Source: Coffea arabica
Taxonomy: Eukaryota > Streptophyta > Magnoliopsida > Gentianales > Rubiaceae
DNA length: 64,000 nt
Direction: 5' to 3'
Assembly (NCBI RefSeq): GCF_036785885.1
Contig: NC_092323.1
Span: 13,772,501 to 13,836,500 of the forward strand
Shown: piece after piece, positions 1-64,000 of the stretch
How the letters are laid out: each line of letters opens with the position of its first letter
Numbering within the stretch: the stretch's first letter is position 1
Notes under the pieces: generated by a model
Databases searched by the model: none
Told to the model about the DNA's origin: nothing
The model's input: only the letters and a program-made list of their open reading frames with translations
Position numbers and translations under genes: made by a program

Positions 1-382
1 GGAAAGAATATTTGAACAATTACTTCTAACTACCCATTGTCTTTCAAAATTTTTTCTTGTCAATCTGATTTTGGGTAAAAGTAGTGTGATTTTCACTTCT
101 TTCCTCCCTTGAACTGTACTGAGCTCATTGATGATTGAGTTGAGTATATGAGTTTCTCAAAGCCAATAGTAGTAGTTTACTGCAGGTGACAAGACCTATT
201 GCCGAACGTATAATATCATATAAAGCAAAATGTGACAAGGGATTGCTCCCCAGTTCTTGACAATTCAATCCACAACACCAAATTGTTTTTACTAGTTGTA
301 TACAACCATTTATTTGCCCATTCCAGTATTGCAGAGTGCAGACATATATATATAATTTTTTTTCCCCCTTGTAACATGGATA
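1..382. other. 3' flank of the disrupted LecRK gene
   Basis: AT-rich DNA downstream of the minus-strand receptor kinase stop codon. No coding region or repeat is recognised here. It probably includes the 3' UTR of that gene. Confidence 0.4.
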
Positions 383-2044
383 TTAAGGTTTTGGAAGTGT
401 AGATGGTATCTCCATTCTACCTTCTAACATCAAGATCACATTTCTCATTGAAGGGCGGAGATGAGGAGCTTCTTGAATGCATAAAAATCCAACCTTGAGG
501 AACCTTTCCAGGTACATCAATTCTATTTCTTCATCTCTGATGAGCTTTTTGAGCTCGTTTGTCACCAAGCATTTATAAGCCCAGCTGGCTAGTTGGACCT
601 CATCTGGGGTTGAAACAGTGTTATCCACATTACTTCTGCAACAGATGATCTCGAGCAAAACTATTCCATAGCTGTAAACATCTATCTTCTCTGATGTCAA
701 GGCATTGCTCTGCCATTCAGGTGCCAAGTAGCCTCTCACAGCTCTATCAACAGCACTAAGGATTCCGTTTTGAGTTGGCATCAAAAGCCTTGCAGATTCA
801 AAATTGCAAAGCTTAGCAGTCCAGGAATTGTTAACCTGTATGTTCTGAGGCCTGATGCTGCAATGGACTATACAGGGCTCACACTCTTCATGCAAGTAAG
901 ATATCCCAAGTGCTACGTCCAACGCCAACTTCTTTCTCTGTTCCCAAGTAGGTCTAGTTTCTTCTTGGAAGAGAACATCAGCCAACGACCCTTTGCTCAT
1001 GAACTCGTATACAAGAAGCTTTTTAGTGCCCTCTAAGCAAAAGCCAAGCAATTGAACCACGTTTCTGTGATAAATTCGTCCAATTGCAGTCATTTCAGCT
1101 ATGAAATCTCTTTCTCCTTCCTGTTCACAGTTTTCCTGTCTTTTGACAGCAACTATCTTGCTATCCTCCAATAAGGTTCCCCTGTAAACCTTTCCGAAGG
1201 AAGTAGAGCTTAACTCATCCTTGAAACCGTCTGTTGCTCTCTCAAGCTCATTGTAGGAAAAGGATCGAAGAGTAAACTCTTTATTAAGGCCCAAGTTTTT
1301 AATTTCTAACAGCTTGTGATATTGCTGAACCCCTTTTCTGAAGAGGAAGAAGCTAAAGATAGCAAAGAGGGTGAACAAAAATGCAAGCAGACCGAGGGAT
1401 AAGCCAATAATTGCAATTAATCTCCTCCTCTTGCTTTTATTCCTGATCTCCCTTTTGGGGTGCTCATGAGTCAAAGCTGAAAGATCCATAGTCCTATGGA
1501 CGAGCGTGAAGTTTGTGGACGAGCTTCCATTTACTGATGCATACAGGAGCGGCAGCTTATACTTCTTGCAATCTCCTTCTGTACTATACAGAACAGCCCA
1601 GCAGTTGCAATCATCCAGGCAAGCATTCTGACAATCCCAACCAACGGCAGAAAATTCAGAATATGGTTGGCCCCCCAACATGATGCCCTTCATACTTGTG
1701 AAATCGTAGGTCAGTTCCTGAAGATTTTGCCAACAAAATCCATGGTTAACAAAGTCTCTGTAGCATCCGAGGAAGGCCATGTTTGGGTCAATATATTTGA
1801 ATCCAGGAAAGCAAGTACAATTTGCTGTGCCACCACTCCTAGAGCAGAAGCTGTTGACACCACAGAAACCACTGGCTTGGCATGGGTTTTCAAAACCTGA
1901 CCATTCTACAGAAATAGTCTGGTTATTGCTGCTGTTGTGGAACCTATGTGAGTATATCCTGAAATTCCCATCAGCATCAAGAGTTGCACGATGGATTGCC
2001 GCTGTTTCATTTCTGTCATTCAATACAAGGCCTTCATCAGTGAA
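383..2044 (-). pseudogene. LecRK-1, 3' part: EGF/PAN, membrane and pseudokinase segment
   Basis: This is the downstream part (553 codons plus stop) of a G-type lectin S-receptor-like Ser/Thr kinase cut by the copia element at 2050. It continues in frame from the upstream piece at 7067-7714. Together they would give an intronless gene of 769 codons, close to the 779-aa paralogue at 26103. In order it carries the end of the lectin region, an EGF-like cysteine segment (CGVNSFC, then CTCFPGF), a PAN-like segment (CQNACLDDCNCW), a basic stop-transfer stretch before a membrane helix (about 1360-1440) and a kinase-like domain. The ATP-binding lysine motif VAVKR is kept. The glycine loop is degenerate (SSTSFGKVY), the catalytic HCD motif reads HCS with K to R after it (857-865), and DFG reads NFE (797-805). 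The domain is therefore very likely catalytically dead, independently of the insertion. The first in-frame ATG after the element is at 2023 and would give a product without signal peptide or lectin domain. Confidence 0.9.
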
Positions 2045-2049
2045 GTTTA
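2045..2049. repeat. Copia target-site duplication, left copy (gttta)
   Basis: The 5-bp sequence gttta directly abuts the TG end of the left LTR and is repeated exactly at 7067-7071 after the CA end of the right LTR. Removing the element and one copy restores the reading frame of the receptor kinase (S-E-W-L-N joined to F-T-D-E). Confidence 0.95.
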
Positions 2050-2287
2050 TGTTATTAAACTGTAGTAAAGAACAAAACTATACTAGACAAATACAGAGAC
2101 TTTGAGGCGTGAAAGCACTTTCCTTAAGGTGTTATTTGCCTCTATTAGACAAATTACCTCTAGGATACAACAAAGTCTAAGAACTATCAAATGAAAAGTA
2201 AAAGTCATATATAGGCAACATGCACTTTATCCTCTTTCAATGTGGGACAATGGATTTCAACATACTCATTACAAACTATTACCAACA
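2050..2287 (-). repeat. Copia 3' LTR (element orientation)
   Basis: 238-bp direct repeat matching 6829-7066. In element orientation it starts TGTTGGTAATAG and ends TTTAATAACA. It holds a TATATATG box-like stretch roughly 75 nt from its start. Confidence 0.95.
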
Positions 2288-2298
2288 ATCCCCCACTT
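2288..2298 (-). other. Copia polypurine tract
   Basis: On the minus strand this reads AAGTGGGGGAT directly before the TG of the 3' LTR, the usual place and base composition of the plus-strand DNA primer site. Confidence 0.8.
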
Positions 2299-2833
2299 AG
2301 TTTGTAATGAAATCAAATCAGCACTCATATTATCTTGCATAGAGAAAGGTGTTTGTGAACTTAAACCCTTCTCTTAGTGTAAATATTTCACTTGTTCTAA
2401 CAAGTTATGGTGGCTACATTGCTTAAACCATAACTTTAAAGTTAAAACAGAAATAGCACACACAAGATTATACCTTTTCGGAGAATAGTTCACGAAATGA
2501 TTTTAGCACTTTTACTGGCCGTGTGCTCCATCCTAGATTCATGATCATTTACAAAAGAAAACCCCCACTTTTGCTGGGAGCGGCACCACTCCCATGATCA
2601 TATAGGTGAAGTACATTTCTAGCCTTTATTACCAAGGCACTATGAAACCATATTTAACTTCATTAAGAGTATGATACTCAGCCTCTTATGTATCAAACTG
2701 CACTAGTACCTTGGAATGGTATGATACAATTTCTAGTGCTCACAACCACTTATTAGTAACTTGTTATTACCCTTTAAACCTTTCACCTAGTGTTAGTGCT
2801 AGAAGAGAGGTTGGGTTACCATTACTAGTGGTT
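2299..2833 (-). other. Copia 3' non-coding segment
   Basis: About 535 bp between the gag-pol stop and the polypurine tract. No second open frame is seen. Confidence 0.6.
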
Positions 2834-5800
2834 TTAGACAATGGGTTTTAACCTCATTCCCAATGACGTTGCTTTCACTACATCTCTTGAGAGAGCTTTA
2901 GTGAATGGATCCGCCAAATTGTTGAATGATCTAACATACACTACTGTGACTATGCCATCATTCAATAATTGTCTGACATATTCATGTCTTAGACTTATAT
3001 GTCTAGATTTGCCGTTATATATTCTATTTAACGCTCTAGACATAGTGGCTTCGCTATCACAATGCAAAGAAATGGCTGGCATCGGGTTTGGCCACAACTC
3101 GATGTCTAACAGTAAGTTTCTTAGCCATTCGGCCTCTTTGCATGCAGCTGCTAAGGCTACAAACTCAGCCTCCATGGTGGAATGAGTTATGACTGTTTGT
3201 TTCTTTGATGCCCAAGAAACAGCTCCTCCACCCAACATAAAAATCCATCCAGAAGTAGACACTTTGTCACATACACTGGTTACCCAACTTGCATCGGAAT
3301 AACCTTCAAGTACAACCGGAAATTTGTTATAGGAAAGCTCTAAATCTTTTGTCCTTTTAAGATATCCAAGCACTCTACCTATAGCTTTCCAATGCTCTAT
3401 ACCAGGATTCTTAGTGTATCTAGCGAGTCTACAAACTGCATATGAAATATCTGGCCTAGTACAATGTGTAGCATACATTAGGCTACCAATTGCACTAGCA
3501 TACTCTAATTGAGCAATTGGCTTTCCAGAATTTTCAAACAACTTAAAGTTAGGATCATAAGGAGTGCTTACTTCTTTTATCTTCAAATGTTGATACTTGT
3601 TCAAAACTTTCTCAACATAATGAGATTGACTTAAAGAATAGGCCCCACTATGTCTCTTAACTTTAATTCCTAAGATAGTATCTACTTCTCCAAGATCTTT
3701 CATCTTGAATATAGAAGACAAATACTTCTTAGTTTCTTCAACGCCTTTGTAATTAGTACCAATAATTAGCATGTCATCTACATATAGACAGATTATCACA
3801 CCATACTCTCTAGTAAACTTGGAATAAATACACTTATCAGCATTATTATATTTAAAACCATTAGAGAGTATAGCAGATTCAAACTTTTGATGCCACTGTT
3901 TAGGCGCTTGTTTTAGACCATACAAAGACCTTGTTAGTTTGCAAACTTTCTTTTCATTCCCTGGTAGAACAAAACCTTCTGGTTGATCCATATACACCTC
4001 TTCATTTAAGTCACCATTTAAAAAGGCCGTTTTCACATCCATCTGATGTACACACAAATCAAACATTGAAGCCAATGCTAATAGTACTCTTATAGATGTA
4101 ATTCTAGCCACTGGTGCATAAGTATCAAAATAATCGATTCCCTCCTTTTGCCTAAATCCTTTTGCTACTAATCTTGCCTTGAAAGTTTGTACAGATCCAT
4201 CAGTAGCATATTTCTTTCGAAATACCCACTTACAGCCAATTGGTTTAGAACCCGGAGGCAAATCAACTAGGATCCAAGTATTATTACTTAATAATGAATC
4301 CATTTCATCATTAATTGCCTCTCTCCAAAACGATGCATCTCTCGATTTCATAGCTTCACTAAAAGTTTTAGGGTCATCTTCTACAGTTAACAAGATAGGA
4401 ATCTTGTCAAGTAGAAACTGTCTATCGCCTTCAACTAGGAAAACAATAGCTTGTGAATCTATAAAATCAGAGGATAAATGTTTTTCTTTCCGTTGCCTTT
4501 GACTCCTCCTTAACTCACTTGGAATGTCCCCTGCATTCCTTTTATTATTATTGGAGGGTCTAGCATTGGAAACAGGCGGTGGCTCTTGGCTTGGATCTGT
4601 ACTCATTGTCGAATTATAAAGAAATTTATCTTCTAAAAATTCGACATCTCTAGATTCCACAATGACGTTAGAATCTAAATCTAGCAACCGATATGCTTTT
4701 GAATTTTCAGCATAGCCTACAAACACACTTTTAAGTGCTCGAGGTCCCAATTTTGTCCTTTTATGATCAGGGACTCTATAAAAGGCTATACAACCCCAAA
4801 CTCGAAAATACTTCAAGTTTGGTTTTCTACCTTTCCATAATTCATATGGTGATACCTTCGATTTAAGCGAAGTTACTCGATTATGTATGTGACAAGCAGC
4901 CAGTAAGGCCTCTCCCCACAAATTTTTAGGCAGTCCAGAACTTATAATCATGGCATTTACCATATTTCCTAAAGTTCTATTTTTCCTTTCTGCCAAACCA
5001 TTTTGTTGCGGAGTATAAGGTGCACTAGTTTGGTGTATAATTCCATTTTCTTCACAAAATTGAGAAAAATCAGCAGGGAGATATTCCCCACCTCTATCAC
5101 TCCTCAAAATTTTAACCTTCTTTCCTAGTTGATTTTCCACCAGATTTTTGTAACACTTAAACATATGAAATGACTCATCTTTCGTTTTCATCAAGTAAAC
5201 ATACACATATCTTGAATAATCATCAATGAATGTGATGAAATACTTATTTCCTCCTCTTGTTAGAAACCCATTAAATTCACAAACGTCAGAATGAACAAGA
5301 TCCAACAATTCATTGTTTCTTTCTGCTTTAGGAAAAGGTAATCTGGTCATTTTTGCTTGTATGCATGTTTCACACCTTTTTTCAACATTATCTTTGAACG
5401 AAATTAGCCCATGTTTAGACATAAACTGCAAAGTTTTATGATTAGTATGCGCTAATCTACCATGCCAAAGAGAATATGAAGCATCAACAATATACACAGA
5501 AACATTATTTTTATTGATACATAACTTGAACATTCCATCACAAGAGTATCCCTTGCCTACAAATACACCATTCAAAGAGAAGATAAGCTTATTAGACTCT
5601 ATTACAGCCTTTAGCCCCTTTTTGTTTAAGGCATCAGCCGACACAAGATTTTTCCTAATTTCTGGAACATGAAGTACATTGGCCAGTATAAGTTTCTTTC
5701 CGGAAGTAAACTGCAAGTCTACACTTCCTATGCCAATGACCTTTGCTGTATCATGGTTTCCCATCAATACTTTATGACCATCAGGAACTTCTTCATAAGT

Positions 5801-6805
5801 CTTGAATTGGGACTTATCATTACAAACATGCACGGTGGCACCAGAATCATACCACCAGTCACACGATTTGGTTGCAGCAGCCACATGCAACTCAGAAATC
5901 ATGCCAATGTTCCAATGCGAAATCATTGCAACAATCTCAGCAACATCTTGTTCAACCAGATTTGCATTTTTGGCATTGTCTTTCTTTTGCTTTTTGTTGC
6001 TATCTGCTTTGCACTCACGCTTGTAATGTCCCTTCTTGCCGCACTTATAGCAGATTCTATTCTTCTTCTTGTCCTTAGATGTACTTGCATCTGGAGACTT
6101 TCTTTTGGAACCAGAAAAATTCTGTGAATTCTTCTCACTTAAAGCATTCACTTTGACATCAGATTCTATTTGCTTCTTTTGAAGATTTCTGGTATCTTCT
6201 TCAATACGCAAATGTTTTAAAATCTGATCTGTAGTGAATGATTCAGTAGTATGGAGCAACTTTTTCTTATAGTCATTCCAACTAGTTGGAAGTTTGGCTA
6301 TAATTGCTCCAACTTGCAAGGATTCAGATATCTCCACTTTCAGATCATGTAACTTAGACACAATCACTTGGAGATCATGAATCTGATCCATAAGAGAAGA
6401 ATTCTCAATGATACGAAAATCAAAATATTGCATAATCAGAAATTTATCCGCACCTTGTTTCATCGTATTATACTTGTATTCCAGCGCATTCCAGATTTCC
6501 TTTGGCGACTTGACTGCAGTATATAGATCATACAAGCGGTCAGAAAGAGTGTTCATGATGTGTCCTCTGCACAGCAACTCGTCCTCTGCGCGTTTCCTGT
6601 GTTGTGCCTTGACTTCATCAGAATCACCATCTTTAGGTTCTGGAATTTCAGGAAGAGAAGGATCCAAAACGTAAGCAATCTTCAAAGCCGTCAGGAAAAA
6701 CATCATCTTATCCTTCCAACGGGAGAAGTTAGTGCCGTCGAATCTGTCCAACTTCACGAAGTCCTGATTCATCACTTTGAACGCAGATTCAGAACTTGAC
6801 TCCAT
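2834..6805 (-). CDS. Ty1/copia Gag-Pol polyprotein, intact
   Basis: A single frame of 1323 codons encoding the full set of copia proteins. The ATG at 6805 (MESSSES) is chosen because the frame upstream of it reaches only a GTG. In order: an N-terminal Gag domain ([13 protein letters not shown]), a CCHC zinc knuckle ([14 protein letters not shown], about residue 252-265), an aspartic protease (DSGAT, about 320), a GAG-pre-integrase segment (LWHGRLAH), an integrase core with D/D/E landmarks ([24 protein letters not shown]), a reverse transcriptase (KWVFRKK, then YVDDMLIIG at about 1007) and RNase H (DASW, then [11 protein letters not shown]). No stop, frameshift or missing catalytic motif is visible, so it may be functional. 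Gag and Pol share one frame, as is normal for plant copia elements. The very short leader and missing tRNA primer site are unusual. Confidence 0.95.
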
Positions 6806-6812
6806 TGTTGAT

Positions 6813-6826
6813 AATAACACCTTAAG
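6813..6826 (-). other. Candidate self-priming site replacing a tRNA primer-binding site
   Basis: Two bases after the 5' LTR, where plant copia elements normally carry a site complementary to initiator-Met tRNA, the minus strand reads CTTAAGGTGTTATT. All 14 bases are complementary to AATAACACCTTAAG inside the same LTR (plus-strand 6902-6915, repeated at 2123-2136 in the other LTR). In the RNA this would form a hairpin with a loop of about 75 nt. In Tf1-type elements such pairing supplies the reverse-transcription primer. That role here is inference. Confidence 0.55.
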
Positions 6827-6828
6827 AT

Positions 6829-7066
6829 TGTTATTAAACTGTAGTAAAGAACAAAACTATACTAGACAAATACAGAGACTTTGAGGCGTGAAAGCACTTT
6901 CCTTAAGGTGTTATTTGCCTCTATTAGACAAATTACCTCTAGGATACAACAAAGTCTAAGAACTATCAAATGAAAAGTAAAAGTCATATATAGGCAACAT
7001 GCACTTTATCCTCTTTCAATGTGGGACAATGGATTTCAACATACTCATTACAAACTATTACCAACA
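6829..7066 (-). repeat. Copia 5' LTR (element orientation)
   Basis: 238-bp LTR matching 2050-2287. It would drive transcription toward lower coordinates. The TATATATG stretch lies about 80 nt before the segment complementary to the primer region. Confidence 0.95.
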
Positions 7067-7071
7067 GTTTA
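7067..7071. repeat. Copia target-site duplication, right copy (gttta)
   Basis: Perfect partner of 2045-2049. Confidence 0.95.
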
Positions 7072-7714
7072 GCCATTCTGATGAGTCGTTTAAACCGCTA
7101 GCCGTGAATGTCCAGTACCGTATATTTGTGCTGTTTATTGGATAAGCAGCAAGAAAATAGTCCTCCACTACAAGACCGAACCTCCCACTTGATTGGTCTG
7201 ATGATGAAAAGCTAGAGACTAATTCTGTGCCAGAAGGCAGATATTGACCGCCTAAAATGGTATCAGTAGGATACTTGTAACTCTCCCACAAGGTATGAGT
7301 TTCGTTATGGATAACTAAGTTTCCAGAGTCGAACAAAGAGGCTGAAACCACAGGAGAGAGTTGGTCTTCGAATTCTGCATTGATTTTCTTCTGAGTGTCT
7401 GCAGTAGTTAAAAGCCAACCTTGTCCAGTGAACCAAAGATAGGCATTCGAGGAGATTGGTGGATCATCTCTATTTGCAGTCCAAACAGTAGTATTTGTAG
7501 GGGTACCAATCAACCATATCCCAACTGCATATCCATTCCCTTTCGGATAGAAGCCGAAACCAAAAAGTCCAGAAGGAGATAGCCATGAAGAAGGATAAGA
7601 ATTTGGGAAGAGTTTCGTTCCTATGCTTATGTTTTGGCTAAGCAATTGAGCTTTCACGGCAACTAATGAATGTAGCAAGCAGAAGATAACCAGTAGTACG
7701 AATAAATTTGCCAT
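7067..7714 (-). pseudogene. LecRK-1, 5' part: signal peptide and bulb-lectin domain
   Basis: The upstream 216 codons of the split receptor kinase. The ATG at 7714 is chosen because it opens a signal peptide (MANLFVLLVIFCLLHS, cleavage probably near VKA/Q) and the frame further upstream reaches only a GTG. The mature part is the mannose-binding bulb-lectin domain (SSWLSPSGLFGFGFYP, VWTANRDDPP, LFDSGNLVI, ESYKYPTDTIL), as in extracellular G-type lectin kinases. The interrupted frame runs only two codons (C, W) into the LTR and stops at 7058. If transcribed, the locus could therefore still secrete a lectin-only fragment of about 218 aa. No other disabling change is seen in this half. Confidence 0.9.
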
Positions 7715-9411
7715 GATATGGAACCAGATTGAGCTGAAACCAAGGTAAATTTGGTTGTTCACTCAGTCTTTATAGCTAGTTGTATAATCAAGAAAATTTT
7801 GCAAACTCAAATCAACAAACGGCTGTTGTAATGATGTACCCTCTCGCCTTCTCAAATTGATTACTCACACTATTTAGTCAAACTAGTTTTTCTCAGCCTC
7901 ACGCGATGCGTGAGAATGCCCTGGGTCTGTGTTAAACAAGATCAAATGAAGGCAAGTGAATTAATATAAAATGGTTATATATTAAATACATGATGGGTGC
8001 TAATAACAATGGGGAATTTGACTTTAGGTAAATTGGTTATTGTCGTTATTCGTTTATTCAATTTATTTATGAAGCCGGAGAGATTTTTGTACCTACTGGA
8101 CCTGGACTACTAATTGACTTAACGTGAGATATCGATACGATATATTAGTATTAATTGATATATTAGTATTTCATAACCGTAATAAATTATCAGCGATCTA
8201 AGAGTCAATGCAACGAGATTTTTTTTGCTAGAATAATAAAGATAAACTAACTGTAATAGGTTGTTACATGGTCCAATTTGGGCAAGCCAGTAAATTCCAC
8301 AATAATCTTACTCTGAAATTAATGGCCTTACAGAGTAGCCAGTAATTTTAATTCAACAAGACAAGATATCAAGACATAATTGCATAAGAGCAAACTTGAT
8401 CCTACATGCGAGTATTATGAATTTGTGCATACAAGTGATGCTGGCACGGGAGATATGCTTACCTTTTATTTAGAGCAAATAAAAAATGAATGATCAACAA
8501 TTACCTAAGTAACCAAGAAAAAGATTATTAATTGGATGGGATCTCTTGTCGTTTTACCTTCAATCTCTACTTTCACCATGCCGTAGAAGTGATTAACTTG
8601 TGCTAGGTTAAACAAGTACAGCTGACAGATACAATTTTATAAAATACAGGATGACATCACTTGGTCTAACTAAATATACCTAACAAAGACGATACACATT
8701 CATATTAAATGAAAGAAATTTGAAGGACAGATAGACCTTTTATTGAGGCCAAAACCATACTTAAAATGCGTAATCAATGCATTAGACAAATCCTTGTATA
8801 TACATTATATGCATTCAATTGTTCTACAAATTCTTTCAAGTGGGACAAAACATAAAAACTAATCACCAGAAAAACCATAATCATGCAGCAAGATGGCCAT
8901 AGCAAGTCTAACAATGGCTCCCATTTCACGACAGTTGAAACCTATAAAATATCTCTAAAATTTTTAACACCCTTCGGTGAACCATTGCAATGATTTCAAC
9001 AAACATTCTGACTCATTAGGCCTCTCATTATAAGGAAAAAAGGCCAAAAGGCAGAAATAAAGCAAAGAGTTCACCTCACAAAATTATGGAAGCCGAAGCT
9101 TTTAATTGGAAGAAGAAATTGCTTTTGAGATGACTTGCTCACAAGACCAGTTAGGTGAGAGTGTGAAGACTCCACCTTGCAAAATTGCCAAATCCAAGTC
9201 TTCAATTGAAGAAAGAAACACATCCAATATGTTGCTTTTTCAGATGGCTTTCTCTCAAGATTACAGAGGCAAGAGAGTTTTGTGCTTTGGACACCACCCA
9301 CCACTGAAGACACAGTCACACGTATGAAGCATAAATACAAAGCCACCAAAGTTGACCAAGCACATGACTGAAGCACAAATGCAAAAGCCACTTAACCGTA
9401 TATTTATTAAC
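7715..9411. other. LecRK-1 upstream region
   Basis: About 1.7 kb of AT-rich DNA expected to hold the leader and promoter of the disrupted receptor kinase. No coding region or clear repeat is recognised. A 106-codon frame at 9071-9391 resembles no family. Confidence 0.4.
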
Positions 9412-9624
9412 TCGTTTGGCAAATGAGTTTTTTTTTATATTTATCTAAAATTTTATTGTAACTTGCTATAAAAGTTGTAAGAAAATTTTTTGATTTGTGC
9501 AAATTTTTTGATATTTTAAAGTGTATAGTTTAAAAATTTTGAAGAGTTTTTTGAGATTAATATAGTTGAAATTATTAAAAAACTTGTAGAACACAAATTT
9601 AGCCAAAAATTTGTTTACCAAACA
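9412..9624. mobile_element. Short inverted-repeat element (MITE-like)
   Basis: AT-rich segment with imperfect terminal inverted repeats, cgtttggcaaatgagttttt at the left and the complement of aaaaatttgtttaccaaaca at the right. No coding capacity. No target duplication could be fixed by eye. Confidence 0.45.
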
Positions 9625-9749
9625 GGCCCTATGTTATATGGTATAATTTAAACTTATTTGTGTAAAACAAATTATACACTAACCGTATCTGAAAAAGTTA
9701 TCCCTAAAAATCTCACATAGTTTATTAAACTATTTTTCGCTCATAGTTT

Positions 9750-10455
9750 TTTTTTTTTTTTTTTTTTTTTGAGAACCACAACCAATTGATTATCAGATAT
9801 ACTAGTAATTAATGACTGATGAGTGACAGAGAAAAACATATCAGGAAACGCGTGGAACTATGACATTGCTCACGGCCGTAATAGAAATACTCCCTGGCGT
9901 GGTAGAGTGTTAAAAGCTGGGTCAATTCCGAGGAGTAAATGAAGAAGTAGCTTTGCCTGCCTAGCTAGCTTAGAGGTATCGTTGAAGCATTTAAGAGCTC
10001 ATCTTAAATATCCCATCCCTCAATTCCTCCTCAAAGCTTCATTATACACAACGACCCCATTTATTTCTCGGAGAAACAGATGGTGTGTTGATCCGCGGAG
10101 GATGTGCAAAAGAGCGACCCCAAGAAAAAGAGAGAAGATGTGTACACACACGCATAATGCAGTCTTAACTTGAATTGGAATTGCATGTGAGGATACTAAA
10201 TCATAAATGAGAAAATCCTGGGGGGCTAGCTGGGAAAAAGTCTTTTGAAGGCGGCTCTGAGACAGCCGGCTGCTGCTGACCGGTGTCGTCGTGGTCTCTC
10301 ACCCTCTCTGTCTCCGTCTGTTCCTCTCTCTCGCTCGTGAGTGGCTCACGTGAGTCGTGCGTTCCCAACCCCACTGACCGTAGCCCTGCCAAACAAGAAG
10401 TCGGGGCGTTTGCAAGACGTAGAATGAGTTAATTCCAAATTATTAAACTAGGCTC
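9750..10455 (-). mobile_element. Poly(A) retroposon or processed transcript copy
   Basis: The plus strand carries a run of T at about 9747-9770, which is a 3' poly(A) tail on the minus strand. It is followed by about 680 bp whose far part (10080-10400) is much richer in G and C than its surroundings. The 12-bp sequence cgctcatagttt occurs directly at both ends (9738-9749 and 10456-10467), as expected for an LINE-mobilised insertion. The flanking repeat is longer and imperfect, so an older local duplication could also explain it. A 63-codon frame at 10201-10392 (minus) resembles no family. Confidence 0.45.
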
Positions 10456-11118
10456 CGCTCATAGTTTATTAAACTATATTTTTCGTTATAATTAACCAAC
10501 TAAACTCCTAAAATTATTCGTTATGTCAACTTAATTATTCATAGTGCTTTTGTGATGAAATTGGGTTATATGCATAAACTGTTAAAAAGAACTTCTATCT
10601 CTTTTGACCGTTGAAGTAGACGACGGGATGGGAAATATCATATCAATTTTAAAGGGTGTAATAAGTTAACTGCAATAAAAAAATGTTCAATAGATAAAAT
10701 GAAATTTTTGTATACTTTAATGACCTTTGGCGCACTCTACCAAAAGAAAATATAAAATGAATGTCCAAGACTTATTGTTGTCGTGAAATTAAAAAATGTC
10801 ATTGAAGTATTTTTAACTGGAAAGTAACCAAAAGACCTGTTTACATTACAATAAAATTATTGATTGCCTTCATTATTAAAATCTATACTATGTATAATGG
10901 GAGAGATTCCCTGACCCCTCGTTTGGGGTTTGGTATGTAGGAATGACGTGAAAGGGATAGGTTTTTTCAACTTGTTGGTCATTCCATTCCGGTGTTTAGT
11001 ATGGTTTATTTAAGTGGGGAAGTCATTTTCCCTAACATGTTCATTCCAAATTTTTCTTGAAATTCCATTCCTTAAAAAAAATTTACTTCTCGTTTGATAC
11101 ATGGGAATGCTCGAAATG

Positions 11119-11123
11119 GAAAG
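11119..11123. repeat. Solo-LTR target duplication, left (gaaag)
   Basis: gaaag occurs directly before the TG of the LTR and again at 12645-12649 directly after its CA. Confidence 0.85.
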
Positions 11124-12644
11124 TGTGACAGCCCCACCTCCCCCTAAGGCGAACCAGAGGGTTCGGCGGGCCGCCTGCCCAACTCCCGCCGGGACTCAGT
11201 CGTTCACTACATTCCTCAAACAGATTACCAGATAAAACTCACATATTACAATATTGCAGAAGGTTACTCAAGCCAGTTTCGAGTGTAACCAGGTCAAAAA
11301 TGCAAGAAACTATACCAGAATCACAAAAACAGATTCACAGAATGCATTCCAGCGGAAACATCATAACTCAGGCTCTCCAAGTCCAAATCCAGAAATTCCA
11401 AAACCATCTGAAATCTAAGAAACAGGGATAAATTTCATCAGAAGGCCTCAACAACCAATTCGGAAGCAATTCCAGCCAAAACAACCAATTACAGTCGCAA
11501 ATCCCAATTTCGGGTAAACCAGAACAGCAATAGTAATTTCGACTTTTCTCACTCTACGCTACTCCGATTGACCTAAAATTTTGTAGGCACCTTTAAAATG
11601 TCATTCCATACAACTTTTATGTTTTAAGAAAAGGCCAATTCGGCCTCTATCTAGGATCTAAAATTTCGGACATAATGAAGAACCAAGAACCCTAATTTTC
11701 CAGATTTCTTCCAAAACAGAATTTACTTGCAATCTTCCACTTTTTCCACATTCTAGTTCCAGATTTCTTCCAAAACAGAATTTACTTGCAATCTTCCACT
11801 TTTTCCACATTCTAGAATCATTAAACATCATTTCCAATCATCATACATAACCACATAATCATACTCATATTAAAACAGAAAAATCCCCAAAAATAATAAA
11901 AGTTCATCCATCCAACCACAACTCAAAATATAATCCATCAAACCATCTCTTTAGCCATCACAAGTCTCTAATTTAGCATAATCAAGAACAAAGAAAGGAT
12001 GGCTAGACATGATACCTTCAAATATCAAGAAAGGTGATGACTTAGGGATTTTTCTTCCAAAACAACTCTACCAAGAGCTTCAATCTTCCTTAGCTAGCAA
12101 GTTTTATGGAGTGATTTGCAATTTAATCGGTTGGAACTCAAGATTTGGACAAGAAATTGAAGTGCAAGATGATGGATTTTCTCTCTCTTTTTCTCTCAAA
12201 ATTTCGTCCAAGACAAGCTAAAATGGAGAGAAATTGGGTCCAAATTGGTTTTAGTAAAGTTAGAAAAGTCTTGGTCAAAAGTCAAGGTCCAATGGTTTTG
12301 TGACAAATGGTCCTTTAGGGTTTTATTCTTATCTTTTTGTCTCTCCAATACAAATATCTTAACACTTTGTAAAATAATATCACTTAATACAAAATTCCAA
12401 CAAGTTGTCAAAAATATAATGCATTTACCGCACTAGCGGGTCCCACGTCCAAAATACGCTTTTAATTTCTCAAAAACTAACCGATACTAGAAAAATCATT
12501 TTCAAACTATCTTTGCTCATAAACTTTATCTGGAGAATTTTTCTAATAAAGAAAATGTAGAAAAGGCGGGCAATTAAATAAAATAAATCCTAGAAAATTA
12601 GAAAATTTTCGGGTTCTCACACTCATACTTTTCGAGGCGTCACA
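11124..12644. mobile_element. Solo LTR of a large LTR retrotransposon
   Basis: A 1521-bp segment starting TGTGACAGCCCCACC and ending GAGGCGTCACA, so its ends form short inverted repeats (TGTGAC...GTCACA). It has perfect 5-bp target duplications and no internal coding domain or second LTR. This is the product of recombination between the LTRs of a former element. The start resembles Ty3/gypsy LTRs of dicots, but the lineage cannot be assigned without internal sequence. Confidence 0.85.
11700..11816. repeat. Tandem 59-bp duplication inside the solo LTR
   Basis: Two adjacent, apparently identical units starting ccagatttcttcc at 11700 and 11759, each ending cattctag. Confidence 0.9.
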
Positions 12645-12649
12645 GAAAG
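12645..12649. repeat. Solo-LTR target duplication, right (gaaag)
   Basis: Exact partner of 11119-11123. Confidence 0.85.
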
Positions 12650-13334
12650 ACCTTTCCATTCAAAATATATTTTCACCCAGAATTGCAGGGAAAGAAATTT
12701 ATTATTCTAGGGTTTGGTAAACAAGTTAGAATAGAATATTTACTCAGTTTTCAATACTTGGATGTTAGAATGGAATATATCAAATACAAATTTGACTTAA
12801 CTGTCCTTGATTAGTTTATAAGACGTAATATGTCTTATTACCTTCTGTTTTATTTCTTCTATAGCATTTGTCTATTTACATGAAATCTTAATATTTTTAC
12901 TTCAAAATAAATGTGAATTGATATATGAAATTTTCTTTTGTAATACTTGATTCATTCTAATATATAGATTTTCAAGTTAAAATTTTGCTGTTACTAGTAA
13001 TATAATTAGCAACGTAAAATCAATTTTTCAAACAATAAAGTATCTTAAAACATTTGTTCTTACTGCAAAAGAAAAAAATGTTTTAAATACAAGGAAATTA
13101 AATATTATAAAATATTACATTCAAATATTATTTAAACTTATAAATAATCTAAAATATCATGATTATAAAGATTTATAAAGATATATTTGACATTTACTAT
13201 GTAAGTACTTTAGAATAAAGGTAAAAAAGGGTTTTCCTAATCCCTCGTTTGGTATATAGAAAAGGTTTGAAAAGGAAAGCCCTTTTCTACTTATCCCTAT
13301 CCCTCATGTGGTGGAGGTAACAGAAACCGAGAAG

Positions 13335-13757
13335 GTGCATTATAATTTTTCACAATAATGATGAAGACAATCAATGACTCAGTTAAAATGTAGACAATTA
13401 TTTTTACAATTCTAAACACTTTTCGATTTCTATTAAATTTCTCCATGTTTCTGTGATTTTTTTTCCTTTTCACCGCACAAATAATTAGTCTGCTTTTAAT
13501 AGAAGATTATTTGGAAAATTTTTTGCCAAGAATCAAAATGTTCACGTTTGAATTGCTATTTTTAGGAATTTTTGTAGAAAAATGTAATATAGTGATTTTG
13601 ATATATGTGAGATAAAAATGTGATTGCAAATTATGTTCATGAAAAATGTAAAAAATTTTCTGCAAAAAATCAGAATCTAAACAAGGAATGCGTCCCCTGA
13701 GCAATTATTAAAGCAACTTTTGATAACATTCCAGTAATCCCTAATGGCCCCTTACAA
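13335..13757 (+). pseudogene. Duplicated fragment of a LecRK promoter, leader and start codon
   Basis: This stretch is similar, with changes, to 24248-24300 joined to 25894-26115, the immediate upstream region and first codons of the intact LecRK gene. Shared landmarks are tgtagacaa/cgtagacaa, acaattctaaacac, tctattaaa, agaagattatttgg, ccaagaatca and attaaagcaacttttgat. The homology runs through the equivalent of the start codon (13744) and fades within a few codons. The copy therefore kept a promoter but no receptor. It lacks the AT-rich element that separates the same blocks at 24301-25893, and carries its own small MITE at 13544-13686. Confidence 0.65.
13544..13686. mobile_element. Small MITE, about 145 bp, in the LecRK fragment
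   Basis: Sequence from cgtttgaattgctattttta to aatctaaacaagg with imperfect inverted ends. It is missing from the otherwise similar stretch at 26030-26060, which serves as the empty site. A close relative lies at 32790-32932. Confidence 0.6.
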
Positions 13758-14050
13758 CTACTTACATGCACTCTTTTTCTATACTGTATATGATGGGATA
13801 GGTTTTCTTTTGGTTTAAACAATATATATTACTTAATATTTTATCACAATTACCCTCTAAAGTTAATTTTCAAACTACTTAAGTTCCTTCTTTTTCTCTA
13901 CCATGATTTTAAATATAATAGTTTTCTAAATAAAAAGAGTAGTATTTATTGGTTTTCGAAAAAAAAAAATACATACATACTCTAACATAGTTCTACATAT
14001 AATAACTTATTGTAAAAAAAAATGAATAAATTATTATATATTTTTGGAAT

Positions 14051-14083
14051 AAGCACACTCGTAGAGTGTGCCAAAAGCACTAG
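14051..14083 (+). other. Helitron-type 3' hairpin and CTAG terminus
   Basis: GCACACTC and GAGTGTGC form an 8-bp stem with a 3-base loop, then CAAAAGCA and CTAG followed by T. Confidence 0.5.
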
Positions 14084-14685
14084 TGAAATATTATTCCGGC
14101 GTTGAGGCATTACATTGTATTTCAGGGTGATTTCTCTTTGTGTAATTGTAGCTATTGCTATTTTTTTGGGCTATATAGAATTACTATTACCTATGAAAGA
14201 AATTATGAAATACTGCCGTCCACAATGATCTAGTTTATTGTGATATATATTTCATTTTTTGACTTGTATTGCTATTGAGGTAGACATTTGCGATTTTTCC
14301 AATGTATCCAGAAACTCAGAAGTTTCTTGGCTTTTCGCTCAAGGAGTACTTCTTGCACTTACTTCTTTGATTTCTTGCTAGTAAACTTCGTTGTATATTC
14401 ATGCTATTTTTTTTTGCACTAAATAAAATTCCTATTATCTGTGAAAGAAAAAAGTATGACACATGTATTGCAATACACATCGACACCATCTAATGTGATA
14501 GATATTTCCTTTTTTGATAGCAATTGAGGTAGATGTTTGCTATTTTTCTAATGTGAAGTTTCATAGATTTTATGCTTGATTTTCAAGAATTAATGTCTAA
14601 GATTTTTGTTGTGGTAACTTTAATGTAGTTGACTGGAGTATTTAGAATTGTAGACAGAAGTTGTTTACATTTTGACTGAGTTATT

Positions 14686-14960
14686 GATTGTTTTCATCAT
14701 TATAAAATTGAAATGCACTTCCTCGGTGATTGTTGTCATCATTATTGTGAAAAATTGTTACTGTGGAAAATTGTAATGCACTTTCTCGGTGATTGTCTTC
14801 ATCATTATTGTGAAAAATTGTAATGCACTTCCTCGATGATTGCCTTCATCATTATTGTGAAAAATTATAATGCACTTCATCAATTGTCCATATCATTATT
14901 GTGGAAAATTGTAATGCACTTTCTCGATGATTGTCTTCATCATTATTGTGAAAAATTGTA
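14686..14960. repeat. 47-bp tandem repeat array, block 1
   Basis: About five to six imperfect units of roughly 47 bp built on tgattgtcttcatcattatt, gtgaaaaattgtaatgcact and tcctcga. Units differ by small deletions and base changes. An inverted unit stands alone at 13335-13378. Confidence 0.85.
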
Positions 14961-15329
14961 CTTCCTCTATCCCATTTTGATAGTCATAGTTTTTTTCCAC
15001 ACAGTTTAAGAAAAAATAGTTAACTTTGTTGCAAAAACAAATTTAGGTTGCTATTTTTCTAAAATACCCTTACATTAAAAAGAGTACAAATCTATACTAA
15101 TTATTCATGGAATATGGATGGTTAATTGTGAGAATATGGATGGTTTTTCAAATTTTCACTCATGATTTGTAGACAATGATTACATCGTTTGTTTCCCTAC
15201 TGATATAAATAAACTTGAAATAATAACAAAGTTGGCTTTTTGTATATCAATATGTTTTGAAAAATTTAAATGTGTTAAATGGGATAGGTTAACAATCTAA
15301 TATTAAATAAGATAGTTTATATTAATAAC

Positions 15330-15341
15330 AACCTACATTGA
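15330..15341. repeat. LINE target duplication, left
   Basis: aacctacattga, repeated exactly at 16417-16428. Confidence 0.85.
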
Positions 15342-16416
15342 GGGCAAGGTTGCCGGTAGCGGATGCCCTCTGCCAGCTAGGTTTTCAAATGCCGTCGAAG
15401 TGTCTTTGTTGTCGGAACCCATCTTGCGAATCTATTGAGCATGTGTTTGCAACAGGACAGGTTGCCATGGAAGTCTGGGGATATTTTGGGGGTGTGTGTG
15501 GCGTGGCTGGTACAGCATCCTTACTGCGAGCTCGGATGGCGGCATGGTGGTTTGTGGAGCAGCGATCGGAAAGGAGGCGCTTCTTGTTCAAAATTCTTCC
15601 GAGTCTCATCTGTTGGCATATCTGGAAAGCTAGGAATAGAGCCGTTTTTGAAGATGAACCCCTGCAGTCGGCAGATATTGTTCAGGCCATATTCAAAGAG
15701 GTGAAGTTGCTGGCGGAGATTCAGTTTAAGGGCAAGGTTGGGGTCAATGCGTTTCTTCAGTTGTATGAATGGTCCTCTCACCCAGCGCGCACGTTTGGCT
15801 TCCAATTGATACGTTGGGCAGCTCCAGAGGTCGGGAGGCTAATGTTGAATACGGACGGGTGCTCAAAAGGTAACCCGGGTCTGGGTGGTGGTGGTGGTGT
15901 CCTGCGGGATTCGTCAGGAAGCCCTCTATTTGCTTTCTCGGCCTTTCTGGGGGTTACCTCTAGTTTACGGGCGGAGACTATGGCCCTGTTGATTGGGTTT
16001 CGCGAGTGTGCTCAGAAGGGGTTTGGTACTGTGGGCGTCCAGCTAGACTCCTTGGTCTTGGTGGGGATTCTGCAGAAGCAGTTTCAGTGTCCTTGGCATG
16101 TCCGGCAGGAGGTGGGACAGATTTGGCAGTTGCTGGGTGAATCCCCGCGGATAATTCATTGTTACAGGGAGGCGAACAATGTTGCTGACATTCTATCTAA
16201 TGTGGGAGTAGCTCATCCTGAGCATAAGGTTATGGTTTATGACCACATCCGAATGATTCCACAGATGGCTCGTGGTGCAATCCGGCTAGATAAACTAGGA
16301 GTGCCTTCAATTAGGAAGTTCAGGATGTTATAGGGTTTGGACTTGCGTAATGTCTGCTAGTATTGTAACTTTTGGTTCGAATTAATAATATTGCTGCATT
16401 TATTTAAAAAAAAAAA
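15342..16416 (+). mobile_element. 5'-truncated LINE retrotransposon
   Basis: An insertion of about 1.08 kb with a 12-bp perfect target duplication and a terminal A-run (16406-16416), containing only the end of the reverse-transcriptase polyprotein. The uninterrupted site survives in MITE copy B (acaacccacattgaataag at about 17210-17230). Confidence 0.9.
15344..16333 (+). pseudogene. C-terminal remnant of a plant LINE polyprotein: zinc-binding and RNase H domains
   Basis: An open frame of about 329 codons with no start of its own, because the 5' part was never copied. The first third matches the zinc-binding segment after plant LINE reverse transcriptases (zf-RVT type: CLCCRNPSCESIEHVF, LICWHIWKARNRAVFED). 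The last half is a plant RNase H-like domain (RVT_3 type) with its acidic residues in place: D in NTDGCSKGNPG, E in LRAET, D in QLDSL, and the final D in REANNVAD. The frame has no stop before 16331, so the insertion is fairly young. Endonuclease and reverse transcriptase are missing, so it cannot move by itself. Its codons are GC-richer than the surrounding DNA. Confidence 0.88.
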
Positions 16417-16428
16417 AACCTACATTGA
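16417..16428. repeat. LINE target duplication, right
   Basis: aacctacattga directly after the poly(A) run. Confidence 0.85.
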
Positions 16429-16542
16429 ATAACGGTATTTTAAAGAAATTAAAAAATAACTATATTTTTCAATTGAAAAGTGAGCTACAATTTGAGACAG
16501 ACGAAAAAGGAAAACAAATCTATCAAAGTGGGACGAAAGAAG

Positions 16543-16847
16543 TAATACGATTTCTCGAATGATTGTTTTCATCGTTATTGTGGAAAATTGTAATGCACTT
16601 TCTCGAGAAAATTGTAATGCACTTCTCGATGATTGTCTTCGTCATTATTCTGAAAAATTGTATTGCACTTCCTTGGTGATTGTCTTCATCATTATTGTGA
16701 AAAATTGTAATGCACTTCTTCGGTAACTGTCTTTATCATTATTGTGAAAAATTATAATCCACTTCATCAATTGTCCTCATCATTATTGTCAAAAATTGTA
16801 ATGCACTTCCTCGATGATTGTCTTCATCATTATTGTGAAAAATTGTA
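16543..16847. repeat. 47-bp tandem repeat array, block 2
   Basis: About six imperfect units of the same repeat between Stowaway copies A and B. Confidence 0.85.
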
Positions 16848-17327
16848 CTCCCTCTATTCTATTTTAATAGTTCTAGTTTTTTTTCACACAGTTTAAGAAG
16901 TAGTTAACTTTATTGGAAAAATAAGTTTAAATTGCCATTTTTCTAAAATATCATTACATTAAATAGAGTACAACTTTATATCAATTATTCATGGAATATG
17001 TATGGTTAATTGTGAGAATATGGATGGTTTTCAAATTTTCACTCATGATTTGTAGAAAATGATGACATCGTTTGTTTCCCTACTAATATAAATAAACTTG
17101 AAAGACTAACAAAGTTGGCTTTTCATATATCAATCTGTTTTGAATAATCTAAATGTGTTAAATAGAATAGGTTAACAATCTAATATTAAAAAAGGTAATT
17201 TATACTAATAACAACCCACATTGAATAAGAAAATTAAAAGATAACTATATTTTTCAATTAAAAAATGAACTACAATTTGAAACAGACGAAAAAGGAAAGC
17301 AAAACTATCAAAGTGGGATGAAAGAAG
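16848..17327. mobile_element. Stowaway-like MITE copy B, uninterrupted
   Basis: 480 bp from ctccctctattctattttaa to its inverted partner ctatcaaagtgggatgaaag, with flanking TA. It is the reference copy for placing the insertions in copies A and C. Confidence 0.85.
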
Positions 17328-17696
17328 TAATACGATTTCTCGGTGATTGTCTTCATCGTTATTGTGGAAAATTGTAATCCACTTTCTCAGTGATTGTCTT
17401 CATCATTATTGTGGAAAATTGTAATGCAATTTCTCAGTGATTGTCTTCATCATTATTGTAGAAAATTGTTGTTGTGGAAAATTGTAATGCACTTTCTCGG
17501 TGATTGTCTACATCATTATTGTGGAAAATTGTAATGCATTTTCTCGGGAAAAATTGTAATGCACTTTCTCAGTGATTGTCTTCGTCATTATTGTGGAAAA
17601 TTATAATCCACTTCATCAATTGTCCTCATCATTATTGTCAAAAATTGTAATGCACTTTCTCGATGATTGTCTTCATCATAATTGTGGAAAATTGTA
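17328..17696. repeat. 47-bp tandem repeat array, block 3
   Basis: Seven to eight imperfect units of the 47-bp repeat. Array plus MITE therefore recurs as a higher-order unit of about 0.8 kb. Confidence 0.85.
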
Positions 17697-17745
17697 CTCC
17701 TTCCATTCTATTTTAATAGTTCTAATTTTTTTTCACACAGTTTAA

Positions 17746-17750
17746 GAAAT
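17746..17750. repeat. Target duplication of the gypsy-type element, left (gaaat)
   Basis: Partner at 23689-23693 reads gaaaa, so four of five bases match. Confidence 0.6.
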
Positions 17751-19249
17751 TGATAGGTGCCGAACCTGTACAATAATAATTACCTATTCAAGAGAAACAC
17801 AGATTTTGGATATAGCGGCGAGTAGGGTCGAATCCACAGGGACTGGGGAAAATTCATTTCTTTTGAGTCAATATAACAAAATTGGAGGATTTTTAGTAGG
17901 GTGAAAATGAAAACAAAATAACCGAAATCCAAAAACTAACTTATCAAGTGCAATCTACTAGAAATAGCAATTAATAAAATTCTACCCAAATGATCAACTG
18001 CTCAGGTACGGTCCAATTAAATGATCATCGATGCACAAATATTTCATCCATTCGTCACTAGATTGGTTATAGTTATCAACAAGCTCTGACAACCAATTCC
18101 TCCTTACCTTTTCGACAGTCAAGGTACGACCGTTGACTGCTTCTCTAACCAAATAACAACCCTAGGTACGACCATAGGAATTTAATTATTCAGTTGCATT
18201 AAAACTAGAAGAACCCAACCCTAATCAATAAACGCACTAAGAGGGTTTATTTAAATTAGATCTTGCATTCCCCCAACATAAAGCCAATTATGGTGGTTGT
18301 CACTAGTTATCAACTAAACGAACAATTACGGATTCAATTTAGTTAATGTGACAGTAGGTTATTAAATTAAATTAAATACCCGACCGTTGATATTCAATTA
18401 ATAAAATACCCATGAGCAATTAATCCAGGAAACGCATAAATAGTAATGAATTGAAAGAAATAATGAAAATTCGATTAGATCTCACAGATGTTATGGACCG
18501 CGCCCTCGCGTCGGCTTTTGGGTAGAAGAGAAAACTAGCCGCTTCTCATCATATCACTCTCCCGTGATTTAATTGATATCATCCAATTATTTACCAATAA
18601 TCTGGGAGAGACAGAATAACAACGGACCCGAAGAAAAATTCTAGCTTCACTTTGTTTCGTGTTTGTACCAAAGCAAAAGGTAAAAGCCCCTGTCTCACGA
18701 CAGGCGTCTGAGATAAACGAAACAAAGACGGCAGACTTCAATTCATCTTCCAGGGTTCGCAAACGAAAGCTACTCCCCAATTGTCTAAAGCTAGTGCGAA
18801 AAGTCCCAAGAAAAAGAAGACGTCTGACCCTAAAAAGCAAAAGCTAAAAGCTAATCTATCAATTAAAACATGAATCTGGCTTTCTTTTGATTTTTGGTCT
18901 TTTGTAGCCGCCAGGAGCAATTCACAAAGAGTCCCTGCTAAGCTTTACTTTTTTGGGGTTTTAATCCCATGCGTCTGGTCCACGTGGACCCAACCTCCTA
19001 ATTGCTCATTTTGCGCTGCAACCAATCTCGCGAGTCAAGCTTTTAGGTGTAACTCTTCAGTTTCTGGTATGGGCAAGCCATGAAATAGAGAATCTTTTGG
19101 ATATTTGTGTCGTGAAAACACTTTTTACACCAATCATTTATAATTCATACAAATATGAAATATTAGCAAAATCTCAATACTTAGCACAGTAAGTAACCAA
19201 AATTATGACAAAATAACAGTGTAAAATGTGCCCAATAATTGCTCTATCA
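17751..19249 (-). repeat. Gypsy-type element 3' LTR
   Basis: 1499 bp starting tgataggtgccgaacc and ending gctctatca on the plus strand. Frames of 60-100 codons inside are duplicated in both LTRs and encode no known domain. Confidence 0.9.
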
Positions 19250-19263
19250 AATCCCCCCACACC
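19250..19263 (-). other. Gypsy-type element polypurine tract
   Basis: On the minus strand AGGTGTGGGGGGAT precedes the TGATAGAGC start of the LTR. Confidence 0.75.
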
Positions 19264-19754
19264 TAGACAATGCTTGCCCTCAAGCATTTCGGAGCTCAGA
19301 AGTACAATCAAGAGAGCAAAGGTCATGTAGTAATTTGTACTAACACAAACATCTCAGATCCCTGACAATGTTGCCAAAATTAGAGCACACCAGACAAGTG
19401 GTAATTCAAAGAAAATATATGAATACTAGGAACGCTCAAATCAACATCCCGGAATGGCATTACCATAGGCTTGCACATTTATCACATCTTCACCACTCGC
19501 AAGTGAATTAAATATACAAATCAAAGGGACTTTAATAAGGTTGTAATGGGGTTTAGGTAAAAGGCGGGATAATAAGGTAAAAATAGGGTGCAGTGTGTCA
19601 AGAGAATGTCTAATATCCACCACATCACCACAACGCTTCATCAGAGAAATTTCACGAGCATGGCATTTTCATTTGCCATTTCCATTGTGCAAGTGTCGAA
19701 ACTCTTCCCATTTTCTTTTTTTTTTCTTTTGTTATTTTTTTAACAAGCGGCTCG

Positions 19755-19774
19755 CAAGGCGTGGGCACGCCTTG
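19755..19774. repeat. Palindromic hairpin repeat 1 in the element interior
   Basis: caaggcgtgggcacgccttg forms an 8-bp stem apart from the central bases and is followed by a shared tail ending agtcttctg. Further copies are at 19840-19859 and 20961-20978. Confidence 0.75.
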
Positions 19775-19839
19775 TAGGCCAGAGTCTTCTGCTCACGAGC
19801 TTTTTTTCTTCTTTTTTTTTTAATGGAGCAGATGTCTTG

Positions 19840-19859
19840 CAAGGCGTGGGCACGCCTTG
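19840..19859. repeat. Palindromic hairpin repeat 2
   Basis: Identical 20-bp palindrome core and similar tail (ggagtcttctg) 85 bp from copy 1. Confidence 0.75.
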
Positions 19860-20960
19860 CAGGCTGGAGTCTTCTGCCCACCAGCTCATTGCCGACTTCT
19901 CCCCCTTTCTTTTTTTTTTTTAATTTCAGATGCACAGAGCACCATACAACTTCTATTCCGACAACACTTGTCATCTTAGATTCATTTGCCTTGCACAAAC
20001 AACAGAATTCAGACATCTCTTAACGACACAAGGTTAAACAAGAAAGTCTAAAAAAGTCACGGGTTATCAAACACGGTTAATCAAACAATAGCGAAGGATA
20101 AAAGCTCAAATAGGTTCACTACGGGGAGACAAGATGAAGGCATGGTTTGTAGAAAGTTAAAGAAAGTTAAATCTTAAATGCCCTTATCATTTCAAATGCA
20201 TCCATTTCAACAAAATGTGGTCTCGACATGTACAAAATAGCAAGTTCTAGAATGTCAATACCATGTGTGATACCCACTCAATCAAATAAAAATATAGCAA
20301 ACAGGAATAATGTGCTCATGCATGGCTCAAAACCTCCCAAAAGTTTCAAGAATGGGTCAAGTCCAGTGTATTCAACACTCAACAACACTGCCAAGGGAAA
20401 ACAAAATGCATAGTTAGTATATTTACCCACATATCCATGCACCTTGATTGTGTCATTCATCATAGCAACATGCTCCAACATTAACAAGCATAGAAATAAA
20501 CAAAAAGCCGACTAACTACAATGTTTTCATTTTTTTTCATTTTTCCCATTTTTTTTGTTTTTTGTTTTTGCTTTTTGCTTTTTTTTTTTTAGAGTAACAA
20601 AGCAAAAAGAAATAATGGAAGCCACTCCTCCACACCTAAAACCTATATTGTCCTCAATATAGAAAAGACAAATGAAGTATTAGGAGAAAAGAAGAAAAAC
20701 TTCCCTGACCACCGAGGAAGGAAAACGAGATACTAAGGCGGAGGAGAGTGAGGCGGCTGCGTGCACAAGGTGGTGTGGTGGCGGCGGACGCAAGGTGGAG
20801 TGGCGGCGATGGACGCAACATGAACAGGAAAGAGAAAACTGAAGCTAAAACAAAGTGAAAAGGGATTAGACAAGACAGGATAAAGAAAGAAAAAAAAAGT
20901 AGAAAAGTGGGGTTAGGAAAAAAAAATTTTCTTTTTGACTTTCGTTATTGAAAGGGTTGG

Positions 20961-20978
20961 AAGGCGTGGGCACGCCTT
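20961..20978. repeat. Palindromic hairpin repeat 3
   Basis: aaggcgtgggcacgcctt with tail tagtcttctg. Weaker relatives occur at about 21035 and in both LTRs (about 19067 and 23505). Confidence 0.7.
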
Positions 20979-21211
20979 AGAAGTTATAGTCTTCTGACCG
21001 TCAATTCCAAAACTTCATTCTTTAGGTGTGACGACCTAGCGTGGGCATGTCTAACTGCCAGTTTTCTGCCACAAAATAACAACCCACTAAATGACACTAA
21101 CACTTAACAAAAACTTCAAACATATAAGAAAACTAAAACAAAAGAAGCCTTGGGTTGCTTCCCAAGCAGTGCCTTTCTTTAATGTCTTTGGCTAGATATC
21201 ATCATGTTTAT

Positions 21212-22105
21212 TCACGGAGGATAAAATTGTGTGGCTCGTCTCAATGCTTCATCTTCTATGTATCTCTGATATCTCTCGTAAATAGAGTAATCCTTGAGCA
21301 CATGAGGTATGGTCTTCCCTGGATTAGTAGCTGACCCTAAACAAGTCGATAAGAATATTAGTTCTTCACTTACTCCTCCATCACGAACACTTATTAGTTC
21401 GAAATATTTTTTCATCGTGGCTCTTAACTTATTCCTGTCATGAAATCCAAAATCTTCTGGTATAATAAAATCAATTTCACTAATAGGAATTGAAGAATAA
21501 GAGTTAGGTAAATATTGATTAAGGATTGGAGGAAATGTCACCACATTTGGAGGTTGTTCCCTGAATTCATCCACTTGAACCAGTTGATGTTGGGGTCTCA
21601 ATTCTTGCACTTCAACTTTCTTTTCAACTGCATCTTTAGTTTCTTCGTCTTGAAACTCTTGCAGTACCATATCATTTGTCAGGATAATTGCACTCTCATC
21701 CTCTTCAAGATCGATGTTAGTCTGTGAGAGCAATTCTGACATCGATGATGGATGTTGCTGTTGATATTGATGTTGAAAATCGATTGGCTTTTGTGCATAA
21801 TTAAAATTGGAGTTGTCACACCATCTTTGATCATACCCATTTGAATAAGGGTCATGCCACGTTCGAGATTGGGGTGAAAAACTTTCAAACTTATTGAGAT
21901 AGGCATTCAGGTAATCTTGATATTCAGAGCACATACTGGTTGAATGATCTGTGGCATAACAAATCCCACAAGTTGCAGCAGCCATTTTGTCTATAAGAAA
22001 GCTTAGTGAATCTGAATATTGATCATCAGAACAAACACAAGCCTCATTTCCTTTCGTAGAAATAAAATTCAGTCTATTACCAAAATACGAAATGTCAGCA
22101 ACCAT
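21212..22105 (-). CDS. Short Gag-like protein with one zinc knuckle (297 aa)
   Basis: The only sizeable frame in the element, in element orientation and starting about 60 nt after the primer site. The ATG at 22105 is the first in frame. Near the N-terminus it has a CCHC knuckle, CGICYATDHSTSMC (C-x2-C-x4-H-x4-C), followed by a DPYSNGYDQRW segment like the region after the knuckle in Athila/Tat-type Gag proteins. The N-terminal capsid part of a normal Gag is missing, and the rest is acidic and glutamine-rich without a known domain. It may be a remnant, or a trimmed RNA-binding protein kept by the non-autonomous element. The first reading is more cautious. Confidence 0.6.
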   Translation of the reverse strand: MVADISYFGNRLNFISTKGNEACVCSDDQYSDSLSFLIDKMAAATCGICYATDHSTSMCSEYQDYLNAYLNKFESFSPQSRTWHDPYSNGYDQRWCDNSNFNYAQKPIDFQHQYQQQHPSSMSELLSQTNIDLEEDESAIILTNDMVLQEFQDEETKDAVEKKVEVQELRPQHQLVQVDEFREQPPNVVTFPPILNQYLPNSYSSIPISEIDFIIPEDFGFHDRNKLRATMKKYFELISVRDGGVSEELIFLSTCLGSATNPGKTIPHVLKDYSIYERYQRYIEDEALRRATQFYPP

Positions 22106-22167
22106 AAAAAAAATAAAAAAATAAAAATAAGATAAACTCAAAAAGAAACAAATTAATCAGGCAACAA

Positions 22168-22185
22168 TCCCCGGCAACGGCGCCA
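22168..22185 (-). other. Primer-binding site for tRNA-Asp
   Basis: On the minus strand TGGCGCCGTTGCCGGGGA, 5 bases after the 5' LTR. All 18 bases complement the 3' end of plant tRNA-Asp including CCA. Confidence 0.92.
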
Positions 22186-22190
22186 AAAAT

Positions 22191-23688
22191 TGACAGGTGC
22201 CGAACCTGTACAATAATAATTACCTACTGAAGAGAAATACCGATTTTGAATATAGCGGCGAGTAGGGGCGAATCCACAGAGATTGGAGATAATTCGTTTC
22301 TTTTGAGTCAATATAACAAAATTGGAGGATTTTTAGTAGGGTGAAAATGAAAACAAAATAACCGAAATCCAAAAACTAACTTATCAAGTGCAATCTACTA
22401 GAAATAGCAATTAATAAAATTCTATCCAAAGGATCAACTGCTCAGGTACGGTCCAATTAAATGGTCATTGATGCACAGATATTTCATCCATTCGTCACTA
22501 GGTTGGTTATAGTTATCAACAAGCTCTGACAACCAATTCCTCCTTACCTTTTCGACAGTTAAGGTACGACCGTTGACTGCTTCTCTAACCAAATAACAAC
22601 CCTAGGTACGACCATAGAAATTTAATTATTCAGTTGCATTAAAACAGAAGAACCAAACCCTAATCAATAAACGCGCTAAGAGGGTTTATTTAAATTAGAT
22701 CTTGCATTCCCCCAACATAAAGCCAATTATGGTGGTTGTCACTAGTTATCAACTAAACGAACAATTACGGATTCAATTTAGTTAATGTGACAGTAGGTTA
22801 TTAAATTAAATTAAATACCCGACCGTTGATATTCAATTAATAAAATACCCATGAGCAATTAATCCAGGAAACGCATAAATAGTAATGAATTGAAAGAAAT
22901 AATGAAAATTCGATTAGATCTCACAGATGTTATAGACCGCGCCCTCGCGTCGACCTTTGGGTAGAGGAGAAAATTAGCCGCTTCTCATCATATCACTCTC
23001 CCGTGATTTAATTGATATCATCCAATTATTTACCAATAATCTGGGAGAGACGGAATAACAACGGACCCGAAAAAAAATTCTAGCTTCACTTTGTTTCGTG
23101 TTTGTACCAAAGCAAAAGGTAAAAGCCCCTGTCTCACGACAGGCGTTTGAGATAAATGAAACAAAGACGGCAGACTTCAATTCGTCTTCCAGGGTTTGCA
23201 AACGAAAGCTACCCCCCAATTGTCTAAAGCTAGTGCGGAAAGTCCCAAGAAAAAGAAGACGTCTGACCCTAAAAAGCAAAAGCTAAAAGCTAATTTATCA
23301 ATTAAAACGTGAATCTGGCTTTCTTTTGGTTTTTGGCCTTTTGTAGCCGCCAAGAGCAATTCACAAAGAGTCCCTGCAAAGCTTTGCTTTTTTGGGATTT
23401 TAATCCCATGTGTCTGGTCAACGTGGACCCAACCTCCTAATTGTCCACTTTGCGCTGCAACCAATCTCGCGAGTCCGGCTTTTAGGTGTAACTCTTCAGT
23501 TTCTGGCGTGGGCATGCCATAAAATAGAGAATCTTCTGGATATTTGCGTCGTGAAAACACTTTTTACACCAACCACCTATAATTCATACAAATATGAAAT
23601 ATTAGCAAAATCTCAATATTTAACACAGTAAGTAGCCAAAATTATGACAAAATAACAGTACAAAATGTGCCCAATAATTGCTCTATCA
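22191..23688 (-). repeat. Gypsy-type element 5' LTR
   Basis: 1498 bp starting tgacaggtgccgaacc and ending ctctatca on the plus strand. Aligns with 17751-19249 with scattered substitutions and one-base gaps. Confidence 0.9.
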
Positions 23689-23693
23689 GAAAA
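23689..23693. repeat. Target duplication of the gypsy-type element, right (gaaaa)
   Basis: Imperfect partner of 17746-17750. Confidence 0.6.
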
Positions 23694-24122
23694 AGTAGTT
23701 AATTTTGTTGGAAAAATAAGTTTAGATTGTCATTTTTCTAAAATATCATTACATTAAATAGAGTACAACTTTATATCAATTAGTCATGGAATATGTATGG
23801 TTAATTGTGAGAATATGGATGGATTTTTAAATTTTCGCTCATGATTTGTAGAAAATGATGACATCGTTTGTTTCCCTACTAATATAAATAAACTTGAAAG
23901 AATAACGAAGTTGGCTTTTCATATACCAATCTGTTTTGAATAATCTAAATGTGTTAAATAGAATAGGTTAAGAATCTAATATTAAAAAAGGTAATTTATA
24001 CTAGTAACAACCCACATTGAATAAGAAAATTAAAAGATAACTATATTTTTCAATTGAAAAGTGAATTACAATTTGAGACAGACAAAAAAAGAAACAAAAC
24101 TATCAAATTAGGACGAAAGAAG

Positions 24123-24300
24123 TAATACGATTTCTCGTTGATTGTTTTCATCGTTATTGTGGAAAATTGTAATGCACTTCCTCAGTGATTGTCATCATTA
24201 TTATTGTAGAAAATTGTTACTCTGGAAAATTGTAATGCACTTCATCAATGGCTCAGTCAAAACGTAGACAACTACTGTTTACAATTCTAAACACTCCTCA
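24123..24300. repeat. 47-bp repeat block 4 and unique tail
   Basis: Two to three decayed units (24125-24250), then atggctcagtcaaaacgtag and acaattctaaacac, which also occur at about 13379-13425 and, inverted, at about 14637-14690. Confidence 0.7.
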
Positions 24301-25893
24301 GGTCCGTTTGGATTCCTTGTTTTTGCCTCTGTTTTTGAAAAACAGTTTTTCACATTCTAAATGCTACAGTAAATGTGTATTTCAAAAACAATTCCAAAAA
24401 CACCATATCCAAACATTATATCAAAAACAACTCCAAATATACATATTTAATATGTATATTTCAATTTGTATATTTCAATTATGTATATTATATATATATT
24501 ATATATTATTTTAATATAAATTGAAATATACAAATTAAAAATTATATATGTATATATTATATAAATATTTATATACATTAATATTATACATAATATTATA
24601 TATTATACATAATATAATATAATATACATAATATAATATACATAATATGTAATATTGTATACATAAATGTATAAATATTGTATACATAATATATTATGTA
24701 CATTACATTATAATATATACATTATTAATGTACTTTCATTATTATGTACATTATTGTGTATAATAATGTTATGTATAATATATAATATACATAATATGTA
24801 ATAATGTAATAATGTATATTATGTATATTATATTATATATATATACAATATTATGTATATTATACAAATTAAAAATTTTATATTATATATTCATATATTA
24901 TGTAAATATTTATATAATGAAATATACAATAAATATTACAAATTGAAATATTATATAAACACCATATTTATAATATTATAATATTTATAATTAATATTAA
25001 TTATATATATTAAATATTTATATATTAAGTATTTATTTATTCATTCATATTATAAATATTTTATTTTAATTAAAATATATTTTTATATATTTATAATATA
25101 TTTATATAAATATTATATATTATATAAATTATATATTATATTATATATTATATATATTATACATTTATATAAATGTACATTTATACATAATATATATTTA
25201 TGTATATTTATAATATACATTTATATTATGTATTATGTATATTATAATACATTTATACATTTATATTAATATACATAATATTAATATATATTTATAATAT
25301 ATTCATTTGTACATTTATATAATATTCATTTATAATTTATACATTTATAATAATATACACTTATACATTTATAAATATATTTATATTATGTATTATATAT
25401 AATATAATACATTTATATATTTTTATATAAATATATTTATTTACAAATATTTATAAATGTATTATAAATGCATAAATGTTTATTTATATAAAAATATAAA
25501 CATTATAATTTATAATTTATAATTTATACATTTATACATTTATATAATATTCATTTATAATTTATACATTTATAAATATATTTATATTATGTATTATATA
25601 ATATATTTTTATATAAATATATAAATATATTTATTTATAAATATTTATAAATGTATTATAAATGCATAAATGTATATAAATATAAAAATTATAAATTATA
25701 AAAATACTCAAAAAATATGTTTTAAAAATATCTCTAAAAATAATCTAAAAAAATTTACAGTAAAAGTTTTTCATATAGTTTTTGAAAAATAATCTCAAAA
25801 ACGACTAATCTAAACGGACTTGTATTTCAAAAACGAAATGTTACAGTGTTATTTTTAAAAAATAACCCCAAAAACTAATAATCCAAACGGACT
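24301..25893. mobile_element. AT-rich terminal-inverted-repeat element, 1.6 kb
   Basis: The ends are ggtccgtttggattcc and taatccaaacggact, inverted and imperfectly extendable for roughly 90 bp (shared tttttg, tactgta, gtatttcaaaaac motifs). The core, 24420-25690, is almost only A and T, in irregular runs of atatt/tataa and acattta. The matching stretch at 13405-13430 lacks it, which gives an empty site. It codes for nothing. The target duplication is not clear. Confidence 0.7.
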
Positions 25894-26102
25894 CGGTTTC
25901 TATTAAACTTGGCCACGTTTCCGTGGTTGGCCATGCTTCCGTGGTTGGCTATGTTTCTTCCCCTCTTTCCACCATACAAATAATGAGTGTGCTTTGATAG
26001 AAGATTATTTGGAAAAATTTTTCCCAAGAATCAGAATGTTCTTCTTGAATGCATCCTGAGCTATTATTAAAGCAACTTTTGATAACATTCCAATAATCCC
26101 TA
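25894..26102 (+). promoter_or_regulatory. Proximal upstream region of the intact LecRK gene
   Basis: 209 bp between the AT-rich element and the start codon, similar to the duplicated fragment at 13430-13743. It contains a threefold short repeat (cacgtttccgtggttggc, catgcttccgtggttggc, tatgtttcttcccc). No convincing TATA box is seen, so promoter function is inferred from position. Confidence 0.4.
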
Positions 26103-28442
26103 ATGAGCTCTCTTACAGTTTTTTTCTTGCTACTCTTGACATTGGCTTCCAAAGATCTTGCCGGAGCTCAACAGCAGGTGGTGTGCCGGTATTCCGCTAT
26201 TTCAGCATCCGATCAGTCAACTATATGGCTCTCACCTTCCAGTCGATTTGCGTTCGGATTCTTTAAAGAAGGATCAGGTTTTAAAGTTGGAATTTGGTTA
26301 GTGGATGACTCAAATGATACTATTGTTTGGACAGCCCAAAGAGATGATGCAGCAGTATCATCAAATGCAATTCTCCAGTTCACCAGTGGAAGGATCATGT
26401 TGGCAAGCCCTGGGAATGAGAATAAGTTTATTACTCCCGAGCAGAATGAGCAACCCAAGTGTCCCTCCATGCTAGACTCTGGAAATCTTGTTATTTACAA
26501 TGAACAAGATCAAGTTATCTGGCGGAGTTTCGACTTCCCTACAGATACCATCTTAGAGGACCAATTTCTGCACCATGACCATCGACTATATTCTAATCTT
26601 TCTCCAACCAATCACTCAACTGGAAGATACAGTCTAATTGCGCAATCTGATGGAAATCTTGTTGCTTATCCTGCCAAGGCAGGAGACACTGTTGAAAGTG
26701 CCTATTGGGATTCTGACACTGACATGACTACCCCGCCGCGAAGCCTATACCTCAATAGCAGTGGCGCATTTGTGCTGGTTAATGACACGGATTTATCAGC
26801 AGTCAGTAACAAGGACAAGTCTATAATCAGCTCCAATTCATCTTTGCAACATGACAATGTAATCTTGCGATTAAACCTTCGTTTTGATGGAAATTTAGTC
26901 TTGTATTCTCATTCCCTGAATACAACCAACAAATCTACAACTGTGCTGTGGCAAGCAATTGATGATTTGTGTGATGTGAGCAGTTCTTGTGGTGTCAACA
27001 CCTATTGCACCAGGTCCAACAATCAACCCCTTTGCAAATGTCTACCAGGTACCGAGAATGTAGCAGATTTCCCTAGTGGCTGTCAGAGGAACTCCACTGG
27101 AGCAGTGTGCATTGCGGGGAAAGAATACGGTGACATTTACGACTTTGCATCTCTGAAAGATCTCAGGTTCAAAGATGTCCCTTACTTTGCAAAGATGTTA
27201 GGGAAAGAAGAATGCCTTCAATCTTGCTTGGAGGACTGTGATTGTGATGTGGCACTTTTTGACGAGTCACGGGACTTATGTCGGAAATATGCTCTTCCTT
27301 TAAGCTACACTAGGATTGATAATACTTCTATCTCAATCATAGCTTTTTTCAAAGTGAAGAAAATCACTGGAGAAGCAGGAGATGGACATGTTAAACCCCC
27401 GTGGACGCTGATTCTTGGCCTGAGTTTAGGATTTTTTGCCTATTCAAGTGCTGCTCTTGCCCTATCTGGCATTTTCATATTCAAATTCCGCCTTATGAAG
27501 TACAGGAAGCTTTTGGACACAGGAAGAACTGGCTTGACTAAGGAATTCACCATTCGAGCATTCACTTATAATGAGCTGAAGAGGGCAACTAACGGCTTTA
27601 AGAAAGAGAGAGAGTTAGGCAAGGGCTCTTTTGGGGCAGTCTATAAAGGAACTTTTGACAATAGAAGCTTTGTGGCAGTAAAAAGATTGGAGAAGGTAGT
27701 CGAGGAGGGCGAGAGGGAGTTCAAAGCAGAAGTGAGGGTGATTGGCAGAACTCGTCACAAAAATTTGGTTCGTTTGCTTGGCTTCTGCGCCGAGGGCTCA
27801 AAGCGGATTTTGGTATACGAATACATGAGCCATGGTTCCCTCGCAGATCTTCTCTTCCGGACAAAAGGGCGCCTAGACTGGAATGAGAGAGTCAGGATAG
27901 CACTTGACGTTGCAAGAGGGATCTGCTATCTCCACCAGGGATGTGAAGCTCCTATAATACATTGTGACATAAAGCCTCAGAACATTTTGCTTGATGAATC
28001 CTGGACAGCTAAAATCAGTGACTTCGGCTTGGCTAAATTGCTCCAACCGGATCAAACAAGAACCTTCACAGGAGAAAGGGGAACATTGGGATACATGGCA
28101 CCAGAATGGAAGACAAAAACTGCCATCACTCTGAAGGTTGATATCTATAGTTATGGGATTGTTTTGCTTGAAATTATATGCCGCAGAAGACACATTCAAG
28201 TCAATTTATCACGACCAGAAGAAACTCACCTACCATCCTGGGCTTATAACTGCTTTGCAGCCAGGGAGCTGGACAAACTTATGGATGATGATTCTACGGA
28301 TAAGAATGCATTCGAGAGGATGGTAATGGTGGCACTATGGTGTATTCAAGATGAACCAGCTCTTCGCCCATCAATGAAGAATATTATCTCAATGTTGGAA
28401 GGGATAACTGATGTGAGTATTCCCCCATGTCCAGTGTCTTAA
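26103..28442 (+). CDS. G-type lectin S-receptor-like serine/threonine protein kinase (LecRK/RLK1 type), intact
   Basis: A single-exon gene for 779 aa, the usual length and structure for RLK1/LecRK receptors, which sit in the plasma membrane, bind ligands outside and phosphorylate Ser/Thr inside, often in defence. Signal peptide 1-22 (ends DLAGA); bulb-lectin domain about 30-150 (WLSPSSRFAFGFF, VWTAQRDD, MLDSGNLVIYN); EGF-like segment about 286-315 (CDVSSSCGVNTYC); PAN-like segment about 340-415 (CLQSCLEDCDCDVALF); membrane helix about 434-460; kinase from about 495. The active-site motifs are complete: GKGSFGAVYKG, VAVKRL (Lys about 526), HCDIKPQN (about 620), SDFGLAK (about 640), MAPEW. This contrasts with the dead paralogue at 383-7714. 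The ATG at 26103 is the first in frame and opens the signal peptide. A second duplicate of its 5' flank lies at 13335-13757. The exact ligand is unknown. Confidence 0.95.
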   Translation: MSSLTVFFLLLLTLASKDLAGAQQQVVCRYSAISASDQSTIWLSPSSRFAFGFFKEGSGFKVGIWLVDDSNDTIVWTAQRDDAAVSSNAILQFTSGRIMLASPGNENKFITPEQNEQPKCPSMLDSGNLVIYNEQDQVIWRSFDFPTDTILEDQFLHHDHRLYSNLSPTNHSTGRYSLIAQSDGNLVAYPAKAGDTVESAYWDSDTDMTTPPRSLYLNSSGAFVLVNDTDLSAVSNKDKSIISSNSSLQHDNVILRLNLRFDGNLVLYSHSLNTTNKSTTVLWQAIDDLCDVSSSCGVNTYCTRSNNQPLCKCLPGTENVADFPSGCQRNSTGAVCIAGKEYGDIYDFASLKDLRFKDVPYFAKMLGKEECLQSCLEDCDCDVALFDESRDLCRKYALPLSYTRIDNTSISIIAFFKVKKITGEAGDGHVKPPWTLILGLSLGFFAYSSAALALSGIFIFKFRLMKYRKLLDTGRTGLTKEFTIRAFTYNELKRATNGFKKERELGKGSFGAVYKGTFDNRSFVAVKRLEKVVEEGEREFKAEVRVIGRTRHKNLVRLLGFCAEGSKRILVYEYMSHGSLADLLFRTKGRLDWNERVRIALDVARGICYLHQGCEAPIIHCDIKPQNILLDESWTAKISDFGLAKLLQPDQTRTFTGERGTLGYMAPEWKTKTAITLKVDIYSYGIVLLEIICRRRHIQVNLSRPEETHLPSWAYNCFAARELDKLMDDDSTDKNAFERMVMVALWCIQDEPALRPSMKNIISMLEGITDVSIPPCPVS

Positions 28443-29294
28443 CAGCTAGTAAAGTCCAGATCAAAATTTAATCGACAACATCCCGGTCAGAATCCTTTTT
28501 CTCAATGGTTTGGTGAATTGGCTTGATGAAATTCCTACTGTGTTGTCCTCCTTTATCAGTTCCCTGCGGTAGCTATTATTGTTTCCACAAATTTGTGAAG
28601 ACATGTATGTAAGGCAAGTATAACTTGTTTACTTCAGTTTTTTGCTCATATTGTGATTGTTTACACACTTGTTGGCAGAACTTAACGAAACCAGTTGCTG
28701 ACCATCTTATCCTTTTTAATTTAAGAACATCACAGTGTTATCTGTGCACTGAATTAATTGATGAAACATCGAGCCTAATCCTAGGCTGAGAAATTTTGGT
28801 CAAATAATGCCCAGAAAATGTACAAAACCACAGAATCCCAATGCACCACGGGAAAATAGAGATGAACATTGAGGGAAGAGGGTCTAGCAGAAAAGAAAAG
28901 AAAAAACTTTCTGAATTTGGACATGATAAAATGGTCTAGCCAGAACTATGACCAACTCAAAGGTTTGAAATGATTCAGCAGAATTTGATCTTTTATTCCA
29001 ACCTTCAAAAGTATGAAAAAGCTTATGCTAAAACTCAATCAGCAATCAGCAAGAGGGAACAAAGAGAAAATAATAAAGAAACAATCCAATACTGGAAAGC
29101 CACAACAGAATGACCATGTAATGAAGCATTAAATTAATCATAATAGAGTTAAACGACACAACACCATCATCCAAGAACAATGGAAAACAAATTCTATAGA
29201 TGCCAATAGCACCAAATTATCACAACAACGTATCAGTCCTACTAAGATTGTAGCAAAAATAAAGGCTAATCAAAAGAGCAATATGACATTGGCC
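28443..29294. other. Region between convergent LecRK and Ole e 1-like genes
   Basis: About 850 bp expected to hold both 3' UTRs. No further gene or repeat recognised. Confidence 0.5.
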
Positions 29295-30621
29295 TTAATC
29301 TGACTCCGCATCCTGATATCGCTGGAGGATTTGTGGGCATCTAGCCAACGGCACATCGCGGAAGTAGCCAATGTTATTGGCATGACGGACATTGGAGACC
29401 ATGCCATTGTTGCGGGTGAGGCAAATGCGGGCGTGGTCACGGCCAGCATTAGGAGTTGCGCATGTAGGGTCTGAGCTCTTGACATGTTCCATTTCACAAA
29501 TATCATCCCCAGCGTCATATGCCACCTGCATTTCATATTTTCCAGTAGAGTCGGTCGTAGCCTCTTTGGTGAATGTGATTTGGTCTGGATTATCCCTCTT
29601 TTTGCACACAAGTTTCACAATGCAACCTGCCAAGAAGATAATGGGATACTTCAAATGTCTTTTAACACAAATTTCTTACATTTGGTAGCTATTCTCAGGT
29701 GGAAGGCCTAATCAGGCATAGACATAACCGTTTTGTTTGACGAGTTCGCTTACTTGTGTTTTAGTATACCTAGCTACCTCATATGCTATGACTCTCAGGG
29801 AACCTAAATACTTATAAATCTTCTGGTAGTGGTACAAACAAGAATTCCAATTCCTATATCACAGATCCAAAACCAAAAATGATGACCCTCCAAAGACATC
29901 AGCAAATTTATCATTGGCAAGCTACAAAATCCAATTTGAATAAACAAAACTATCAGGATAAATCAAATGACCTGAGGGCTCCAAATGCATTTTCACTTTG
30001 TCAACAAAACCAAGAATAGACTATGGACGTATAGAAGCTATATTTTGAAAATCAAAACAAGCAAGCACTGCACTGGACAAGTCCACAACTCCTGTCAAAG
30101 TACTACCATTTGTCTGTTTTGGACATGTCAAAAACTAAGGCAAAAACTAAGGCAGACAAGTCACTTCTCCTAACAATACCATTAAAAAAGTGAAAAAAAA
30201 AATCTACAGAATCATACTACTTAAGCAGAATCAGGACTCCATTTCAGGCCAAACGAACCCAAAAAAAAAACCCCCCACAGAATCCAACGGATTAGTTCAG
30301 AACTGCTCGAACATTTAGATCCTTACTGACATCAAAGCATCCAGACATTACACACGAGATCTGAAGATTCTGTCCACAAGATCTAACAATTAAAGCTAAA
30401 CCCACAATTGCTAGCACAGAGAAACCATACAAGAAAAGAGAAAATGAGTGAAAATGTGAAGGGCTAGGCTTACCAGGGAGATATGTCGTGGCGGGAGTCT
30501 CATAACCAACACGGCAAGTGTCACAGTAGACCTTTCCAGTTACAGTAAACGGTTCAGGAATAGCAGCACTAGCAATGACCGGAAGGATACAGAAAGCAAC
30601 CAACACAAGCAAATTTGCCAT
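29295..30621 (-). CDS. Pollen Ole e 1-like secreted protein, two exons (159 aa)
   Basis: Exon 1 is 30474-30621 and exon 2 is 29295-29626, separated by an 847-bp intron with GT (GTAAGC) and AG (CTTGGCAG) borders. The join reads through Y-L-P-G-C-I-V-K. The product has a signal peptide (MANLLVLVAFCILPVIASAA) and the Ole e 1 fold signature VTGKVYCDTCRVGYET, followed by the expected six conserved cysteines (YCDTC, GCIVKLVC, DICEME, DPTC, ARCPQ). The family includes pollen allergens and non-pollen relatives in the cell wall or secretory route; biochemical roles are mostly unknown. The length agrees with the family (about 150-170 aa). Pollen expression cannot be read from the sequence. Confidence 0.93.
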
Positions 30622-32789
30622 CTTCCTTTTTCTTTAGGGAGCACTAGTGACTCTCAAGCTTCTGCTATTTGTTCTTCTTTCTTGGTTGAGTTGAGTTGGG
30701 GAATGAATGGAGGAGTGGAGGAAGCTGATGATATAATGGGGGAAATGGATGGAGTCGTCGGTGGAGGGGCAGTGAGAAGTTTGCGTGTGACTGCGTGTGG
30801 GAATTGATTGAGGCGTATTTGTGGGCTGGCACACAGCAGTGGAGTCACATGGCGATGTGGGACACACCCTACGAGAGTGAATAATAAGGAAAAATAAAGG
30901 GGTAATTTCATTTTAGCCCTTTAAATGAATCAAAAGTTTTAATTGAGCCCTTAAAGTTGAAAAGATTTCACTCTGTCAGTCCCTTAAAGTTTCAATTTTT
31001 TGTGTTTACTTTCTAATGCTTGAGTCAATAATTGTATAGCTATTGCTTCAAAAAAAAAATAATTGTATAACTACTTGTAACTTGTAAGCTTCAAGATGAA
31101 TTAAAATTGAAATATCAAAAATGAATAAATAATGATTCTCACCTTAATCTCTCGCATAGTTTTTGGTGAAAAAATTGCTATCTAAAGTATAGTAAATTAA
31201 AAACTTTTCATTTTCTATGTGTAAGTGTAAAGAAATGCTTAAGAAATGTGTTTAATAGCTCTAAAGTCCTTTCCTGTTGATTAAAGAGGAGCAACGGATT
31301 ATATCTAAACAGATTGTGACATTTTTTTAAATAATTTTGTGAATGCCTTTCTTTCACTTAAATTTGTAATTTCACGTTTTCGCTTCTCTCTCACCGTAAC
31401 ATTTAACCTAATAACTTCACCAAAACCTTTCACCATTAAACTTATACTTCATTTTGACCCCAAGAAGGAAAAAATTAAATGCATGCTTTAATGGAGAAAT
31501 ATAAAGTGTGCCAATATAGTTGAAATTTTTTTTTCCTTCTGAGTTCAAGGAACACTCCAGACCTTATAAAGAGATAGAAAAAAAAGGTCATCTAAATCCA
31601 TTGAGACGCATTTGGATATCTATAGGTAAAGTATTATTTATGCATAAGCCGCGACAGTAGTACTAAAATCAAGAACTTATTGTTAGTTGGCTAATACCCT
31701 ATTAGCTAAGTTAGGTGTTGAGGACAAATATAACATTAGTTGATTTAAACATCCCAAGGGCCACATGTGAATAGTTTTTCTTGTTTACACTGGCCACATT
31801 ACAAATTTTCACTTTCAGGAGCAATTCAAATTTCTTACTACTGTAGGGGGCTAAAATAAAATCAATGTAAGAAAGGGAGGGAGAAAGAAAGAGAGAAGGA
31901 GCAAAAAGAAAATAAAAGCGCGTTTAGCGCCACTCGTTCTGATTAATTTCGGTCGGTGGGTTCCACCTGCGCCTCACCTTTTACGCGGAGATCTGGGCGC
32001 ATTTATGCCATCTCAAAATCAGTCAAAACACTCGAAGCAAAATCAAAATAAAATTACCAGCTAGCATTTGTAAATTAGTTGTAATAACATATTAGTCACC
32101 AGCTACTACGTTTAATTTCACATATATTAAGTATACTTGATTAGTTGACATCAACAATACTATGTGCCCTAATTAAGTAGGGTTTCAAATGTTAATTTAA
32201 ATACAGAGATGCAATAATTGTAATTATACACAAAATTAGATATAATTTAAGTGATCTAACAAGCGGCACCCGTTAGAAAAAAATTTTCATGTAGAGGAAA
32301 AGAATTTTTATTTTTTTTACAAATATATTGCTATGAGGTTACTCATTACTGCATAAGTTAAATATTTAGCTTGCCAATGCTACCATATCTGTCAACAAAG
32401 TCTCCTTTTTTTTAATAATTTCTCAGAAAATAATTTGTGCTTCTGTATAATACGAATTTCTAATATAAAACAAAATTCAAAGAAGTTGCAAAAGTAAAAA
32501 CCATAATCCTAATATCAAAAACCACATGTAGGAGATGAAGATTACAAATGTTACTTTATTTTTAAGCTAAGTAAGGATCAATATGAATAAACATGTTGCA
32601 TGGCCTACTGCATCATCTCAAAAGAAAATGATGCCAAAGAAAAAGAGAGTAAGGATTCAAAAAGTAAAGCCAGTTTTAAATGATAAGGTTTCTTTTTAGC
32701 AAAATTTCATGGTATTTGCCCTTTGCCATGTATGACTTTATCAATGTTTTGATAATGCTAATCATGACTTAACAGCATTTATATATACC
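30622..32789. other. Upstream of the Ole e 1-like gene and spacer
   Basis: The first 300 bp are pyrimidine-rich leader or promoter of the Ole e 1-like gene. A locally GC-richer stretch at 31915-32010 (gcgcgtttagcgcc palindrome, cggtcggtgggttcc) stands out in otherwise AT-rich DNA, but no coding region is recognised. Confidence 0.4.
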
Positions 32790-32932
32790 CGTTTGAATTG
32801 CTATTTTTAGAAATTTTTGTAGAAAAATGCATCCTAGTAATTTGATGCATATAAGATAAAAAGGTGATTGACAAATGTGTTTACGAAAAGCGCGTAAATT
32901 TTTTTTTGCAAAAAATCGCAATCCAAACAAGG
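32790..32932. mobile_element. Small MITE, relative of 13544-13686
   Basis: Starts cgtttgaattgctattttta and ends gcaatccaaacaagg with the same internal gtgattg and tttgcaaaaaatc features as the earlier copy. Confidence 0.6.
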
Positions 32933-33514
32933 AATACAGCTACTAAAAGGAAAGGAATAAGAGAGAAAAAGAAATACTAGTAACAGTAGTAATAATCCCT
33001 CTCATCTCATGATTCCTTTGATTTTCTTCTCATCATTCCGCCTAGCATGCTCCTTTGCGAATCGTGATGGTGGTTGCATCCCACTATCTTGTTCCATAAT
33101 CCATACTGATTTTGCTAGTCATTTCCCTCATTCACCAATCACAACAAAAATACAAATCAGTCCATGAAATCAAACTGATCAATCCAAAAAAAAATTTAAA
33201 TTAAATTAGCCAACTGGGCATGCATTTAGTACATCACCTTAATCAAGAAGACTCAGCAAAGGCATGTGAAGTCGATAATAACTCAATGTCATAGTTAGGA
33301 CCGGGAAAGGTAGAACCATTGACTTAAGAATAATCAAGAAAACTGCATCAGAATTAAAAAGGCGTTGCGTGATTGTTGCGAGTCTTAAAGACAACAAAAC
33401 TAATAATCTGTGATTAATGTCATCAGTTTTCAATTTTGGGAAGTTGAGATCAATATGGAATTCAGAGCATGTGCATTGCACATGTACTGTTGCAGCATCT
33501 CTCTTGGTTTTAAC

Positions 33515-33843
33515 GTAGTTCACTCTTCAATTGAACGATGTAGTTAACTTTTAATTTATCTAAAATATCCATTTTTAAGTTAATGTACTTTGTTATCGGG
33601 AAGTATAAACTATTTTATTCAATACTTGCTATAATTCATGTCTTGAATGGTGCAACTTACCAATAATATTGTTATTGTAATTAATGTAAAGGTATAATGA
33701 TTAATCATACTTTTCAAATTAATGCAAGGATATTTTTTTTTAAAAAAATTATGATAGATTTACTCTTTCAATAAAGTTAACTATTTTTTCTTAAACTGTG
33801 TGAAATTTAAAAAAAAAATTATATCAAAGTGGAACGGAAGGAG
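33515..33843. mobile_element. Stowaway-like MITE remnant
   Basis: The right end atatcaaagtggaacggaag gag plus TA and the inner cttaaactgtgtgaaa match the family at 14961-17327. The left end is missing. Confidence 0.55.
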
Positions 33844-34904
33844 TAAATATTTTTCTTATTCAACGTGTGTCATTAGTTTATAGAGAAAAAAAATTCAATA
33901 TGGAAGATGAGCTGATTGTGGTCATATTGCCACATTTGGATTCGACAAGTGACAAGAATTTTCCCATAAACGTAAGCTGTAACAACATTCAAATTCATCT
34001 AACCGCACCGAGGACGAATTCGAGGGGCCTAAACACTTTTCAGACCTGGGATTTGCTGGATTGATAAAACTGGGTTTGACAAGCTGGTCCAAGAGGTGGT
34101 TGAGTATCATCAAGTTCATACGTCAATTCCCAATCTGCTCAGCCCATGGATTTACACGCAAATGTGGCTGGCCCAAATTGACAATGAACAATTTGCTTGC
34201 ATCCATAAAACGTTCTTTTTTTTTTTTTTGGATATAATCTTATAGATACTTATAATATAGTATGTACTAGTAGGTGTCAATACATGTCACTTAATTTTAT
34301 TTAAAATTCTTGCATACATGACATGCATATATACTCGTTAGTGTGTACATTCTTATTGTATATAAGATTAATGATTTTTTAATTATTTATATTTTGAAAC
34401 GAACTTAAGATTGTATAATTCTACCTCATTATAAATGTTTTATTTTTCTAAGTTAGAGACCAAGTAACTTAAATGTTTCATATGTAAACTTCAATCTTTA
34501 ACTTAATCTATCAAGTGGTAAATTTTGCTTAAACTTAGTTCAATTAATAGACTAATCAATTCATGAGAAATACTTTATCAATCAAGGTGACATTGAAAAA
34601 CAAGTAATTTGGTCCGTACTTCAGCCTTAACAGGAATTAGAAACATGCGCCCAATCAAACAATTAGACATTACATTCTAAAGTAAATTATGTAAATGACA
34701 AGTACAAGAAGTTAGAGGTTCCGAATTCAAATTTTTCTATCCTCTCCCTGTTTCTTAAGTTCAACTCCTCCTCTGTTCGAAAAAAAATTGAAGCATACTA
34801 TTGCAAGAAATTCAATTCACTTTTACAAGTTCAAGTGGCAAAAAGTAAAATATTATGAAAATTGGAGTAGCATATCACAATTCGTATCCCCCCCCAAAAA
34901 ACAA
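33844..34904. other. Spacer without recognised gene
   Basis: AT-rich DNA. The 65-codon frames at 33867-34119 overlap on opposite strands and resemble nothing known. Confidence 0.35.
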
Positions 34905-35067
34905 GAAGTTCAGCTGGTAATCACATGCAATAGTAGTATCCCTTAGGTTGCCGGTTCCAACCTATTGTGTTAAAATTGTTTTGCATTCTTCGGTGGGGTT
35001 TTGTATAGTCGCAAGGGATTAGTTTGGCAAAGTCGGGACACCCTGCATTGAACAAAAAGAAAAAAAA
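34905..35067 (+). mobile_element. Degraded tRNA-derived SINE
   Basis: gttcagctggtaatcac resembles a pol III A box and gccggttccaacc a B box. The 3' half (gggattagtttggc, gggacaccctg) matches the tails of the SINEs at 47267 and 60017, and it ends in an A-rich run. Confidence 0.5.
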
Positions 35068-35182
35068 TAAGAGAAAACATCACATTTTCATATCAACTGT
35101 TTCAAAAAAAAATACGAGTCCTATGCTCGTATTGGCACTCGTGTACCTATGTCAGTTCTTTAACCTGTGCATAAATTTCCTG

Positions 35183-35227
35183 GGGTAATTTTAGAAACCT
35201 TATTGGGAGGTTTCTAAAATTATCCCT
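35183..35227. repeat. Near-perfect inverted repeat made only of MITE ends
   Basis: gggtaattttagaaacct and its complement aggtttctaaaattatccc are separated by only about 7 bases. The same terminal sequence flanks the larger elements at 39589 and 41330. Confidence 0.65.
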
Positions 35228-35636
35228 AAGTTTCCATATTGGGAGTTGGCTGCCAAATTCATTCCACAAGCCGTGCCGCTGATGAAGGTATCTATCTATG
35301 TGGCAAATTTGGCAAATGTGGATCACATATCCATGGACCAAATAAATAATAAGGAAACTTGCTAATTGTAATAATCTGTCGATCAGGAGTCGCTTTATTT
35401 CTCTTGGACCTTTCCTCAAAAAAGGAAAAAAAAAATCTCTTGTACCTGTGGCTTTTGGTTGTTCTCGGAGGTGTTTGGAGCAATTTTAATTGAACTTGTG
35501 AAACAAATGCGCATGTGATACAAAATAGATAAATTAAAATATATGTTTGAAAAGAGCCTCCCTCAGCTATTTAAGTAATGGATGGAATATATATTTTTTT
35601 ATCAAAGAGGGAAAGAGGGCAGATAACAGCATGTGT

Positions 35637-35803
35637 TTGGATACAAAAATTATCTTAAATATTATTTTACTTGTATCATTAACACAAATTTTAACCCTTT
35701 TATATTTGTAACAATTTTTTTTATTTCACATATATCACATCATAAAAAGTACTATAATAATTATATCAAATAATAACTCTACTCTAGTCCAAACACTCAC
35801 AAT
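35637..35803. mobile_element. Small MITE
   Basis: Ends gtgtttggatac and ctagtccaaacactc are inverted repeats. The interior is AT-rich with atatatcacatcataaaaagtac-like sequence seen in similar elements at about 46150 and 57110. Confidence 0.45.
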
Positions 35804-37403
35804 TTTTTTCTTCATTGAAAGACTGAGAATTGATAAACTTTTAATCACCGAACTACGTTTGATTATCAACAACGAGACTATTTGGATTGCAATTTTTGTG
35901 CAAATTTTTTGTGGAGTTTTTAAAGAATATTTCTTCAACACATTTTTTAACTTCAACATATTTTTTATCTCATATTATATGATACTACATCTCAAAAAAA
36001 AAAAGAAAAAGAAAAAAGAGTGCTGTTCTGCAAAAACTCTGAAAAAAAAAAAGTTTTTCCATCCAAAGTGATGTCTGGGCATGGTAGCTTCAAAGTTCAA
36101 ACAGGTAAAGTCGGCAAGAGAGGTTAAACTTCCCCTCTTGACCCTTGACTTTGTACCATTAATCATGAAAGGTTTCAATTTACTTGTTAAATCACTCAAC
36201 AAAGACAAAGGAGCCCATATGATTTCAGTAGCTAAAGCACTAGACAGAATGACCAATTATCTTGACAACATCCTAATTGATTTCTCACTTTTTTCAACTT
36301 TTTACCATCCCCCCTCTTATCATCAGCAGCTAAGATCATCATTATTATTGATTTCCCACAACTACTCTTCTGCTGAATGGTCATTTCTTGGCCTGTTTAG
36401 AAGAAGACCTTTTTCTTGGGATGCATTTCCCTTTCAAAGCTTTCTCTCCTCTCTCTTCCTCGGTTGCTTCTGCATCCTCTATAGCTAATTTCGAGCTCCT
36501 GCACAACAATTACAGTACAAGTGAATTTAATAATAATAATATGCTACTTAAAACTTCATCAGATTGCAAGTACGAGTGAGTTGAATTTCTTGAATGTTTT
36601 TTTCCAATCGAGCAAGTTATTACCAAGAGGGTAACAAGCTGGTTCATCATAAGTTTTTTTTTTTTTTTTTGGTCAGCAACGATATACTTGTACAACCTGC
36701 TCTATCCTAATACAGGGGAGGGAACAAGGAGGCTGGTTCATCATAAGTTATTGACTATGACTATGGGTACTCACTGACGAAAACGACCACCTTGGTTACA
36801 GAGGTCTGTTGTGCTCTGTAAGCTAATCAGTCCTCGAGTTGACAAACATTAGTCAACCGGATGACATCATTGTCTTTTAGTAAAAGTTAATTTCTTCATA
36901 TTTAAACAAAAATAGATCATCTAAAATTAGGAAAAAAATTACAAAAAAAAAAAATTGATCATTCATTAGATAGTAGTCTGAAGTGGAAATCTGTCAATTA
37001 ATTCAAGAAAATTACACAAGAAGAGAAGGCTCCAAACTAAAATACTGTAATTAATTTCATCTAGAGTACTAAAATTTTAACACTTACAAGGTTCTCATTT
37101 TAATTTTCTTCCCTACCTAAACCAAAAAGAAGGTTCTCTAATTTACATCTAGACTAATAAAATTTTATAAGGTTCTAACTTTAACTTTCTTCCCTACCTA
37201 GTTATCAAAAAAAAAAAATTTTCTTCCCTCCCTTAAAAACGGAGAAAGAAAAAAGAAGGTTCTAATTAAGACATGATTAGTTTCGTTTAACTTTGGAAAA
37301 TAAATTCAGTCCATTATCATATTGTTATTATTATTTTATGTTTATGGCTTTGAAAAAATTTGACTAATTATGAGGCCAAAGAACCAAAAAACAAGCTTTA
37401 GGA
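35804..37403. other. Spacer downstream of the SOSEKI gene
   Basis: AT-rich with homopolymer runs. Frames at 36081-36488 (plus) and 35975-36256 (minus) overlap each other and match no family. The part next to 37404 should be the 3' UTR of the gene. Confidence 0.35.
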
Positions 37404-39299
37404 CTATAGTCCATAGACTAACCTTTCCTCATTATAGGAAGATGATTTCTTCAAGCTTGAGGGTTCAACCTGAGCCCTGTCATCGGTAGCCATTGATTCA
37501 ACAATGCTCCCACTGAAATACTCTTTCTCCTCAGCCTGCAAATTCCCAAACCTCGGATTCTCAGACATGTACTTTATCTCATCCTCCTCCTCCATAGCCG
37601 CCGCCGCCTTATACCCCGCCGCAGCACTTTTGCACAACACCCCTTTATGCAGATCACTACAGTTACTCCTCCTAGCCCCAGCAGGGGTCGCCGCCGTAGT
37701 AGTTGTCGCCGGTGGTGGTTGTTGCTGCTGCTTCAAATCAGGCACATTTTTGCCATTAGTAGTGCCCCTAAAAGAGAGCGACCCCCCGCATGCAATGAGC
37801 TGAAAAAGCATGGAGTTCCGGCTCAGTAACGGCTCATTTCCAACCGGATCGCCGTCCTCGAACCTCTTGGACGTGTTGCTGGTCTCGTTCATGGCTTTGT
37901 CCGAAAGACTCGACGACGTCGTCGACGGTGGAGATTCATTTTCTAAAATGAATTCAGACCTAGGGTTTTTCATAGTTTCTTGAGATTCTTGCTTTTGCTT
38001 CTTTTGTTCTTGTTTTTGTGGTCGTTGATGTCGGTGGTGAATTTCGTCGGTGGAGACGCCGCGGGAGCATCGAGAATACTGAGGTGTAGTTGAGGTGGTA
38101 TAGCAGCTAATCTTTTCTTCATATTCTTCTTCATGATCCAACTCTTCTTCTTCTACTTGACCAGCTTCATTTTGATCATTATCCTCGTATTCATTGTTGT
38201 GATGATGAACATGGCCTAGTGATCTGCGTTTTGGATGGCAGTTCGTGATTTCTACAACTCCCGGCCTTTGTTGCACGTTCCCAAGAGGAAGTTGCTGATT
38301 CTGTTGTGTGCTACTGCCAACTCGAAGTTGTTGAAATTTTTCTGATGAAGAGAGTAACCAGGTTCATTGGAAACATACACAAAATTAAACTGATTATATA
38401 GTGTAAACTAATCCATTCATGATAAAAAATAAAAAAAAATTAAAAAGGGGACAAACATATATAGAAAAGATTAATAAAAAGAAAAAAAATGTTAAGTGTG
38501 GTTAAGCAAAAAAAGTTAAAAGTCAGGTAATTAACTCACCTGTGCAACCATCACTGACTATTTCGGACCCTTTGAGTACATATTCTGCTCCTTCTGATGG
38601 ATAGATGATATCATTCTCCGCCAAGTCATTCCACACATAACCATTTTTGTAGCTCCTATGAGAAATAATTCCCACATATTAATTTCTTTTTTTGGGTTGC
38701 AAAGTTAAGAGCACAAGGTACAAATAAATACTACATAAAGCACTGGAATCTTTTTTAAGTGCATACTGTATTCAGAACTTGTAAATGGTTAATGTGCAAA
38801 AGTGCCCAATTAGATCATAAATAGTTAAAATCACTATTCAAGATTATGAATCTTAGGCCTACTGAAAATTCGGGAAAGAGGAATTAAGTACCTTTTGCAA
38901 GACCAAGAATACAACGAGGGCATGGCTTTGCCTCTAAGAACTGTGAGCCGATCAATGACATCTACACATTATTTAACAAGTTAGTAAAAAGAAGTTCCAA
39001 ATACCAAAAGGGCTTCCCTATGAAACCTCAAGAATCAAGATTTTGCTTTCCTCAACACGAATTTGCAGCTGTATATATCGCCGATCAAGAACAGATTGTG
39101 GATTAGTACCTTTCAGGCGAAGTTGTTGATTAGCAAGATGAGTAACTTCCAAATAATGAGGATGCTCAAGCTGGCCATTTCTGGTGAGGTAATAAACAAC
39201 TTGAACTTTTTTGAAAGCAGGTCTTATCAACCTGGACTGTGTGCATATCTTCACCCTTTCAGGACTCATGTCTCTGCTTCTTCTTCCTCGAACCTCCAT
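37404..39299 (-). CDS. SOSEKI (DUF966) polarity protein, four exons (437 aa)
   Basis: Exons at 39110-39299, 38892-38961, 38540-38655 and 37404-38341; all three introns have GT/AG borders and the phases join cleanly (190+70+116+938 = 1314 bp). The ATG at 39299 is the first in frame. Residues about 33-117 form the DIX-like oligomerisation domain ([58 protein letters not shown]) by which SOSEKI proteins polymerise at cell corners and mark cell polarity in plants. The long last exon is low-complexity (acidic, Q/K and Q/P/T runs) with the conserved short motif [12 protein letters not shown]. The C-terminus has [13 protein letters not shown]. Full-length and apparently intact. Confidence 0.93.
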
Positions 39300-39588
39300 T
39301 TTTCTCACTTACAGTTTCTGATCTTTCTCGTTTTTCCCTTATCCCCTCCTTTTTTCTGTTCTTGAATACGAGTACTTAACTAACCCGGGCTACCCCCATT
39401 TATGATTGACCTCTCATCACACGACCAAAAAGAAGAAACGCAGAAAGGGACAAAGAAAGTAACAAGGCCTCGAACGGTGCACTAATGTATAGAAACAGAG
39501 AAAACTCTCCATTCGGATTATCGATTAAGGGGCATACTATCTACTACTACTACTTGGTTATATTAGGCTATCAGACGGATAGAAAAAG
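39300..39588 (-). promoter_or_regulatory. SOSEKI leader and upstream region
   Basis: About 290 bp, pyrimidine-rich on the plus strand near the start codon as for a 5' UTR. Core promoter elements are not certain. Confidence 0.35.
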
Positions 39589-40225
39589 GGGTTAATTTCA
39601 GAAACCTCCCTAAGGTTCCTGACAATTTCACTGAACTCTCTTGAAGTTTAAAAAATTATACATACCTTCCTTATTATTTAAAATGATAATTTTACCCTTA
39701 AATATTTTAATAAAATTCCCTTATTTGATATGCTTATATTTAGAATGAGTTTTAAAATTATTTTTTCATTCTTTTTCCTTCTTATTCCTTTTTTTTAAAA
39801 AAAAATTTCACAAATAAAATTGTAGAATTACCACTATTGCTTCTAGTTTTTATTGTAACCAAATGTTAAACTAGTGATTTTTTTGACGAGTTAATTTTAT
39901 ATGTAATCCAATATTTTTGCTGATTTTTGTTTTCTATTTTATGGTACTAAAATTAACAATAAATAAAAAAAGACCCAAAATCACTACCAAATTATGATAA
40001 TCGTCAAAAAACTAGATGATCTTAAAATTGTGTAGAAAAATAAATTAAAAACTCATTATACAATGGCATTTTTGGGTATTCATTTAAAAAATTGACCAGG
40101 CTAATATTATTTTAAGATTTTGTTACTAAAACTATCAAATTAAGAGAGGTAAGTGTAATTTTTTAAACTTTAGGGGAGCTCAGTGAAATTATCAAAAACT
40201 TTAGGGGAGGTTTCTCAAATTACCC
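39589..40225. mobile_element. Mutator-like MITE with GGGTAATTT-type ends
   Basis: 637 bp with inverted ends gggttaatttcagaaacctc and gaggtttctcaaattaccc. The flanks tagaaaaag and tagaaaagg form a 9-bp target duplication with one mismatch, as for Mutator-type elements. Non-coding. Confidence 0.7.
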
Positions 40226-41329
40226 TAGAAAAGGAATAAAAATGTGAGGTCCATGTCATTGTGGGTAGTGATGTTTTTCTTACCGTTTTGGTATCGTCTG
40301 GATGTGGATTAATTCCTTAGTCCTTTATGATGAATTTAACGAGTTCTTTCTGAAATCAGGTAAGTATCGTATTTGGAAAAACATTTTAGATTAAATTATT
40401 AAAGTATTTTTTGGATATGATATATGTTATGTAAATATATAATTGAAAAGATAAAGGTGAATCGATCGACGACTCTGGAGGCATGTGGTGACTAAAAGCA
40501 ATTTAATCCAAACTTTTTTATTACAAAAAAAAAAAGATAATTGGAAATCATTTCTAGACGCATTCAAACAAAAATTTCAAATAAAATGCTGCTATTTTGC
40601 TATTGAAACCAATGTAACTTATTATTGCATTCTGGTCATCGTAAAGTTGATATTTTATCTTTATGTTTTCGGACACTGTTCAGCTGAGCTAGAACCAAAA
40701 GAAATTAAACATTGAAGATGAGATAGGAGATTAAATAAGAGAAAATGTGCATGAAAATCAATACCCTAAAACAAAAATCGCTCTACTATAAAACATACTG
40801 GACAATAACTGTTACCACTATTCGAATTAAAGACAAGTCCACCGGTAATTGGCTTTTTATGTAATTGATGGAGACTAGAGTACACCTTTTGGTCTTCTTT
40901 GAACAAAAAAAAAAAAAGGCTGCTTGTAGTAACTTCTCTTTCAAACTTAAATCCAACAGCAGTAAGTATAGTAACTGCTGGATGGACCTTTGGTTGGTGG
41001 ATCTGGTGTTGAACTGTATTGGAACATGGCATGAATCAGATGTCTTTGGAACCAATTTGAGGACAAAAACGTTTTCCCCTCTGAAGTCTGAGAAGTTAAA
41101 GCGTTTTACTCCCATTAATTCCACTGGCATTGCTTTTCTGAGATATTTCTCGATCGTCTTCAACTCTGCATGTCGGATTGAAAGTATAATACTGCAGAGG
41201 CCAGACTTCCAAAAATAGTACAAATTTTGGGGTTTTGTTTTGTTTCACGTTACCTTTATGCCAGAGGGGTCAGCAGCCACCGGAGAAAACCACAACTGAA
41301 ATATCAAAGTCAATGGAGAGAAAAAGCAA
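40226..41329. other. Spacer between two related MITEs
   Basis: No supported gene. A 145-codon minus frame (40786-41223) lacks an ATG at its start and resembles no known family. Confidence 0.35.
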
Positions 41330-42425
41330 GGGATAATTGCAGAAACCTCCCTTGAGGTTTCTAACACTAACACTTACCTCTCCTATAGTTTCTAAAATTG
41401 CACTGACCTCCCCTAGGAGGAAATTGGACCTATTACTAACAATAAATTGTATGATTTTACTTTTATACCATAACTAATTGCAAAAACTTAATGAACGAAT
41501 TTTAGAAAAGAAAATTCATTTTTTGTTAACAAATTGAATGACTAATTAAACTAGAGATTACTTGTGAGTTTTAGTATCATTAGCCATTGTAAGCAAAAGT
41601 TAAAAATGGTGTCAATTGAGGGGACAAAACGACGTACATGTTTCCATATTATGATCTTCAAATCAATCAATTTAAGGTAAATACACATACCCTATTTAAA
41701 GTACCCGTTCTTTACAGATATTTTATTTTCAAATATTTAATTTATGATAAATATATTAACGTTTGTAATTACAAATTAAAAAGTGTTACAGTAATATTCT
41801 CGTAAAAAGAAAATCAGTAGGTTATCTATTTGATATAAATTAAATATTTTTTAAAAAAAGAAATGGCTCATAAAGTATTAATTTTTTATGATTTTCACCC
41901 ATTACATGAGTAAAGTATTAGCTCTTTATGAATATTTTATCCTGAATCATTTAATTTATGCTAAATACATAAATATTTATAACTAAAATTGAAAAAGTGT
42001 TATATTAATATTTCTACGGAAGAAAAACTGGTAGGTTTTTTATTTAACGAAAATTAAATATTTGAGAGTAAATACAAATCTGTATTTGAGAATAAATATT
42101 TGTAATAAAGAAAATGTTTGAAAGTAAAATATCCGTAAAGAACTGGTACTTTAAATAAGTAATACGTATTTGCCTATAAACTACGCTCCTTAAAGTTTAT
42201 TAATTATTAATTAATTTGTAATACTTTGTCATTCATTGGACATGTAGCACAAATGGCAAATCAGGTACAAAATTCTAATTTCACTCTCTAAAACAATATT
42301 TTAATCATTTGGATTGAGTTTGTAAAGGATTAGTAACCTCAGGGGAGGTCAGTGTAATTGTTCAAACCACAGGGGAGGTGAGTGTAAATGTCAGAAACCT
42401 CAGGGGAGGTTTCTGAAATTATCCC
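41330..42425. mobile_element. MITE with GGGATAATTT-type ends, 1.1 kb
   Basis: Begins gggataattgcagaaacctc and ends gaggtttctgaaattatccc. Subterminal short repeats gtgagtgtaa/acacttacctc and gaggtcagtgtaatt recur at both ends. Related to 39589-40225 and to remnants at 35183 and 57985. No clear target duplication. Confidence 0.65.
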
Positions 42426-44203
42426 TTGATACTATAACGAATTGGTTCTCTATGTAGAGACAACAGCAAATAAAAAGAGAAGATTGATGGCATTGTGATA
42501 TATTATTGTTTGGTCCCATCTTGAATGACCTTTGCAACTTTTTTTTTCCTACTTTTTTAAGCTCTATCAAAATCAAAAGTTTTTTTTTTCTTTTGAGCTC
42601 AACTTCATATGTTTAAACCGTGAAAGTAAGTAACTTTTTTTTTTAAGAAAAAGTAACAGTAACCTCATTTGAGAACCCTGAACTATTCACAAGGCAACCT
42701 TGAATATGATAAGTTCCTACTTCGTTTGGTTTTAATGCCATACCATAGACAAAAGATTTCTTCAAAAGCAAACTCCAACTACGCAGAAGGAAAGGAACTC
42801 CACATCGAGGGTTGATGTCTTAATTAATCCAACTGCAAAAGGTTTTATCTCATGATTATTGGATTCTCTTACAAGAATAAATACACATACACTTTTGTAT
42901 AAATATATGTACATACATATATTGCACAGCACATATTATTCTGTGATCAACTAAACAATGAGTAAAATTCTCACGATTTTACAAGAAGTCAAAAAGTGTT
43001 CTTCACCCTTACACAATTGCACTCGATCCAAATTCATGGCAAAGACAACAAAACAAATATAAATCATGCATTGACGACAGGAACGAAACGCGTGCACAGT
43101 AATGCCAATTGCCACCAGTTTTGCGGACCAGATGGATCCGTGGTGAAGGAGCCAAAAGGGGTAAAACTGAGCAAGAATTGCAGCTGGCCATCCAGAGCAC
43201 TACTTTTTAAAGAAGAAAAGCTAACTAGGTAGCGTAAGAAAATACCTCAAGAAATTAATTCTGATGGATGGATGCGATGGATTATACCAGTTGCAAGAGT
43301 CCATTTGATTGGAGGAATCAGGGCTTAGGTAGGCTCACTGTTTCACAAACAAGTGAAGACATAGCCAGGATGGATGTGACCCAAAACTGTGTATTGCAGA
43401 TAGAGACGACTATTGGGACCAATTTTGGTTAAAAATGGTGCAGTGGTACAGTGCTAGGCACTGCAGTAATGAGGCTATCCTTAGCTCCACAAGGTCAAAT
43501 GTAGTGCAAGATTTCGCTGGTTCTTGCAGTTTCAATTCATTATGCATCCATTATTACTCGTTAACAGAAGATATAGATGGAATGATATTAGTGGACCAGC
43601 ACGTTTCAATTCTATGTCAAATGCAGTCTGGACCACTGTAAGGGAAAGCAACATGTAATCCAAATTCTTAAGAGAATGCAAGGGCAAAATAATTATTTTT
43701 TGTTCTCAATACTATAGTGTACTCGAGATGTGATGCAGCTCGATTAATATAATTTTTAATTTGTTCGAACTTAATTAAGTTCGATGAAGTATGGTCTAAT
43801 CGAACTCAATTAACAAAGTTTAGGTAATTTGTATTAATAATTCATATTTTTTTTAAAACAGGGGATTCCATGCCTCACACTAGTAAACATAAATAAAGGT
43901 ATGTCTATTAGCAGTTTGATTACATTCGATAAACTTTTGAGTCTCGCGTATCTATTTAAGTTACTTGCACTTGGATAACGCAAACTTCACTTCGAATTTT
44001 GACTAAGCAAGCTTGCTGATAAGTCGATTGAATTTGATTCGTTCACATATTAAGTGCAGGCTAATTAATAAGGATACGGTCACTGTAGTATCTATTTCAG
44101 AAATTGCTACATTTCACCGTAATATCTTAAATCAAGAAGTAAAAGCTAAAATTTTTCTTTGTTGAAATCAATGATGACAGAAATATTCATCTCAAAAATT
44201 AAG
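42426..44203. other. Spacer without recognised gene
   Basis: Short overlapping frames at 42996-43232 and 43435-43641 have no recognisable domain. No tRNA or structured RNA gene is seen. Confidence 0.35.
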
Positions 44204-45009
44204 AGTCTGCTTGGTTGGAAGTAAAATGTTTTCCTTGGGAAAATATTTTCCGTGGAAGTAATTTTCCATGAAAATCATTTCTCTTTCATCATTTTCAGGT
44301 GTTTGGTTAGTTTATTGAAAATATTTTCTTACTTCATTTTTCTGATGTTTGTTTAACTTTTGAAATATTTTTACTTTTATCTCTATCTTTACTTTCTACA
44401 CATTATAACTACATACTTCTTCACATGCAAAATAAGAAAATTTATCTCATTGTTTAACTTTAAAAAAATCTTGGAGAAGTGTATATATGAATAAAAAATA
44501 TCTCCTTAAGCAATAAACAAATTGCTGGTCATTTAGTGTCAAATATCAATCACATGCAATGCTTATTGTGACATATATTTTGCCCTCTCACTGCTGAAAG
44601 TTTCTCTAGAAAAGAATGTTCCTATTATACATAATTAATTACTAGCATAGGATGAGTAGGATGATATTTTTTTTTATTTTGAATATACTAGGGGGAGGGT
44701 TGGGTTGGGTTGGGTGGTATGGGGGAGGGAGTGTAAGGAAGAGGTCTTGGGTTCGAGTCCTCCTGTTTACACTAAAAAAAAAAAAACATACTATAAGATG
44801 TTTTCAGTAAGTTTGGAACATACTACAGGCGGGATGCATGCATTTAGGAAAACAACTTCAGTAAGTTTGGAAGGGAAGTTGTTTTCCATAAGATGAGTGA
44901 AAATATTTTACATAGGAAAATGTTTTCAGTAACTTTTGTGCAACCAAACACGGGAAATTAGGAAAATATTTTCCTGGAAAACATTTTCACCCGAAACAAA
45001 CGGACCCTA
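44204..45009. mobile_element. hAT-like MITE with nested SINE-like piece
   Basis: Inverted ends agtctgcttggttggaag and cgaaacaaacggaccct, with subterminal ggaaaatattttcc motifs on both sides. Non-coding. Confidence 0.55.
44695..44786 (+). mobile_element. Short SINE-like tRNA-related insertion
   Basis: gggttcgagtcctcc is a perfect pol III B-box-type sequence, followed by tgtttacact and a run of A. A repeated gggtt stretch precedes it. A weaker relative lies at about 56170-56255. Confidence 0.4.
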
Positions 45010-46017
45010 AGAGATGATTCAAACAAAACTTCATATTTAACTGATTCTTCAACTTGAACGTGTTCCCAAGTCTCCGGCATGGGGTTTTTATTCAATTGGG
45101 TTCTTTCTCTGACCCAACAACTAGATGGGCTAACGTCGTCCGTGATTGGCACATCTGGTTTCTTTCGTAAAAGTAATAATGGGGTCAGTAGTTGGATTAG
45201 GCTCTAGGAGCGCGAAGGTTCTTTGGGGCCTAATTTGTTGATCTGTTCAAGACACATAAACGACATATAAGACCCAAGTCTCGAATCTAATTGATTACTA
45301 CAACACCCAAACCCAGCTACTGTATCAAATTAGGCCCATTGACCAAATCTTAAACAATTAAAGAGAAAAACAAAAAATATTAATTTAAGATAAACCCAAT
45401 CTAACAACATTTCTAAGAAGTAAACAGAAAAAATATTATGATTAAAGTAAAAAATAAATAATTGTTTATAAAACTAGAACAATATCGTGAATGAATAAAC
45501 AAGGGGTTAAATTGGGGAAAGGAATAAAAGGTTTGAAGTAGAAAACAGGTACGCCTTAGGTTAACAAAAAAAAAAAAACTTTAGTACCATATTTAACAAT
45601 TATATGTCATACATGTTGACCTTTATACTCCCTTTTATCTAGTACGTATGTTCTTATGTTCATCTTTTGTGGCATGTTATTAAGTAGAATTTTGGTGATT
45701 TAACTAATATCTCTTAATACGTTAAGAAAAAAGTATTATCTCTTAAATCATTTGCCAATTGGCATTAATTCCTGACCTTTAATCTTTTTCTTATTGTAAT
45801 GAGGGAGAACCTTAAATTATCTCATAATCAATGTTTGCTTCAACAGTCAACAGAGAGAATAAAACTTGACCATTTTTTTTATTATTTCCGTAACTAAAAT
45901 CCAAAATTTAAATTGCTTCTAAATTAATATATGAGGCATCTCAATTCTTATTGAAAGTTTATGCATATACAACTGAAAAATAATCACTTAATAATTATCA
46001 GTCCTTAAAGAATATTA

Positions 46018-46500
46018 CTCCCTTCGTCCCACTTTGATAGACTTATTTTCAATTTTCATCTATCCTAAATTATAGTCCACTTTTCAATTGAAAAGTATCA
46101 CTGTAGCTGGATAGAGTATTATTTGAAATATTATTTGGAATAATTACTGTAGCACTTTTTGTGATGTGATATATGTGAGATAAAAAGTAGTTGAAAATAT
46201 AAAAAGGTGGGATTGAGAAATGTGTTTATGATACAAGCGAAATATTATTTGAGATAAATTTGCAATCCAAACGCACTCATAGTTAACTTGTAACTTCTCT
46301 AAAGTGCCTTTATTTAATGTAGATTGTTATTTAATATAACCTAACTTATTTAATGTAAAGTCAATTAGTCATACTCCATTTTATATAAGGGTATTTTTTA
46401 AAGATAGTACTCTAGATTTATTCTTCCAGTAAAGTTAACTAAATTCTCCTAAACTATGTGAAAAAAAGAAAAACAAGCCTATCAAAGTAAAAAATGATGG
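46018..46500. mobile_element. Stowaway-like MITE with nested small MITE
   Basis: Starts ctcccttcgtcccactttga after TA; its decayed right end keeps cctatcaaagt. A second MITE (about 46097-46272, from gtatcactgtagctg to caatccaaacgcactc) is nested in it. Confidence 0.55.
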
Positions 46501-46631
46501 GAATTGAACCGCTATGATCAGACTAGACGGATGAATTATACACTTATTTAGATTTGAAGAAATCATATATTAGTGACAAGTGATTGTACTAAAGACACGT
46601 AAATATCTTCGTGGTGGGCGATAGTCCAAAT

Positions 46632-46733
46632 ACCATCGATCAGAATATGCATGAGATCATGTATGTTGGTGGCCGAAAGCCTAAGGGCCGTTGATTATCA
46701 TATGCATGAGACCATATATGTTGAATATGAAAC
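46632..46733. repeat. Local 62-bp duplication
   Basis: The pieces aatatgcatgagatcatgta and catatgcatgagaccatata stand 62 bp apart, each preceded by atcgatcag or ttgattatc-like sequence. Confidence 0.5.
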
Positions 46734-47250
46734 TTTTTTTCAGACCTAGAAAGATGTGACATACGTACTCAATGAGCTTCTCGATGCCTTGAAAGATTAG
46801 TGATGCAAACACTATAGAAATAGGAAGGCAAAAGGGTAAACAAAAGGCCATTGGACTGGGATTACCACTTGGACATGTGATTATGCTAGATTGTGGAAGA
46901 AAGCCCCATACATGACGACACACTAAAGTGCTCATAATTGATGGCTTAGGTAGTCGAAAACGAAGTTTGATGCTTGTTCTTTTTTGTAAAAAATGCCAAA
47001 ATGCACTAGCCTGGACCTACAAGTTCTCAATAATATATGTTTTAAAGGACAAAATTGGTCCCAATAATTGACACGAATAGGGTACTGAAAATGACTAATT
47101 ACGACTCTCAGGGCTCGGAATACGACCGGCCTGGCTCTATATATATATATATACTTCCTAGTCGAATTTTACCATTATTTCTTTTCCCTTTCAAATGTTT
47201 GAAAAATAAGCTTGTAGAAACAAAATACCAAACCAGGAACATAAAAAAGG

Positions 47251-47266
47251 CAACTGTGATATGCTC
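47251..47266. repeat. SINE target duplication, left
   Basis: caactgtgatatgctc, repeated exactly at 47466-47481. Confidence 0.9.
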
Positions 47267-47465
47267 CTTTTTTTTTTTTTTTCTACACAGGGGTGTCCTG
47301 GTCAATCCTTACGATGCCCGACTAACCCCCTGCTGTCCGGCCAGGCGCCCCAACCCAACCCAAGCACGATATGTGCGCGGAGGAATCCAACAGAGCAGAG
47401 ACTCGAACTTGGGATCTCTTGATCACCGGTGGAAGGTGCTACCGTTGGACCATTCACGCGGGGCA
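47267..47465 (-). mobile_element. tRNA-derived SINE
   Basis: 199 bp ending in poly(A) on the minus strand (T-run at 47268-47282) between perfect 16-bp target duplications. On the minus strand a tRNA-like head contains the B-box-like AAGTTCGAGTCTC. The 3' module reads GGGGGTTAGTCGGGC, then CCAGGACACCCCTG. Transcribed by RNA polymerase III if active, and mobilised by LINE proteins. Confidence 0.88.
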
Positions 47466-47481
47466 CAACTGTGATATGCTC
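47466..47481. repeat. SINE target duplication, right
   Basis: Exact partner of 47251-47266. Confidence 0.9.
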
Positions 47482-47984
47482 ACTCACCAACAAGTTATCA
47501 AGATTTACAATTGAATAATTCTTTAATCGTATTTTTTAAACCAATATATTTCTTAAAAAAGAAGCTAGTAAACCAATTTGGCAAGCATGAAGAAAATTCA
47601 AGGTTCTCTTTGAATATTGGATTGGTTAAAGAAGAAGGAATTCAAAAGCCAGCGACACATAGGAGCCCACCTATTTATTTCGTTTTCCTCTTGTTTTCCT
47701 TCTTGCCAATTTTTTTGTTTGAAAACTTAGAAACTGAAATGATTTTACTTTGTTTGGTTATCTCTTCGCCTAACTAAAACCCTTTATTCTCCGCACGCCT
47801 AAGTTATGGATTCTTTGAATTGGTTTTGTGTGAACATCAAAATTGCAAAGAAAGCTATCCGCCGAACTTGAAATAACTATAACGAAGGAAAGCATATTCT
47901 GTGACCAAATTAACATTTTGATATCGAATATGACTGTTTCAGAAAAATAGATTTTAAGTAATTATTTCTCCCATATCATATAGG

Positions 47985-49305
47985 GTGGTTACAGTTCAAA
48001 TTTGAATCGGAATCGAATTAAAATCGGCCCGGTGATTTGTTAAACCGGAATTGATACCAAATTTTGGAAATCGAAACTGAAACCATGACCGTAACTACAT
48101 ATTCAGGTTCAGATTCATCAAAATTTTGAACCGAAACTGAAACCGACAATTTACGACCAGCTTAAACCATCTTAAAAAACATTTGTTACCTAAACTTATA
48201 TGCCAGTTTAGAGTTATATATTAACAGTGAACATCTAATACCAACAGCTCTAATCCTAATCCAACAATCCATTGTCCCATTTCATTAGTAAGTCTATACT
48301 CTATGATTAATCTAAATCAATCTAATCTAATTAATAATGAGATATTTTTTTTCGTAAAATTTGTATCATTTTTTTCTTTTTCCTTGCACATGATAATACA
48401 ATAAATTTCTTTTTTTTTTCCATTCATTATCATTTTTTTAGAATCAATTTTATAATAACAAGTGTTTAAACATAACTAAAAGAACTGAAACTACAACTTG
48501 AAGAAACGGGAATCGTAACCGAAATCAGAAGTTCAAGAATCATAACTGTAACTATCCTTATAAAAGTCGATTTAGATTTCATATTTCAAAAAAATCAAAA
48601 TCATCAATTTTTAAATTGAAACCAATGGCAATGTTGTTAAATTCAAATCGGATAGCGATTCGAATAAACTATTGGGTCAGGGGTCAATTGGTCGGATTAG
48701 TCGGACCGTTCTCAAAAACCCGTTGATGTCTGCATGATGTTATAATTATTGTATATTTTTATAAGTTTCGGAAATATTAAAATTAAGTTTTTGGTTATAT
48801 TTGGCCAATCATAAAAAATGTTCCAAAAATATTAGACTTGCAATCAAATATACACCTAATAATTATATATAAAAATGTAAATTCATGGTTAAAATATATC
48901 TATTCTCCAAAACTACTTGAAAAATAAATTAAAACAAATTAATGCAAGTTGGAATCACTAATGCTAAATTAATGAGATCATAGGGATGAAAACATCTTAA
49001 TTTAGAGATCATTTACCAAAGCGAGTGATTTTGATAGTTACACTAAATGAATGACGTTTTCTTATTCCTATTAATAAATGAAAGTGTTACAATTTAGGTA
49101 ATTCATATTATGTTTGGGGAAAAGAAGAAAGAAAAGTTTGACAACCGGATCAATCAGTCGAATCGGGTCATTGGTTTATCTGGTTTTTGATGATTTTGAC
49201 TAATTTTTTTTATCAAAGCGGTTTTATACTACAAGTCAATTAAAAAAGAAAGGCGGTTCACAATCAAATCGGGCGGTCTGATCCAGATCTAGCAACACCG
49301 ACGGT
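47985..49305. mobile_element. Two adjacent decayed inverted-repeat elements
   Basis: 47985-48630 is rich in aaccgaaactgaaacc-type sequence with ggttacagttcaaatttg and the partly inverted cataactgtaactatcc near its ends. 48631-49305 begins caatgttgttaaattc and ends ccagatctagcaaca, with cggttcg-type subterminal repeats. Neither codes for a protein. Borders are approximate. Confidence 0.45.
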
Positions 49306-49620
49306 TCTGGAAGGGTCGCCATGTCTAATGTCATATATTTGTCTACTACGACATGCTATGCCTACAGAAAATACCCTATTCCCTCTTTTTTCCTAGAGAA
49401 AATGCCTTGACAAGTTCAAAGTCCTAGAATCACACGTGTCTCATGTGAAAACGGCACAGTTTAGAGAACCAATCAGACAATCACGTCACACAAGGACGAG
49501 AACTAGTGTTTCAACCAAACCAAAAAAAAAAAAAAAAAGTAATAGATAAAGAGTAAAAAAGATCAATATTAGATGAGCAAGAAACAATGGAGGCACCGCA
49601 AAACAGGTTTTACAGCGGTC

Positions 49621-49631
49621 TAGCACTACAC
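49621..49631. repeat. Target duplication of the CCGG-rich MITE, left
   Basis: tagcactacac, repeated exactly at 50230-50240. Confidence 0.85.
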
Positions 49632-50229
49632 CTCTGTTTTAAAACTCGGACCGGACCGGCCGGTCGAACCGGTTGAACCGGGAACCGGCCAGGTAGCCGG
49701 TCCGAGTCATATTAAAAAACCGGAAATTCAAGACTCGGTCAAAGCCGGTCAAAAACGGGGTTTGACCGGGAAAAAACCGGTTTTTCCGGTTCAACAGTAA
49801 TTTTTTTTTAAAAAAATTTCAAACTTTTTAATATTATGTTTTGACCCCCTAAATTGTTAAAACTTATTAATATATCTCAAATATTTGATACTTTATAAAT
49901 ATTGTCCTAAAATTTGATGTTTTTTTTCAATTAAATTTATAATTTTAATTCTAAACTTGTTAATATTTATTAAATAATATAAATTGCTACTTGATTGTTC
50001 TAATTTCTTTGTATTTTCTTGTTAAATATATTTGAAACATCAAATATATATGAATATACCTTTATTAATATCAATATATTATTAGATATTATATATATAA
50101 TATTTTAATTTTTAAATAATTTTTATTTATGACGTCATCCGGTTCGACCCCTATCGACCCCCGGTCGAACCCATTGACCCCTGACCCCTGACCTCGGCCG
50201 AGTCGCTATCCGGTCCGGTTCTGAAAACA
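49632..50229. mobile_element. CCGG-rich inverted-repeat element
   Basis: 598 bp between perfect 11-bp direct repeats (9-11 bp fits Mutator-like insertion). The arms are packed with accgg/ccggt motifs (tgttttaaaactcggaccgg on the left, ccggtccggttctgaaaaca on the right) and the core is AT-rich. Non-coding. Confidence 0.75.
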
Positions 50230-50240
50230 TAGCACTACAC
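50230..50240. repeat. Target duplication of the CCGG-rich MITE, right
   Basis: Exact partner of 49621-49631. Confidence 0.85.
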
Positions 50241-50610
50241 ATGTTTTCTGCTTCTTCTTGTCACAAAAATATTTTACATGTTACATTGAGCATGAGTCAC
50301 TGCTCCTGTTTCCCTCCTCCCCCACACAATAATGCTGGTTTTCATTTTGTTCACTCATTCAACCAATTATATTGCATGAATACTGTACAACTCTAGCGTG
50401 CAAGCATAAATATTTACTTTATTTTTGAAAAGGGATTCTTGCATGTATATTATTGTACTGCAAACTTACAACAAGCATATAGTGATACAAAAAATGAAGT
50501 ATAGAAGATCTATAGTTGTATACTCTCAAAAGGGAAAAAAAAAAGGGATTTTTAATTGTAAAATACTGCTCAACTGTTATGTTGCAAACATAGAGGAGAG
50601 CTCCATTAAT

Positions 50611-50898
50611 TAAGGCCTTGTTTGATAACTCAATTTAACACTTAAATTTAATGGATTCAGATCTTAACATATTCAAATCGTTTGATAATCAAAATTGAAT
50701 ATTTGAATTAATTAAGTGACATTAAATTTTCTAGACCTCCAAAATTAAGGTGCGTTTGATAACCAAAATTAAATATCTGAATGTGATATGCACTTAAATG
50801 TATTAGATTTAATACTTAACAATTCAATAACTAAATGAATTCAGACTTCAGATTTCAAACTTCAGTTTTCAGACTTCACTTTTATCAAACGCGCCTTA
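50611..50898. mobile_element. hAT-like MITE
   Basis: 288 bp with inverted ends taaggccttgtttgataac and ttatcaaacgcgcctta. A second internal copy of the end sequence (aaggtgcgtttgataacc) lies at about 50747. Confidence 0.6.
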
Positions 50899-52592
50899 AA
50901 CTCCGATTATTATCTAGTAAGGAGCATAGGATCAGATATTTTGGGATCATTATGACTGTGGCCATCATTTGGTCATGCCGTGATTTTCAATTGTTTTTTC
51001 AGACGAACTTTAATATTGTGAGTAATAAAGCATCCTATGAGTCATACGTGGGTGAAAATTTATGAGTTCCATCAGACAATAATTAAATGAAAAATCAAAC
51101 AGTGAATATGGACGATCTTTCCAAAACTGAATTAATTTATGTAACTTTCACTTGAAACGCACCAGTTTGGGTGCATCTGGCCAGGATCAATTGCCTACCA
51201 TTGCAATCGACAATGTCCTTTTCACTTTCTATTACTTTCCCATGCACTTCAGCCCATGCATGTCCCATGGAAATGAACAATAATTACTAGTTTCCCCTTA
51301 AAGCTTGGAAAACACTGTCCAAAAACAACGGGAAATTAGAATATTCATCCCCATTTAGAATCCGTAAACTTTAATACTGTGGGGTCACTCCTTCGATCAA
51401 CCGTTGATGTCACTCTGCACTTATGATTCTGCCCCAAACGGCCAATGGGCAGAACTTACGGACAACAAACCTATCATCATCAGCCATCATTTTTAAGGGT
51501 CATTCTATTGTGTGCCCTAAAAACACATGAAAGTAAATCTTTTTCGTTAGAGTGCATGCAATTTTCTGGAGAGAGTAATTTTAGAATATTAGCACAGCAG
51601 CACAACTAGTCTTTACGTTAGTGTGTTTATGGCGTGTGCTCTTAGAACATTATATTATCAAGAAGGAGATAAACAGTATAGATTAATTTTTTATGTACCG
51701 ACAACGTAGCAATTTTTTTTTTTTGTTTACACTGGCAACTTTGGATGAATGTTACATGTGCATGATTTGAATTTCAAATTTAAACTCATATTATGTAGTA
51801 TAATCTAAACATGTTACTGTAAAAAAATTATACACTAACAGCATTTACAAAATTTTGTATAATTGTCAAAACATAGTTGCACTATTGTGTATATAATTGT
51901 TAAAAATAGTGTATATAAGATTAACTCTTTACCTTATATTCTCAAAACATAGTTGCACTATTGTGGTCTGGCATAAAAAAAATTTTCACAGGTTTTAGCG
52001 TAAACTAACTTATTCAGTTTGATAATATATTTCAAATTTTAACTAGATAAATTACGACTTCATTTATAATTGAATTTGAATATATGACCTTTGTAATATA
52101 TGACCTTACTTAACTGATGAATTACGACTTCATTTTAACTAGATAAATTACGACTTCATTTGTAATATATGACCTTACTTAACTGATGAATTTGAATTTA
52201 ATTTCAAAAAACATAGCGTAATTGAATTTCAATTAGATGATAGATGCATTTTATTAGCACTAATAGATCTGCCTAACTATTCCAAGACACAAATCTAATC
52301 ACCAAATAAAATATAAAAAGGAAAAAAAAAGTGTTGAAAATAATTACACTTGCACTTCAATTGAAAGTGATGCCATGAGGTAGACTACTTCATAAACCAC
52401 TAATTTGCACAACATCAATTGACAATCCAACGGCTCATATTCACTTTCATCCCCCTCTTATTCTGCTTATCTCCACAACCACCTTCCATTTCACTCCATT
52501 CTCCAAACCCACTCACGCACTAACACACACAGACACAGACACCAATATTCATATATTCTCTCAGCCCAGCCAGCCAGAAGGCGAAGGGTCCG
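50899..52592. other. Upstream region of the FLZ gene
   Basis: AT-rich spacer with two local direct duplications: acatagttgcactattgtg near 51870 and 51945, and taactagataaattacgact near 52040 and 52135. The last 120 bp before 52593 are C-rich (ccatttcactccattctcc, cactaacacacacagacac) and look like a transcribed leader. Confidence 0.4.
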
Positions 52593-53816
52593 ATGTTGGG
52601 GAAGCGTGCACGGGCACCTATGAGGAGAACAACAAGCATGACTGGGATCACCGTTGATGTAGGAGCTGGGAACATGGCCATGGATGCACCGGCATCTGTA
52701 GATCCTCAGAATCCAATCACTTCTGGTGATCATGGGGTCCCAGAAGGGCATGTGATGGTAGGACCAAGTGCATATGATCATCGTTTAACAGCTCCCATGT
52801 TGTTATCTCCCAGATATTTTAGGAGGGATCCGTCAGCTGATCATCATCAACCTTTGGAAACAGCTAATTTCTTGAGAACTTGTGGCTTGTGTAATCGCCG
52901 TTTGGCACCCGGCCGTGACATATACATGTACAGGTATCAGCATGTCATATGGCTTCCTTCCTTTGTATGTGTGTGTGTGTGTTTTTTTTTTCTCTTTTTC
53001 TTTCCTTTTTGCTTCTCTCCCCTTGGGATTGGTGGTTGGCTATTTTTGGTGGGAGACTCACTATTGTAGTGTTCTTATTCTTGTTTATGGCTTTTGAAAC
53101 TATAATATCTTATTGAAGTGGGGTTTTATGTGATTGAGGTTAGTGATAGAAGTATAGGGTTGCATGCTTGTTTATTCATGAATTGAATTTGTGACATTTC
53201 TAGACCAGGGTTTTTTGCTTATTAGTAAGTTTAATTCGTGAAAGGGTTTTTTGTGACTAAGGTTAGTGAATAGTGATAGAAGACTAGTGTTGCATGCTTG
53301 TTCATTGAAGAGTTGATTTTCTGAAACATCTATACCAGTATTCTTGTTTATTGGTATGTTTAATTCGTGAGATATACTTGACAATCTGATTGATTTGTCA
53401 CAATATTAGTTTTTGTTTCTAACTTTTCTGGCATTGAATTCATGATTTCGTTTTGCCAAATTTTGTTTGCTGCGTTAATAAATTTTTCTGCGTGTGTTAT
53501 TACTAATTTCTTGGCATAAGTAGTTAATATATACCCCTGTTAGTGATTGCCACAAGCAAAAACAAAGAAGCTATATATTAACAGTATCTCCTTTGCTTTC
53601 TTCTTGTATTTTTTTTGGTTGTAATGAAAATACAGGGGTGATTCAGCATTTTGCAGTCAAGAATGCAGGGAGCAAAGGATGAAACAAGATGAAAGAAAAG
53701 AAAAGTATCGCATGGCAGCCTCAAAGAAAGTTGAAGGTCATCATAATCAGTATTCTGAGCTTGCTAACTCGGCCTCTGAATCCTCTAGCAATAGTGAGAC
53801 AGTTGCTGCAGCTTGA
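52593..53816 (+). CDS. FCS-like zinc finger (FLZ, DUF581) protein, two exons (173 aa)
   Basis: Exon 1 is 52593-52933 and exon 2 is 53636-53816, with GT (AG/GTATCAG) and AG (ATACAG) borders; the join completes R-G-D-S-A-F-C-S. The FLZ finger spans the junction: FLRTCGLCNRRLAPGRDIYMY in exon 1, then the second pair of cysteines in CSQECREQRMKQDE. FLZ proteins bind the SnRK1 kinase subunits as adaptors in energy and stress signalling. The N-terminal 90 residues are low in recognisable motifs and the C-terminus is Ser/Ala-rich (ASESSSNSETVAAA). The length is typical. The first ATG is used, in a context with no upstream in-frame start. Confidence 0.93.
53125..53370. repeat. Direct duplication inside the FLZ intron
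   Basis: Two diverged copies of about 115-125 bp share tgattgaggttagtgatagaag/tgactaaggttagtgaatag, gttgcatgcttgtt, and agtaagtttaattcgtga/ggtatgtttaattcgtga. Confidence 0.7.
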
Positions 53817-56800
53817 AAAGTTACTACTTAAATAGTACATATATTTGATGATAATCGTATAGAAAAAAAAAAGATTCTACATTTAAATGCGAAAAAAAAT
53901 TAACTATGTGTGTTAGAACTAATGATGTAGGGGAAATTATCTATGTATGGCTTGAATTTTGTCTCTCTTTCTTTTGGGGCAATGGCCGATGTTTTCAGGA
54001 AAAAGTCTGAAGTCTTAGTTGCTAATGAGCTAGGTTACTCATTAGCAAAAGGTATGATGCAAGATTTGTAGAAAAACTGTATGTATAATTTGAGGGAGTG
54101 CTTAATTTTGTTCAAGAAATTTTCTGTATTGTAACCTTAGTTTCTCTCTTTCTAGCTAAACAAGTACATGATTTTCGACAGTTTCCTCGTTCCAAAGCTT
54201 CATCTCCCAACCCTCAAAGTTGGATGGTGGGTTTATTATGTCTTGTGAATGCTAAACTAAAGCTGCTATCTGCGAGAAAAATATTGAAGGTAAATTTCGT
54301 ATATACTATCATGATTGAATGCATGATATATATACACAATTGAATTTCAAATTCAAATTTAGATTAATTATCATACATCTAAATATTAATTAGGGAAGTG
54401 CTCATAATTTAATGAAATGAACTATTTTAAGTATCATTCTCTATTGCTATTAAGGAGGCATCTAATATTTGTAAGATTAGAGATAACGCACACTAGAAAT
54501 TATCAATATGAAGGATGATTGATTTGTTGAAATATAACATGATCCATGTAACATGAAGGCAGTGATTAACTTTAAGATGCAAAGGATAAATATTTTGACT
54601 ATGAGTTTCTATAGATTGATTGAATATTTTTAATTTCTCTCGTTTAATTGGACTACTCCGGAACAATTTGCCTCTTGCTCTGGTATTACCAATGAAATTA
54701 TCAAAGTATACGTCTATTTCTTGAAAAGCCACCAATGATTCTAGACTAAGGTGGCGCATTATGTTGCTTGCTGGTTCACAACTGGAATAAGATTAATTTT
54801 TCTTGCAATCATCTGTACACACTTTGTTCAGCAGAATAATTTTCTTTATAACGTCTACCAACCGGCCATGACACGATGCAGTAGGACCTTCAATCAAATC
54901 CATGGAGGCCGAAAACTTCTGGCACCGGACATTGAAGTGATTGATTTTCTCCCAAATTTCTTCAACAGAACAAAAAGGATTTTAATTGGATGAGAAATTC
55001 ATACAAGTACATTTTATTGGATTTCATCTTGGAAAGGTGCTATGAAAAAGGTTGACCATATAATTTTCCGATGTCTGATCTCAAATACCCTCGTTCCTTA
55101 TAATTGAGCTTAGGGGTGCGTTGGCATACAAGTCACAAATTGTATTGAAATTTGTGGTTTCTTAGGCTTTCAAGTAATGACAGGAATTGCATGTGAATGA
55201 ATAGAAATTAATACTAGGCACTTCACTTTGATAGTTATAGCCAAAGACTAGACTATGACCTTCTTGACATATTCAAATTTTTAGGTAAGAGTATGATGTC
55301 GTAGCATGTATTACAAAACTTTTTTTTTTTGCGTTTGTTGTATTTTTCCAACCATGCACTGTGCTATCTTTTGATGTGCACGTTTAACATCAGCACAATA
55401 CAACTGTGCGATGTAGAATTTCCAAAGCGACTGATTCAGGAGACAAGGACACAAACATTAATGCAAGAAAGATATTTACTTAAATCTTGCATTCTTTATA
55501 TTTCCAATTTCTTTTTTTTTTTTTGGGTAAGATTCATGGGTTTTTGTAATCCTGTGCAGAACCAAACTTTAGTGTGCTTCATGAATAACTCTCTCGGCCT
55601 ACACTTGTTTAATTTTCCAGCTTTTCTAAAGCCTATGCATTTGTGTCTTCTTTTGCCAGTTTTAATTGTACAGCCCACTGCCCACATAGGAAGAAGAGCC
55701 GTCAACTCTAAACAAGATTACATGTCTATCAACTGTTTCCAATTTGAACATTAGAATTGCTAGGAACGGTTAAAGAACTAGTAAAAAATTGGAAGATTTG
55801 GTAGCAAGTCTTGGAAATCCGTGAGGACCCGAATTATATTGCATACATTTATTTTTTTGAGTTTCGAGTCAATAGATTACTTGGGTAACTTTTCAGTTTT
55901 TAATTAGGTGGTCGGCATCATTGGGTTTATCTCGATAAATTATGTGCTAGATCTAAGGGAGTTTGGTTATGAGTTACTTTCAGAGGCTTTTTAATTCAAT
56001 GTCGGAGATTGGGTATCATGTTATTGGATTTTTATCCTTGGAATGGCTACTAATTTAGTAGTCAGAACAACTGAAATCCTAGCTGGCTTAGCAGTGTATT
56101 ACATTGTTGATAAACTGTCAACACAAAGTTACCCTAGTATGCAGGCTAAAGATCTAATGAATGGTATACAAGGGGGGAGGGATAGGTCACGTGATAGGGA
56201 GGAAGAGAGTGTAAGCGAGAGATTCGGATTTGAAATCTTTTACTTATATTAAAAAAAGAGAGAGATAGAGAATGACATTTAAAATTTTCACGTTCTAGTT
56301 AATTTTGTGGAACAACAAAATATAATGAATTTCTTAAATTTAAATGCTCTAATTTGGGCTAGGAGAGAAGAAGAAAAAGTAAATATTGAAGAGGTATAAA
56401 CGTTTCTAATCTTGCCGACTGTTTTCTTAAAAAAAAATTGGATGCATGGGAAGCATAACACCAAAAATTAGATCTTAAAAATATACAAACAGAAAATATT
56501 TGCACAAAATGAAACAAATAAAATTTATCTTTCATTGATTTAGGTAATATACTAATATAATACACAATTAAAATGTAACTCATTTTAATTTGTTACTGAC
56601 CAACCTGATTTCTAATCTTTTAACCTTTACTAGTAAGGGATAACTGAGTTCGAGGTAGTTCAAGAACCTAAAAAAACTTGAAACTTTGTTGAAGGCTAAT
56701 TGATCAGCTGTTCAAGTGATATGGTTGCCAGTTTTATATTGGTTTTCTCATTGATTGGGATATTTTACTTTCATAAGTTGCATGGGAAATCTAGATCTTG

Positions 56801-57049
56801 ATGGAGACAGAGAAACCAGAGGGTTAGAAAGTTGATTTAAGTGCCTCAGATACCCTAATACAGTGTTCTTGCCATCTAATCAAGTTGATGGGCATCTATT
56901 GTGATGTTCAACTCTTACATAAATCTCCAAAAACAATTTTCTAACGTCTATGGTCTAATGTGTGGATGTGTTTGGCTTTTCAGTTTCTTGATTAGAAAGA
57001 AACCTTTTACCGACACTACTTGGTCTTTGTGCATCTGCATGGTAGACTT
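53817..57049. other. Spacer downstream of FLZ
   Basis: The first few hundred bases are probably FLZ 3' UTR. Frames at 54098-54343, 54751-54993 and 55329-55754 show no domain and no coding texture. A SINE-like scrap with gagattcggatttgaaatc lies at 56170-56255. Confidence 0.35.
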
Positions 57050-57205
57050 TGAGTGTGTCTAAATAGTAGGTTATTTGGGATAATTTTTTTAAAAAAATAC
57101 TGTAATATTTTTTTGATATATATATATATATGTGAGATAAAGTTATTATTAAAAAATGTATTAATAGTGCAAGCAAATAAAAATTGAAAAATGAACTACA
57201 ATTCA
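57050..57205. mobile_element. Small AT-rich MITE
   Basis: tgtgtctaaatagtaggtta at the left and aactacaattcaaacaatttt at the right, with the gatatatatatatgtgagataaa interior shared with other small MITEs here. Confidence 0.35.
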
Positions 57206-57984
57206 AACAATTTTTATTTTAATGCTAGGAAGATTCTGGCACATACGCAAGAGCACTGGTGGAACTAGAGATTGGGATTTAAAGACAAAACTAGTAAAGA
57301 TGCATATTTTGAAAAGAATCAATCTTACAGTTTATACATTATCATCATTGTCGGATGTATGACAACTAACCTGAACTTAATTTTGAAAACCAAATTTTGT
57401 ATATGTATCATGCATCGAAGCGTGATAATGTATACGCTAACAGTGTATGTAAGATTAATATTTTTAAAAAGGGTATCTTTATATATTTTAAAAAAAAAAG
57501 TGATAAAATATATTTGTTTACAAGGATGCATGTAAATATTTATTTAAAGGGATGTTAAAGGATTTCTCAACTCTTGTGGGGAGAAGGGGTGAAGTGTAAT
57601 TTCTATTTGGGTATAAATGAATGTTTTCAGTTTTTACTAGGGGTGTACAAGAATATTTGAAATCTTGGGCCGGCCCCCCTTACACCCGCCAGCGCAGAGG
57701 AAAATCCGTCGGCTGCTGTTTTTTATTTCTTTCAGAGGTCATTTCGAGTCTCTTTCGTCCCTAATTGACTGAAAACCAAATCAAATAATTTCTCGAACTT
57801 GACTGTATCATCTCAAAGTACGAAAAATAGTATAAATATTTAAGACCAAGAAAAGGGGACCAACAACTGTCTACTGAAACTTAGTGAGGATTCTACATGT
57901 AGTTGAGAGATTTGTGCTCGTGGAGTTTTCATGGGTGTATTGCTTCATCTTAATAAAAATTTCTATTTTTGCTCAAAAAAAAGG

Positions 57985-58560
57985 GACCGACAGACATCTA
58001 AACGAAGGCCACCTCTCCTAAGGTTTGTAATGATTGCAGTCGCTTTCCTTAAAGTTTGAAAAATTACAAAAACTTTCTTTAGAAGATATGTTTTGGTAAC
58101 AAATTGTGATGTAAATACAAATAATCTAATGAATATTCTATATTGCTCCTATTTGATTTACAAAACAAATTAAATGAAAAAAAAAATCAAATATCGGCAT
58201 TATTTACTAAGCAAATAATTTTAAGGTAGTTTTTTTTTTGCAGTAAAATTTAGGCTATATTTTAAGGTATTGTGAAAAAAACTGTTTGTAGCAAATGCAT
58301 CCTTACTAGTAGGTTATTTATAAAACTAAGCAAAAAGTTCTTTTAAATGACCTATAAATTAAATATAATGTATTAGGTGGGATGAAGTTAGAGCTACTGG
58401 ATAAAAAATATTTGCAAAATGCGGATTTCTTTTTCCTTTACACCCACTTTTTATTTAGAATTTGTAGAGTTGTCAAGGAAGGTAAGTATTATTTTTTAAA
58501 ATCTCAAGGGAGGTGATTGCAGTTGTCAGAAATCGCAAGGGAGGGTTATGAAATTATTCC
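57985..58560. mobile_element. Decayed MITE of the GGGTAATTT family
   Basis: ccacctctcctaaggtttg at the left and cgcaagggagggttatgaaa plus ttattccct at the right correspond to the ends of 39589-40225 and 41330-42425. The left tip is lost. Confidence 0.45.
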
Positions 58561-60001
58561 CTAAACAAAAAAAACTTAATTAACAACAAAAAAATGAAGA
58601 AATCGTAATTAAGGGGTGATAGCTATAGAAGAAATTGAAGAAATTTGAGAATCTTACATGACAGATAGGGCTTGCTCTCAATTGATCACTTTAGTTGATT
58701 ATAGATTTGGATTTTAGATAATTAGTCTTTTGTGATGTTCTCGATTATTTTTGCATTCAAATTATAGGTTTTTAAAAATAAAAAAAATTAAAATTCATAA
58801 TCAATCAAAAAATAAATTTTGTTGATTCTGATTATTCTTTATAATCACTTTTCATAATCAATTTTTGTAAAATCTAAAGTAACGAGAACAAGGGCATAAA
58901 AAAGGCAGCTTCAGAGATTGTTCTTCTTCCCTCTCTTTTTCTAATGAAAAAATTTCATTCCACAAGGCAAAAAAGAAAGTAGCTCTTATGGTTTTTTGGG
59001 CTTTTAGGCCTTCTTCGGCAACCAGATTTGTCTGTTTAAGAAGAATTAGAAAGTATGGATGGGCTCTAAACCAAAAAAGACCCTGTTGGATTAAATGGGC
59101 TCATTAGGCCTTCTCATTTTCGTAAAAGCTATGGTCGCCTGACTTCATCCAAGGTCCATTGCAATGGAAGAAGTTGGGCTCCAAATCTGGTGGAATTTAA
59201 GTATTCAGCCTTAATTTACAGGTTAGTTTGGATAATAGAGGATTCTGTGGAAAATGCACTCCCAAATTCAAGAGATTCGGGTACTAAAAACTAAAAACTA
59301 CCATTTTCAAATTACTTGGATTTAGAGTTAGCTCAACAGATATCTGGATTTGATTTTTTTTTTTTTTTGCTTTAGTATTTAGATGGCAATTTAAAGCACT
59401 TGAAGGTTCATTAAATAATACTTTATGTCAACTCAAATTACTCCTTTTTTTTCCATCCCTTCTGTCCCACAATCAATCATGACAGAACTAGTAATTCATC
59501 ACAAATCTTTGAGATACATAAAAGAGCCATTAGTGCAGCTTTCTTTGTCGAACAAATCATACTGGACGATTTTCAACTAGTTTATTAATAATATTAGCTT
59601 CTATTTTATTTTTTAAAAAAAAGAGTCAACATGATTGCTACAGTGAGTTGAGCAATGATTTGGACAGATTATTTGGTGATTTAGATCAATTTGAGTGGCT
59701 TTTTAATTGTGCTTTGAACTGATTATTTTTGTAATTTTGGTAATTAAGTTGCCATTCAAAGCCATTCTCAGGTTAGTGGACGTTGGGCTGTTCTCTTATT
59801 TGCCATTAGATTTGGCTGTATTTGAAAACTGGCTGTTGATTCTGACGGTTAGAGAGGTGCAAACAAGCCGAGTCGAGTTTTAATAGATGAATTGTATTTG
59901 TATTTCAAATCGAATTTTGTATATGTTAGAGCTTCAAGCAGTACAAAATACTTCGTGTTTATATAAAATACAGCTTGGAGGACATCAATTTATGTAGAAT
60001 T
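58561..60001. other. Spacer without recognised gene
   Basis: AT-rich; nothing supported apart from homopolymer runs. Confidence 0.35.
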
Positions 60002-60016
60002 CGTATGTGTTATAAT
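60002..60016. repeat. SINE target duplication, left
   Basis: cgtatgtgttataat, repeated exactly at 60196-60210. Confidence 0.92.
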
Positions 60017-60195
60017 TTTTTTTTTTTTTTTGTCAACACAGGGGTGTCCGGGTCAAGACCCGAAGGCGGCCCGACTAATCCCCTGCGCCTGGAGTACAGC
60101 ACCACCCCAACCGCACCCAGGCGTTAAGTGAGGTTCGACCCCATGACCTACGAGTGCCGGAAGCAGCCACAGACCGCGTGATCTAGCCCGGGGGG
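60017..60195 (-). mobile_element. tRNA-derived SINE, second copy with a different head
   Basis: 179 bp with poly(A) on the minus strand and perfect 15-bp target duplications. Minus strand: A-box-like TAGATCACGCGG, B-box-like GGGTCGAACCTC, then GGGGATTAGTCGGGC and CCGGACACCCCTGTG before the A-run. The 3' part matches the SINE at 47267, while the tRNA-like head differs. Confidence 0.9.
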
Positions 60196-60210
60196 CGTAT
60201 GTGTTATAAT
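60196..60210. repeat. SINE target duplication, right
   Basis: Exact partner of 60002-60016. Confidence 0.92.
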
Positions 60211-60899
60211 AGCTCTCCTAGAATTGAGTGGATCAGGTGGAAATTGCCTCAAGGGGATCCTGTGGCTTCTCCCAATATTGAAAGGGAATTGAATAGCAAC
60301 TGAATAGGGATGGTAAAGAATCATAATTACTCTACAGAATTAGCAAATGTTTTGATTCTTCCTTTATTCTATACATGTTCATTGTGATTGAGATTAGTTT
60401 ACATTAGTTATCACATCTCGTACATCAAGTTCAGCAATTTTGGCATCCTACCATGGTGGTTATATATCTACTGTATTTTGGTAATCTTTCTACGTACAGT
60501 GTTTTTTTTTTTTTTTTTTTTTTTTTACTAATTCTACTGAATTTTGCATGTTAGGGATCACTAATTACTTGTATGATCAGCTCAAAAATTGTTTCATTTT
60601 ATCACAACGATAGGTGAATTAGCAGAAAATTAAAACGGCTGCTAAGCAAGTGAGATCAACAACTGAAAGACATTATCTTAATTACCAGCCAAATTACACA
60701 GTAACTAACCAGAATATTGCATCTTCAAAAGAAGACATTGACACATGGCATACTAGCTTACAAAGGATTAAAAATAACAAAAAGAAGAAGAAAAAAAGAA
60801 GGAAAGAAAGGTTGGTTCCTTGAACAAACAGCACGGAACTAATTTTCCTTAATATGAATCTCTTGCTAAACATCCATAAATCAGATGGATGCAAATTCT
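60211..60899. other. 3' flank of MIPS
   Basis: Includes a 26-base T-run near 60501-60526. The last part should be the MIPS 3' UTR. No gene recognised. Confidence 0.4.
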
Positions 60900-63724
<2,825 letters not shown>

Positions 63725-64000
63725 CTTTAATTACAACAAATAAACAAATGTCAGACAAACCACGCTAGAATTTCAACAACACTCGTGAGGCAGAGGGAGA
63801 CAGAGCAAGAAAGGCGAAGGAAATAATTGAGCTGAGAAGAAGAAATGGGGAAACAAAAAAAAACCCACAATTTCAGGACTCCAGAAAGGAGTCCTTTTAA
63901 CTGATTTTTCTTCAAATTTTCCTCTCAATCTCTCCCTGCCTTCAACTGAACTCCTAGAACACCGCTCTCTCACTCTCAAGTGTGTGTTGTGTGTGTAATC
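63725..64000 (-). promoter_or_regulatory. MIPS leader region
   Basis: On the minus strand the distal part is rich in CACA and GAGAGA sequence, followed by a CT-rich stretch near the start codon, typical of a plant 5' UTR. Whether a leader intron is present cannot be decided here. The promoter proper lies beyond the window. Confidence 0.5.

Follow-up and report, generated by a model that had tools for sequence, protein, structure and literature searches.

The window, meaning the whole 64,000-nucleotide stretch of DNA that was analysed, carries a complete Ty1/copia element of 5,017 bp (2050..7066), which lies on the minus strand, as do all features of the element given below. It was delimited by identical LTRs, by GTTTA on both sides and by ordered copia Pfam domains. 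The 5′ LTR (6829..7066) measures 238 nt and is a short form without 307 nt found in the common 545-nt LTR; the 3′ LTR (2050..2287), also of 238 nt, is identical to it. A target duplication of 5 bp, GTTTA, flanks the element at each end, 5 bp being the length in most plant LTR elements. One intact reading frame encodes gag-pol (2834..6805) and, following a search of this frame in three pieces, yielded Retrotran_gag_2, zf-CCHC, Pol_BBD, gag_pre-integrs, rve, SH3_retrovirus and RVT_2. Gag, integrase and then reverse transcriptase (RT) thus follow each other within one frame, which, with the paired identical LTRs and the 5-bp duplication, is the arrangement of Ty1/copia. The spacer between the 5′ LTR and the gag ATG is 23 nt long (ATCTTAAGGTGTTATTATCAACA), and a polypurine tract, AAGTGGGGGAT (2288..2298; read from the sequence, limits by convention), adjoins the 3′ LTR. 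The element is young and recently inserted.

The element interrupts a lectin-domain receptor-kinase-like gene, leaving two reading frames on the minus strand (383-2023 and 7058-7762). The plus strand carries a longer uninterrupted relative at 26103-28442, identity here being judged by eye. Elsewhere in the window, a satellite-like short repeat of ∼47 bp occupies 14682-15007 with an inverted copy at 13328-13373, and 59 bp are exactly duplicated in tandem at 11698-11815.

Primer site and its complement in the LTR

The primer-binding site, CTTAAGGTGTTATT (6813..6826), begins 2 nt past the 5′ LTR, after AT. Over all 14 nt it is the exact reverse complement of a self-primer segment within the LTR, AATAACACCTTAAG (6902..6915, LTR positions 152-165), which was assigned by complementarity and covariation. 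This pair had been reported by the first-pass annotation and was confirmed to the base. A chance origin was rejected using 20,000 LTRs randomised by a first-order Markov model, in which complements starting 0-5 nt past the LTR were counted: 26 LTRs reached at least 10 nt, one reached at least 12 nt and none reached 13 nt.

TGG, the site for a tRNA-CCA end, is absent from the 23 nt between the 5′ LTR and the gag ATG, so that no complete CCA-ended tRNA fits as primer. A complete tRNA primer was rejected on this ground, and the earlier remark that the site matches no initiator Met tRNA was likewise borne out.

For comparison, the host genome was searched with RVT_2; 150 of 8,872 candidates were scored, and the first 30 were put in an RT tree. 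The five families with RT sequence (defined below), namely A with the window copy, a part of B, and C, E and F, formed one clade (SH-aLRT 100), apart from the 30 other copia rows, which fell into six groups. Six sites from five of these six groups were initiator-Met-like, one being exactly TGGTATCAGAGC and five being near variants, and their longest self-complements were 4-8 nt. We take TGGTATCAGAGC to be linked to initiator Met tRNA, in agreement with the available text of PMC6317226. Two rice copia elements are listed with the same site sequence in the available text of PMC3977881.

Self-priming has been predicted before for the TAR lineage of Ty1/copia, which in REXdb includes Houba and Osr-1, and an earlier proposal for these two elements is cited there (PMC6317226, available text). 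That survey asked for a complement that begins 0-5 nt past the LTR and spans at least 10 nt (PMC6317226, same portion); the window copy has 14 nt starting at 2 nt. TAR is the probable lineage of the element; the RT tree above was made of host-genome sequences.

Covariation of site and primer in seven families

Relatives were sought in the host genome assembly (1.2 Gb). From the DNA search 40 of 163 candidates were scored, and from a search with the gag protein 150 of 5,320; the gag matches listed spanned 100% to 36% identity. The 5′ ends were taken from 16 places found by the DNA search and 33 (20 + 5 + 8) found by the gag search, hand-picked to span this range. Anchoring succeeded for 41 of 42 in the first batch, which included the window copy, and for 8 of 8 in the later batch (n = 49); L109, a gag fragment without LTR, stayed unanchored. 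Sequence comparison placed the 49 anchored rows in seven families (A to G). As many of the rows are near-identical copies from arrays and all seven families come from one genome, independence, and with it the weight of the comparison, is carried by the seven families.

Pairing between the site and a partner at the corresponding LTR place was present in 49/49 anchored rows, with at least 12 of 13 standard pairs in 46 of them and 11 of 13 in the weakest (L090, L098 and L132). The decayed partner of L104 was set by hand, because automatic placement chose another place. The sites past the LTR read CTTAAGGTGTTATT in family A, CTTGAAGTTTGATTG in B, CTTAAGGAAATTT in C, CTTAAGATGTTC in D, CTTTAGGCTTTATTT in E, TTAAGACGATTC in F and CTAAAGGTATTT in G. 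Every one of them has its own matching LTR partner, and both strands change together between families.

Sites and partners were then swapped between families, using one member per family and two for A. Own-family pairing reached 12/12 for A, B, C, E and F, 11/12 for G and 10/12 for D, and swapped pairing gave 7-10 of 12, except for the A site on the D LTR with 11. Family D pairs less well (11/13), the A site fitting its LTR better than its own site does. By duplex energy, the true family assignment ranked best among 5,040 permutations. Similarly, 23 distinct pairs were taken from all rows except L104 (n = 48). Pairing was seen in 94.6% of their cells, whereas 2,000 partner shuffles averaged 68.2% and never exceeded 79.3%; 68 cells were changed on both sides, compared with 17.0 on average and at most 37 in the shuffles. 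Two-sided changes occurred at 12 of 13 positions, a number that shuffles reach too. With one row per family, 95.6% of cells were paired, which none of 2,000 shuffles reached. The first-pass annotation had proposed covariation of both stem halves in other copies as a check, and had named a tRNA site at this place in relatives, or lost pairing, as grounds for dropping the idea. Permutations and shuffles bear out the covariation across seven families, a tRNA site was seen in 0/49 rows and pairing in 49/49.

Priming by a tRNA fragment, with the complementarity due to chance, is very hard to reconcile with these data and is given almost no weight. Half-tRNAs do serve Bianca, Osser and some other copia lineages (PMC6317226, available text), but TGG is lacking past the LTR and the site differs among seven related families in step with the LTR. 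It is also improbable, if less extremely so, that the helix is real but serves packaging, dimerisation or translation while priming uses something else. Such a role would suit a strand that can enter two helices of similar strength (see below), as in regulatory RNA, and priming itself is read here from sequence. Against it, the site lies 2 nt past the LTR in the 49 anchored rows, the normal place of a tRNA site, and no alternative site is visible there.

In family A, 38 loci were re-read. Their LTR lengths included 545, 392, 296 and 238 nt, and primer and site were kept in all 38, with one mismatch in two. Both LTRs of the window copy lack the 307 nt and the copy has a target duplication, from which it would appear to have moved with its short LTR.

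Near-identical copies also occur in head-to-tail arrays, in which the usual spacing is 5,086 or 4,933 bp and a few steps are shorter (4,618, 4,512 and 4,175 bp). The main steps equal one LTR (545 or 392 bp) plus an interior of 4,541 bp, so that tandem units share LTRs. Such runs lie at C12:53761683-53822401, C15:45991228-46026622, C12:54061178-54075785, C22:48582442-48592568 and C22:62487775-62493121 (also L001-L008 and L055-L084). Among the 40 scored DNA-search matches, 33 sit in tandem runs of 13, 8, 4, 3 and 2 copies plus three shorter units, the latter ∼3.3 kb apart at C6:37.12 Mb. GGGGAT, the end of a polypurine tract, precedes the inner units. Tandem LTR elements have been described already (PMC11899658, available text).

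Two scans of viral contigs found no relative. A scan of genome contigs returned seven contigs of bacterial or MAG assemblies (L120-L126) coding for copia RT, which appear to be contaminating eukaryotic DNA. L120 (64% RT identity) had no primer pair at the place inspected, its longest complement being 5 nt; L122 (46% RT identity) carries TGGTATCAGAG.

Predicted three-way-junction RNA domain around the primer

Folds predicted a three-way-junction RNA domain enclosing the primer (6876..6957), with a second copy in the 3′ LTR (2097-2178). Model R1 scored 91.3 bits at both places, the window sequence being among those that built it. The predicted domain consists of an outer stem S1, with its 5′ arm AGACTTTG at 6950..6957 and its 3′ arm CAAAGTCT at 6876..6883; a hairpin S2 (6900..6944), with the primer in its 3′ arm; and a further small hairpin, S3 (GUG..CAC, 6888..6897), just past a putative cut at the primer end, placed between 6902 and 6901. 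Domain length ranged from 64 to 110 nt. Of the 23 sequences folded, 14 had the S1/S2/S3 shape as their minimum-energy structure, with at least one such member in each of A, B, C, D, E and G; L088, L091, L103, L133, L132, L129 and three F sequences adopted other minimum-energy folds. Rfam gave no family match in 6700-7100 at E up to 5. Over 48 other loci the sole match of R1 was L104; as controls, L114-L119 include the LTR end and the 30 RT loci (L025-L054) are weak.

S1 and S3 were aligned on 20 chosen rows out of 49, leaving out family F because S1 was not found there; F has no S1 at the corresponding place and is missed by R1. In this alignment 89.5% of cells were paired, falling to 49.0% or 41.8% when the partner was slid by one column. 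The covariation score was 0.485, against 0.237 in shuffles and at most 0.145 in slid alignments, and 34 cells had two-sided changes, against 11.4 in shuffles. Since the S1 arms were located by family patterns taken from the folds, all these values lean towards S1. Two of the five measures were weak against shuffles, namely the number of pairs with two-sided change (15/500) and of pair types (128/500). Two-sided changes occurred in 7 of 8 S1 pairs; the stem reads for instance GACUUUG/CAAAGUC in A, GAAUUCA/UGAAUUC in B and AUUCUUG/CAAGAAU in D, has five pairs in E, and lacks its 5′ arm in the A copy L015. Covariation thus supports the predicted stem S1.

The evidence for S2 is moderate. Matched families were reached by 16 of 5,040 permutations, with the limits of the G segment set by hand. 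Fold z-scores ran from −3.3 (D) to −0.1 (L088) and +0.6 (L092), and in B, F and L088 the S2 fold had at most a slight advantage over shuffles. S2 and the helix between primer and site had similar predicted energies in A, E and F, with S2 stronger in C and D and the site helix in B. The primer may thus switch between both. Folding of the leader, from the 5′ LTR to the ATG, had been suggested by the first-pass annotation and agreed in part: the primer-site helix is in the minimum-energy fold of E and F and absent from that of the window copy, B and C. In the predicted fold of the window copy, the site pairs back onto the LTR end instead.

Position of the primer in the RNA and proposed priming route

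As a rule, transcription starts ∼30 nt past a TATA box. In the window copy, a TATA-like TATATATG (6985..6992) lies 77 nt ahead of the primer, in keeping with the ∼80 nt noted earlier; the 307 nt missing from this LTR include the TATATAAA box of the 545-nt form. Distances from TATA to primer were 152-153 nt in family B (8/8 rows), 190-192 nt in C (5/6 scanned; L133 and L134 left out), 158-162 nt in D (2/2), 186-187 nt in E (3/3), 221-222 nt in F (1/3, the other two stretches being too short) and 136 nt in G (1/2, weak), the patterns for B and G having been widened after inspection. In 23 rows of family A, TATATAAA was found at 283-313 nt in 10, at 143-165 nt in four and at 47 nt in L015, and in eight it was absent. 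In six control elements, TATA stood 79-101 nt ahead of the primer site. With TATA this far upstream and a start ∼30 nt past it, the primer would be internal to the RNA in most families. As far as promoter sequences can tell, transcription thus probably starts ∼100-190 nt upstream of the primer in most families, and further upstream in long-LTR A copies, and the primer probably lies inside the RNA, not at its 5′ end as in Tf1.

In a strict Tf1 mode, the RNA would start at the first base of the primer, and its first 13-15 nt would pair with the site and be cut off by RNase H. An A preceded by C is a possible transcription initiator; the primer starts with such an A in most rows of A to E, and deletions bring TATA to within 77 nt in the window copy and 47 nt in L015. 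Tf1 itself works in this way (PMC7175516, available text). We nevertheless regard this mode as unlikely here, as TATA lies 152-222 nt upstream in B-F and the two arms of S1, the 5′ one of which precedes the primer, vary in step, as is best understood if the stretch upstream of the primer is in the RNA. The doubt that the first-pass annotation had voiced about a strict Tf1 model is strengthened, TATA lying roughly 136-313 nt upstream in most relatives that have one.

Self-priming of this young copia element, as first put forward from the window copy, is strongly supported by covariation, position and the absence of a tRNA site; priming itself is what we infer from them. With good confidence, we propose as one explanation that the element primes its own reverse transcription by means of an LTR primer, a three-way junction and an internal cut, which takes in the observed pairing, position, covariation, restriction to these families and matched S1 changes. 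In short, as the comparison of families shows, an LTR-encoded RNA segment of ∼12-16 nt pairs with the site 2 nt past the 5′ LTR, the usual position for a tRNA primer. In most families, the primer can double as the 3′ arm of S2 in the compact S1/S2/S3 junction. The RNA would be cut just past ..CUUAAG, at the base of S2 and beside S3, and the freed 3′ end would leave S2 and anneal to the primer site. Following extension of the primer into U5 by RT, the minus strand would be transferred to the 3′ LTR. With a start upstream of the primer, a longer 5′ leader fragment would carry the primer as its 3′ end, and the RNA would not begin with the primer.

More tentatively, and at somewhat less than even chances, this copia clade may carry an LTR-encoded three-way-junction module that is internally processed to release its own primer, standing in for a tRNA, mechanistically distinct from Tf1 and possibly common to the whole TAR lineage.

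The proposed route shares with Tf1/sushi elements of Ty3/gypsy an RNA segment complementary to the site past the 5′ LTR and an RNA structure permitting the pairing (PMC7175516, available text). The Tf1 primer, however, comprises the first 11 nt of its RNA (PMC7175516, same portion), whereas the copia primer seems to lie within the RNA and can form part of a three-way junction. The superfamilies differ as well, Ty3/gypsy having RT before integrase and the window element integrase before RT. Fungal GalEa copia elements are also without a tRNA site, but theirs is a palindrome past the LTR forming a conserved hairpin, with no complement found in U5 (both PMC5445492, available text). In the TAR survey self-priming is predicted as here, and its available text does not mention an RNA domain, covariation or the place of the primer in the transcript (PMC6317226).

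Self-priming itself is therefore not new in kind; an internal primer with a covarying RNA domain was not found in print. Literature seen mainly as titles and abstracts, and thin on subscription journals, contained no report that these copia elements show covariation, have a primer inside the RNA or carry an RNA domain. In the TAR survey, the case for self-priming in plant copia elements was built on the length of the match, and covariation over seven families makes the claim firm and testable. If the primer is internal and excised from a structured domain, initiation, strand transfer and the plus-strand end must differ from those of tRNA-primed and Tf1-type elements. Elements of this kind will escape detection methods that look for tRNA primer sites.

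Finally, B, C, D and some others (rows L100-L103, L108 and L091-L099 among them) have a G-rich run immediately ahead of the primer that is similar to the polypurine tract of the element (e.g., AGTGGGGG) and might play a part in the mechanism.
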